Source: Allacma fusca
Lineage: Eukaryota; Arthropoda; Collembola; Symphypleona; Sminthuridae
NCBI GenBank assembly: GCA_947179485.1
Contig: OX359247.1
Span: 6,911,060 to 6,975,059, forward strand
Reading direction: 5' to 3'
DNA length: 64,000 nucleotides
In this document: positions 1-64,000 of the stretch, one piece after another
Layout: each line of letters begins with the position of its first letter
Position numbering within the stretch: position 1 is the stretch's first letter
Notes under the pieces: model-generated
Told to the model about the DNA's origin: nothing
What the model saw: only the letters and a program-made list of their open reading frames with translations
Databases searched by the model: none
Translations under genes and position numbers: made by a program

Positions 1-887
1 ACACGATATTCAGGTTTTGGGGAACCAAAACTTATTTTCGTTTAGTTATAATAGTTTTTTTACAGAAAATTACATAGTTAAAAGATATAGGTATAATATC
101 TGTGGCTCTTGTAAATACATACCTCCGCTTCAAAAGTTTATCCCGAATAATTTATTTGACTTGTAAAACAAGACACTATATGTTTTTTAGAAAATTGATA
201 AACATAAATTGGTAGCCAGTGAGATTCCTCCTCTGGCAAATGTTACATAATGTGCAAATTAAGTTAAAAGCTCTGGGAAAACTTACAGTTTAAAAAATGT
301 AACAACATTACTTTGAGAAACAACAAGCTCCGTTTCTGTTTGCACTGCATCCATTGATAATGTATGGAGTTGGCTGGTTCCTATGCACTAGTTCAAAAAT
401 TAGTATGTATTTACATATGTACGGCTTGAACACGTCTGGCCAAGTCTATTTTAGAAAGTCCATTCATATCAAAGCCCCGGATTTTAAATAATAGAGAATG
501 GAACTGCAAAGTAGGAAAACAATCTTATTAGGAGGCTCTTATACTACGCCAGCATATATGCACTTACTTTTGAGGCAGTAAAGACGGGACCATTCCCATA
601 GATACGTATATCCAGGAGGATTTGTAGTGTCAGAGTAAAAGGAGGGAGAATCGGAAAGCTTGCTAACAACAAAGTGAAAATGTTCTTTTGAACTTCCTAA
701 ACTAACCAACTAACGAAGTGCTAAACAAGTGAATGCCCATTTGAGCCTAGGAGGCCCTTTGGAATATTACCCATGCACATTACAGAGTATTAACCAAGGA
801 TATAATGGTTATGGCTTAGGCGTAGCAACTAGAGACAGCAACGACCCAAGAAAAAAATATATTGCATTGCAAAGTAGAACATCTCTC
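1..887. other. non-coding sequence, left edge
   Basis: Ordinary AT-rich sequence with stops in all frames. It holds no array, long palindrome or convincing splice-flanked frame. The short open frame running from 729 into the GA array only stays open because GA repeats encode alternating Arg and Glu; it is not a gene. Confidence 0.6.
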
Positions 888-908
888 CTCTTCTTCTTCT
901 TCTTCAGA

Positions 909-944
<36 letters not shown>
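888..944. repeat. (CTT)n followed by (GA)n microsatellite
   Basis: A short CTT/TTC run (about 888-906) is followed after a few bases by an uninterrupted AG array at 912-944. The pyrimidine-to-purine switch makes a strand-asymmetric block. Frames across it give runs of Arg-Glu or Leu-Ser and should not be called proteins. Confidence 0.95.
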
Positions 945-946
<2 letters not shown>

Positions 947-1361
947 ATGAAGGAAAGGAAGAGAAACACCCGATATTCTAGACACCATAATATGTGTAAA
1001 ACTAGCTGGAGTAGTACTGGCAGTGTCCATAGCTGCTGAATGAGAATAAGACTCGCCAGAGTTACATAGTAGTGAAGCCTCATTGAAGAAGACAAGTGCA
1101 GGATAAAACTTTTTCATATTCTCACCATGCTCCTATCTCCTCATTCTTATATGCATAATTTAGAATTGAAAAAGCTAAACAAGATTCTCGCTTGGAAATT
1201 GTGTACATAAAACAATTCTAAGAGATTCACGGAGAAACTTTTCTGAAAATGGGTGGACGACGATGCAGCCACAAGAATATGAGCTAGACGACTCAGAGTA
1301 TAAAATAGCACTGTAACATGTATAGGCCGAACGTGCTTATTGTTAGTTGTAGGGAGTGAAT

Positions 1362-1389
1362 GAGAGAGAGAGAGAGAGAGAAGGAGAGA
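1362..1389. repeat. (GA)n microsatellite
   Basis: GA dinucleotide array, perfect to about 1380 and then broken by an AAGG interruption. It is the second of three such arrays within 850 bases. The 120-codon minus-strand frame that crosses it (1147-1509) shows no recognisable domain. Confidence 0.9.
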
Positions 1390-1734
1390 GATAGCAATAA
1401 GCTCTGGAGCACCAGAAAACCAAAGAGCGGAGCAATCCCATGATTCACCATTAAATCGTCCAAGAACCTCAAGTAGAATATACAGTGTAAAAAATAACAC
1501 AGAACACACGCTTACGTATCGCCGGCCCTCAGCCCAGCAACAAATTCAACAATCTTAATACTTCCAGACCATTGTGCCGTCTTGGTGTTGTCTATACCCA
1601 ACTTTTCTTGCACAAGTGTCATGTTAGAGTAGGAAAAAAGCACGGGGTACAACCTAAATGTTTACTTACTTATTAGTCATGTACATACTGGAGCACTTGA
1701 CGGAAGAATACCCGTCCGTTCCTTGTACCTTTTA

Positions 1735-1759
1735 CTCTCTCTCTCTCTCTCTCTCTCTC
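1735..1759. repeat. (CT)n microsatellite ending in CAG
   Basis: A CT array followed directly by CAG, so it resembles a plus-strand 3' splice site. The next GTAAGG donor-like site is at about 1815, which would give a 55-base exon. This is most simply a chance result of CT repeats, so I annotate only the repeat. Confidence 0.9.
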
Positions 1760-2677
1760 AGGTCCATACTCCTTCCATATGTGCACTCACATATCTACGT
1801 AGATTGCTCACATGTAAGGATGTGTGTACTAAAATATTATAGGATGCATACCAACTCTTACTTTTCGTTTTGAGGCAGCCATGAATAAAGGGAACAAGTA
1901 AGTAATCGTGCATTTCTCCGCTTCCTAGATCTTCCCCTGCTTCTCGGTGCGTCAACTCCTCGTACATACTGGCACATAAGTGGGTTTACGCCCAAGGAAT
2001 AAAAAAGTTATATATTTTTTACTATTTAAGGGTGCCCACCCAGTACTGGAATTTTTTCCGAGACTTTATCACATTATTCCTTGCTATTACTCCAAGGTTT
2101 CTCCTTCCAGGTCGGATCTTGCCATGACTTTTAAATTCCTCCAATCCATTTAACTCCTGAACCAGATTTATTTTGAATACTTTTCCCTTAAAAGCCCTCA
2201 GTGTCTTCAAAATGCTCAATTAAAGGCTCCCATTTTAAAGCAGAATTGATGAAAGGCATTGAGGATATCTCCCCATGAAAATGATAGGAACCGACGTGCT
2301 CTCAACTTACAACAGTTAAATTTATGAGCAACGTGTAAAAGTCCAGGAATATGAGGAACAACTCGAGAAAAATAAATTATAAAGTCAGGGAAGAGAAATG
2401 CCATTAAATATTAACTAAAGATGTTCAGATGCAAAGCGTAAATCTTTGTGAAATCGCAATAAATCTTTGAGAAATTTTCCCAGTGAAACTCTTAGCAAAA
2501 AAAAAAAAAGTAAGATTACATTTTCTGCATATCTAACTTCCAGTGCTTAAACAAACTCAGGATTTGATATACTTCTTTCAGAGTGGGACAGATATTCGCA
2601 CGAGGCAGGCCGAACGTTTCTGTAGTCTACTGTAGGTACATAAGGCCTATGTATGTAATTATGGATCTGTATAGTTA
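1760..2677. other. non-coding sequence upstream of the transposon
   Basis: No gene seen. The only local structure is a pair of 16-base direct repeats at 2439-2454 and 2460-2475, plus an A12 run near 2498-2509. Confidence 0.55.
2439..2475 (+). repeat. two-copy direct repeat
   Basis: TAAATCTTTG-N-GAAAT-type 16-mers occur at 2439-2454 and 2460-2475, a 21-base period, with one mismatch. It is too short to name. Confidence 0.6.
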
Positions 2678-2679
2678 TA

Positions 2680-2834
2680 TCGTCGGTGAAGAGGCAAAAT
2701 GATCTAGGTGCATAATCGATTAGAATCAAAATGATCTACATAACTTTTTCCCTAAAGGCAAAATGAACTGGGTGCAAGCCTCTTTAAAAGCAAACTGATC
2801 TACATACAATTTTCCTTAAAAGCAAAATGATCTA
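2680..2834 (+). repeat. left terminal inverted repeat with five 32-bp-spaced boxes
   Basis: Box copies start at 2694, 2726, 2758, 2790 and 2822, an exact 32-base pitch, about three helical turns. Copies 1 and 5 are identical (GCAAAATGATCTA). Copy 2 begins with T, copy 3 has GAAC instead of GATC, and copy 4 has AAAC. Repeated sites in long inverted termini are typically transposase-binding sites; that function is inferred here. Confidence 0.88.
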
Positions 2835-2918
2835 AGTGCTGGTCTAATTTTTTTTGTGAGAAAACTAGCATCTGTAAGGAGGACACGTGGCTTATAAGGG
2901 CTAACCATGACTGTAATA

Positions 2919-2945
2919 CAGTCAATTTCCTATATAGTGGTTTCC
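2919..2945 (+). repeat. left terminal inverted repeat of inner element
   Basis: A 27-base repeat opening with CAGT and ending TGGTTTCC. It pairs with 3757-3783 with three mismatches. Confidence 0.8.
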
Positions 2946-3756
2946 AAGGGAGTGGCAAATTCCTGCCACTATATAGGGATGCCACTGTATGTTACTAATG
3001 GTTAACTATATAATATTAATGTTTATAGACAATAACTGTAACTAAATGTATTTATAAATTTATTTATTTTTACAGAATACTCAAAATTATGAGGTATGCT
3101 AAGCTTCATTGAGTTTAAGATATTCAGTAACTTTAGGTTTCCTCATACTATCAAATTTTTCAATTGCAAGGTCACCATTCCAGAAACCAAATTTCCGTCT
3201 TCAAATTCCTGGAATTATGAAAATGGGAATTACTTCCACTGAGTACTCTGCGGTTTTTTACTATGAGGTTTTGCTTGACTGTTTGTTTAATGTCATTTAA
3301 ATGTTCAATATAATAATTCAATTTATTTTAAAAAATCAACACGAATTGAAACTTATTAGAAGTGAGCCAAGGCAAAATTGGCATTGATTTGTGCGGTGTT
3401 AACTTAAGTCACGGATCATATGACATAAATTTAGCTAATCATACCAGGGCTTCAGTAAACCACAATAATAATCAAACTGTATTCACATTTGAAATTAAAA
3501 TTGAACCAACCGACATAAGCATTATTAACCGCCCGCACGTTTTATAACATCATGTTATACTTTTGTAGCCATTATCTAGCTAATTTTATACCAACTGCCG
3601 TTATAATTTCGCATTTTTTGAGCCACCGTAACACATAATAGTGACATTTTAGAGGGAATACCATTATAGCGGGTGCCACTATACTGTATACCTTTAACAT
3701 TGCAAACCCCTAGGGAGGGTTTCTTGATGCCATTAAAGAGGGAATGCCATCTAAGA

Positions 3757-3783
3757 GGAAACCATTATATGGGAAATTCACTG
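3757..3783 (-). repeat. right terminal inverted repeat of inner element
   Basis: Reverse complement of the left end with three mismatches, followed immediately by TA at 3784-3785. Confidence 0.8.
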
Positions 3784-4240
3784 TAGACCTAGGGTTGTGG
3801 GTTAATATTCTCTGAAGGGTTTGCTATTACTAAGGATCACTCCGGCAACTAAAGTTAATTTCACTTATTACATCTAATACATTTTTAGTTACGAAAACTG
3901 CAACATTCATTTATTTTAAAATCGACGAATTAAAAGACGAATCAAAATCACAGTCAGCTCATGTGTTAGTGTGCACATTGAATTGGTTTTCCCTTTAATA
4001 ATTCTCAACGTGGAGTTTTTTCAAATCGTATTCTAAGGTCATCACCATTATCATAACATTCGGAATCATTTTCAAATGTGAAATCATAATTGACAACATT
4101 TTTTTTTCAATGTTACTGAAAGAAAGAAATGGAGGCATTGGGGAATTAAATGCGTATATAAAAGATTTTGAATACCTCGCATTTTTGTACACCGGCATTA
4201 GAATGTGTTTACTTATATTGTTTTTATTATAATTTGTATC

Positions 4241-4394
4241 TAGATCATTTTGCTTTTAGGAAAAGCTGCATCTAGATCATTTTGCTTTTAAAATTCAATG
4301 CAAGTAGATCATTTTGCCTTTAGTGAAACTGCAAGTAGATCATTTTGATTCTAATCGATCATGCACCTAGATCATTTTGCCTCTTCACCGACGA
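4241..4394 (-). repeat. right terminal inverted repeat with five 31-32-bp-spaced boxes
   Basis: Reverse-orientation boxes (TAGATCATTTTGC) start at 4241, 4273, 4305, 4336 and 4368. Spacings are 32, 32, 31 and 32. The array length is within one base of the left array, so number and pitch of boxes are conserved between ends even where the filler has diverged. Confidence 0.88.
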
Positions 4395-4396
4395 TA

Positions 4397-7300
4397 TGCT
4401 CTTAAGCACGTACATATTTGGCTCTTTACCCGCAAAACAGTGCTACACACATACGGACTGCGTGCCTACGAGACACCGTTTACAGCCCAAGAGATGAAAG
4501 TCATTCGGGATGATACCTTGAGATGGGAGCTGAGTGTAATTTTGTATGGACATGTACATATGCAGAGCGAGCTGGGAAGAGAAGAAAGACAGAGTGAGAG
4601 AGGATCTTAAACAGAAAACTCGTTCGTAGGGAGAAGGCGCTAGAAAAGAGACAAGTCTCTGTAAATGAATATTTATAGAGGTAAGACGAGCAGCAAGATG
4701 GAATCGTAATTCAAATCCCATACTCCGACAATCAACTACTGGATAAAATGTCTTTACAGTAGGAGTAGTAGGAGGAAGCCTTCCATGGGCACACAACGCT
4801 ATCCACGTCCACAGTACTGTAAAAGTCACTGAGTCCAGAATTACATCCAACTCTGGAGGCAAAACTTACAATCCCGCCTTGGAACTCAACTGTTTGTACA
4901 TTGCAGGGCTACATCCTTACAGACTGTATAGCACAAAGCCGGAGGATCCTCATTCATATGTAGATACTTACAGACGTCATGTAGTTAGTTAGTTGCACTG
5001 GAATCCGGGAGTAAAGTCATGTCGTAAAGACAGGGGAAGAGATGACACACTCACCTTGCATTATGCAGAGCTCGGCTAACATTCTGTATGTATCTACATA
5101 TGACCAAACGTATATAGATACATATGTAGATAGTTGTAAGGAAGAATTTTATCCCAATCAAGACGAGCTGGGTGAACTAATTCCCTGAATTTATATTAGG
5201 AAGGAAACAAAAAGGAATATCATTATTGCTCAGCACTTTGTTCCAAATTCGGAAAATAATTGCCTATAAATTTTTAACATGTCTTAATAATCTATCCAGT
5301 GTAATTAATGCCCTTGCTCCCCTTCCCTGTCCATAGTCACCTGTCAGGCCATCTCCAGATCCGAGTCGTTTGCTCTTCCTGGACAGAAAATCTCCTCCAT
5401 GCCCCAATACTAGCAGTCCTATAAACTACATATGTATGGGAAACATCCCGGCACAAAAGATAGGGCTCTGATTTTGTCTCCTAAATTTCCCTATAAAGAT
5501 TATTTTAATTCGATTTTAAATCCCAAATTATACCTCCCGAACTACTTTTCTGTCATCTTTCCCAGATGATAATAATTAACCAGGAGTTCTTCCCTCTAAT
5601 TCATCCTGTAATATATTCTACTGTTGTAGCTTTGTATATCCATCCCGAGCTACCTAGAAACAGTTTACTTGTTAGAATTACTCGTAATTATGTCGATAAT
5701 GACTGTATACCCTGACGTGTTTTTCTTCAACCGACACAAAAGCACTGGATTCAGACACTGGGACAGAGAAACCCTGGGGGATTCGTTCCTCTAAGGTGGA
5801 AATCATTCCGGATAATAGTAGTTATATTACAGCACCTGCTTGCGCTTCAATTCATTAATATCCATTTACGTCCGATAACAAACAATGAAAAAAGCAAGTA
5901 TGTAGCTCCACAAGTGTGAGCCTCCCTCAATAGGATATATCTGTATATGTATGCTGTTTTATGTAAATATACCCTTTCAATAAGCTCGGACTTGGTATGA
6001 TACCATGGTGTGTATGTACCGTCAGCTCTAAATTTTGCCTTCCCCGCTCCTGCCATCCGATAATATTGATTAACGATTATTAAATTGTCCGTACATATGC
6101 GTATCAGATGGTGTAAGCCATACATCAGGAACTGGAGGGATTCCCATAAAAAATCATGGACAGGGAAAAAAATTGTTTCAGGAACGTATTCCCAAGAACA
6201 AAAAATCTTTCGAAATTCATCCTTAATCTGGATTACGTGCGGTTTTAACCCTGCTCAATACACCATTACAGCAACACAACATCAAATAATTGGGATCTTG
6301 AATAATTCTTAAAAGTCTGGATACTGTAGCTCCATATGAATTACACTGTAAGGAAAAGGCATATCTAGTGATATTAATAAAAATAACTTTCATATAAGTG
6401 GCACACATGCACCGTCATATTATGTACAGGGCAGGGATTCATTTCCCTTTTGTAAAGACGACTCTGTTTGGAGATGATGGAGGAAGGATAGATATCCAAA
6501 TACAAGCTTCCAGAGGCGACTGGGGTATACAATGAAATGGAAAAATCTGCAAAATAATAATTGTAATGTATGCAAATGGCAGGATGAGAGACTATCAAGC
6601 GGAGGATGAACCATCATTATTCCAGTCTATGTACAACTCATTAAAATGTCGATGTGAGTAATGGAACATTAAAAACAAAAGGGAAATAGAGCTCCCACCA
6701 AAGACCGACATTTATAATTTGTAACATGCATTATTGGGACTCATTATTATGCCTTCAGGATCTTATCGCTGATTAGGCAGCCTATTATTTGATTCTACTA
6801 ATTATCTGAATTGCCAACCGCGGGACCCAGTTGGAGAGATCTCAGTTGATACTTTCCAAGGCCCTCAGCCAACGCTCCTCCATAGTTGTGGCAGGTATCT
6901 ATCTATAGATATGTACGTAGATACAATCCTACCTCAGATTTGTACATGTACATACATACACACTGGGAATTGTTATTTGTGAGTATGCTGTACACATACT
7001 GCAGATGCTGCAAACGACAACCGAACAGTCTCTGTGGCAGAGGGACTATACTACTGTATGCTATAGGCAGTTCTACTTTCCTGATTCTAATCTCCTATCA
7101 TTTGATCTGTATATCTGGCCGATTGAGTGCATTTAATGCTTAAGCTGGGTAGTTTTAATGACGTGAGCCCCGATGAGGCTGTTTCACTTTCAACATCTCA
7201 ACAACCTCCCTCCGTTCAGAGACTGTAGATACACATGGTCAATGAGAAACTGTAACATGGGAATGATTCCTACGTGGATGTGTAACAGTCCAAGAGTATC

Positions 7301-7640
7301 ATTATTGTAAGTTCACAAGTTTTGATTCTAAATGTCCATCAGGCCAGACAAATATTGCTACACTAGCAAGACAAGAACAAGACAGCTCATCTGATTTGCT
7401 CGTTACCTCCAAGCTAAATTCCTTTCGACAACAAATCCTATACTTCCACTCTATTTCCCAGTAACTTATGCCTCTCCACCCATCCATCACTGAAATAATA
7501 AGAGTTTTAGTCCCGACACAAAAAATTGACCAACTCTCAAACTATAACTTGCTCTAATCCTACATACTTTCAAGGCTCGAGAATTTCACAAGTCCGAGCT
7601 CTCATGCCCTCCCTTTCTCAGATTGTTACACAATATTACA
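4397..7640. other. non-coding sequence with short palindromic motifs
   Basis: No microsatellite longer than about 12 bases and no convincing exon. It contains the first cluster of the CATATGTAGATA motif (4955, 5091 on the minus strand, 5121). A 139-codon minus-strand frame at 4443-4862 abuts the transposon; its length alone is not significant and I recognise nothing in it. Confidence 0.5.
4955..5132. repeat. three copies of the dispersed CATATGTAGATA motif
   Basis: Exact 12-mers lie at 4955-4966 (+), 5091-5102 (-) and 5121-5132 (+). The last two form a perfect inverted pair with an 18-base spacer, able to fold as a 12-bp stem. Other exact copies are at 14596, 24965, 33615 and 47816. Confidence 0.75.
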
Positions 7641-8420
7641 AAAAGTTCAATTTCAAAGTTTTAAAAAAAGTTACTGATAACAGTTAAAGTCGTTCACACT
7701 TAGAAATCAAATGCTTTCAAATTTTTGTCAAAATTTCTAATTGTCCATTGTTAAAATACGCAAAAATAGTTTAGATTTTTACAAAGCAACGAAGTATATA
7801 CAAATAATTGGCATAAGCTTACAAAACCTATCTTTAACGGGGTCAATTCTTCAGTATGACAAATTGAATGTCAAATTATGTTACGTTTCTGCAACACGAA
7901 GCAATTGTTCCAGATCTATAGTTTCTGTTTCATTAAGTGTATATACCCATTACGTTGAGATTTTACTCTGTCGGAATAAACGTTGAGGGAAAATGTTTGC
8001 GAAGGGATAGGGAAGAGGTACAAACATACAAGCATAGAGAAAAGGTATACATAAAGCGTTCATGTTCATGCACATTATAATGCAAGAGGTCGTTAGCTAC
8101 ATAGTTGATAAAAACCAGATAAAAACGGAACGGAAACAATTGACGCCCATAAAGTCGTTCATAAAGTCGATTTCACTGCTCACAAGTAGTTTACCAACCC
8201 TGGGCAGGTTTTGCTTGCCATGGAAGTCCAAAGCATGCCACATCGTTTGTAAAAGTTATTGACGTTGTTATTAGTATCCCAAGAATAAAAATACTAAAGC
8301 GCTTAAGCATTATTGTTATGAGGCTGTTGTTGAGCACAAAAATTCTTACGCTAACTTTCAGCTTCAGCTCGACACAATAACTCTCGAAAGCAAAGTGTAG
8401 GTATATGTAGAGTCTGCTCG
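7641..8420. other. AT-rich block of unclear origin
   Basis: Noticeably A/T-richer than its neighbours, with many A and T runs. The 11-mer AAAGTCGTTCA occurs at 7686-7696 and 8151-8161, followed the second time by another ATAAAGTCG. It could be a decayed mobile element, but I found no paired termini or target duplication. Confidence 0.3.
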
Positions 8421-11400
8421 TATTTTTTTTTTAAATCCTATAGAGACGCTGCCATGGGAACTTTCCAATTGTTGTGGGGCTTATGCAAACAAGACAGCCT
8501 GCAATTAATTCTGTCCCGGGCTATAATGATTGCCTCAGAGAGTTAGACCGTAGGTAGGCTTACTCCCCTGGCCTGTAACTAACTATATGGTCATATAGTA
8601 TCTACAGAGTAATAATAAAAATCCTCAAGAGGTGGCTGTTGTTGAAACTTGAAAGCTTTCTATTTATTTCGCATTCGTGATTCACCTTCATCACAATAAA
8701 GATAAACTGACGATTAAAGCTCCAGGTTTAATAAGAGGGTATAATCATTAATTCTTTCCTGTAGGTGTTCAAAGGCGAGAGGACATACTAGAGCATGTTA
8801 TTAAGGGAATGGGATAGGAAATCGTGCTGATTTCAAACCACCTCTTCCTATTTTTTCGACTATTGAGGCATATCAAGATTTAGTACTTGAATTTAATATG
8901 CAGAACAAAATGGTTGAGTTTGCAATTTAGTTTTCAAAAGGAGAAAAAAAGTATATCGTGAGGGAATTTTTTATAGGTGCAAATTATGAAGTGCGAACAG
9001 GGGGGTCAAAATCCGCAGTCACGAAATTCACTCTGGCATTACTATTCAAAGGGTAATGATGAAAATATGGGTTGGTTGTACCTCAGCGGAGTTGTGTGTG
9101 TGTCTGTGTACGTACAAAAGTGTGAAGAATGATAGTCTTAATATCATTATTACTATTTAGTCCTCTAACTCAGCCCTGCCCTTTTGATTGTAAGGGATAA
9201 CACCGTTTGTAATTGTCAGTGGGCATCCAACCAAAATTAATTGACAATTCCACGTGTAAAGGAAAAGTCCACAGTCCTACTATTTTTCCAACAGTCCAAC
9301 TTGTCTCAATGGGAAATACGTTAATTTCTCTTTACGTAATTTGCTTGTATATCTACATGAATTTTTTTTTATTAATTCAAGCTTTTCGCCAAAGGCAAGA
9401 CTCATCCTCGTCCTATACAGGGGCTTCGCGAGTCACGTTAACACGTTCAGATACACTATAGTGAGTCCCTGAGCCATGCCTCCTCTGACTACTCGCACTT
9501 TGCCATTCGTCGGGAACACCAATTAGGGCACCAACGCGATCAGCAAAATATTTTCTGTAATAGCCTCAACTCGTCAACTCTTAATACTTCCAGGAGAGAT
9601 TCTCAGGAATTGATATCCTCGGGAACATGCAACACTCAACTTCGTATTCTGCATTTCTGTACGCTCCCGTAATTATACTCTATTCAACGAGGCATATTAA
9701 AACTCTGGATTTTCTGAGATTCGTACTCAACTTAATCATTTTTCCTCCCATTAAAATACGAGTCGACAATGGTAATAATTACTGGCAACTATTGGGGGAG
9801 CTGGAAGTTCTGAAAAATACTGGGAATCTCCTCCTGAAATTCCTTGTAATGAATGTGATGCTGGGCTTTGGCAGCGCATAATGACAATTAAGTGTGTTGT
9901 GAGTGTGCTATATGATGACTCTTTGACTGTTTGAGCGAATCACTAATTACGACGATGCACTAAAAACTACAGGCAGTTGAAGTTTTTTGTGTCAATTTAT
10001 TCAAGCTGTAAGTTTCCAATAGTTTATGACAGCATTAGTTTAATTACACGGTCATTTATTTGACTTTTCCCATCCTTATATGTCCCAGGACCGTAGTTCA
10101 GAGGGAAAAATTCGTAAGCATTTAAAATTTTAAAGGAGGTCAGCTGTCAGCGACTAATGCTATAATAACTATAATGATAGTAGAAAAACATTCCCTCACG
10201 AAGGCAATTATTTTGGCATTTTTGCCATAGTACCTGTACATTTAATGTTCTATGAACCCTTTGAGAATAGCACAGTCTCTCTGTATGTACATATGTACAT
10301 ATATTACTGCAGGGCGGATTAGCATGCCACAGGCCTCATCCGTGGTACATCGTGCCTCCACTTTTCTATCTGAAACAGATCCTCTTGTATTTATCTTTAT
10401 ATTTTGCATTTCATGTACAAATTTCTCTCTTTTCAAGAAATACTATATGGAATCGTTGTGCCAAAGTAGAGACAATTTGACAGGAGTAATAAATAGTCAG
10501 TATGAAAATGTCGTCACCTGGAGTTTAAACAATAATATCGTCAATTTCTTTGCTATGATCATTTTACTAATGATTTATATAATTAGTCATTTCTTTATTT
10601 TTAGGACTTTCAGGCGTACGTATGGACCCGTATGACGATAGTGACGATATGTGTGACAATGCTGTAACATTGCTCACATTATAAATAATATATTGTTAGA
10701 TATTATGTAACGAATGGATTTAATAGTGTCAACTGTAATTATCTGTGTATTTTTAAACGACGCTAAGAAGTTTCAATGTTGTCACTAATGAAATAAGGTT
10801 AAGATTATATTTCAAGTTTATATTAAAGACAGTCACGTTTACAGCATATTCAAGTGCTTCTGGTATTCTCATTGAAAGGAAAACGCTAATAATTCATAAA
10901 AATCCATGTAATCTAAGGATGTTACAGAATTTTGATCTGACAGCTGACTTTGTGCTGGTCCTTAAAAATATACTAAGGCTCAAATTCCATATTTATTCAT
11001 TGTCGACGATCAGTGACGGGAGTAATGGCTGGAAGAGCCACAACGTCTCAATGACCCTCTTTGGTTTGTGACCGAGGGATGACAAGGTATTTCCTCCAGA
11101 AAATTCAATACCAATTCGTGACATTTCTTTCAACTATAATCAACTCAACTTGAGATAGATACATATATCAAAGGAGGTATTTAGAAGGAGACTTTTAGCG
11201 CGAGTGGTGTAGTGCAGATATATGACTGCACCAGAATTGAAAATAGAGTTGAGTTTATAGGAGCTTATCGAACGGGCTACAATAGACAGTCATAAAACCA
11301 ACTGTCACGAACAATGGTCGACGACATTAAAACCTGAATCAGTTTTCTGCACAAAATAAAAGGATTACTGGGTGATTGACAGAACTGCTGATGATTGAGA

Positions 11401-12514
11401 ACTACCGTACCGATAAGGAGACTGCCTCGTGTGGCTCTTTGACTAAAATGGCAAATGTAGATACGCATACCCCATAAGAGCCGACGATGCCTACATTGGA
11501 ATGATGTGTACACAGAGGAAAAAAAATGCAAGTTGATTTTGATATTTGCCTAAAGAGGCACGCACTCCCGACTCCTTGCAGTAAGTTGCAAAAAGATAAA
11601 TGAAGATGCAAAGTGCACTTTAGTTCCCTAAAAAGAAAGACTTGCATGTGCAGTCTCGTTGCAATTGTTCCATGAATGGTCCCAAGATTTATAAGGAGTC
11701 AATTATGGATGTAGGAAAACGTGCTCAGCTTTGAATATTATACAACTTCTCCTATTACCTTCTTGCTACTACTGATTGTGAGTAGTAATGGCTGACTACT
11801 TTATGCAGGTACAAGTACAACTAGGTCTTAAACTGACAGATGAAAGACGAAATCCCAATAAGTACATCACACGTAATCTCGAGTCTTGAGAAGGTTCATT
11901 TTCCTTTTTTTTTCTCTCTCCTATCCCTTCCCTTTGACACCATATAAGGTACATTTCCTCCTTTGACATAGAGGCTATATAGGCCAAACAGAGTTTTTTT
12001 TTGTCCCAGACTTCTTTATATGGAGTCGTCAAATTAATGTTGGGTTCAAACTCTAACTAAAGGCTGACATAGGATGACGAGAGGAACAGTAGAATCCAAC
12101 GTTGATAAGTCAGTCACTCGGTACGTTAAGTGTAGACAACAGGGAAAAAGGTAGGTAACCTTCTAATACAGTTTTTCCTTTTGACGAATAGATTCACGAC
12201 TACTTCTCCTAGCTCCTTCTCCTTATTTACTACAATACAAACAGTTGCGGCTGCCAACCTCATCTATAAACACCCTTGCCTTAGACACATTTCAGTATGG
12301 AAGTGAGCGAGCACGTGCCCTTAACGGTGATATTTGTTCACACTTAACGGACTCAATAGTATCAGTTTACATTATATTGTCGGCACCAAATTTGGTTTCG
12401 GTACTTTTTTCCCAAGCCCACCTTTTTATCATCGCTGAGGTAATACAAATAATGTTGTGTACCTACCATTCTTCCTTGTGTGTGAAAGTGACGGATTTAT
12501 TTACGGACACTACC
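8421..12514. other. non-coding sequence
   Basis: No array or recognisable gene. It contains a (GT)-like patch at about 9091-9104, TACATATGTACA at 10288-10299, and the E-box-centred 12-mer CTGACAGCTGAC at 10139 (minus) and 10937 (plus). A short ATG frame at 11526 runs into a GTAAGT donor at 11581, but 18 codons is far too few to call. Confidence 0.5.
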
Positions 12515-12531
12515 CCACACACACACACACC
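12515..12531. repeat. short (CA)n microsatellite
   Basis: About eight CA units. Confidence 0.85.
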
Positions 12532-12733
12532 GACAGTTTGGGTTACACTACTTTTCCTTTTATGATAGTATTTGTCAAACAAACGTCTTTTTCATTACTA
12601 ATGACCTTATGAATGACTCCATGCATTTCCCACTTACACCCCCAACGCCTCAAGGAAGGATCACACGTAACCTTACCATAGCCTACTATCACAGTTCAAG
12701 ATGGGGCTAAATTAAATCCATCCTATTTTTAAT

Positions 12734-12752
12734 TCCCCCCCCCTCCCCCTCT
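12734..12752. repeat. C-rich run
   Basis: Nearly pure cytosine tract broken by single T residues, unusual in AT-rich surroundings. The surrounding stretch from 12532 to 13142 otherwise shows nothing I can name. Confidence 0.8.
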
Positions 12753-13142
12753 GATCCAGTTCTAATAAATAATCTACTATTTAATTGACTTTCCCCATCT
12801 TCTGTACAGAGATAAATTGTCAAATTTGTTGGAATTTCTGTTCAAAACACGCCGGCCCCGCAACACAGTAACTTGGAGTAGAGCGTATGTACAGCATATG
12901 GAAAGTACATATATAGTATGTATTGATGTGTCGATGTATCCAAACCTGTACGAAGGAGCCTACTTGCAACTTGCAATACACACCCATACTGGGGAAGATG
13001 TAGAGGGAGGGATATCCCGAATTATAAAAAGTGTGGAAGGATAAGAAAAAGGGCTAAAGCGTCCACCTCTGTGACAAACTCCGGCCACCATGAGAGATCA
13101 AAGTAATTCATTTGTAGTTTAGAGGCAGAAAAATCTATTTTT

Positions 13143-13172
13143 TGTGTGTATGTGTGTGTGTGTGTGTGTGTG
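13143..13172. repeat. (GT)n microsatellite
   Basis: GT array with one TATG interruption near its start. Confidence 0.93.
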
Positions 13173-14180
13173 CTCCGAGCCCCAACGCAGGCTGGGGAAG
13201 TTGGTTGATTAATCATGCTGAATTCAGCAGTTTTCACTGACTTCCCTTTGGCTCCGTCCAATGACATTACTGACAGGAACAAATTTTTACAGTCAGAGCA
13301 TTTACAGAAATGAAAACACGTTCGAGTCGCTCCTTGTCAGACAGCAACTTTGTTTTTGCCAACTTTTGTCTCACAGACTACTCCGCTCGCCACTAAAAAT
13401 CTATAAAACATTACTCGTGTGCTGATCCTCTGATATGTATCTATCTCCTGTGAGTACTACAAAAACTGATACTCTATCTACCTATAGGAGCTAACTATAT
13501 CTATAGATTATCACGGCCTACCTGAGACTGTGGGTAGAATCTGAACATGACCCTCATGGAGAGATACATATATTTCTGAGGAGTGTTTACGTAACAATGA
13601 TCCTCAATGCGTACCTGCCTTCCCCAAGCAAAGATGCTTAAGCTTCATCAATAGGGTAAATTAATTCCGAGAATGTTACGGAGGATCAAATTTCCCTCAG
13701 TTGTTTTGGTTACACTGAGTATTAAGACTGGTAATTCCTGATATTCAACACCATTTGTTCGTCCTACCTTTTTCCTTAATCACATTCACAAAACCATTTA
13801 CACCCTTTACTGTAGGTACTTCACCCTTAAATAGAAAACAATGAGCGTACTATTTAATTACCCTTTGTCATCACACTCCTGACTGGTAGCTGTGGAATCA
13901 ATTTAATTAGCGATTCCTAAGCTGGGCTTTTCCAAGAGACCGAATGGAATGATTTCCTAGGAAAAGGGGATCAAAATCAGTCTATAGGATTCCCTCAAAG
14001 TTTCCTGGAAATAATTCAACTACAGCTCCCAACTGCATGCATGTACATCCCTATTTTTGTATGCATCATTCACAGACTACTCTTTGTATGTATCCCAGTC
14101 CAAGGACTATATTTGAGGTGAGGGAAGAAACAAAGTGGTGTTGACGTTTCTGAAAACCAGTACCACTTGACAGGGCCGAC

Positions 14181-14202
14181 AGAGAGAGAGAGAGAGAGAG
14201 AG
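14181..14202. repeat. (GA)n microsatellite
   Basis: Perfect AG array of about 11 units. Confidence 0.93.
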
Positions 14203-17200
14203 TTTTTGCGTTAGTGCGAGATCCTATCCGTGAAATCACCTAATTAATGAAAGGTATCAAGAGTATTTGTCAACTGTAACTCCATGAATCTATTAAACCT
14301 GCCCGCTCCCCACTAAACATATGCAAATGCATCTATCAACTGTGAGCCTAACAATACAAGTTCCATCCCCAGACTCGTCAATTCCTGGTACTTTACATAC
14401 TTGCTAGTGATTTAAATCCTGTATGCTACATCCTTGACGCTCATCCTTTGGCTGGAGGGATCGGTCGGGATTGTTTTGAGAGAGAAAAAAAGGAATGTTT
14501 AATGCATGCATAGTCATATTTTTCTCATCAAATTGGAAAAATAGGATTGTAGGATGCAATACTAATAGTGTTGGAGTTGGGACGGAGCGTCCGCACATAT
14601 GTAGATAACCTACAGTTGTCCAAAAGTGCTGCCAACCCTGACAGCTGACTGTAATAGACTGGTAGCCTACAGGTTATTCAAAAGGGAGCTTGCCTCACGC
14701 GTGACGCGCACAAGGCACTCGTCAAATGTAAAGTAGGCACTTTTGATACCTTTTTCCGTCAATTTTTCACAAAATAAAATCTGATATTCATAACAAATGC
14801 ACAATGAAAAATCCACCTGAGACAGGAGTAAGTGCACAATGCAATCCAAAAAATGTATAGGGAAATGTGAGGAGTGAGCGTAGAATACATGCTCAAGCTA
14901 TGTGTGTACATATATATATCTACCGGTCTGGTGCAGTTAAATCCTGTTTAGAAGCTTCTATTTGGACTGCAGCAGTAATCAATTTATGACTCCTATGACA
15001 TGCACAAGGGGCTCCCTTCCACTCAATACATTATTCAAAAATATTATGATAACACAATGTTTATAATAGATAATAACATAGGGAGCTGAGAGATAACATT
15101 TAAAGAAAGTAGTGATTACGTTAATGTCCCCGGGGGTGAACGGTGCCGTACTAGCATTTGAGAAATTCTTGGAAATATTCCCCCCTTTAAATCCATTACC
15201 ACCCGAATGATGTTCATCATTTGAGTGGCTATGAGTTATGAAGAGTCGGAATTGATGGACAGAAAAAATACACCTTTCCCATCATCCCCGGTATCATTTG
15301 ATCATTTGGGAAGTGCATAAGGGATTGGAGGATGATGCGGGTCAAAGCTAGTTGAGAACGAATGGGTTTTAAATTTGACACGATTCATATTATTGCTGCT
15401 CAGACTTCAGATTTAATTTTGGAAATTTACTGTACTTTCTTGTATCTTTAGGGTCAGAGGCATATCCATCTTGACAAGAAGATTGAACATTGTAAAAGTA
15501 GGATAGGATCAAAAGTCTTGGAATGAAGTATATATGTATGTATCTATTGCTAGTAGTTTGAGAGCCAAGTTCCAACAATCACCGAACAAGTCGGGGGCAG
15601 AACATGTAGACTAGATTCTGTAACATCGAGCCTGACACATACACTTGGAAGTGCATGGTTTGGACGTGGACGTGTCGGACACTCTGAAAAGATTGCAGAC
15701 AAGTTTCCATAAATGAACTATCCACTTCGTTATTCATATTCTGTAAATCACGGAGAAAATGTATTCATACTCACCTCACGGCTCTGTATACAGAAAGAGC
15801 TCTCTGGATTCCTCATTACTGCTGCATCTGAGGGGGAAAAAATTTAACCTTCCTCAGGACATGGCTGCCGTATGCACATAAATACGCTTGGAATATTTGA
15901 ATATTTTACAATCTTTCAGATTTCTCTTTTCATTCTTCTCCTGAAACCGCATGAATATGTAAAATCCTCAATTTGTGTATCCAATCCCTAACTTTCCATT
16001 GACTACTCACAATGTTTAGGCATCTTGGTAGCTCCGTCTCCTTATTTACAATTTTCCAGGAACGGTATATATTTTACAAGCCTCATGTCTACCTATAGGT
16101 GTGCGCACATTGCCCAATAAAGTCTTTCATAACAAGTTTAAATGATTCAGCACATATAAACAATTAAAACCCAATACGATACAACATACATATGTAAATT
16201 TGGAGGTACCAAATTTGTACATATCTCCACGTCCCCAAATAAAAATGACTGGGATAATTGTCTGTAATAATAATTATTAGGAAATAATATCATACTTAAA
16301 AAATATGAAATAATAGTAAAAAGACTTTGAATGACGATAATGTCATTTCCCCATGTTGGCACGTCCATCCTAGCGGGACTCTCTAACTGCTCACCATAAC
16401 TCTGAAGACCCTGTTTGAAATTTAGAATGGGAAAAGGGAATATATGGGAAAGTATCGTTTACATTTACACAGGAACTGAATCTGAATGAGTGTTGAATTT
16501 TTCCGTGGAAAAACACTTCCAAAATGTAGATTTGATTCATTCCATACAAAGTTTTTCTCACCAGCTTTTCAAATGACCACAAGGAAAGGGCAATGAATTG
16601 TAAAGGGCGGATATTTTAATTTCAAGGCTTACTGTGAGAAGCTGTCACGCTCTTTCACCATGGTAGTATCTACATGTATGTACATACTATATCGTACAGT
16701 CTCTCCTGGGTACATAGATCTTCCCATCTCCTAAGAGTATCTAGATACGCTGTATTTACGCAATGTGTATAGTATGACCGTTCATTTGTACATTTAATGA
16801 TGTTTTACGCTCTGGCACAGCATAACACAAATAATTAATTGCCGACAAGGTAAAGGAAATCTCTCACGTTTTTCTTCCCCCCTCTTCGTTCGTGTCGGTG
16901 AACTTGCTATGATTTAGCTTGGTGACAATAATTGGAAGAGGAGTTTTCTTGATCATGAACTTTTAATTTACAGCCTTAACAATAGTAATGACCCCACTCT
17001 AGGGGAAGTTCAAATTGGGCAGAGTTAGATATATAGATATATGTATCTGTTGAAAAACTGAGTCTGAGGGATTATTGCGGATTTATTACTGATATGTACC
17101 TTGAGGTTACGAATGTTGAGAGAGACGAGGAGTAAATTCGAGCGTTGGTTAAACAATATAGTTATTTTTATCACGTCACATCCTATAGTTCCTTGGAGTG

Positions 17201-17300
17201 GATGGATTGACAGGGGGATTCTCATAGTGACAACTTGATCTCAAATGATAGGGATGCTATTAGGAGGAAGCCACATATTTCCACGTGTGAATATAGTACA

Positions 17301-17346
17301 GAGAGAGAGGGAGGGAGGGAGAGAGAGAGAGAGAGAAGGAGAGAGA
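17301..17346. repeat. (GA)n/(GGGA)n purine array
   Basis: GA array with internal GGGA units and an AAGG interruption; one strand is purine throughout. The 67-codon plus-strand frame over it is an artefact of the repeat. Confidence 0.93.
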
Positions 17347-18794
17347 CCACAAGACACAAGAGGGAAAGCATGGCTAATATTTACTTACTGAAAAAATTAA
17401 TGCATTTGAAAAGCCGAATGGATGTGTTGTGTACTTGAAAATACATTTGGGTGTATATAGTGGTCCACACGAGGCGAGAAGATGAGGACTATTGAAAAAT
17501 ATCTGAGAGTGCCCACCCACTCACACCTGAGCGTGAGAGCAGTGTCCTCTCTATGGATCCATTCCCTGCATATTATTATTATTCATGTGAAACTACTTGC
17601 TTGTAATAATATTTATTAGCATTTTGGGTAAGGAATTTTATCGATGAATAAATAGGCATAATTAAAGTAAATTTTATTCTTCTTTTGACACAGTTGCTCT
17701 CGGCTTTGTCCTCTATTGTGGAGCTTCCACACAAAAGATGCTAACAAAAGTTCCGATGTCGTGCATCCATTGAGGCTCTCCAATTGACTTGTTCCATAAA
17801 GTAACAATAGCGCCCTGTACTCTGTAGTACTGTCATGCACAGGCACATGCATATGCACATATGTACATCCCTCGGCTTGGACGACAGTAGACAGGGCTAA
17901 TCTTTCTGTATCCTGCTCATTTTGTCAAGTTTGAGCTGTAAAATAATCGGGCGGGTGTGTGCTTTCTTTTGAAACCATTATTGTCTATGGGTTGGGGAAA
18001 ATCCTGTGTGTGGAGGTATTTTTGCGGTGGATGATTCATTACCCCAAGTATGTACTATACCTTATTGAGTCCCAGGTCCGCCAAAAAAAAAAAAGCCGTA
18101 ATGAGATTTTTGCACTAGAATATAACACTAGAATTTTGCATACAGAGATTACAGAGCTCCCTCCTCGGAGACCGCTGGGGTCTCATGATAGGCTGTTCCC
18201 TTAGAACATGGCGTGAGAGAAGCAATTGGCACTGTCATGACTGTCTAGGAGGAGAAAAATAATTTAATCGTAGTGGTCGTGTTGTGGTGCATTGTCATCA
18301 GAATTACCATATGACGGCGACCGTCCGAGAGTCAGCAAATGGTAATCATAATGATAATCATGGTACAAGTTTTTTCCTTTGAGGTAATTGCATCCACGAT
18401 TTTAGTCGGTCATTTGCTCATAATAAACATAATCGAGGTAAAGGCAGGGATGAGGGAAGATATAGGCTGGGACTATTTGCATTTAGATCCTATTAAACTG
18501 ACTCCACACACTATAGCCTAGGTCTATCTCTTGATATGAGGGAGTCCACAGGGTTCACACACAGTCTATTACAATTTCATGATAAGATTTCTTCCCTTTT
18601 GAAATTATATGCAAGAGGACGTCTAATAAAATGAGCCCTGTCAGAGAGTCTTACAACGAAACCTTTAATTTAAATTTTTGCCGACTTATTTTTGCGTAGG
18701 ATTTCCCCCCCAAAAAAAAAGGCATAAAATAACCAAGGAGATTTCCCAATCCTGACATGCTATGCTAGTATAAGTACCTATAGTATGAGGAGCG

Positions 18795-18801
18795 TATAAA
18801 A
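18795..18801 (+). promoter_or_regulatory. possible TATA box for the 18871 candidate exon
   Basis: TATAAAA at 18795-18801 in the context GCGTATAAAAACCC. An initiation site about 30 bases downstream would leave a 5' leader of about 45 bases before the ATG at 18871. No clear initiator (TCAGT) is visible, and TATAAAA is common in AT-rich DNA. Confidence 0.25.
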
Positions 18802-18870
18802 ACCCAAACAAACTTAAATTTAAATGTTAGGATTAATAAGTGGACGTATGCTGGTGTGCACACGGGGGGA

Positions 18871-18961
18871 ATGAGTGACATTGATGTCAATTCCATAAAA
18901 GAACTTGCTGATGCATTTTCTGTCCAAAGGAAAATCTTGTTTGATGCTCATCTCACACAGG
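18871..18961 (+). CDS. candidate 5' coding exon, function unknown
   Basis: An ATG with purine at -3 opens a frame starting MSDIDVNSIKELADA. It runs for 30 codons to a donor-like site (CAGG|GTAACG) at 18961/18962, leaving phase 1. If unspliced, the frame continues to a stop at 18991-18993. The reading frame is open back to 18784, and a TATA-like box sits at 18795. The peptide is mixed and helix-like (charged, with Leu/Ile/Ala spacing) rather than low-complexity, which is why I noted it. I recognise no domain. A perfect 14-base dyad, TGACATTGATGTCA, lies at 18876-18889 within the first codons. The exon is too short to be statistically convincing, and no matching phase-1 acceptor was found nearby, so it could equally be chance. 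Confidence 0.28.
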
Positions 18962-19639
18962 GTAACGCCAAGAGTTGTTTTTCTTTTATTTAATTAAGTT
19001 ATCGTGAGATTTCAGTTTATCTCTAGATTTATTACTTGTATGGATAGTTTTATTACTTGGTAATTTGTGACAAAGCAGTCCTGTTCAACCAAAATGGACA
19101 ATGATTGATTTGGGTATGATTTCTTATGAGGAGTTTCTGCTCAAGTTCCTTATACCTAATTATACATATATACAGTCAGCACTAGCCCCTCCAAACCAAC
19201 TCAGTATACATCTCTAATGAACAAACATCAGAAAATAAAAGTCAGGGTAGGATTGCGAATGGGTAATGGAGGAAATCGTAAAATTTTCAAGGTGCTTTCC
19301 ATTTAGATTGTATTTATTCCCAAGATTATACACAGATCAGTTCAGACACAGTCATACATACAGATACCTCTCTGTATGCTTGTCTTTTGGAGGACAACAC
19401 ATTAAATCCTGATATCTATTCGACGATATCTTCAATAAGGGTATAAAAATTCAATGAAAGGGAGAGCATAAAAATTTAACGTACATTTAAATAAATGCAA
19501 GTGTAAATCAAAATTAAATTGAATTTAAAGCAAAGCTCTGACTCTCACTAACAACGTTCTCCCGACACTCAAGTGTAAAAAACAGTAGGGAACAACTCTT
19601 TAGACATTTTCATTTACCTTCAACCTCTTCCCCTCTATC

Positions 19640-19692
19640 CCTCTGTCTCTCTCTCTGTCTCTCTGTCTCTCTGTCTCTCTCTCTCTCTCTCT
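19640..19692. repeat. (CTCTGT)n/(CT)n microsatellite
   Basis: Interspersed CTGT and CT units forming a pyrimidine-rich array that ends in a perfect CT run. Confidence 0.93.
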
Positions 19693-19768
19693 GCCCTGTC
19701 CTGTGAAATCTCTCCACAATACATTACGTCCACAAAGAATGAATTAATAGAAAGGTCAACATATATGA

Positions 19769-20101
19769 TATGTCAATGAGGCTCGTGTGAACACACAGGT
19801 GTTAAATTTACCGGGTGGTCTCTGGTTCCAATTCCTTAACTTCCTTCACATCTCCCGAACAAACGAGAGGAAACCCCATGCAATCTTTGCCAGTGCCTCA
19901 TCACCGTCGAGGGAGGACGGAGAAACACTTTGGCAGAAAATCTACCTCCGTGGCAACCCTGGCTGGACGTTTCCCGATGAAAAATTGACTCTTATTTCAT
20001 TCTTTGTAGTGTACCTGATAAGCCCTCGATTTATACTGTACCACACACACCTCCTCCGGGATCAGCTGGAGGAGCTGGGCCTTCGGATCAAATTAAATTA
20101 G
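19769..20101 (+). CDS. candidate coding segment, function unknown
   Basis: A frame open for 110 codons and ending in TAG at 20099-20101. An acceptor-like ACACACAG lies in phase 0 just before 19796. From there the peptide begins VLNLPGGLWFQFLNF and ends LEELGLRIKLN. By my count about 56% of third codon positions in the 104 codons from 19787 are G or C, higher than the roughly 40% GC of the surroundings. That is the main reason for listing it. No start codon, donor or AATAAA makes a clean gene model, and no domain is recognised. Minus-strand frames over the same GC-richer patch are also partly open, ending at a GTAC donor-like site, so the strand is uncertain. Confidence 0.25.
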   Translation, partial: YVNEARVNTQVLNLPGGLWFQFLNFLHISRTNERKPHAIFASASSPSREDGETLWQKIYLRGNPGWTFPDEKLTLISFFVVYLISPRFILYHTHLLRDQLEELGLRIKLN

Positions 20102-23100
20102 AGATAGTATACATTTATGCATATGTACATATCTGTACAGAGAATGGATCCCTCACCATTTATTTTTTTTGCTACTACTACCAGAAGGATATCTCAAGCG
20201 TGATAAAATCTCCAGCACATTACTGCAGCTTCCTATAGTTTGACGTATCTACGTATGTATATACATAGATACAGGAAAATAATATCTGCACAGAGCTGAA
20301 ACCACAGATTTAGTATGTGGCAGACGGAGCAGGATTTTTCATGGACGAATCTGTAATGAAAATAGGTCTAGTTTTCTGGAACACTTTCATTTTCTAACCA
20401 AATGTGTACCTACACATGGGGCTACAAAAAAAGCATAAATTTATTTCTCATTTAAAAATCTAAACCTATAAAGCTGTCATTTATAATATAATATCTTGAA
20501 GTATAAAAAGCTTTTTTGAAGGTTGGAGGGGGGAAAACAGCTCATCCATGGTCTTCCTCGTTGATCCAAAACACCTGTAAAAATTCCATGAATTTAGCTC
20601 AACAGAGTCCCTGGGAGAGTCAAACATTATGAAAAATTGTTCTATAATTTATAGTTTGACACGGTTTACGAGCCTCACTTTGAGACATTGTTGTTATGGT
20701 CTAGACTTGTGCCTGTACATTTTATCTGTTTTTGAATGACTACTATACAGTACACCCCATAGATACGGAGGACTCGTCCGTATACAAGTAAAATACCAGA
20801 AGAAATTCCGTCATTTGCCTTATTTTATTGTCACTTGTTATAATCTCTCGTAAATTTTCGAGGAGCCCTTGTAATAATAATAATAATTCCTGTTTCAACA
20901 TGAGCTCATCCAAAATATAGCAAAGTGGGACACTGTATCACTGAACCAGTTTCGGGATTTATTAGTGTGCAACCACCAGGAAAAATATGATAATGTAGCT
21001 TTTGTAATCTCCCCCTCTCCCCGCGAGTTATGATGGTGGTAGAAGCTAATCCGAGAAATGATGACCTCACCTCAAGTGCAAAACCAGGAGATTAGAGGCT
21101 TACCGTCTCAACTTCCTCCCTTCCATAACTTTTGGTCTTGGAATTAATGAGTATCTAGCATAAAAATAATGGACATAAAGTTCCCTCTAACTCTGATTGG
21201 GAAGTATTCGGTTCCGTAAATCGATGTTGGCGGAGAGCCTTGGAGTAACATCTCAGAAAATGAAGTTCTCTTTCTCCTATGCCATATCCCATGTGGCTGG
21301 AATCTATCGGAACTTCTTCTTTTTTTTTTGTATTAGTGCGAAAATTCGGATAGGGTGGATACCCGGCACGCTTAATAATGAAGAACAATAGGGGAAGTCT
21401 TGGAATGAGAGTTTTCGCACACGGCTCGTTTTTGCCGATAGTACCTCAGGGATATACAAAAATCGGCTGTTGAGCTAGAAATTTACGTTCAGGGTTTGGG
21501 ATAGACTCTACCTTCCATTTTTTCATGGACTTTTGTAATTAGAGAAAGGAAACGAAAGCCGGGGCAAGTTTTAATTAGTTACAGAGGCAAAGGTGAGAGC
21601 GGACAGAGCTCGGAAAAAACTAAAAGTTTTAGTCTCTCGCTTCTGACTCCCTCGCTTTAGATGTTAGAGGAACTATATCTATACTGAAGTCCCTGATATA
21701 AAAAGTATTTAGTTTACAATTAGCCAGCCCATGGCTTTTCCCTTCCTTAGTATATATAGCCCAGAGAGAACTCAAGGCCCATTATTTGGATGGTTTTTGC
21801 AATTTTTCCCTGACTCATTTTCTTACTCAAAATGTTACGTGACAGTAACGTTTCTCTTACTCACATTTCTCCTCCAAACTTCATTAAGCTCTTCAGATGT
21901 AATGTGTGGGACATTGAGCTCTGCCTCTTCATTTGCATAACATTAGTTGCACCGAGTAAATTAGTTTATTGAATTTTGTGCCAACGACTAACTCATTCAT
22001 TCGTTAGCAGGTACTTCCCTTAATGCGGAAAGTACTTAAGGAAGACATGTTTACCGCTTAAATTCCCATATTTAATAACTCTCCTCAATATATTCCCCGA
22101 AAGAGATCTCATCGAAATGGCAATTCAGGGTAATAGTTCCATTCCCATTGGAATATCATCCCGTCATAATGTTTTCGGGAGACAGTTTTGATAGTTCTCA
22201 GGAGCTATTAAAGCAGGAGCGGGAAAAAGTATGGGTTTATTGTGACGGGATGAGTAGATAGATACATACGTATTGTCCCCTCTCCTCACGTATGATTTCT
22301 TAGGAATTAAATGAGCAAACGCAAGTCACACACTTGGCGTGTCCTCACAGATATTCCAGAGAACCTAAAAACTAATCGTCAAGTAATTCCCCATGCCTTG
22401 ACTTTTCTTGTGTACCTACGGCGTGACGAATCCAATTTTTAACGCTTCGTCTGTAAAGTCTCAGAGTCTCAAGCAAAACTCCAGGGCAAAGGCGACTTTT
22501 TCCTCTGAGTACTTTCAATGCCGGTATTTCATCTGTATGTATGTACGCACTACAGTAATTATTATAATACCGACTCTACTCGTCTCCTCATGAAATTTTT
22601 TCTAAATGTGTTTGAGTGAAATTCATTACACAGAATCTATTATGCAGTATCTATTTATATAATTCCAATGCTTTAACCCTTAGTAATTACTTTCAACAGT
22701 GGGAGTGAGAAGGTCTGAACTAGGAATTAATTGATATTAATGTACATATGTACATTGTATACTTGCGTGGATCCTGTTTTGTTAAACAGTAAGGATTTAT
22801 ATTGAAGTTATAGAAGCATCTACAATTTTCCCTTTGGTTATAATTATTTTAAATCCGATACCATTTCCTGTTCGATTCCGTCACTGCAAGGTAGTTTTAA
22901 ATGCATGTGCATTTATAAGACGTGTTTGAAGTGCTAAGGCTGAATTGGCTATGGAAGATTTCCATGGAGGGATTTTGGGGATGAGTAGATACTTGTAATC
23001 AATATCTATGCAAACGCATATAATCCAGTGTTACATAAGCTACCTTATCCTGCAAGTCTCCAGGATCCAGGCGGATGACTCTGGCTTGGGAATTCAAGAA

Positions 23101-23668
23101 CAAGCAATGTGCTCTTTAAGGAAATTCAAGTTAGTATAAATCTTGGTCATAAATTGCTTCAGTTGAGAACTACCATTTGTTGAGCATTGGGAAACGTTGT
23201 TATCCCAATGTGCATGGGTCCCTCGGCTCAAATAAAATTGGAGCCTGCCCACACTTACCTTGCTACACTGTCATAGTCTCTATCCTGACCAGTTGGTTTA
23301 ATACAAGTAGATACTAGGGGGAAATAAATAACGTCAAGATGGAGAAAAACATGCAGAGTGTGAAGAAAAGTCTAGATATCTGTGACTCATGGTTTTTGCT
23401 TTACTACACAAACAATGAGAAGCAATATGTGCTCATTGGTATGTATAAGAATAAATGGGAAAAAAATGAAACACATCAGAAATTCCCTGGAGATGCAAGC
23501 CCTATAGAGATACAGAGACACACGGGCGAGGGAAGTACTTGCATATCTGTGGGGATGCTGGAAACTATATGTATGTATATGCCGGGAAATAGGGGGAAAC
23601 ACGTCCCTGTACATATGAATGGAAAGAAAATACGAGCGAATGGCTGAAATGGCGTCACTCACAGATGA
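20102..23668. other. non-coding sequence
   Basis: Contains a short (TAA)n run at 20872-20887, a T10 tract near 21321, and TACATATGTACA at 22743-22754. Two overlapping frames on opposite strands near 21155-21391 and a 102-codon frame at 23339-23647 show no recognisable content. Confidence 0.5.
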
Positions 23669-24143
23669 GATTGCAATCACAATTCACACGTGAAACAGCA
23701 GGTGACAATAGTGACAATAAATCCAAGCCACTACTGGTTCATCCACCAACGTGTCTTCTGCTTATCCCAAGACACTCCAACCCACTGTCGTACTTTGTAT
23801 TCTCCTTACCCATCACCTGACGAGACTCGCCTGCCGATCCTATGTATTTTCTACGGATATATCAACAAATGCAGTTCCATCCTCATCATTTTTCTCTCTT
23901 CCTACATTTCCCATTCGACGGTCATGCATGAACTTAATATTTACCCAGCCAATGTTGTTATTCGGAGGACTTTCATTCGAAACTCATTTTGTGCCTTGCC
24001 TATAGCAGTCATGCATTGTGAGTTTTGTGTGAATGAAACCATTCATAAAAAAAGGCCCAGTGAATGGCTCATGTATCGTCTTTCTCTTTATTCCAAAAAT
24101 TTTGCCCAACTTTTGAATTTTCGCAATCACTGTCGACAAAAAT
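23669..24143 (+). CDS. longest open frame of the window, doubtful
   Basis: Open for about 158 codons (first GTG at 23690) and ending in TAA, with AATAAA overlapping the stop. It is the longest frame in the window. At roughly 39% GC I estimate that about 0.2-0.3 frames of this length would arise by chance in 64 kb on two strands, so length is mild evidence only. The predicted peptide is rich in Tyr, Phe, His and Cys with no ATG near its beginning, no signal peptide and no domain that I recognise. A second plus-strand frame overlaps it (23751-24005), which argues against either being real. It could be an exon or nothing. Confidence 0.18.
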
Positions 24144-24478
24144 AAAATAGTTCTTTTGTGCAAATCCCCTCTCCTTTGCACTCATCAAATTTCCCGCATC
24201 ATCATCTCTTGATGAAGCATCAACAGTTTTGCAGGTCTCCATCTCACATGTATGTACATCTGCCCTCCTCCATTTTATGTATGTAGTTCTGAGTTTCTGA
24301 GTGTCGACTGAGGCTCCAACCTTCCCATCATTTAATGACTCCTTTCGTCAGTCCTAATAGTGAGACGATTGTTGAATTTCCAATGTTAATCAACCATTAA
24401 CAATTACTACAGGTGAAGAAATTCAATCACAGCAATCACTGGGAGTGAAGGTACTATAGTTACTTTATGCACACGTTT

Positions 24479-24520
<42 letters not shown>

Positions 24521-25833
24521 AGACATAAATACATATGCAGTATAAGTCCCAAGGAAAAGAGCAATGTCATTTGTACTCATCTTCAAATTCAATATTGGCA
24601 GGAGTGAGCTGAACCGCATATAAGCTTTTAGTCGGGAAATTTTAATGTTTGGGATTATAAATTGAGTATAGGCTGAGCTGTCTATAGGAGTGGAAGGAAT
24701 AATGGAGCATTATACATACGATATTTACAATTACAATACAAACAGCTTAAGTTATCCAAGAAAAATGTTCGTTGATTTGTAAATTGATAGGACAAGGATT
24801 AATGGGAAGTTGAGAACACACGAAGGATGCATTAAAATAATGTTTCAGCTTCTGTTGTACGTAAAAGCATACAGGTTGAAATACTTTGTGAGCATGTAGC
24901 CAGGACGTAAGTGACTTGGAGTAAATTCCTTGATGGTGTACTTGATAGTATACATAAGTCCCTACATATGTAGATACATACTGTATACCTACCTATACGT
25001 ATACTTACATTGATAGGGAAGGAATTATTAGTTTTTCAGGTTATTCCTCTTCATGAATGTGTTCAGTGCTGTGTACGTCAAAGATGTTCGTATTAAAAGA
25101 CCCATGGACATAGAGTGTGTGAGACGTCGGGGATATCTGTATAAAACAAGAGAGTAGTACATATACAATGTAGAACTTGAGGAGATTTTAAGTTTAGCAT
25201 TTATCCGCGTCGGGACTTGAATTATCAAAGCCTACCTGCAGACTTGTTCTCAGCACTCCGACAGCTAGTGAGCTTCTTATTATCTTTTGAAGTTAGTACT
25301 CAGAAAAAATCCTAGATATATAAATATTGATCCCATGGGTATACCTAACTCCGTTGGAGAGTGCATAGAGGCAGATCTATGAGGAATAGTATCTATCCCT
25401 GATGAGGTACTCTGGGAAGGATGAGATTTAAGAAATTCCTCCACAAGCTACTAAAACATTAGATAACTGGATGTGTTGGGAGTTGTGAACATGCATTAAG
25501 TCGACGGAGACTGTCTTGAAGAATTTACCGACGAAACCAACTGATTGTGATTACCTAATGAGCTTAATGGTCGATTACCCATCGTATTAACTTGTGAAGT
25601 TTCGACAACAACAGTAATCTATGGTGGAGTCCTGTAAACTCTGACTATCTGGGCTACCTGTTTTTCCTAATAACTCAATGCGAGAATAATGAACTCTCTC
25701 ACAGATTCCTCCTTGCCCCTTTATTCTCTCATAATATAACTTATTGACGACCATGAGCTACTGTCTTTTGTAAAAAAAAATGAGTATCCACGCCAGAGCA
25801 TCATCATACTTTTTCCTAAGTATACACAGACCC
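24144..25833. other. non-coding sequence
   Basis: Apart from the CA array at 24481 it holds CATATGTAGATACATA at 24965-24980 in a patch of nested palindromic TATGTA/TACATA words (24960-25010). No exon was supported. Confidence 0.5.
24481..24519. repeat. (CA)n microsatellite
   Basis: Perfect CA array of about 19 units, one of the longest CA/GT arrays here. Confidence 0.96.
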
Positions 25834-25869
25834 AGAGAGAGAGAGGGAGAGAGAGAGAGAGAGAGAGAG
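25834..25869. repeat. (GA)n microsatellite
   Basis: AG array with one GGG interruption. Confidence 0.95.
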
Positions 25870-28800
25870 CCAAGTGCACACAAAAAACTCATAATACTTG
25901 AGAACAAAACGATAACTTAGGCTTTTATGTTGCAACTTGTAGGATCTTACCTCCACGAAAAACCCCATAAAAAATGTAGATTCTCCTGTTTTGTTTTTAT
26001 AAATTGTGTGAGCAGGAGAGATGTTCTGCTCACTCAGCTTATGCGTTAAAACCCGACAAGGAAAACCTCTCATACATTCGTACATACATATGTACACTTG
26101 TGTGTGAGTCTGTACTGTACTATTTACTACACTGGAGAGCAGCCACATCTCAAGTTTTTCTGGTAGGGGATCAAACGCATTATGCAGGGAAATACTATTC
26201 AGGAATTAGAAGCACTTAAACCTCTCGGGTTACACGGGTTATTCTACAATTTGGCGCCTTCATGGCATATTCTTCCCCTTTAGAATGTTATACAGGCCCC
26301 ATGGAACATTTACATACCTTCACATGTAGGTCATCAATTTATTTTCAATATTATCATCTGAGAATCTTTTTAAAATTTATGTTAATTTAATGATTAATAA
26401 ACTAGATACTAAATTAATTGAAAACTTTCCCATGGGAAATTTAAAGTAAGCAATCTTTGGGCACAACAAATTTTACACACATGGATTTTTGTACGTGGAT
26501 CGGATTTGTTTATCGGGAAGGTTTTAGCCTGGTTTTAGAATGATAATGTAGTATTAGAGTCAAGAATTGAGAAGAGAGCAAGGGAAAGTATTACATCTGA
26601 TACTAAAATAGATTTTAAATTTATCAAAACCAAAAACCTGCACTGCTATGAAAATCAGGTTATCAAAAAGTTGTAATTTGTAAAGTTATACTTTTGACAG
26701 GGTAGCCCTCAGAATATCTGTAACTCCAATGGACTCTCACAGTTTCCCTTGTGCCTGGCCAGGAACAGGGCTATGGAAGTCGGGAGTAAAGACTGTATGG
26801 AGATGAAATGCATCCTTTATGAATTTAAAAGCAAGTGGGAATGAATGAGGGAGCTTCCATGTGAAAGTGAGGAAATCTATTTAGCATCTCATTCCAACTG
26901 AATCAACTTCCATAGGTCGAGGTTTCTCGTCTGATTATAAGGATGGTACTAATCTTTCACCTATGCATGTATGTACTTATATGTAAAAACAGTTGAAGCT
27001 CTCCTTCCCAGTGTAACCTTTCTATGTAATTATGTATACTTGCTCCATACATATTCCTATTAGAGGTCCCATAGTGTTATGAAAGCATAGGATTTTGAAG
27101 CATTACATATGGACGAGGGTGGTTTTACGGTAATTACGTTTTCAAACTCCCTCAGTACATAAGTAAGGGAATGCATTCCCGACCACATTCATTCTAATAG
27201 ATTTATGTAGTTTAGTTTGAGGATGAAGAATAGTACATGGGTTCGTACAGGAAATATCACTTGTTTCAAAGGCATGCCTGTGTACACGGAGTTTAGCACC
27301 TTTAAGTGCTTACTGCTTTTACACTGACGCAGCCACTACTCTTACATCTTGACCAATGGACACTTAACATGGTCAACAATGAGGTGAGGTGGATCCCTCC
27401 ACAGTACTTCCAACATATTTCAACAAACGGTCGTCTCACAGACATTTCAGTTTCGCCTGCATAAATTATGAGCTACTGTAAACAGTGGGATGGAAATATA
27501 AAAAAACTACAGAACTATCTACATATAATTATGCATTTATGTAAGCACAGCTCCACAAGTAGAGAAAAATCCCTCCCGCATCTACAAAACACTATTTTGT
27601 TAGATGCACCAGCCTCCTATAGGCTCTTCCACACTCTACAAGGAAGTTGGTTAGCACGGGTGCGTTCCTCTAACCGCAAGTAGTCTTCTTCCCCATATGT
27701 GTCCCAAAGAACTTACAAAAATATCCTTCCACGAGCTAATTCAGTGAGGTAAGGTAACCCTTTCTATACTAGCGGGCTTATTACTCTTCTGCGGGTTAAG
27801 AACATACCGCGTGTATGTCACGGCAAAACTTGAGAGAGAGAGAGAGCGAGAGAGAAAAAAAAATAAATGTGAGACCCTGTGGAAAGTATTAGGTTAAAAA
27901 GCCTGGGGAGGGTGCCGTGCAATCCAATCTTGATTCGACAGGATTTTAAAGAACCCGAAAGCTCTGACTGCACAGAACAGGTAATTGCTGCTGCCGAGTT
28001 CCGCACAAGTGCCAGCTGATTTGCATATGCACACATTCCCCACATCTCTCTACCTCCTCCTCCTCCAATTTACTAGTGAACAGATTGCTATTAACCATGT
28101 ATTTTACTTGTATTAGCCTCCGAGTTACGCAGGGATTTCCTCCCCAAGAACCTTATAAACCAAGTTGCAGGGTCGTAAATAGCTTATTTGTCTCCGCCAG
28201 CATCGATGGTTCGCATGGTTGAAGAGTAATTAAAAGTACGGAGCTATTTTCCATCAGTCAAGTACTTACGTAATGGCTTCGACAGCCCTCACACGTACAC
28301 ATAGATACATATGTGTGGGGAGAGATGTCATAAAACCTGGAAACCGGTAAAACATAAGAGTCCCTTTCCCTAATTACTTTTTATGATGATTGGCAGAAAG
28401 TGCTCATAGTATGGGGAGTAGGCTCCCTCGATTTTACTTATCACAGCTAGTATCATAGGTCATAATTATTTTAAACGAAGCTCGTTTAGTAATTGCTGCT
28501 TTGGCATTCCCTCCTAAACATTCATGCTTATTTTTTTACTTGATGGGCAATCCAGTACGAGGCTCTAGGTCTCAGCTTCCTGGTTGTGTAGTAATTAAGA
28601 ATATTTATACGTAATAAATATACGGACAAAAGCCCTACACACCTTTACATCTATGGGGTGTATGTATTGGGGGAGAAACTTGACTGGAAATGATTTTTCC
28701 CTTATGTTTTTTCCACGAAAAACTATACATTTATCATGGAGATAAAACATTGAGATTTTTTTTTTGTGACATGTGGCTGTAAAATATTTCTCTTGACTTG

Positions 28801-29392
28801 ACCATTTGCAAAGGCACAAATGTCTGGACTATACAGAGGGCTTCCATACTGTAAATCGCAGCTTGGCTGATTGTGAGATGAGCATCTACTATGGGGAGAT
28901 GTAGAGGCCATGTGTGTGTGTAGCCTGTGGGAGCTATTTATACACACATTTACAGCCCTATACAGATGAATTAGAATCAGCGGCCAGTGTCTTCGTCTTC
29001 TTGTCCGTTGGGAGAAGAGATGTAAAGTAGGGGAAAAAATCCTCATCTCGTCAATAGACACATCAATCGTACAGAGGAGCCGAAACTAATCAGCTCTTAT
29101 TGATGATTTAGCATTCCTATCTCCTTCCTATATAAATTACCAAAGTTATACCTGTCTCCGGCAGAATGGCCACAGAAGCTTGACGAACCGTACGTTTTTG
29201 CCTCGTGAATTTCGGTCCTACACTCAATACTCATCCTGTCTTCGTTAGATTTTGGTTATATTATTACCTATTACTACTATGGGCTGAGTGAGGATCTCTG
29301 GACACTGAGGAGCCTTTTTCTTTTCTTTTACTTATGAGTCAGTCTCATACCGAGATGTATTTCTTTGCTTGTGTTCGCTCTTTATCGATCTC

Positions 29393-29395
<3 letters not shown>
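25870..29395. other. non-coding sequence
   Basis: Contains TACATATGTACA at 26085-26096 and the short GA array at 27832. A TATCACAG word near 28439 recalls the miR-2 seed but has no hairpin partner. Nothing else stands out. Confidence 0.5.
27832..27854. repeat. (GA)n microsatellite
   Basis: AG array broken by one C, followed by an A-rich run. Confidence 0.9.

Positions 29396-29435
<40 letters not shown>
29396..29435. repeat. (CT)n microsatellite
   Basis: About 20 CT units. Acceptor-like AGs follow at 29453 and 29469, but the frames after them are short. Confidence 0.95.
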
Positions 29436-29437
<2 letters not shown>

Positions 29438-29529
29438 ACCTATGTACACTTAGCTGGTATTTTTGTCAGTAGTCATGAAAATCTACGGAACATTTACATA
29501 CATGACAACAGCCAAGGCAAATATACACA

Positions 29530-29548
29530 AACACACACACACACACAC
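29530..29548. repeat. short (AC)n microsatellite
   Basis: About nine AC units, roughly 100 bases after the CT array. Confidence 0.9.
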
Positions 29549-29963
29549 GCTTGCTGAGCTAATATAAGTCAAATATAATGCTAGAGATACTAACGAAACT
29601 TTAACCACTACACCATTCTATGATGAATCCCTTGAAGCATACAATTATATGCCTATAGAAACTCCTAGGAGAATGTATGCTTATGAAGTGAATGCGTCCG
29701 GGGGAAAAAACATTCGCTAGTATTTAATATGCCCACTTTCACAATATTTAGCGTACATAGACTCTCTGTATGCATGGATAATGAATAAATTGTGAAGATA
29801 AATAGCCAGAGAGCCGAAGACAAACTTCTCTGGCAGCTTTCTACAGAGTCACCTCATTTGCCGGACATTAATAATGATTATTGGCTTGGTTTCCATCAGC
29901 TCCTCTTTAAAACTTTGAACGAAATCGAAGCTCATTCTTTTCTCTTTTTTTTTCTCTCTAAAG

Positions 29964-30282
29964 GACAAAGGATGAGCTGGTAATAGCTGTAAGGAAGACA
30001 CTAGTGAATGTGATTGCATTTACCCCCTCCTTCCCTGACGGTCAACTACCATCACTTTACTTGAATTGCCACCGACACGAAGCCCTATTGAAGCTGAGAA
30101 GTGCGTGTAGTTCTGCCATGCTCAATATAAAGATGTGGATGTTGGAGCCTTGCTTCTCGGTTTCTCTGTCTTGTCTCAGTTCTCAAAAGGATGATGATGC
30201 GTGTAAAAGCTGGAACATTATTAGGTTATCATTAACTCCGTATGAATGTGATTCCAGTGGTCGGGACAGGGACAGGGTCTAG
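29964..30282 (+). CDS. candidate 3'-terminal coding exon, function unknown
   Basis: A strong acceptor-like pyrimidine tract (about 29938-29960, mostly T with C) ends in AAAG at 29963. The next base completes a codon, and 105 codons follow without a stop until TAG at 30280-30282. The frame is closed just inside the putative intron by TAA at 29959-29961, so the open region starts exactly at the splice site. The peptide begins TKDELVIAVRKTLVN and ends SSGRDRDRV. It contains several Cys, and no known domain is evident. AATAAA lies about 90 bases after the stop (30372-30377), followed by a T/GT-rich patch. A competing frame (29792-29983) reads straight through the tract. Acceptor, open frame and poly(A) signal together make this one of the better candidates, but homology or RNA evidence is absent. 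Confidence 0.38.
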
Positions 30283-31121
30283 TGTGATATTTGTATTTGG
30301 ATATCCGTACGACAGGAGCTGCATTTGTATGTATGTACATATATTACGTTCTGACAGGATATGGAACCAAAAATAAAAACACGTTTGTTGACATTCCCTA
30401 TAGTCTCACTCAGCCTATACTATAAACCTTTAATCATACAATTCGCCCTTTCTCAATATGACTGATTGTGAGTGTAGGGAATGATGAGTGGATCTCAAAA
30501 ATTAGCGTTAGCTTTACAGGAATGACTTGTATCACTTCGCCCCAATTTGTTATGGTGATCGTGTGTAGTCTTTTTTTGAGAAATTTCCAATGTATTTACC
30601 AATTTTTTCGTTGGAAATTTCAAGTAACGGAGGTGCCGGGTAGAACATTACAATTTACAATAGTGTGTCAATATATATCTTGAAAAGCAATTGATACCAC
30701 GTTCGAATTTAATTATTGGATGCCAGGACAACTTGCATGTACATACATACATACTTGTATGTATAAAAGCGTGGAGAAAAACTTGTGAGGATTTCTTGTA
30801 CAGCCCGATGGTATTCAAAGGATGGGAACAAAGATTACAATGGTTCTGAACTTGTGTGCTTGGAATTCTTCAGAGAAGAGAAATAATGTGACGGGATTGC
30901 ATTACGCTTGAGTACAAATACATCTAAGTACACAAGAGACATGTGTGACGCAAAGAATAACTTCAAGGCACAAGTTGTTTGTAACTGAGGGAAAAAGTAA
31001 GCCTTTAACCAGATTGACTCATTTTGAAAGCATCGTCAGAGTCATGGCATGGGGTTCCCTGTACACTCACTCAATGCTCACCATGCCCTGGTCCTTCAGA
31101 ATAAAAGAGACTCGACAGAGT

Positions 31122-31126
<5 letters not shown>
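30283..31126. other. non-coding sequence, possible 3' untranslated region at its start
   Basis: The first 95 bases could be the 3' UTR of the preceding candidate exon (AATAAA at 30372). Beyond that it has a CATA run at 30739-30752 and a TATAAAAG word at 30762-30769 with nothing convincing downstream. Confidence 0.35.

Positions 31127-31178
<52 letters not shown>
31127..31178. repeat. (GA)n microsatellite
   Basis: Perfect AG array of 26 units, among the longest pure arrays in the window. Confidence 0.97.
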
Positions 31179-31182
<4 letters not shown>

Positions 31183-31358
31183 ACAATGACAAAGTTACAA
31201 GTACCATGACAATTGAAGAAAAGAGAAGGTTGGGAGTCGGGTCTTAGAGTATTCCCCATTGAAAGGAAGACTGGGTTGACCGTGTTGTCATTGAAAGAGA
31301 ATTGATCCTATTTTATTAAGCGGGAAACAGCCGATTTGTTTTCTTTCTCAAGAATAAC

Positions 31359-31391
31359 CTCTCTCTCTCTCTCTCTACGTCTGTCTCTCTC
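31359..31391. repeat. (CT)n microsatellite ending in CAG
   Basis: CT units broken by ACGTCTGT, then CTCTCTCAG, giving an acceptor-like end at 31393. It lies about 180 bases from a GA array of opposite polarity. Confidence 0.9.
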
Positions 31392-31393
31392 AG

Positions 31394-31550
31394 GCATCAT
31401 CATCTGGATTTCATTTCTCTCGAACATATGAATAAATTACCTAATTGTATGAAAACGCCAGAGAGACGCAGTCATGTCAGTATGTGCATGGTTTCCAAAT
31501 ACTCCAACGATGAGGGCCCTCTTCTTCGTCTTCTTCTTCTTGAGCGATAA
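31394..31550 (+). CDS. weak candidate exon behind a CT array
   Basis: After the CAG at 31393 one base completes a codon, and 51 codons follow to TAA at 31548-31550. The peptide begins HHHLDFISLEHMNKL and ends in a Leu/Arg stretch encoded by the CTT repeat at 31520-31541. CT arrays readily mimic acceptors, the frame is short, and its end is repeat-derived, so this is weak. No AATAAA closes it clearly. Confidence 0.15.
31520..31541. repeat. (CTT)n microsatellite
   Basis: CTT/TTC units with one CGT interruption. Confidence 0.85.
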
Positions 31551-32815
31551 GGGCGGTTTTTAAATTGAAATGCCGCTGACGCCCAACATGTGACATACTG
31601 ACGGTGACACCCTAATCTCCTCAGCCTTCAACTTTTATACAGCTTAAAGGACTGACATTATATAACTGTTTTATCTCGTAAGATTTCAAATCCATTTAGT
31701 GACCACTTCTCCCTTCAGTTTTACTTACTCCTGTCAGCCATTTCTCCATTTAGTGAGCATGCACTGTTTTACCTTTCCTTCAGTCAAAAGGAATTTAGCT
31801 TTTAGTTCTATTTTAAAGAGGGAAATCCCTTTTCTGCGGATCCCACACCAAAATAGGAAAATTGCATTAAATGTCAGTAGTAAAAATACAATCAACATAA
31901 AATCAGGAGAGCCCAACAAGTTGAGGATCCATCTGGGAAGAGTTGCATTACTTAATATTTTCTGCTACAACACACACACATACACACAACTACACACAAC
32001 TACACACAACTAGTAACTACAGATCTGTATATATGTATATCTACAGGTATCCAAGTAAAGCTTCTTGGCCATTATCATGGGATCATAGTGCGTATGTTAT
32101 CGAACTAGTTCACAATCGTATCTATTTTTCTGATCGGTCGGGGATACAGTGACAATGTATCCATCTCTGTCTTGTTGTCTCGAAGCGACGGCTCTAAGTC
32201 CTCACAAAAAAATAATACACTTCTAGCCTCAACCCGCTCCTTCCAAGCCAGGCCCCTTCACTTAGACTGGTCTCGTTGGATTTTGCTGAGATGACAAAAA
32301 TTCAATATTTCAACCCTCCATATAGTATCGGTAGGATTCGTTCCGGACAATTACAACAAAATGTAATACTAACTTTGGAAGGGCTGTGTGTAGGGAAGGG
32401 AAAGTGGGGTGAGGATAGGATGTCGCTTTAAATTCGGGAAATTCAGTTTTTTTATGAAAATAATATTTTTTGGATGAGAAATTATTGTATAGTTTTAGGA
32501 CTCTAAGCCTTTTAATAAGACTTTAAGTCCCTCTAATATGCTTCTGGGTAGATTTGGGAAAGCCCTGGAATTTTGACAATTTTTCGGAATCTCTTCTGGA
32601 AGCAGACATGCATATTCTCGGGGTTCTCATCAATTGAGGATCCTCTTTGTGAAGTCATCAGAGAATCATATCTTCCCCTGACTAGGCACCGACTCAAACG
32701 TGAAAGAACTGAGGAAGCAAAAGGACAGGGAAGAACTAAATGGATTACATGTGTGCAAGGGAGATTTAATATTCAAGACTTTAGATGAGAAGTAAACCGG
32801 GACGGGAATCCTGTA

Positions 32816-32817
<2 letters not shown>
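31551..32817. other. non-coding sequence
   Basis: Holds the CA/decamer repeat listed separately. A 71-codon frame at 32573-32788 has no start or splice context that I would trust. Confidence 0.5.
31970..32010 (+). repeat. (CA)n leading into a three-copy decamer repeat
   Basis: A short CA run is followed by three perfect copies of TACACACAAC at 31981-32010. It looks like a small expansion seeded by the CA array. Confidence 0.92.

Positions 32818-32851
<34 letters not shown>
32818..32851. repeat. (GT)n microsatellite
   Basis: Perfect GT array of about 16 units. Confidence 0.96.
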
Positions 32852-33204
32852 AAGCATTCCTCATGTTTGAATGCATTTGTTTGGAAAACTCTGTCATCTG
32901 TGTTGGAAATGAATGCACTCAGTCCAGCGGTCCATTTGTCTGACTCTCAAAGGCATGTTAAAATTTAAATCGAAATGCGACAGCTTATCAATCTATCCAT
33001 CTCGTTGGAAAATTGTACTGACGTGGGAATCATTTCAGTGTTCCAACTTGTTTTCATGAACTTATTTCCATTATATTTTCTAATTTGCTCAAGTCACATA
33101 TCTATGTAAATATATGCTCGGCTGCTCCAATCTCAGCCCTGTCCTCACTATAGGCAGATATACCTCCTATCCCCAACTTTTATCGTCAATTAATTCTAGA
33201 CCGT

Positions 33205-33227
33205 TTGTGTGTGTGTGTGTGTGTGTA
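33205..33227. repeat. (GT)n microsatellite
   Basis: GT array of about 11 units. Confidence 0.93.
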
Positions 33228-33790
33228 TACTTCACTTTTAGATTGTAAATTCCCGTTGAGCATCTTGAGTGGGCTGGTCTACCTACTTTTCTCAATGTCG
33301 GATAGCGTGTGGAAGCAGGACCTTTCTCAATGCAAGATTTATATGGACTAAAGTGGAGTCTCAGAAAGGAATTTATTTGACCAAGCAGGTGAATTGTGAT
33401 AAGCCTGGAACAAATTTCCCTGCCCACATCTTCCTTCCCTGGCTCATCTTCCAATCCCATCCCAATCTACAGAAAAATAAAACACAGGGCTATTTGATTC
33501 CTCTGAAACAATATCTGGAAATTGTTATCCAATTTTAGCGGAACTCTCCCCCTACATCCATGAAGGTACATACACCCAAATACTGTCTTTACAACGTGTT
33601 CTGTTCTGCACGTACATATGTAGATATGTATGGTATGTACCTCTCTATGAGTATATAATACTGTTGAAAGGAAATACTAAAAGCAGATTGTGTTCCTTTG
33701 AGAAACTCTTCATTCAAGTCCCTCTGATCTACTTTAGTCCAAGGATCCCATTATTAGAAACTAGTCCTCCTTTCCTGTTTGACAAGCCAG

Positions 33791-34084
33791 TGTACTACAG
33801 TACAGACACAAGTTTATATACTCAATGCGTTGAAAACATTTGCAGGTAACTGTAATAACAGTCATCTAGATTTCATTTGTTGGAATTGTTTTCAATATCA
33901 CCCTTCAAAACTAAAACTTGATTCTTATTACTTTCATTCAGAACTGTCACCGGAGGGTAGATTGATTATTAAATTCAACAAAGGCATAATTAATATACGA
34001 GCTAATGCTACAAGCCTCAGTTCCCTGAGCAATAAATTGGAACAGTCCGCTGTCGTAGATACATATAAGCATTATTATAGATAG
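33791..34084 (+). CDS. candidate 3'-terminal coding exon with poly(A) signal, function unknown
   Basis: A pyrimidine-rich stretch (33765-33781, CTCCTTTCC-type) leads to CCAG at 33790. A phase-0 frame follows for 97 codons to TAG at 34082-34084. The peptide begins CTTVQTQVYILNALK and ends VVDTYKHYYR. AATAAA lies 40 bases after the stop (34125-34130), and a T/GT-rich patch starts about 10 bases later (34140-34158). That is the classic layout of an animal poly(A) site. A CAG|GTAACT donor at 33845/33846 means the first 55 bases could instead be an internal exon leaving phase 1. No domain is recognised. The signals together are suggestive, but each is common in AT-rich DNA. Confidence 0.35.
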   Translation, partial: CTTVQTQVYILNALKTFAGNCNNSHLDFICWNCFQYHPSKLKLDSYYFHSELSPEGRLIIKFNKGIINIRANATSLSSLSNKLEQSAVVDTYKHYYR

Positions 34085-34124
34085 ATACTTTTAGTCATTT
34101 ATGTAGGTTTAGGGTCTTGAGAGT

Positions 34125-34158
34125 AATAAAGTAAGCAAATGTTTTTTTTTGTTGGTTG
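34125..34158 (+). terminator. possible polyadenylation signal and downstream element
   Basis: AATAAA at 34125-34130 is followed by a T10 run and GTTGGTTG (34140-34158). Placement after the 34082-34084 stop fits a 3' end there. Confidence 0.35.
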
Positions 34159-37100
34159 AGGTTGAGAGTGGTGGATAGGAATGACGCAAAATGGAGATTG
34201 CATGCTCATTACAGGTTACACCGTTGGTACTTCATTAACGATGGACACACAGCAGCGTCCTTTGAGGAACCATTAAGTTACATGGTAAGAATGACTTTGC
34301 GTGGGAGAGGAAGGAATAAAATGCTGGTCTGGCATGTTTAGCTCCAATCTCACAGGAACACTTCAAGTCCTTTAGGAATAATCAAAGTGTAAATTGAGGT
34401 CCACGAGACATTTAGTATCATTGTTGTCAGACCTGCAAAAGAATGAAAATTTAATTTGTGAGGAGCGAAATGCTCAAGACGTCAAAGGAATACATTTATT
34501 TTAATTCGATTGGTGAACGCCAAGTTTCACTGACGACGCTCTGGACGCGGAGAGAGAACTCACAACTGAAAGAAAACTTGGAGTCATTACAAGACTATAG
34601 GATGTACAGTATTCTATACGGACACTCCTGAGAGATATTACCCCAACTTCTAGTCAGACTAGACAAGTATAGATATCCTATCAGGATTTCTGTAGTAACA
34701 TAGAAGTGGAATTTTTGCTTATCATTATTTCTTAATTTATGGACAAGAAAGTTGCACTAATCGTATTTATTATAATAGACAAGAGTTACTTAATGCTGAG
34801 TCCACACACATCAAAAGAAATTATTGGCAAGAATAAATGCGTCTGTAAACTCATTTTCTCAGACTTAACAATAAAATGTGAAATGTTGCTGAAAAAAAAA
34901 ATCTCCCCTATGTCTTTGGATAATTAGCTGTTGCGTAATATGTTTTGTTTTTTTTTCTTGTGCCTGCAATATTATGTATGTAGTCAAAGGTTTAGGTTGT
35001 AATTATATGTATGTATATGAAATTTTAAATTCAGTCATATTTCACAGGTAATATAATACAATGGAGGCATTAAGAATTGGAAGGGAATTCACAATGGAAC
35101 ATTTTCTGTCCGGCAAGCTTTGCATTAGTATATAGTTGAATATAAATTATACGGATTCGGAATGCTGAACCTTGTTTTCATGCCTTTGAAACTACATATT
35201 AATTTTCCTTGATTTTGTATACATAGCTTAAGTATATCTATGTAATCACTTATTGTTAGTAATTATCTGTAGCTCCTTCTTGGATGCATGTTCAATAGGG
35301 AATAGGGAGATCTTAATTCCTGACTTTTTCCCTCCGTTTCCCAAATTAATGAGGCTCTGTTCTGTTGACAATATTAGTTTCTCCTCGGAATATAATGTAC
35401 GAGCTTATATGTAATAATAATTATAGGAAATATAGAAAATAGACAGGCGGATCTTTACTAGTGTATTGAGCGTGCCTTGGAAGCATTTGGGATTTCTCAA
35501 AGGAGAATTAGAGGGTACGTGAAAAGGTGTACCTACGTTAGAGCTCCATGGTTTCTTGTACCTAATATGAGACACTGAGGCAACACGAAGGGTATAGTTT
35601 ATTGTCTAAATGTAAGGTTGAATCGAGTTTATAATGTGGTTTTACTTGTGGAAAACTTCTCTCTCATGATTATATTGTGTGTTGCTCGTTCTTATTATCC
35701 CGTGAGTCCAGTTCATAATATCACATCTTACACTCACAGAGATTCGGCTCAAGAGAATGAGAAGACAGCAGTGCTGATTGTTACAACGTGGGCGTTTGTG
35801 TGGGATTCAAGTGTTCACTCCCTTCTTTTTCTTAACCCTCACTTTCAACGTGTTATTATTGTTCACGCAGATCTCCTCCAAATGGCCCGTTAGCATTTGA
35901 ATTTCATATGCGTACAGCAGCTCAAAAACGTTTGCAACTTCTTCCATTATCCCCATATTTTTTCTCAAAAGACTGCAGGGAAGGATGAATAAGACCTAGA
36001 GATTCTATAGTTGAATTTTCCATTTAACTTTCTACCTTTTAGTATCTAATTCCTTGAGATCGTAGATTTTTATCACATCTCTAGATTCTGGCACCATCAT
36101 CCAAGGGAAACACGGAACAGATAATTTCCATGTAGGATATATTTTGTATCTCAAGGTATATGTAATTATGTATCTATGTACATTAGCAAATGCACAGGGG
36201 TTATTCTACATTTCTAAATAAATATAGCTTCACATAAATCATGTATATGCAGAGCTACTCTGAGGTGTATGCGCCAGGTACATAGATGTGAGCTATGTAT
36301 GTACATATGTATGTATGTACATACATGGGAGTAATAAGAAAAATACAGGAAGAGCTTTTATGTATAATGCTCCAGGCTGCACCCTCCAAGTACCCATGGA
36401 GGGAGGCTCGGTGGGATCATTTTTGAAGAAATAAAGGTGTGAAGGAGCGTGTTACATATAACTGTAAAAGTAAATATCTTGACATTAGAAGGCAATGCTT
36501 GTACTTTATTTCCAGCCAGCACGGACCTATTAGTTGCTAACGAGCTGCATCTCAAGGAGTTAATGGAGTACCGATGTAAAATTAGATCAGAGTAATTTTC
36601 CTACTGCTTGTGAAAATTGAGTTGTCTTGATGGATTCACTCGATAAAAAGTTCATGGTGAGATTTTCTCATCTCAGCCAGAGGTTTCATTCATTCATTCC
36701 AAGTATCTTCACCATCAGTTAACTGTCTAATTCAAACGTCATGTTAAATGAAAGGAGTCCTTGTTTCAGATCTGGTCTCTTCACTGTAACATCCTCATTC
36801 CCTCTCTTTATCATCCTCTATGATTTCCGTTTATTCAGGATTCCCTACCGACCTTTTTAATACTAGAACATTTCATAAATTCAAAACCAACCTTTGAGTC
36901 TCTTCCTCATTGGTTAATTTAATTTAGGCGTAGTCGGGGATTTAATAATTATATTCCGAAACATCTCTCGGGACAATTATTTATTGCGCATCATTCCTCC
37001 GTAGCTAATTAAAATAAATGGAACTGGAATATGAGTCTTCATTTATTTTGTTTTGGGACCTGTATTGATGTAAGGTGCTTATGATTTGTGATCCCCCCTG

Positions 37101-40100
37101 CATTTCTGCTAAAGCAACCTGTCCGTCATGATGAGGCTATATAAACCTTAATATTTAAATTACATTTACATCAGCATTCGTAATCAAGGGAAACTCCGGA
37201 ACTCAAGTGTTGGCAAACAGTTTGGAATCAAGAAATAAATGTTTCTTTCAAAGACACAGCAAATTTGATGATTTTTGTAACTATCATATAGAGGTATCTA
37301 TCTATCTATGCATACTGTACTTAGGTCGTGTGTTCAATGTTCCTTCCACGCTGATACAAGATTGGCTAGGAAATGTACCACACAAGAACAACCCCTTGAA
37401 AACCTTACCAAAGATTTTTTTTGTAATACGTCGAAACCCATCAATGTTAAAATACTCATAGATAGGAAAAACCAATCATGCTAATAAGAAGTCAGTGTGG
37501 GCGTCGCACTCTCCTCTTGTAATCACACAGGAGGAAAGGGATGCTGTAGAGTACTGATGCTTGTAAGAATAATACGATTAAAAGTATTCAGATCATTTGA
37601 ATGTCCAAGCATTAGCCCACCCACACTCCAACCCAAGAGTCAATCTCCAAGATGTAATGATAGCAAAACATTGTTTCAGACTGTATTTATTCTAGAAATC
37701 TATTGAAAATTCTTCAGATAGCGTATCAGCCGTACGGAAGACAGTCCTAGTCCTATCTGACGTTAAAGATGACACACCAAGTTCCCACGAACTGACACAA
37801 TCAACTATACCAAATATAACTACTGCAGTTTTCATCCTCCGTCCGACTGACCGTCTTTTAAAAAAAAATATCAAAGAAGATTAATGTTCTGATTTTCCTT
37901 TTCGTTCCGTAAATTCCCATCAGCCCTGTTTTAGCTTGACATTACATTACATAAGTCAATATTTATTTTTAAAGGGATGGGAAAAATATTAGCCAAATCA
38001 TCCATCCCCAAGAATTTTTTAAACCAATTATTTCCCCTTTGATTGTATCTCCCCAATAGCCTAAAAGGCTACATAATTTCGGACCAGATATCACATCTCC
38101 TTCCATTCATTCACAGCCATTCAATGAATCATACCAAATATATTTAAAACTCCTTTTATTACTGCCTCTGACTATAATACACATCCTAATATTTTCTATA
38201 GATATGTACTATAAAAGGTTTGTGGACATAAAACATACAGAATTTTAGAATACTAAAAGGATGGAGTATACTTTAGAATATAACCCAGGTCAGAGGTTAC
38301 AAATTACATAAAAATCAAAACATCAATTTCACAGTCTGGATCTACATATATCCTGTGTACATATACTCAGCAGCACTACACTATACTTCCAAGATGGAAT
38401 GAGAAACCTAAGCAGGAGCAGAAAGGAAGGGCTTGGGAGAACAGTGAGTATTGGATTATCCGTAGATAAAGAAAGGAGATAAAATCCGTATTTCTCCACG
38501 CTCCGTGGCTTACTGACAGGCAAAGGGGAAATAGTTGAGTGATAGATAGAATACAAAGATAGAATCAACAAGTCGACTGAAGAAGTCACCTTACGTATAG
38601 CCCAATGCTTCTCATTTGAATAATACTTGGATTTTAAAGTGTCTACACAGAACGGTCAAAGAGCAAATATATGAAGTGCCGTGCATTCCATGACCATAAG
38701 TACGACCAAGTATGACCAAAAAGATATATAGGCTAAACTACTACTACTAAGATGGACAATCCCATGTCCTCAGTTTATGTAGATATCTATGTACATATGT
38801 TCAATCATGAGTAAAGTAGGAATCACCATATGTAAGCAATACAGGAAGGAATTAGAATCTATTGAGTTTTTCTCATGAATCCGTGATTATGTACTGCTCC
38901 TTGAAGACTTCCTGAGGTGACCCCTGCCTGCACGCGGGAGCTTATCGGGCGTGTCTAGGCCATAACTCTGAAAATTAATGCGTGGGACTAATCTTCTAAT
39001 ACGATTTGATAGTATCCATTAGATTGGTTTGGCCCACGCCAAAAATAATTGAACACGTTTTTATGCAGACAGACTTTTCGTACTTCAAGTCCAACTTCCT
39101 CCCTTGAGTAATAGCTGGGATCAGGAGTTGTCTGGTACTCCTGAACCCCCAAGACCAGTCGTCTAACGACTGTCGGGTAAAATCTTTAAAAAAACATTCC
39201 CATCAAAAGCTAGATAACTACTACGTCCGTACATAAACATGGGCTCATGTTACTGTAATTCTCATAATTGGGAATCGTCACTATACTGATAGGGCTGTCG
39301 GCAGTTCAGGGCTTTTTCCCCCAACCTTTTATTATTACATAGACTTCTTTATAGACATTTCCAAAACTATTGAGCACCTGGAGCGGCGTTGTACAGCGTA
39401 AATGTTGAAATAAGGAAAATCCATTTAATTTATTCTGCTAAGACATGTTTTTCAATTTCTCAAATAATTAACTCTGCTTCCATAATCCTGTCTATAGGAG
39501 AGTGAGAGATAGGGACAGAGTGCAATGCTACTAGTCCCTATCGTAGGAATCATGATGATAAAACATGATAGTACATTTATGTATACGTTTATTTATTACT
39601 CAGCAATAATGTCCAGTTGGTTTAAGTCAAGTTTTGATTGCTCGGGTAGTGGATGTAGTGGCCAGGGATCTACACATAAACAAGTTTACATTACTGGAGC
39701 CCATACAGCAGTAGTACTCTAGAGAGGAAGTAGGCGTTTGAAGTGTGTACAGATAATCCAATAAAAATGCAGAGGATTTCTAGGTTTCCCTTGTTAAAAA
39801 AAAAGTTATCGTGTACTATTACTTGGTGAAGTAGTGAGACAGGCTTGAAGGAACAGTGTGCAATTTAAAATTTCAAGGGAGGAAGAAAAAAAAAGAAGCC
39901 GCAGGAGAGTAGATTGAGATAGCAATAATGGGGGGGACGATTGGAGTGAGATTTCTCCCAAAGGAAAACATCAAACACGTTAGAGTATTCCTGAAAAATT
40001 ATGTGAACCATTCTGCCGACAAGTCAAACCTTTTCGCAAATAATATTTGCATAAATTCTCTTTATCTCTCAAACATCTTTTACGTGTTCTTCAATCTTTT

Positions 40101-40553
40101 TGAAACTTTATTGCCTCCGGCGAGACTATAGTAGTGTGTTTACAACGTGTAATCAACATCAGTGTTTCTTTTCTTCAGGTTTTTACAATAACCCCTGCTT
40201 TTTTTTCACTTGTGGATTTATTCTTGCTCTCCCCCAATATATACTAATACATACGATGGGGAGCTGTCACTAGGATGATCATCTATGGATCACACAGGAC
40301 CATGTTTTATCCATGTATGTACAATGGATATGTACACACATAATGCATGTTCACATCTCTAACATCTGTATAGATTGTTATGTCTCAGAATCTCTCTCTC
40401 TCTCTCAATGTTCTCAGTTCGGACGGAAACCGAGCCTGCGAAAGCTGTTATTTATTTGACAGCTTCTTCCCCAGCTTTGCATGTACTCATCAGTAGTACA
40501 TACATACATATTTACAGAGTAGTTAGGATTCTGTGTAGCTCAAATGTCTCCAG
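34159..40553. other. long non-coding stretch without arrays
   Basis: About 6.4 kb with no GA or GT array over 20 bases, an obvious gap in the array spacing. It contains ATGTATGTACATACAT palindromes at 36293-36326 and TACATA words at 38786-38800. A TTTTCTTCAG acceptor-like site at about 40179 is followed by only some 30 codons. Frames of 60-91 codons here look random. Confidence 0.5.
36293..36326. repeat. palindromic TATGTA/TACATA cluster
   Basis: Overlapping TATGTA and TACATA words, including a perfect 16-base palindrome at 36311-36326 (ATGTATGTACATACAT). Confidence 0.75.
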
Positions 40554-40575
40554 TTTTTTTTTTTTTTTTTTTTTT
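40554..40575 (+). repeat. T22 tract ending in GCAG
   Basis: Twenty-two consecutive T residues are followed immediately by GCAG. It is the strongest single 3' splice-site-like sequence that I saw on the plus strand. It could also be the reverse of a short retroposed poly(A) tail, but no flanking duplication was visible. Confidence 0.8.
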
Positions 40576-40579
40576 GCAG

Positions 40580-40870
40580 AGCGAACTTAATACTATTGGA
40601 ACTTGCATTAAATGTAAATTGGAAGGGCTCTATTTTTACACTGAATTTTGTTGGAGAATTTTCCTTCTGCGAAGCTTGTTCGAATTGGACGTACATGATC
40701 AAGATGGCTATCTTGACGTTAAGTATCGTACTGTTAATCTAGAATTAACCTCACAAAATAGGGAAATGGCGAAAGAAAGGAGGATAGGGACGGTGTGTAC
40801 TGAGTGGATGTACTTACCGTTGGAGCAGTCCTATGTATGTAAATACAAAGTAATACGTCTGTCTCTATGA
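40580..40870 (+). CDS. candidate exon behind a T22-GCAG acceptor, function unknown
   Basis: Directly after the T22-GCAG acceptor a phase-0 frame runs 96 codons to TGA at 40868-40870. The peptide begins SELNTIGTCIKCKLE and has mixed composition. It includes FELDVHDQDGYLDVK, which loosely resembles an EF-hand loop (Asp, Asp, Gly and Leu in place) but lacks the first-position Asp and last-position Glu, so I would not name it. It also contains a charged stretch REMAKERR and several Cys. No AATAAA was seen within about 150 bases after the stop. A GTGTGT donor-like site near 40793 could make it an internal exon. A strong acceptor followed by nearly 100 open codons is uncommon by chance, but this rests on sequence signals only. 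Confidence 0.36.
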   Translation, partial: SELNTIGTCIKCKLEGLYFYTEFCWRIFLLRSLFELDVHDQDGYLDVKYRTVNLELTSQNREMAKERRIGTVCTEWMYLPLEQSYVCKYKVIRLSL

Positions 40871-41714
40871 GACACGAGGATTTGCGAGGAGATAATCCTT
40901 GACGACTATTGGTCACAAAAGACAAATATAGGCATTCCTTAAAACGGAAAAATCAGCTCCTTTTGGACAAGGAGGAATAATAGGATTTCACAATGTGTCT
41001 AGTCTAGAGAAGTAGAAGTAGTAGCAGTGTATTTGCACACGATAGTTTGTTCTGATCTTGTGAGTAGATTTGATTGTGAACTTTTGTGACAGACCCCCAA
41101 AGCTCTCCGTCAGTCATGGCGAATATCATTAGAAGGCAGTCAGTCAAAAATGTTCCTCCTTTCCACAGTAGGGAGTCGATGGAAACAGGTATCTGATTTC
41201 CTCAAAAAATTTCCTCCTAAATTCACCCATTTGTCAGTGTCGTGTATTCAGTTTGTTGGTTATTCATGTCGCACGCGTCTGTGTCTCTGCATACCCACAC
41301 AGACGTAACGTACGAAAAATAGTATGTAACTATAGGTAGATATATCTACTCCCAATGCTTTTCCCTATATCAACTCCTACTTTTAATGTATGAGCTATAG
41401 GAATGTAGAGCTCTGAGTGGATATTATTGCTACTATCCGTATGTACGTATAAGTAACTAACATGAAGTGTATGATCAAACTTGTAGTAGAGAAGTTTCAC
41501 AAGGGACTCACAACGGAGGAGCTACATTCTATTCGAAGACACTTGAATGAGGAGTGTACTGTATAGTTCTATACACTCTGGTATTGGTATATGAGATTCC
41601 TATACACTGCTCAAGCATGCACCTGAAAAGTTTAAGTGACAAAATATACAGTGTGACATTGTCGAAATATAATACGGTCTGTCCCTCTCTCTCTCTCTGA
41701 CTTTGTCCCTCTGT
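40871..41714. other. non-coding sequence
   Basis: No gene seen. A short CT run lies at about 41685-41698. Confidence 0.5.
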
Positions 41715-41988
41715 CTAACATATGACATATCCCCCTGTGTGATGAAATACAAATTTTTTAGATTTTGAATTTAGGACCGTGCTTGTCTTGACGCTGGTTT
41801 GTTTGCTTACATAAGTAACGTATGTAAGTAGGATGGGGATGTAATCAGTTATGGTCGGGATCTGGATTGGTACCTTGAGGAAAGTATGTAGGTATACATA
41901 TTCATGGCCCCTGGATAATAATGTGAGTAGGAAGGAACGATTAGAAACGGTCCGACACTTGTGTACACTTAAGTACATAAGGATTATA
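41715..41988 (-). CDS. weak candidate exon on the minus strand behind a (CT)n tract
   Basis: Read on the minus strand, the 42000-42033 array is a (CT)n tract ending CCCTGTCTCACAG. One base completes a codon, and 90 codons follow to a stop at 41715. The peptide begins ILMYLSVHKCRTVSN and is rich in Tyr, Thr and Val. A CTCAAG|GTACCA donor-like site inside it (about 41871) could end the exon early. No domain is recognised. Because simple repeats supply the acceptor, I rate it low. Confidence 0.2.
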
Positions 41989-41997
41989 CTGTGAGAC

Positions 41998-41999
<2 letters not shown>

Positions 42000-42033
<34 letters not shown>
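42000..42033. repeat. (GA)n microsatellite
   Basis: Perfect GA array of 17 units. Confidence 0.96.
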
Positions 42034-42035
<2 letters not shown>

Positions 42036-43382
42036 TTTGAGCAAGTAGCATGTCACTGGGGCGACACCATTTTTTGCACCATTCATTACTAGAATCTTGA
42101 AATTTCCTTATCCTGCTCCTTTCCTCATTCTTTTTGTATACGTGTCTCATTTTCCGTATAATATCATGCCCTTGTCTCCTGAACACAATTTACGACATTG
42201 TACTTGTCAACTTGCGTGTAAAGTATACTCGTCACCAGGGCCATCATAATAGTCATCGTGGTGTCACCCACTCTGTACCTCCGTGCTTCTTACACTTTAT
42301 GACTGGGGACCTTTTTAACCAGAATTTATACCTTTGGCCCTGTCTTAAAGTGCAGAACAGTTCCCCCGACATTCCTTCCCCCCATGGACGAGCCTTTAAC
42401 CTCAGCCTGGGACCTTTCTTATTTTATAGTATCAAATCAATGGGACAAGTTCCTTCCCAGCCCATCCAAACTCTCTCTTGACACATTCTTAAATTAAACT
42501 CTAAAATATCTCAAAAGATACACCGTCCATCAAATCCCATCGTTCCATATACAAATATATCAACAGTTTTATAAGTCAGACATTCCAGCCAAACGTTTTG
42601 AGTAGTAATTTGAGAAAAAAACATTTGTTTCCCTTGGATTGGCATATGAACCAAGGAGCAGCCACAAGTAAAAGTGCTGTTTTGTTTTCTGTACAAAATT
42701 AATCATAAGAGTCCAACGTAACCCTCATATATTATTTCAAAAGCTATAATCCTACTCCATTGGATACAATCAGTGCATCCTTGAGAGGTCGAATTGGCCA
42801 TTTGCGAATCCACATCCCCCTCGACCCTTGGTTAAACTGTTGGCGGGCGAATCTCCACTACAATGACAGCCCAACATAATAAATAACACATTACGTAAGA
42901 TAAAAAATACCCATCACAGCTAAGGTGTACATAGGTGTGCTGTACGATGCATATTCATCTGTACATTGTCTCTCTACTGTAGGTTCTACATCTACCATAC
43001 ACAAAATATGTGTAGATACTCACAGACACAGAGTCAATAACAAAGTTTGTTTTCATTTTTATGAATCAATCATTTTATGATATACACAATTATTTGCTAG
43101 TAACACACTGTCTGAATTATTGTGTTTGAATTGTAATAATTCATGATAGTTGGATAATGGTAATTGGTTATGCAAGCAAGCCCAGAGTTCAATTCTATAT
43201 TTCCCTATCACAACATTTGATGTCGTTACCTACAATTTCTCGAATGCAGGTACAATATCGTAGTATCTATGTATTCCTCCTGTGTACAAAAAAATATCGT
43301 TACTTTTACAATAAGCTCTCCTTTGTGTGTGTCATGAGATTCGCCTACATACATTGCATACATTGTTTTCTGTGCTGTCAGT

Positions 43383-43386
<4 letters not shown>
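42034..43386. other. non-coding sequence
   Basis: Holds a 115-codon plus-strand frame at 42134-42481 that I do not recognise and that lacks splice or start context. Nothing else was noted. Confidence 0.45.
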
Positions 43387-43435
<49 letters not shown>

Positions 43436-43444
43436 TTTCTCTCT
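43387..43444. repeat. (CT)n microsatellite
   Basis: The longest CT array of the window, nearly perfect with minor breaks near its end. An acceptor-like CACACAG at about 43461 follows, but frames after it stop within about ten codons. Confidence 0.97.
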
Positions 43445-45401
43445 TGATATTCCAACACACAGCCTGTTGTTATGAGTAAATGCTCAAGACAATAAGTAAT
43501 CGAAGAAATGAAAAGCTTCATGCAGAATTTTAGCAAACTAACATGTTTTCTTGTTTATGATGTTCATTTTATGGTAATATGATTCTCTGGGAGGAGGTTT
43601 TTATGACAACCAAAATGTTCTATTATAGTTGTTATTCTGCATAAGTAAGGCATATGTACAAACAAAAACCATCAAGGAAGATGGATTTCTTCAATTCCTA
43701 ACTTACATTGAAATTTACTTATAATTTAAACATTAAAAGCATTAGCAAGTATGACTCTTAAAACTAAAAGGCATCCCAGGGGTCTCCATTGCAAATAACG
43801 TTAAGTACTATATACTCACAGTAAGTATGAATGTTCCCACTACAGAGTGTAGTACACTGACAAGGACTGTCCTGACCAGCTTTTGATAGTAGGATTTAGC
43901 TCCTGTGATAACAGGATTTTCACGCACCATTAGAACAATCTCCTGCATTACAGTTTAGTAGTAGTCGTTGTAATGCTCTTGAAAAATGTTTTCCCTCCTC
44001 TAATGAAGATATTATTTGATGGTTAAATGCAATTAAATAACCCGAAATTGAAGGTTTGATTGATACAAATAGGAAATTCGTAATTTATGAGGAGTCAAAC
44101 TGCATTGATTAAAGCACTCAAACCAGTACTCACTAAAATGCACTGTAGGTCTTACAATTAGAGGCTTGGAAGTTACCACAATTGCCTTTTAATGGTAGCA
44201 ATTTCTTATCCCTGCAGAATGCAACCAACCCCTTGGTCTACATTTTCTTCTTCTTCTTCCATTTCAACATTTTAGTGAGTAACTTCAGTCCTATAACTTC
44301 CATAGTTTAAAAAAACATTATGATTCCTTATTTTCTATCAGTAATTATTTATCATTGTAAACCCTTAACTTTATCCTTGATTCCTTGCGTATGTACTATT
44401 TGGCAGGAATTTTTTTGCTCTATACAGAAGATCCCTGGACGTATGTATGAACTTAATAGCATAGGACTAAGTGAATATTAAAAATGAAGCATGTATGGTA
44501 ATCCTAGAGTGGTAAGTTTGGATAATACTTTTAGGAGTCCCATGTGCCAGGAGACTTGCGTACAATTGTGGGAAGAATAAATTTAAAAATGCTTTATACA
44601 ACATAGAATTAAAATTAATAATGATGCCTTGCTACTTTCCCTAAAGAGCTGAGACTTATTCCCTCCCGAATTAATCTAGTCTAGCTGCATGAGTGTATCT
44701 GTAGTTTGTATATGCACTACTATGGGGAAAAAACGGAAAGTATTTTTTACTGGCCCTAACTAAAAACTATACATGATACATATGTACATACATGCTTTAC
44801 AAATGAATCCCAACCTGTGTGGACAAGACAGAGCATGGTTCCTGGTGTCTGTAGTGGTATTAATACATAATTACATGTAGAAAGTTAACTGCCAATGATC
44901 CAGGAACAAAAAGGCTTTCTAGTGGTTCCTTTAACCCTTCATGAGGAAATAGGATTAACTTGGACCATTTACATTTAAAGGTTGTTTGAAGAGTGGAACG
45001 ACGCCGTTCTATGCTCACAGTATGTCTCGGTCCACACCAACCCACATTATATGTAATTATGTGTAGAAAAACATTAGATAGGATAGAACCGCGGCACTCG
45101 CATTGTTTTAGGTACATTAAATTTCCGATCCTGTAACATATTGAATTACCGTCCACATTACTCAAGAGGAAATGTGTATCTTCCTAGGATTACATAAAAG
45201 CTGGCTCCATTAAGTAATCTTAGTGTTAAATCCCTCTTTTTATATATTCCGCATTTCTATTCCCCCTGATTTCTCCTCAATGACACTACATTATCCACAT
45301 TAGAGAGAAGCAAAGCCCTTCAAACGATCCCTTGCGACCTGGTCAGTCTGAGTGTTACAATGACCGCCGTGATAATATCCTGACAATAGCCTTGCTCCCT
45401 G
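43445..45401. other. non-coding sequence
   Basis: Contains a CACA|GTAAGTATG donor-like site at about 43820 with a modest frame before it, a (TTC)n run at 44245-44260, and TACATATGTACA at 44777-44788. A 101-codon minus-strand frame at 44860-45165 is not recognised. Confidence 0.45.
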
Positions 45402-45418
45402 CTCTCTCTCTCTCTCTC
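45402..45418. repeat. short (CT)n microsatellite
   Basis: About eight CT units. Confidence 0.9.
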
Positions 45419-46151
45419 CCCACCATTGGACTCTGAGAGTGTATTAAAAAAAACCAAAATCTCTTTGCAGAAAAAACTCATTCCAATCCGCAAAAAAAAA
45501 TAAGCTTTTATTTTACTTCTGTGCACATGCCTGTAAATTCCTTCAGATCTAACAATAAGTCAACTTACACATGACTTGGACACAAGCTTGTAGATACTCG
45601 TACTCAGTATGCACACAAACGGTTGCACAATACAGAACGAGATTACAAGATTATTAGCCAAGGATCTCCGCTGATTGGGTATGTATTCGAGTCCGATTTC
45701 TTGTCCTGAATTTGCGACTTACTAAATGTAAGGAGTAGGGTCTTGAGCAAATACTGTATGTGGGAATAGGAGAATATGTATCTACATGTGTGCATGTGCT
45801 CAAAAGGATAGATAGGTTTGACAATCAGGAAAATAATAATGTGTGTATAGGGATGGAAACATTATAGACAGCCCTGTGTCTGAAATTTTTATGTGAATAG
45901 AAGTTGGGATCGGAGGTTGCTCGTGTACACACATTACACATACTTGAGACGAGATTGTGCCTGTATTTATAGATGTAGAGAGTGTGGGTATCAGATATCA
46001 TCTCATGGTTCAAAGTAGGCGGCGTGACGGAGCAAATTTTTTCCGACCTGTCCAAAGATATTTTCATTTGTAATTTGATCAATGCAAGTTGTTACTTATG
46101 AGTGTAAGATCCTCTCTTTTTTCTTATCTGCCCGCATCACTTTTTATTACT

Positions 46152-46195
46152 TCTCTCTCTCTCTCTCTCCCTCTCTCTCTCCCTCTCTCTCTCTC
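46152..46195. repeat. (CT)n microsatellite
   Basis: CT array with two CCC interruptions at regular spacing. Confidence 0.95.
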
Positions 46196-46499
46196 GTTGT
46201 TGTAAAGCAACTGAGAGACGTGTCTATATGATAATTCAACGAGCAATCAGAATTTCTACATATGTATTATACAAATGCATACAACTTATCAGGAGAGTTG
46301 TCACTCTTTTATGTTTGCATTGTACCTTTTGCAATTTCTAATTATTCGAGTTTATAAAAAAAAATCCAAAATGCTATCTTACCTGTGAGCATATCCTCAT
46401 AAAGTAGCTTATTGATGAGTGCTATATGTTGGGTCTCCTATATATCTCCCAACACCTACGACTCCGTGGAAACTACCTCGTCTAATTGTGTATGTACTG

Positions 46500-46501
<2 letters not shown>

Positions 46502-46537
<36 letters not shown>
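46502..46537. repeat. (GT)n microsatellite
   Basis: Perfect GT array of about 18 units, some 300 bases after the CT array. Confidence 0.96.
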
Positions 46538-46538
<1 letters not shown>

Positions 46539-46996
46539 AAAATCTTAATATTTCCCCTCATCCTCAAGATTGATCAGGATAATCCCTGGAAGTGAAATCA
46601 AATTTACGACCTGATGTTTATAAGAATGTGATGGTACTTTATGAGATGAAAATGTAATCAAAATGGTAAAGAGCAGGATGGGTTTATTCCTTTGATAAAA
46701 TTTAACATTGTTTACATCCATCCCTCACTCCGACTCCAGAGTGTTGGGCCGACTCGGGACGCGTCTCAAAAGGTAAACATGTGTGCTCGGGGAAGTGGGA
46801 TCTCATAAAGTTCAGTAGTGAAGACAAAGACGGTGATAAAGTGCCCAGGGATCAAAATTCAAAGGCAAGTGTTTGGGAGAGAAGAAAAGGGTGATTACCG
46901 GAGGCTATTTTGGACTTAAGGACACCCTGCCGTCATAGTAGGGTGCTCTCTTGCTGAGTTCTCCCGCGGAGTTCCACGCCAACAGAATCCACTACC

Positions 46997-47012
46997 TATA
47001 TATATATATATA
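46997..47012. repeat. short (TA)n array
   Basis: Eight TA units followed by AATAATTATATATG, an AT-only patch. Confidence 0.85.
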
Positions 47013-48704
47013 ATAATTATATATGCACGGACTCTTGATCCAGTCAGCCGGTCAAATGTCGTGGGAATGCAAAAATTTTCACATCAATTTCCCAAACTTC
47101 CTTAGTCCATTTCTAATCACAGTCATTGTTTCCAATGAGAACCGTCATAGCTCATGTGCATTCACAATGGTGTAAACACTGCATTATGAGCCGTACCCTA
47201 ATAAGAATGTTGTTGCTTTTCATTATTTTGCGATGGGACTGTCGTAAATAAAACCAATATTTTTTAAAAACATTTTCTCACACGGCTCTTATATAGCCAA
47301 CGATGACAGCAAGCATCCAAAGCTTGACCTTCCATACTCTGCCCTAGTAGGTCTAATAAAACTATTACCAATTATCCCTCTATACAAGTACACTAACCAG
47401 AACAGTTTCTGATCAAACTTCCAATTGGGATTAATTTAAAGAATTTTATCATCCATACAAAATTCCAGGAAAAACTTTTCAGAGATCAAGATCATTTTTA
47501 TGCTGCCTAGGAATTTATTTTTACTTATTTATCTATAAAAAACATTCTACAGATCTAACTAATTATAGTAATAATATGTTATAAACTGAGCCAGTCGTAT
47601 GCCCAGGAGATTTTATAGGTTACTGGCGCAAGTCTAAGTAAACATGTTGGAAATTCGAACAGTTAATACACCCAGGGGAAGGATCAGTTATTACAATGCT
47701 ATGCTCAACATCTATTGACATTAGTCTTCTTTCCGGTATCCTTGAAGTTCCTTTACGTTTCCTTTAGCAAAATCAATAGAACAAAAGGAAAACATTGGGA
47801 TTTTTGTGAGCCGGGCATATGTAGATACATACATGTAATTACACACACCTACCCCTATAACCAGCTCGTTTTATGTATAGCTAATTACTATATCTGTTCT
47901 GCAGCTTATTTTGTGCACGTATACAGGTGTCGTCAATGTTACCTCTGTAAGTTATTTACGTCATGTAGGTATCTACAACAATAATTATAGGTAAAGTACC
48001 TTGTCTGAACTTTGCCTGTGCAGTTCTACCCCTCTGACACCCCACTCTGTGTAATTAGTATGTTTGTATTTACTGTTTTAAAAAAAATTGTCACTTGCGA
48101 AATAATAGTGTACTGTGAGAAAATGTAAGTGAGTTGAGTTGCGCAAGGGGAGGGGATCTTGGAAGAATGCGATTATTATTATCTATTTGTCCAGTACATT
48201 CGCACTTAATTTTCTGTATTTGTTGGGTGAGACTTTAAAAACTGAGATGACAATAACATTTCATTTGAGAGGAATACTGTAGTAGATGGGGAGAGTGCTG
48301 TGCTGATACTGCTGATGTATACATTTTCATCGGAGTATTTCATTGGAGTGTCCGTGGCCTGTATAGGGAGGAACCTATGCCTATGGTGTAGGTGCAGGAT
48401 ACTACATATGTAGGTATTTAGATATACATACATGTAGATACTTACTTCTGGAGCATTCAGTACGTTGGGATGGAAGTAACCAGCAGAGAGACATGAAACA
48501 GAGAAAGGGAAGTCAGGAACAGCACTTGGAGAAAAATAAAGTAGAAAGGATTTCTCTGTTCCAGTAAATGAGCCTGGTAATTTTGAAAAAGTGGCACAAT
48601 CTACAGTTTGTAATGTAGTGTTTAGTATAAGTATATGTATGTTGGGTGATATACTCCACAGGACGGAGTATCATCAAAGGACCGGAGCTTAAATACAGTT
48701 TTAA
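47013..48704. other. non-coding sequence
   Basis: Contains CATATGTAGATACATA at 47816-47831 and a related CATACATGTAGATACTTA patch near 48430. No exon was supported. Confidence 0.5.
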
Positions 48705-48843
48705 ATGCCTTTGTTAGCAAGAATCCCCGTCTTAGCCCCACTACATGGGAGAGCCAGCCCTAGGCCCGTAGGTACTTTTGATGGTGAGGAACTGAGAGAG
48801 GACTCTTTGATGGAAGACTGGGCTATAAGCTTCCAAGGACTGA
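48705..48843 (+). CDS. candidate 5' coding exon, function unknown
   Basis: An ATG directly after an in-frame TAA opens a frame beginning MPLLARIPVLAPLHG and running 46 codons to a consensus donor (CTGA|GTGAGT) at 48843/48844, phase 1. Unspliced, it would stop at 48870-48872 after 55 codons. The N-terminus is hydrophobic then basic-proline-rich. The later part is acidic (EELREDSLMEDWA). An acceptor-like ACAG at about 48698 could make the ATG internal to a second exon. The same GC-richer patch is also open on the minus strand (a Ser-rich frame read from about 48880 down to 48702), so coding strand is uncertain. I recognise no family. The perfect GTGAGT and the non-repetitive peptide are the only support. 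Confidence 0.27.
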
Positions 48844-48849
48844 GTGAGT

Positions 48850-49656
48850 ACTGTTCCACCGGAAATACATAGGAGGAAATTGACTTTATCCAATTTCTCC
48901 CAAGTCAAAAGCATACACACGCTCTCACTTTATTTCATTTCGCCAAGAGCTACATAGACTCCAGCTTATGCATGAAGGAGTTGATAGAATCGCCTCTAGA
49001 CACATCACAAGCAAACACAAAAGCGTGCGAATCTCCTTTTGGGAGAGCGGGTGTTGTCACAGGGACCCACGTCACAAAATTCACAGATGTGAGGCTCGAC
49101 CAAGCCTATTGATATGTAGTCGACAAAAGTAAAGCGGATTAGATCCCTGTGTTAGATCATCCCTAGGACGAAAATCATGTTATTTTACTGGAATTACCTC
49201 AGGTTTACAATTTAAGTACTTCATTGCTCATCCGATTATTACACCAATGCGGCTGAATTAATTTCTCCGTTGGTCCTAATACCCCTGCCTTTCAGAGGAT
49301 ATTTTAATTTTCCTATTTTTAAACTATTTGTTTTTTTTTCAAATATTAAATAGAACTTCAGGTGTTTTGACTCTACTCCCTCACCATTATTACTCTATGA
49401 AGTTCATCCTGGTGGCGTACCGTGTCTTAATGGGGGAATGTTGGTGGATCTGACATATTTATGAAGTGATGGAAGGGAGGCAAAGTCCATGGTTAAATTA
49501 GAGCCGTGGTTATTCGTCGGTGAGCTCAAAGGACGGTATTTTAACAAAGGAATCAATGCACGCGCACAAAATAAATATCAGGAGAGGAGGAAAAACAGCT
49601 ACCTTTTGATCCCTCATTGTACTTGCACACTCACTACCCCATGAACACATAACATC
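48850..49656. other. non-coding sequence
   Basis: Nothing recognisable, apart from a T9 run near 49331 and the minus-strand continuation of the frame noted above. Confidence 0.5.
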
Positions 49657-49781
49657 TCAAAGAGTGAAAAGTAAATACAAAGTGACTTTGATGCCGAAAT
49701 CACGATGAGTTAACGGAGCGTGACCATGAGGCACGCGACTTGAGGCACGACTCCTCAAATTATCATTGTTTTTACTGGAGA
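49657..49781 (-). CDS. weak candidate exon on the minus strand behind a (CT)n tract
   Basis: On the minus strand the 49783-49819 array reads (CT)n and leads into a CATCTCCAG acceptor-like end. A short frame follows, with peptide KNNDNLRSRASSRV and a TGA stop at 49657. Only about 38 codons are open, so this could easily be chance. The exon edge is approximate. Confidence 0.13.
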
Positions 49782-49782
49782 T

Positions 49783-49819
<37 letters not shown>
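49783..49819. repeat. (GA)n microsatellite
   Basis: GA array with one GACA interruption. Confidence 0.95.
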
Positions 49820-51971
49820 TAGGGAGACACCAGTACTATGCTTTCATCAAAGTAACTTTTCGTTTTCAAGTAATTAACCCTCACATCCCATGCCTTTTAA
49901 ATTAAGAATGATTCTTAAATAATGGATGATCATGAGGATGACTGGAGGAACCTGACATTGTAATTAAACCCGAGTGATCATCCTCATCCCTCATCATCAC
50001 CATGAGTTTAGCTTTTAATGTAGCAGGTCATTCATTGAAGGTTTGTTCACCCTTTTGTATCCAAAGGCCCCTCATATAGACTCTGGGACAGAGACACCTT
50101 CTCTGAGAAATAACAAATGACAGTAGCATATATACTCTCCCAAACAGATCAATTCAATGGCTTGTTGACAACAACCCCCCTAACCTTTTTTTTAATACAT
50201 AATCTTTAAATCATGGATTACAGGAATTCCGCGAAGCTTATTAAGTTGTATTATGCAGATCAGTGTAGGGACATGTGTGTGCTCAATGGAGGGATATCAG
50301 AGAGCTTGTGTCAGCATATATACAAAGTTACTCATCATCCCTTTTAAGGATATGGAAACTGCATCATAAACCAGTCAATGAACAATATTAGCAAATATTT
50401 TCCCCCCTATATGCACACAAGGTATATCCACACATAGTTAGATGTATCTACAATAATGATCATTAGAATAGAAACAGTTGGGATTTTTTTACGCACAAAC
50501 AGTTTAATTTTAGCAATTCATGTTGATCCGTTCCTCTCTCAGAGTTCATTGTTTCTGTACTTGCATCTGTATATGTAAATACATACATACAGATATAACA
50601 GGCAGGGGATCTGCTTCTTGGTAGAGTGTACACGTACACACGCAGTTCAAAAGTATGTCACAGTTTGAGTGATATTGCAACTTTTAATTGGCACAAACTA
50701 TATTTTTAAGTGCTGTACTCGCAAACTTGTCTCCATTCATTCCAATGTTGACTATTCCAATTTACAAATACCATTTCTGGCCTGGCTAGTTTTCAGCCAC
50801 TTCAAACTCCCAGTATTAGTCTTTCGTGTTTCTCTAGATTAATTATATGTGCCGGCTCATTCTTTAACTGGTCTTTGGTAGGATTGGAAGAATAAATTTA
50901 ACAATCTATGTATGTATAATTATATATGTAGGTATGTTGCTCCAGTAGGTCCTGGTCATGAAGGAACAGGAGGAAGGTTTCCCTCGGCTTGTTTATCAAT
51001 CCCCAGGTGTGTATACACAAAAGGTTTCTATCCTACGTTACAGATATACAGACACACTTCTGAGACCCTATCACTGGCTTTAAGTCTACATTTTCCTTCA
51101 GCAGTGAAAAAAGCCTCTTGAAGATTTACGACCCAACATCGACCTTCAGAAGCTCCTGAAGGGTAGGCTGTTTATAAGTATATAACTATTTATACATACA
51201 ATGCTTATGTCAACAAATGATTCTCAGCTATTATTCACAGGAAGTCCTTTAGCATTCTAAAAGGTTTGAAATGGTGCGAAAAGGATCTCAAAGATTTAAA
51301 AAGAGATGAGCCAGTTGAATTGACGACTCTTTACACTACATTATCTTGTAAGGTCGAGTCAGGTTATAAAATAGTATTGTAAACAAATAGATAGATATGT
51401 AGGTACACATGTAACGCATACTCGTCATGGGAGACCATTCCAAAATTAAGTCTTTGAAATGGGAGCTGGTAAAGAGGGATATAGTATCTATTTATCTACA
51501 GATATAGGGTAGTGTCCATGTACAGTACGCATAGAAGCTATATACATACGCTATTAACAAGCTTTTAGCGAAGTTTAATCAACTACTGGATTCTATAGTG
51601 GGTTAAAAGGACGCAGAACTTATCCAACGTCGTAGGATAATTACAGAGGAATTCATTCATAAAAGATGAGGATTTTTAGGCCAGGAGGGAAGAGTGGAAT
51701 TATTAATGCCTCACATATCAAATAGTGGCTCCAATGTGAAAAAAATAGTGTCTTCTCCTTACACTACTACTACTACTATGTATAATTCATTAAAATTCAT
51801 GAGAGGGCTTTAAAGGTGTTCATGTAGTACATAGAAAACGTCATAATAAAGGCAATAAGAGACCTTAATTGCTTATTTATTATCCCATTTCAAATTATAA
51901 ACATTTCACCAGCCCGAGCATCAAAACCACCACTTGAATGTGCTTATGGAGCTAAGCTAGATACTTCCATG

Positions 51972-51974
<3 letters not shown>
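49820..51974. other. non-coding sequence
   Basis: No gene seen. An (ACT)n run lies at 51763-51778. Palindromic TATGTA words occur around 50570-50595 and 50905-50935. Confidence 0.5.

Positions 51975-52010
<36 letters not shown>
51975..52010. repeat. (GA)n microsatellite
   Basis: Perfect AG array of about 18 units. It is the last long GA array before 62.8 kb. Confidence 0.96.
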
Positions 52011-52011
<1 letters not shown>

Positions 52012-54456
52012 AAGGGGTGATATATAAAGTATTAGCCTCTTATAAAGAAGCCCAATGTCAACTGGACACTCACAATGTTACCACAATTACAATTTATGTT
52101 GCATTATGCAATAACTTATCACTTTAAACACAGTTTCCTCATTAGGCTCCACTACTTTTCCATTGTTGGTGTCCTTCTTGAGTCACTATCCTGTCAACAT
52201 TATACGTGTAGGCCTGACTTGTCAACTTTTATGTAAATAAATAATGAGTCGCCATTTTTAAGTGTGTACTGTAGTCTGGCTCAGTCTGGTTCCTACAGGC
52301 ATATCAGTACGTATGTATGTATGTATCTATGTGTACCGTTCCCGTAATTATACTTGAGCAAGTTCTATTACATATAAATGTAAGTATATATACATAAATG
52401 CTATACATACATAAGGAGGACAATACAAAAGCAAGTCTTTCAATCGGTAATTTAATTAAAATTGATACGAGGAAAGTTAACGGAATGGAATAGCACAAGT
52501 TGCCTGCCGTTTAGCCTAATATAGACTTGTGAACAAAGTTGTGGACAAAAATCAACAAGAATATACAACATTGTTTGGGGCTGTACAAAGGAGTTCTTTG
52601 CTGTAAATTACCACTGAACCTACAGTCATTTCTATTGGTCCAAGTCTCCCAAGACACTATAGTAGCTTCACCAGGGATACATATAGGCTTTTCGCATGGC
52701 TGCACATTCGTGTCCCTAACTTTAAAAAAAAACGTAGAATTCTGACTCAAGTCTAAAATGATACACTGGGATCATTTACATAAGGAATAATTCTGAGAGT
52801 CAAAGAAATTTCTAGACACTAGTAAATCAGGATTTAATAAGTATCGTGGCAATTGAGCGGAACTAGAAAAATCCCATTAGCAACCCCACATTTGAAGGAG
52901 TATTTGCATTTAAATAAACATTTCCAATCTTCGTACAACAGTCCTAGTGACATGTATACAAGGGACTGGGCTCCAGTGCAATGGGATGTTCCATGCTTAG
53001 TGTATTATAGGAACTATGTATAAGAGCTGGCTTAGCTATATGTACATACATACATACGTAACGTAGATAGATAATAAATGAAACAATGAAAACTAATGGA
53101 CCCGTAAATCTTACGTGGAAACTCTTACTTTTAAAAACCTCCCACTTGTAACTAAAGAGTCTCTCCTGATCTGAGTCAAATGGTGGAAAGAGCACTAAAG
53201 AGCACATATGTTTTGGGTGAGGGATGAGAGGATGAATAACCAAATGAGAGAATTTTGCATAGTTCATTCTCCATTTATATATTTACTTGCAATTCATACA
53301 AATTACAATTGAAATGAGGATTTTCCCTCAACTTTTACATACGGTGGTTACCTTTAGTGTCAGAAGAGTTGGAGAGAACGCCAGGTTACATACTCTTAAT
53401 TCTCAGGATATTTATTGCACTAGAAAATTTATAGAAACGCAGAGGTGGTGGTGGTTCTTGTAGGCGCTGGGCAAACTTGTAAGTTATAGTCGTCCAATGT
53501 TGAACACACTTATACACTTATACAGTTGTCCTGGACGGGTATATATGTAGGCTATCTGTATCTATTGAGAGTACAATCGATAACATCATAGTTACTTTTA
53601 ACAGTCAGTTCCTGGTAATTGTGCTTGAGCTCTTACTTCATAGTGTGAGGGTAGTGTAGTTACGACTGTGGTTATATTTGCCTCATGAGGCGAAAAAAAA
53701 CTAGGTTATAAGTTCTCTAAATAAAGGCAATTTGCTAAAGACGGAGGATCTGTTGACACAGGGATGCTTGGAAGCTTTGTTGTTTTATTTTGTAAATACT
53801 AATAACACATGGGGAGGGCAAGTAAAAATAAAAGAGCTCAAGTTTTTCTGAAGTTGACTCATAAAATTCATTTGAAAAATAAATTATTTACTTTTCAAGG
53901 GAATTAAGGCCCATGTGTGGAAGTAAAATTGTAGTATGAGCCGTATGCAAGTATGTTCATGACACTGTGTGTGTGTGTGTGTGTGTCTGCAATGGTAATA
54001 GTATTTACTTATTTAGCCATATATAAACAACAGGTATGGGACTTGAGGCAGAAGCATGGATGTATGTATGTACGGGTTGATAATCGTAATAAATTTTTGC
54101 GAGAATCTAAATTTTTCTGAGTGCGGGGAGATATACATAGATATATGTATGTGGGAAATGATGAAAGAAGGAGAAAAAAAAATACAGAAACCGGCTTGCC
54201 CATATTTGAGCAGAAGTTACCTTTTAAATTGATTTCACGGTTGCAGGACCCACATAACCAGGTAAATAATGCGACATTTAATGGTCTCTTTCACTTACCT
54301 CTCATTCTTCCCTGCAAACATTAAAGCTTAACATTTTCTACTTAACTTGTTTTTCTACATTCAATTTACACTGCATTACTTTGTTCAACTTACCATTCAT
54401 TACTGTCTATATGGGTATTCTTTCAAGTGATGTGATAGATGACTCATTGGTTTAGT
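52011..54456. other. non-coding sequence
   Basis: Contains a (GTAT)n run at 52311-52326, a CATA run at 53041-53056 and the GT array at 53966. Opposite-strand frames at 52511-52750 cover each other and look random. Confidence 0.5.
53966..53986. repeat. (GT)n microsatellite
   Basis: About ten TG units. Confidence 0.92.
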
Positions 54457-54535
54457 GCCCTTAAAAGGGCTCCAATGTTTGCTGTTGGGGTGTCGCTGGA
54501 TCGTGTGTGGTAACACGTTATACCATGTAGACACC
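54457..54535 (+). other. two adjacent potential stem-loops
   Basis: First hairpin: GCCCTT (54457-54462) pairs with AAGGGC (54465-54470) across AA, too tight to form as written without opening a pair. Second: GGTGTC (54489-54494) pairs with GACACC (54530-54535), with an inner TGGTA/TACCA pair (54508-54512, 54521-54525) that competes with CGTGT/ACACG. I know no RNA family matching this. Confidence 0.3.
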
Positions 54536-56831
54536 TTCCATTAAAAAAGTTTCTCGATACTTTGTAGCATCTCTTTTTTTTACTGTAATTGGAAATGCAA
54601 CCGTTGTAAAAGTAACTAACTAATCTCCTCTCTTTTCTGCCTTTTACAAGTAAACACTTGAGTCCTCAAGATATCAGCACTAAAAAACACGAAAGAAATA
54701 AATAAGTACAGATTTTATAATTAAGTATGTATAGATATATAACGTTCGCATACCTTTCCATATATGTATCTATCTATATCTATGTATAGCATCTTCCAGA
54801 ACTCAGCTTCGTAGCAACTGCGAGAGAGACAACTTGAATCAATCATTTACATGTCAGTGGTTGCATTTCATCAACGTCAAATATTATCTACTTTCTAATT
54901 GTCGGATACCATTGGAATTATTTCTTTACAATAAGGGTAATGGAATTAAATCCATGTACTACGTTAATTTGTCAAAATCCTCAATTCTAATGATACATTG
55001 CAAAAGGACATTTTACACACGCAATTATTTTAGGGCCGAATCTTAGAAATGATTTCCAATTCCGAATTCACCCTTGAAGAAAATCTGCTCTAGTTTCTAA
55101 TTCCAATGTTATGTATGTTTTTCTTCATGTACATACATACATACATACACAGCAAACTTATATCCTGAGAAATCCGTGTAGAACAATTGGATCCTTTCTC
55201 ATGGAAATCATAATCCCTACACGGTGTCATATCATTTTTTATGTACAGAATACAGTATGCGTATTTTGTGCAGTAAAAAAAACCTATAGCTTTTCCAGTG
55301 CAAATGAATCCTTACCTGTGAGTTTGGTATCAAGAACATGTGAGCCATAATTGCTCGGGTGATTCATGATTACTTGTTTTTGTGTACAGTACTGACTCTT
55401 AGGCCAGTGTTAGGTGTTTTGGTGGACCGGAGGTTGAAGAGGGAAACTTGTGAACAGTCTGACAATTAGATAGGAGAAAATGTAGACGATTAGATGGATC
55501 ATGACTGAGGTTGAAATTATGAGCAAAATGCCCATATAGAAGACTCCTATTGTAGGTTGTTAGTAATAATGTCGGAATTGTATGAGCATGGAGTAACCCT
55601 AATGTATGCGTACCGGAGAGAATGCTCTGCAGCAAATTGTATGTACTAGTAGATCTTAGGAGTATTGGAGGAAGGGAATGGAATGAGAGGGGCAAATGCC
55701 GCTCATTTCTCCAAGACTGTGTACTATATGGACCGCGAGGAGCATCACATTACAGTACAGTGGACGAAGAATGAGAGACTGACTGAGAGATTGCAGTTTG
55801 TGTGGGCAGTGAATGGGTTACTATTATCTCTATGTATGGAAGTTGTGGAAATTAATGCATGGATGAGATGAGGCGAGCTGCAATGTTATACGCAAGATTA
55901 TTATGATTATTACCATTGTTATCATTAGGATTATTTACGAGAATGTGACTTGCCCCGGACTCACTCGAGCCTTCCATTCCTTCGCATCTTTATGCATCAC
56001 CACCGTCACCGTCCTATATCAGTACATATGTACATAAACCTTACAATGATAAAAGACTTATATTTGAAAAGTGTCTAGAGGGAAAGTGCCACGTACTTTT
56101 AGTAGGTATCGTTCCATACTTTACATATACGCATTTGTGTGTGTCTGTGTATTTGACTTAATTGTGTGCACAGCATTCAAGCGTAATCACAATCAACTTA
56201 GCTTGAGCTTACGTTTTTTTTTAGACAATAATGTTTTAATGTAAATAGTCCTATGTTTTGAGTTCCCCTGAAACTGCTGTTTTTGTAGCATCATTGAACT
56301 CTCTCATTGTTGCTTGTGTCAAAAGAAAAATCTCATCACGTCAAAGATTTGTCCCCAAGTGAGCAAAAAAAAACGTCTCACTGACCCACCGCCTGTGTTT
56401 GCTTTCCCCAGTCTGTGACACACAAACCAACGGACGTGTGTCACTTACTTTGGGCTTTTTAAGGAGGATTATTTACATTTTATTAGAATATTATCCTTTT
56501 GAACTGCTGCATTAGCTTCAGTGTGCCGAGGACCTTCTCAGTCCGTATATCGGCACTTTCCTCCTTTTAGCCCCTCATTTAACTTGCTTTGTTAAATGCA
56601 ACTTTATCTTTGGGTAGCATCCCTCCTTCCATTTATTACTGGTCACACTCACAGAGCCCCAAACTCATACATACAAATCCTGGTGGTCGAGTAGTTACAC
56701 CTGACAATTTAAAAGCACTGACATACATCCCTCCGAACATAAAACCTTTGAATGTCCTCTTCACATATAGTCAACCCTCCTCGTGGAAACATTTTATTCG
56801 AATTTAATATTTATCTACAGAGCTGCAACTG
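54536..56831. other. non-coding sequence
   Basis: Contains a CATA run at 55130-55149 and TACATATGTACA at 56023-56034. A minus-strand ATG frame (55367 down to 55316, beginning MNHPSNYGSHVLD) meets a CACAG|GTAAGG donor, but 17 codons is too short to call. A 98-codon minus-strand frame at 55399-55695 is not recognised. Confidence 0.45.
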
Positions 56832-56853
56832 CACACACACACACACACACACA
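56832..56853. repeat. (CA)n microsatellite
   Basis: About eleven CA units. Confidence 0.94.
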
Positions 56854-58112
56854 GTCAGTTTATAGCTCTTCCTTTCATTAGTTAAAATGAGTCCTTGTCT
56901 TCTAACCTTGCCTTCAAAGGAAGTCAGAGATTCCGTTGATCACTCCAGCAGGAGCCATTCCTCGTGACAATTTCCTTTTTAAAAAAGGAAGCTCACATGA
57001 GTGTAAGAAAATTCTTTTGAAATTGGGAGTGAAATTTTAAATTATTGGATAAAAACCCACAATAATTTTATTCCAGCCCCACTGTGTGCTCCTCACCTTC
57101 CGCGAAGTGACGATTACGATTGTCCACGGCTTCAAGAAACCTAAATGCCCGAACAATAATCAAATATGTGATCCGGCTATTCAGCTCAAGGTAGATTTAT
57201 GAATGAGTAATTTAGTGTACATGGGCAGGTTGAGGTATTTGAAGAAGTCACGCCATTTAAATCATACGGGATGAGTCCGTACATATATATATATGTTTCT
57301 ATAACAATAGATCCTGAATGGAGGGTTGCTAAGAAGTACCCCATAATTTAGAATTCAGAGGTGAACAAAGTTCATTCCTGGTGAGAACAGATTTATTGGG
57401 ATTTAATGAACCGAATTCAACATTATGGCTTATGGGGGCTCACATTTTCCCATTGAGACCATAGCATTATTGTGAATACCACACACACACACAGAGACTC
57501 ACACACTGGCAGGCGAGAGGACGAGAGAGTCTAAGTATGTTGAAATACTTCATAAGGCACCTTCAACAGAGTTTATTTATAGAGACTTGAGTTATCCACA
57601 CTGAACGTCTGACTGACCGTGGCATTTCAGTGCAATAAACAATAAGGCTATGTGTGTTATATTGGAGAGAGAAAAAAATGTGAACAAGAAATTTATTGTC
57701 GAACTGTCGCCCACTTGTGTCCTATTATTATTTTAATAACCGATGGGCTGTGACCTAATACTTTCGTTTTTATATTTGCTCGGCTCAAGTAACCTTTTGT
57801 TGGTTTAAATGAGTAAGTACAATATGCTTGAGCATTATAAACAAGCCTTTTTTCTCTACTCCACTCACATCCCAGTCAGTCCCCTGTATCATACAGGACA
57901 TACTGGCTATAGATATGTGTCCTCTTGAGGATACAGTTCTATCTAATTCCTATATAAGCATCTACAACAATTACTTCAACTAGTATAGAATTTGAGGATA
58001 AAAAAACTATGAACATCCCCAACGTGTGGGATGGTTTCATCCAATTTTCCATGGAACAATTCCCCAGAGGTAATACTGAAGGCCGGCAATATATAAAAAT
58101 AACAACCTTTAA
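56854..58112. other. non-coding sequence
   Basis: Contains a near-palindromic TTCCTTTTT/AAAAAAGGAA block at 56972-56990, a perfect 16-base palindrome ACATATATATATATGT at 57281-57296, and a short CA run at 57481-57493. No gene seen. Confidence 0.5.
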
Positions 58113-58264
58113 GTGTGTGTGTGTGTGTGAGTAAAAAGAGTGTAGTGTGTGTGTGTGTCTGTGTAATGTAATGTTTTTACGGGCTCACTTTTTAAATAAC
58201 ACTGCCTCGGGACTGACGGTTCTCGTGTGTGTGTGTGTGTGTATGTGTGTGTGTGTGTGTGTGT
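58113..58264. repeat. cluster of three (GT)n arrays
   Basis: GT arrays at about 58113-58129, 58145-58158 and 58224-58264 within 150 bases, separated by unique sequence. The 62-codon minus-strand frame across them (Thr-His repeats) is a repeat artefact. Confidence 0.93.
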
Positions 58265-60837
58265 ACGCTTTCTGCACGTGGCCCAATCACTATACATACA
58301 GAGAATATAGGGACTTTATTTAATTATGTAATCAGGTAACTAATCTCGGGTAAAGGAAGTCATTTCTACCAACAGCCCTTTAACTAATATTTTATGAGGG
58401 TTTCAAGATGTGTCGGTCTTTGTGTCTACTTGATTTGAAAGAAATTATGGCTCGCTCAGTCATCAATTACTAATAAACCAAGTAGTAAATTTTCATTGGG
58501 AAACCTTCAACATGGTCATATCTATTAGAATATTATTCCTTTCAATTTTCAGTGAGTGACTACATACTACACACATATATATATATATATATGTACATAT
58601 GTATGAATATCTACCTCAAGTTAAACTGGTTACACTACTATAGAGGATTGATCAACGGACGATGAGCCTCCTTCTTTAAGGGAAAACGTTCAAATGACTT
58701 GTTTTAAGTGAGGGATGAGGAAGAGTCACAAAATTCATTTGGACGGTTGTTTGTCTATCAGGGTCTATCTAATAAAAGAATGATTATGAGCAAACTTGTT
58801 GCTGTGGATCGTCCAAGCAAAAAGCCCTGTCCTCTGACATACGTTGGTAGAGGTAATGGGTCGTAAACCCATGAGGAAAAATCATCTCTTATTATAAAAG
58901 TTGGGAAATTTAAACACTACCAAATTAAGTAGTGATCATTGAAATGTCTAGGATTTTTGCTTATCTTAATTGCGATATGATCCGTATTTCAATGGAACTC
59001 ATTTGTGGATTTTATGAGTATGTATTTTCTTGTGAATGGGACTTTGGGGCCGATAGAGCCTATGAAATGAAAGTTGTTGTGGAGGTAATGAAATACTTCC
59101 TTTGGTATAATGTTTCAATCAGCGTCGACTTCAAACTGTCTATTTGTTCCTTTTAAATTAACTTGATTTTTGAAAAGGTATTAATTGACTAAACTGAAAT
59201 CATTTACTGCCAGTATGGGCGAATAAAAATGCCTATAATCATCTAATTATCTTTAGTTATTTATGCAGGGATTGGAGATAGCAGAAACTTATAGGTATTA
59301 AATTGTTGGTTCATGATTACAGTACGGTGTAGTCTCCATATCCTGAATTCCTTTAAGTTAAATAAGATCAGAGGGACGATCATTCATTCATCCTCATCCC
59401 TTTGCATTTGACTTCCAGTCTCTTCACAGGCTTGGATGATTTTCAAGTGAATTGAGTCTCAATTGTGTTTGATGAGCTTCACTTTGAGATTTTGTTTGAA
59501 ATTTGATAAAGAGCATGTCTTGACTGTTTTTTGATCCTACAAGGCTGGGATACTTTAGTTTAGGGAAACTGTTCTTTGGTTGGTTTAACTTAATGAAATT
59601 AATCACTGGAGGGTATTTATTTGATGGTTGATTGGATGCATGGTCACTGCTTCATATGTAGAGGGGGGGAAATTGATACCCAGTCAATGTACATAGATAC
59701 ACTTGGGGGGGAGCTGAGCGTCGTGCTTTTGAACTGGACTCGCATTGTAGAATTTGTTTGATGTCTTGGTTGCTTATAGAGACAGAAATGATAAGGGATT
59801 TTTGGAGGAAAGCTCCTCTGAAAATTGATCGTGGGTGTCCTTATAAAGGGTTACTTTGACAACTCAGCTGGTATATGCAGATAAATGGATAAAATGTCGT
59901 TCAGAACCCCGGCTCATACAGAGCCTGTAATATTAGAGAGGAAATATAGTCCACGAAAGTAAAAGAGACATCAAGCCCTGGGCTTTTATAGTTCAAACGT
60001 TCAAAGGAACTCAAAGGGATTTCCATAAATGGACGTAAATTGCGTATTTGATTTAAAAAAAAGAGGATTCATCTAAATACCTGATTTTGAAATGTCAACT
60101 TGTCCTCGGATATATTTAGTACCCTCCACGGCCACGCATGATTCTTGCAAAAATAAATTTTGTGCTTGTTTTCCTACAGGCAGAAATCCGTTCATAATTT
60201 TTTATTATTGCCCTGTGTGAGTAGTACAGCTCGTACTTATAGGACAAGCTACATATATACTTGCGGGTATAATTGCACGAGAAGGGTGTTATAGGTTGGA
60301 ATGTTACCGTTGACAATAAAATAAACACGTACGATGATACACAATGCCGAGGCGTATCTATTACATGCACACACAAGGAATGGGAATGAATCAAAATTTA
60401 CAATAATAAATAAAACCAATAAGAGACTGATGAGAAAACGCTACATGACAAATGTTTGTCTAGGAAAATATGAAAGCGATGAAGAGATAGAATCTGAAAG
60501 GATTGAAGTTACCTCACGTTGACTCGTACACCATTAGACAGGACAACATGTGGCTTACAATTACAAACCTATAATGTCCACGTTACAATAAACACTTTAA
60601 TCCATACCTATCCCCTTGCATCCAGCTCTGCACAGGAGAGATAATAAGGGTATAATAGTCAACTCCACGGATTTGCATATCTCAACAGAATAATTTATCA
60701 ACGAGGCTGTACTTCCCCTTGCATATGTGCATATGCCCCAAACATAAATCCACACACTTATATAGGAACAATTCAAAGGGTCTAGGTATACCTTTTTATA
60801 GTGGGGCCATTGTATGTATACTGTAGGTACAAGTCCC
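58265..60837. other. non-coding sequence
   Basis: Contains an (AT)n run at 58577-58592 beside TACATATGTA, and G7 runs near 59663 and 59705. A 74-codon frame at 58932-59156 passes a GTAATG donor-like site, and a 62-codon frame at 60334-60522 ends in an acidic tail (GKYESDEEIESE). Neither has enough support to call. Confidence 0.45.
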
Positions 60838-61180
60838 TCATTTATTTAGCTCTTGATCATATATGAACGTTGCCTTCATACAGAATGGAATATTTGGCAA
60901 CTCCTGTATAATATTTTCCAGTCTTTGTCGTAGAAAATTAGAGCTGTGAGGGGTAATGGAGCTACCGCTAGGAAATATCTCATCAAGACGTGACCTCTGA
61001 CTTGAAATAATGTGTGCTTCCAATTTTAATTCTTCGCTTTTACTTCCCCTCACCCCCGTACACATGAGTGTTTTAGTACGTCCAAGGATCCTGTATTCCA
61101 TCCAGGAATGTATTTTCACAGGGACTCCATGGTTTTTATCAGGAGGTCTTCCACTAGCAACGGCATTGCAGCGTGTAATC
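60838..61180 (-). CDS. candidate coding segment on the minus strand, function unknown
   Basis: A minus-strand frame open for 114 codons from an AAAG acceptor-like end at 61181-61182 (one base completes a codon) to TGA at 60838-60840. The peptide starts ITRCNAVASGRPPDK and ends MKATFIYDQELNK. It contains a basic-Ser stretch and RLDEIFPSGSS, and reads like ordinary globular protein rather than repeat translation. AATAAA overlaps the stop codon. Against it: the upstream intron end is A-rich instead of pyrimidine-rich, no ATG with good context begins it, and about five open runs this long are expected by chance in the window. I recognise no family. Confidence 0.25.
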
Positions 61181-62839
61181 CTTTAAATTACTAAATTTTT
61201 ATTGATTGTTTGACTCCACGACTCCGCCAGCTTTTCGTTTTCTATCTAGTAGGATCATTACTGCATCCCTGAGCCCCACTGACTGTGTAGATGATTTACA
61301 GGAGTTTGTAATTATGTATATATATAATTATACATATATATATAGATACATAAGTGCCTATGCTGGTAGTCCCAAGTTTATATTTGCGAGGCAAATTCTT
61401 AACACTAAGGATCCCAACCCCACGCAATGGGAATTGGAGGCTGAGGCTGAGGCTGAGGCTGAGTAATAATAGGAAATCTATGCCTATGCAAATCCAGGAG
61501 ATTATTATTACCGTCGACATTTATTACTGCACTGCACAGCCAATACAATTGAGCTTACGGTGGTGAGATTACCAGACACAAAACAATCGACATTATTCAT
61601 ACATTCTGTACCAGTAGTACAAGCGAGGCTATTACGTCTCCTCTTGGATTCCTCAGCAGCACCAGCATCTTGAACAATTTATTCTGGCATTGATATTATT
61701 ATTCCTACTACTGTTATTACTACCATTATACTATTGATGAATCAATGCGTGATTTAACCGGTGGGTTTGTGGTATGAGCTCAAATCTGTGTATGTCTCCA
61801 TGTATTAGAGATGATGCGGTTGGAGTCCTACACATACAATTGTAGATATATGAGATTATATATATACTTGAATATGTGCAGCATATATGTATTTACACAT
61901 CGCTGATACGTGCTCCGAGCCCTGGAGACTTCAAACACGCTACAAATTACAATCAAACTCATTCAACTGTCCAAACACATTATACTGTTCATCATAATAA
62001 TATCGATTTACTAATCATAATAACAAAATTATAATTTGAAGTGGCACACATAAATATTGTTGGACAGAGGGCCTGCAGTTTGTGTGTAGGATCTTTTTGT
62101 GAGTAGATACTCTTAAGTATAGTTGGGAATTCCAACGGCTCGGTATGCACATCCATATGTATGTATCTGTCTGTAATCCGTGGTGTAATAAGTATCGTAC
62201 ACATTTTCATATTTTTACTACCTTGGAGGGCTGAGACTGCATCCTGCATGACTAGGACCATATCTGTATAGCCAATGTTCACAGTATAGTTAAGTACATT
62301 ATGGTAATTACTGCGCTCTGCAAGCCAAGGGATCTATTGTGATGCGTGATAAGTGACATATTACTTGGACTCCACACGGGTTATTGCACGCGCGATTAAA
62401 ATACGGAAGAAAGTGACAACAATTTCTTTGGATTCTTAATCTATCACTATAGAGCAAATAGCCTCAAACTGTGTATAGATACACTTGATGATTGTCATTA
62501 CTGTTAACAAGACAGATTCGCCAGAGTCCGGGGCTCACATCGGCTCGGCCATCACCAGTCCCATGAAGTCGTTAAACCTTGACGAGACTCTGTATATTTA
62601 TATTTCCTTGGAAGACATAGAGTAACCTGTAGTCTCTGTCCGGATGACAGACTATAACAATACGTTTTTGCATTTGAATTAGCATCACGATATGGGCATT
62701 TCTAAATCTCAATAATTCTCAAAGGAATCTACACATTCACCTATTCCATTATTCTGTCCTATTGAATTTTTTCAGCCGTGACTGACTACCACTACTGACT
62801 CTCATTATTGTTATCGGGGGGTATATCGTTAAGGCTTAG
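61181..62839. other. non-coding sequence
   Basis: Contains an AT palindromic patch at 61312-61345, the hexamer repeat at 61436, a patch of mixed ATT/ACT trinucleotides at 61693-61735, and a 96-codon minus-strand frame at 61992-62282 that I do not recognise. Confidence 0.45.
61436..61463 (+). repeat. (GGCTGA)n hexamer repeat
   Basis: Four and a half units of GAGGCT. In one plus-strand frame this encodes Glu-Ala repeats and a stop soon follows, so the frame is a repeat artefact. Confidence 0.92.
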
Positions 62840-62853
62840 GAGAGAGAGAGAGA

Positions 62854-62884
<31 letters not shown>

Positions 62885-62906
62885 ATGTGTATGTGTGTGT
62901 GTGTGT
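62840..62906. repeat. compound (GA)n-(GT)n microsatellite
   Basis: GA units (62840-62852) switch directly to GT units (to about 62878), then interrupted GT/AT units to 62906. Confidence 0.95.
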
Positions 62907-64000
62907 CAAGGGATTGGACACTGTGTGTGTAATGTAAGATAATGTTTAGGCAATATGCCTTATCATCTCATTGATATTCCTCAGGGGTCAGGAAGACCAC
63001 GGACATTGGGCACATTATACTTCAGAAGCATATTAAATACCAAGCCTGGATGAAAGTATAAGAGGGAAAGCATGACTGGGTATTATATCCCCCCTCAGAT
63101 ACATACGCCTGTGTATGCACGCCATTGCATTTTACTATTTTACAACATTTGTAAACTTGTCCTGGTTTTTGCCTTCCCATGTGTATACTCAGCTCCTCAC
63201 ATTTTATCCTATCATTTGAGCCCAGTTGAAAGTTAACATTTTCAGAAGTATTGCAATTAAAAAGACAGGCTTCCTCGACTGGGATGTAGTACAGATGAGT
63301 GATAAGCCAATTATGCAATTAGTTCAAGTTTTCCTTAATTAATTCCTGGAATGCAGCACTTGAATATAAAGTGAGGACCCGAGTTTTCCTCTGACTTCTC
63401 AAATTGTATTTTATCTCCAACAATTTATTGTTTCATTGAATTCAAATAAAAATGAAAGTTGTAGATATTTAGCAATTTGTGTGTTTCCGCTTAAATGTCC
63501 GTTATATGTTTCGATTGCAATGTTTTAATTCCCTTCCTGACAGTTCTTGACGTAGCAGAATGACAATTTTCCCCCTTGCAATTAATAGTTATTTTAATAA
63601 TAGAAAATATTTTGTAGGATTTTTTGTATTTATTATATTATTGGTTTTTAAAATCCAAGCATTAGAATAGAACTGTTGTAACAATCACAGTAAGTCTGAT
63701 TGTTAGAATCATCCATGTCATTAGCCCTTCAAAAATTAATACCAGGCTTTGTTTTCCAAGTTGAAGTAAAGTCAAGATAGTTTATTGATATTGTATGAAG
63801 TTACTACTCCTTGATCTTCTCTTCCGATAGATATCTCGTGTAAGAATCCATCCCCATTGCAAATGATCGGTGAAAGGAGTTGATATATGTATGCAGTGGT
63901 TGTGAGCTACAGGTCACTGAGAACAAGTTCTAGCTCCTAGGTACACATTATATGAAGGTGCACATTACGTCTGTGTAGTCTGTGGCATAAGTATGTATGT
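62907..64000. other. non-coding sequence, right edge
   Basis: AT-rich. A 98-codon minus-strand frame at 63022-63318 has a Cys-rich middle and an acceptor-like CATCCCAG within it (63283); see findings. Nothing else was recognised. Confidence 0.45.

Follow-up and report, generated by a model that had tools for sequence, protein, structure and literature searches.

The element in the window

The window analyzed here is a 64,000-nucleotide stretch (G000:C10:6911060-6975059) of a 392.7-Mb genome comprising 91 contigs. It contains a transposon with inverted ends, each made up of a short tip and an array of five boxes, and with a second mobile element nested between the two arrays (Table 1). Inverted complementarity of the two ends is 98% across the outermost 63 nt, and the longest open reading frame listed within the element encodes 67 aa. 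Rfam and tRNA scans of the whole 64-kb window were empty. The element shows inverted tips, a target duplication, many copies and the lack of a transposase gene, all features of MITEs and other non-autonomous elements. Our assessment is that this is probably a MITE-type, non-autonomous cut-and-paste DNA transposon of an ATAT-targeting group; this grading is a joint one, covering also the action of a transposase in trans on the phased boxes.

Table 1. Parts of the transposon in the window (window coordinates).
Feature	Position	Strand	Remarks
Family A element, probable non-autonomous DNA transposon	2681..4393	+	1713 bp; ~846 bp minus nested MITE
Left target-site duplication ATAT	2677..2680	.	Equal flanks in sampled elements
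Left tip CGTCGGTGAAGAG, outside box 1	2681..2693	+	Genome-wide count of exact tip
Left array, five boxes	2694..2834	+	2694-2706, 2726-2738, 2758-2770, 2790-2802, 2822-2834
Nested TA-flanked MITE, CAGT ends	2917..3785	+	29-nt inverted arms 2917-2945, 3757-3785
Right array, five boxes	4241..4380	-	4368-4380, 4336-4348, 4305-4317, 4273-4285, 4241-4253
Right tip	4381..4393	-	
Right target-site duplication ATAT	4394..4397	.	Equal flanks in sampled elements

The nested MITE, which we take to be pogo/Tigger-like, is absent from 18 other family A copies that were aligned with the window element. These copies read straight across the site as TGTAATTGACC, compared with TGTAATA...TAGACC at the junctions in the window. 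Locus L025 carries the nested insert in identical placement (positions 1721-2621; 99.6% identity over 901 nt) with a different left flank; this comparison covers the left flank, the right one lying beyond the stretch examined. Since L025 holds the nested insert in the host element at a second genomic site, the 1.7-kb composite of element and nested MITE has probably itself moved.

Phased arrays and the repeat unit

Boxes of the left array start 32 bp apart at all four steps (2694, 2726, 2758, 2790 and 2822), and those of the right array, on the minus strand, follow one another from the tip inward at 32, 31, 32 and 32 bp. The original prediction of five boxes per end at a 32-bp pitch with a single 31-bp step thus holds for all ten boxes. 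All ten lie within two mismatches of CAAAATGATCTA and eight match it exactly, with approximately 0.01 exact matches expected by chance per strand of the window. When up to two mismatches are allowed, the motif alone shows no enrichment in the window (15 matches vs 13.7 expected). The longest phased chain, by comparison, comprised five boxes on each strand of the window, and among 300 window-sized Markov sequences it comprised one box in 291 and two in nine, with none longer; this comparison rules out a chance origin of the arrays.

The conserved unit is larger than the 13-bp box that had been put forward: it measures about 24 bp (roughly TTAAAAGCAAAATGATCTAnnTGCA) and is joined to a freer stretch of 8 bp. 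Invariant over the ten units are A at -4 and -2, CAAA at 1-4, the T, G, A, C, and T of the box, and T at +15; C at +17 is present in nine of the ten. When units 2-5 of the left and right ends of this copy are compared, 72 of 76 letters agree at -6 to +12, as opposed to 23 of 52 at +13 to +25 (p = 1e-10). The left and right units also pair one to one, in that the seven letters up to the box start match best in register: two of 120 pairings are as good, the true pairing included, and two of 24 for the inner four units. We read this correspondence as pointing to a common origin, both ends presumably deriving from a single ancestral five-unit end.

Two other descriptions of the arrays were considered and rejected. 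A 64-bp double unit would require alternation of odd and even units, which was seen on the left only (rank 1/10 on the left, 7/10 on the right; 5 of 100 labelings for both ends jointly). A looser box scan scored additional boxes deeper in the element, at distances of 27, 28 or 67 nt, mainly at the right ends of family A. Since those in family A all sit at one fixed place in the AT-rich interior, we treated them as false; such a box may be a decayed sixth box.

Copies and families in the genome

A genome search gave 40 scored matches among 1195 candidates, all 40 at 100% across the left 155 bp. These 40 loci yielded 35 complete elements, as three lacked a tip pair in the stretch examined and two failed the orientation test, and removal of two flank duplicates left 33 copies of what we call family A. 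They lie 0.1-1.6% from a consensus of 845 bp; the set was selected by a perfect left end, and its variation is readable from the right end and interior only. Genome-wide, the exact A-type tip TATCGTCGGTGAAGAGGC occurs 768 times (377 + 391) and the reversed pattern never (0 + 0). A second, B-type tip, ATATCGTCGCTGAAGAGGCAAAATGG, occurs exactly 626 times (323 + 303), again with no matches to the reversed control (0 + 0). Many other copies with the same tips exist; the transposon family is real and was active recently. Family B elements measure about 330-390 bp and are nearly all terminal inverted repeat (TIR), with two arrays and little else; 20 of the 21 copies are 327-391 bp long and one, L136, is 503 bp. 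Family C, of which we saw three copies, measures 77-83 bp and carries one box at each end.

A longer copy encoding a transposase behind the same tips, which had also been envisaged, was not found among the copies examined, and none of the loci read (L077, L101, L103, L111, L115) contained one. Likewise, no plus/minus tip pairs 2-8 kb apart occurred among the matches listed (100 per A- or B-type tip pattern, contig C1). L077 has a decayed array and a different interior lacking any open reading frame above 98 aa, and L103, judged by eye, seems to hold an LTR-like insert. The exact tip at L101 and L115 has an identical upstream flank at the two sites and no box array behind it; this tip sits within another repeat. 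Three B-type tips lie on one strand of contig C1 at a spacing of exactly 3965 bp (G000:C1:40630071, 40634036 and 40638001), probably through tandem duplication of a segment carrying a copy. Exact-pattern scans of viral contigs and of the genome contigs collection returned no matches, and one further such scan returned single matches in ten bacterial records, taken here as chance.

For the analyses below, we used a wider sample of 103 distinct elements with two recognizable tips (at most three mismatches in 15), drawn from the window plus loci L011-L140. Selection was non-random and combined the window, the 40 perfect-left-end loci, the 30 tip places that come first on C1, 14 loci picked for their odd length and six of ordinary length, 16 unpaired tips, 20 family B loci and four odd ones. 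Several of these loci repeat an element or contain none, and copies with decayed tips are excluded.

Target site

Equal 4-bp flanks were present in 93 of the 103 sampled elements (ATAT/ATAT in 91 and AAAT/AAAT in two) and unequal ones in ten. Equal flanks of other lengths were found in two elements at 6 bp and in none at 5 bp or at 7-10 bp. The window element, initially described as flanked by TA, is therefore corrected to one flanked by ATAT on both sides. At locus L017, joining the flanks of a family A copy with one ATAT creates an open reading frame that spans the junction and matches the Pfam GIY-YIG family across it (E = 0.0013; 19.5 bits, under the curated cut-off of 22.6). The interrupted GIY-YIG-type frame presumably belongs to a Penelope-like element. 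Such an empty site agrees with duplication of ATAT on insertion; duplication of TA within ATAT would leave an identical one.

The same ambiguity bears on whether the element is instead a Tc1/mariner-type MITE that targets TA and carries a larger set of inverted and direct repeats, on the pattern of Sleeping Beauty. ATAT includes TA, and a TA duplication combined with ends of the form TCGTCGG...CCGACGA would produce the same letters at an ATAT target. However, L031 and L119 have AAAT on both sides and no TA, which counts against a TA duplication, and almost every copy has A...T as its outermost flank bases. Tc1/mariner tips also begin differently from the tips found here. We consider a Tc1/mariner origin unlikely.

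Box number varies

At the 206 ends of the sample, five boxes were scored in 173 cases, zero to four in 25 and six to nine in eight, with 75 of the 103 elements scoring five at both ends. The scan undercounts arrays with a broken box, and rechecking of 18 loci revealed that part of the low scores were such undercounts. A small deletion interrupts box 1 in L106 and L113, an insertion lies behind box 1 in L091, and one box was missed by the scan or is decayed in L099, L117, L118 and L124. After this recheck, true counts span one to nine boxes per end. Clear losses were seen in L013, where exactly one 32-bp unit is missing, in L067, L073 and L114, in the 1220-bp element of L140, and in family C with its one box per end. 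Clear gains were seen in L100, L107, L116, L127, L136, L138 and L139, the gained units being mostly 32 bp. The left array of L136 (G000:C10:42009180-42009930) has grown by four 36-bp units, off the usual 32.

The three family C copies (L137, 77 bp; L102, 83 bp; and a 77-bp copy within L140) share the core CATnCTTTTGTACAGCACT. Of these, L137 alone has ATAT on both sides, the flanks being ACAT/ATAT in L102 and ATGC/ATAT in the L140 copy. The presence of three copies with a single core at three sites suggests that the one-box form was itself copied. Variant counts and family C together rule out that the ends conserve five boxes as such; the number is inherited, yet it changes readily.

The pitch looks constrained

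We scored 777 box spacings, of which 667 were 32 bp and 96 were 31 bp (763 together). The other 14 were 33 bp (three), 34 bp (one), 36 bp (five), 37 bp (one), 38 bp (two) and 64 bp (two); the scan accepted spacings of 30-38 and 62-66 bp and was blind to those below 30 bp, and no spacings came from the left arrays of L106, L113 and L091, which are broken. Single copies do break the pitch: L136 with four 36-bp steps, L069 with a 38, L086 with a 37, L120 with a 30, and L106, L113 and L091 through their deletions or insertion at box 1. Much of the agreement within family A is due to recent common descent. Families A and B inherited their common layout; both take the 31-bp step from the second to the third right box, and the layout is thus older than their split.

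The consensus arrays of families A and B align without gaps over 156 + 156 bp, with 63 substitutions and no indels (ends counted separately). In the family A interior, 96 distinct substitutions are accompanied by 14 non-homopolymer indels (19 indels when homopolymers are included); at this ratio, which comes from young copies and may fail over the longer A-B divergence, 9.2 indels would be expected in the arrays, compared to none observed (P = 1e-4). Given this absence of indels, the pitch looks to be under constraint, and the A-B comparison rules out a freely varying pitch. Two smaller comparisons are weak: the family A right array has one indel per 25 distinct substitutions against about four expected, too few to decide, and the left-right comparison in the window copy gives P between 0.04 and 0.64 according to which ratio is used. 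Of the original proposal that the ends conserve both number and pitch, the pitch therefore largely stands (763/777 spacings at 31 or 32 bp; no indels vs about nine expected) and the number does not (losses, gains and family C). Spacing, in other words, does not vary freely, whereas box number does.

Substitutions are also unevenly distributed. Between the A and B consensus arrays, changes affect 20 of 130 positions in the box, 18 of 103 in the box flanks, 23 of 63 in the free spacer and two of 16 in the tip, with the box less changed than the free spacer (p = 0.0015). The family A right end has 34 changes in 2032 spacer letters vs nine in 2132 box letters (p = 8e-5), 17 of the 34 spacer changes stemming from two shared variant sites.

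These patterns can be set against a neutral origin, in which tandem duplication of one end unit, of the kind known in foldback elements, built the arrays; the unit would have no role and would set the pitch simply by its length. Such a by-product would explain the gains and losses of whole units in L013, L100, L107, L127, L136, L138 and L139, the growth of L136 by a 36-bp unit, and the single box per end of family C. It does not account for the retention of the box side but not the spacer, seen both within one copy (p = 1e-10) and between families (p = 0.0015), nor for the lack of indels where about nine would be expected over the 63 A/B substitutions. We therefore regard neutrality of the arrays as improbable.

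Relation to known transposons

By its TIR, the silkworm element BmMITE-10 appears to be the closest relative found. It is described in the available part of its report as a novel family of 258 bp with an ATAT duplication, the TIR CGTCGCTGTCAAACCAAAATCTGCTATGTGCAA, many copies and possible recent expansions (PMC2997013). The TIR opens with CGTCGCTG, like family B, and the ATAT duplication is common to both (PMC2997013). In an ungapped comparison it equals family B at 24 of 33 positions and family A at 22, and none of 100,000 shuffles reached 24; BmMITE-10 was picked among 17 families after the ATAT match was known, and the comparison is by TIR alone. CAAAAT, CTA and GTGCAA, all in the first box unit, are among the identities with family B. 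BmMITE-10 differs in its length of 258 bp and in belonging to another genome. Three features place our elements with a BmMITE-10-like ATAT group, namely the ATAT/ATAT flanks of 91/103 elements, the CGTCG tip and the 24/33 tip identity. The words "subterminal" and "tandem" are both absent from the available text on BmMITE-10, in which an array thus seems undescribed (PMC2997013), and literature searches, as far as the sources were available, found no description of box arrays in the ATAT group. Another silkworm family, BmMITE-8, has a TIR (TATATCGACGCTTGAAAGGCAAAC) that by eye resembles ATAT followed by the tip and the start of box 1, but it is reported, in the same partly available source, as Stowaway-like, TA-flanked and 266 bp long (PMC2997013).

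Box arrays at transposon ends are already known, on the available parts of the respective reports, from Muta1, Tm1 and Galileo. Muta1 of Aedes aegypti has 145-bp TIRs with a 10-bp tip and nine 12-bp repeats separated by 3-4 bp spacers (PMC5225508), so five sites per end, thought unusual in the original prediction, have a precedent. Like our element, Muta1 combines a short tip with a phased array, and its derivatives vary in repeat copies (PMC5225508); Tm1 of root-knot nematodes similarly has a terminal motif followed by variable tandem repeats in each TIR (PMC3169594). A TIR composed of a short tip plus tandem repeats, as in our element, is the architecture of type 2 foldback elements, and is a matter of architecture rather than lineage. 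It would suit a Mutator-type foldback element like Muta1 or Tm1, both ends having the short tip and box array. However, Muta1, of the Mutator superfamily, has an 8-9 bp duplication, a 15-16 bp pitch, nine repeats and a known transposase (PMC5225508), and Tm1 has 13-15 bp repeats, mostly 8-10 bp duplications and a Phantom-type Mutator transposase (PMC3169594). In our sample, 0/103 elements had equal flanks of 8, 9 or 10 bp, the Mutator range, or of 7 bp. A Mutator affiliation is thus highly improbable.

The P element duplicates 8 bp. None of the 103 elements had equal flanks of either length expected in the P superfamily with Galileo (7 or 8 bp). Galileo, of that superfamily, differs from our element in its 7-bp duplication and its far longer TIRs and repeats (PMC3688188, PMC3573991). 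For Galileo, EMSA showed that the binding sites of a transposase domain lie in the TIR repeats, according to the available part of the report (PMC3688188).

Proposed mechanism

We propose that a transposase encoded elsewhere moves the family in trans and would recognize the repeated unit of about 24 bp. We know of no transposase for BmMITE-10 or for this element. At 10.5 bp per turn, the 32-bp pitch corresponds to about three turns and might place the bound molecules on one face of the DNA. Multiple bound sites could raise the occupancy of an end and aid the pairing of both ends, and the 13-bp tip would position the cut.

More tentatively, the elements may form an ATAT-targeting group without an assigned superfamily, the ends of which carry a phased ladder of transposase sites selected for pitch and not for number; its members in this one genome would form a natural series of doses, one to nine sites per end, with the 77-bp element itself copied. 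We raise this as a possibility rather than an expectation. If the mechanism proposed above is right, this genome offers a natural experiment on many-site transposon ends, with near-identical tips, one host, and one to nine sites. It would separate pitch, which is kept, from number, which is free, and models of transposase assembly should account for both. Under that mechanism, whole units would be gained by tandem duplication and lost by deletion. A single unit at each end seems the least with which an element still moves, and five boxes were the commonest form in the 103-element sample.
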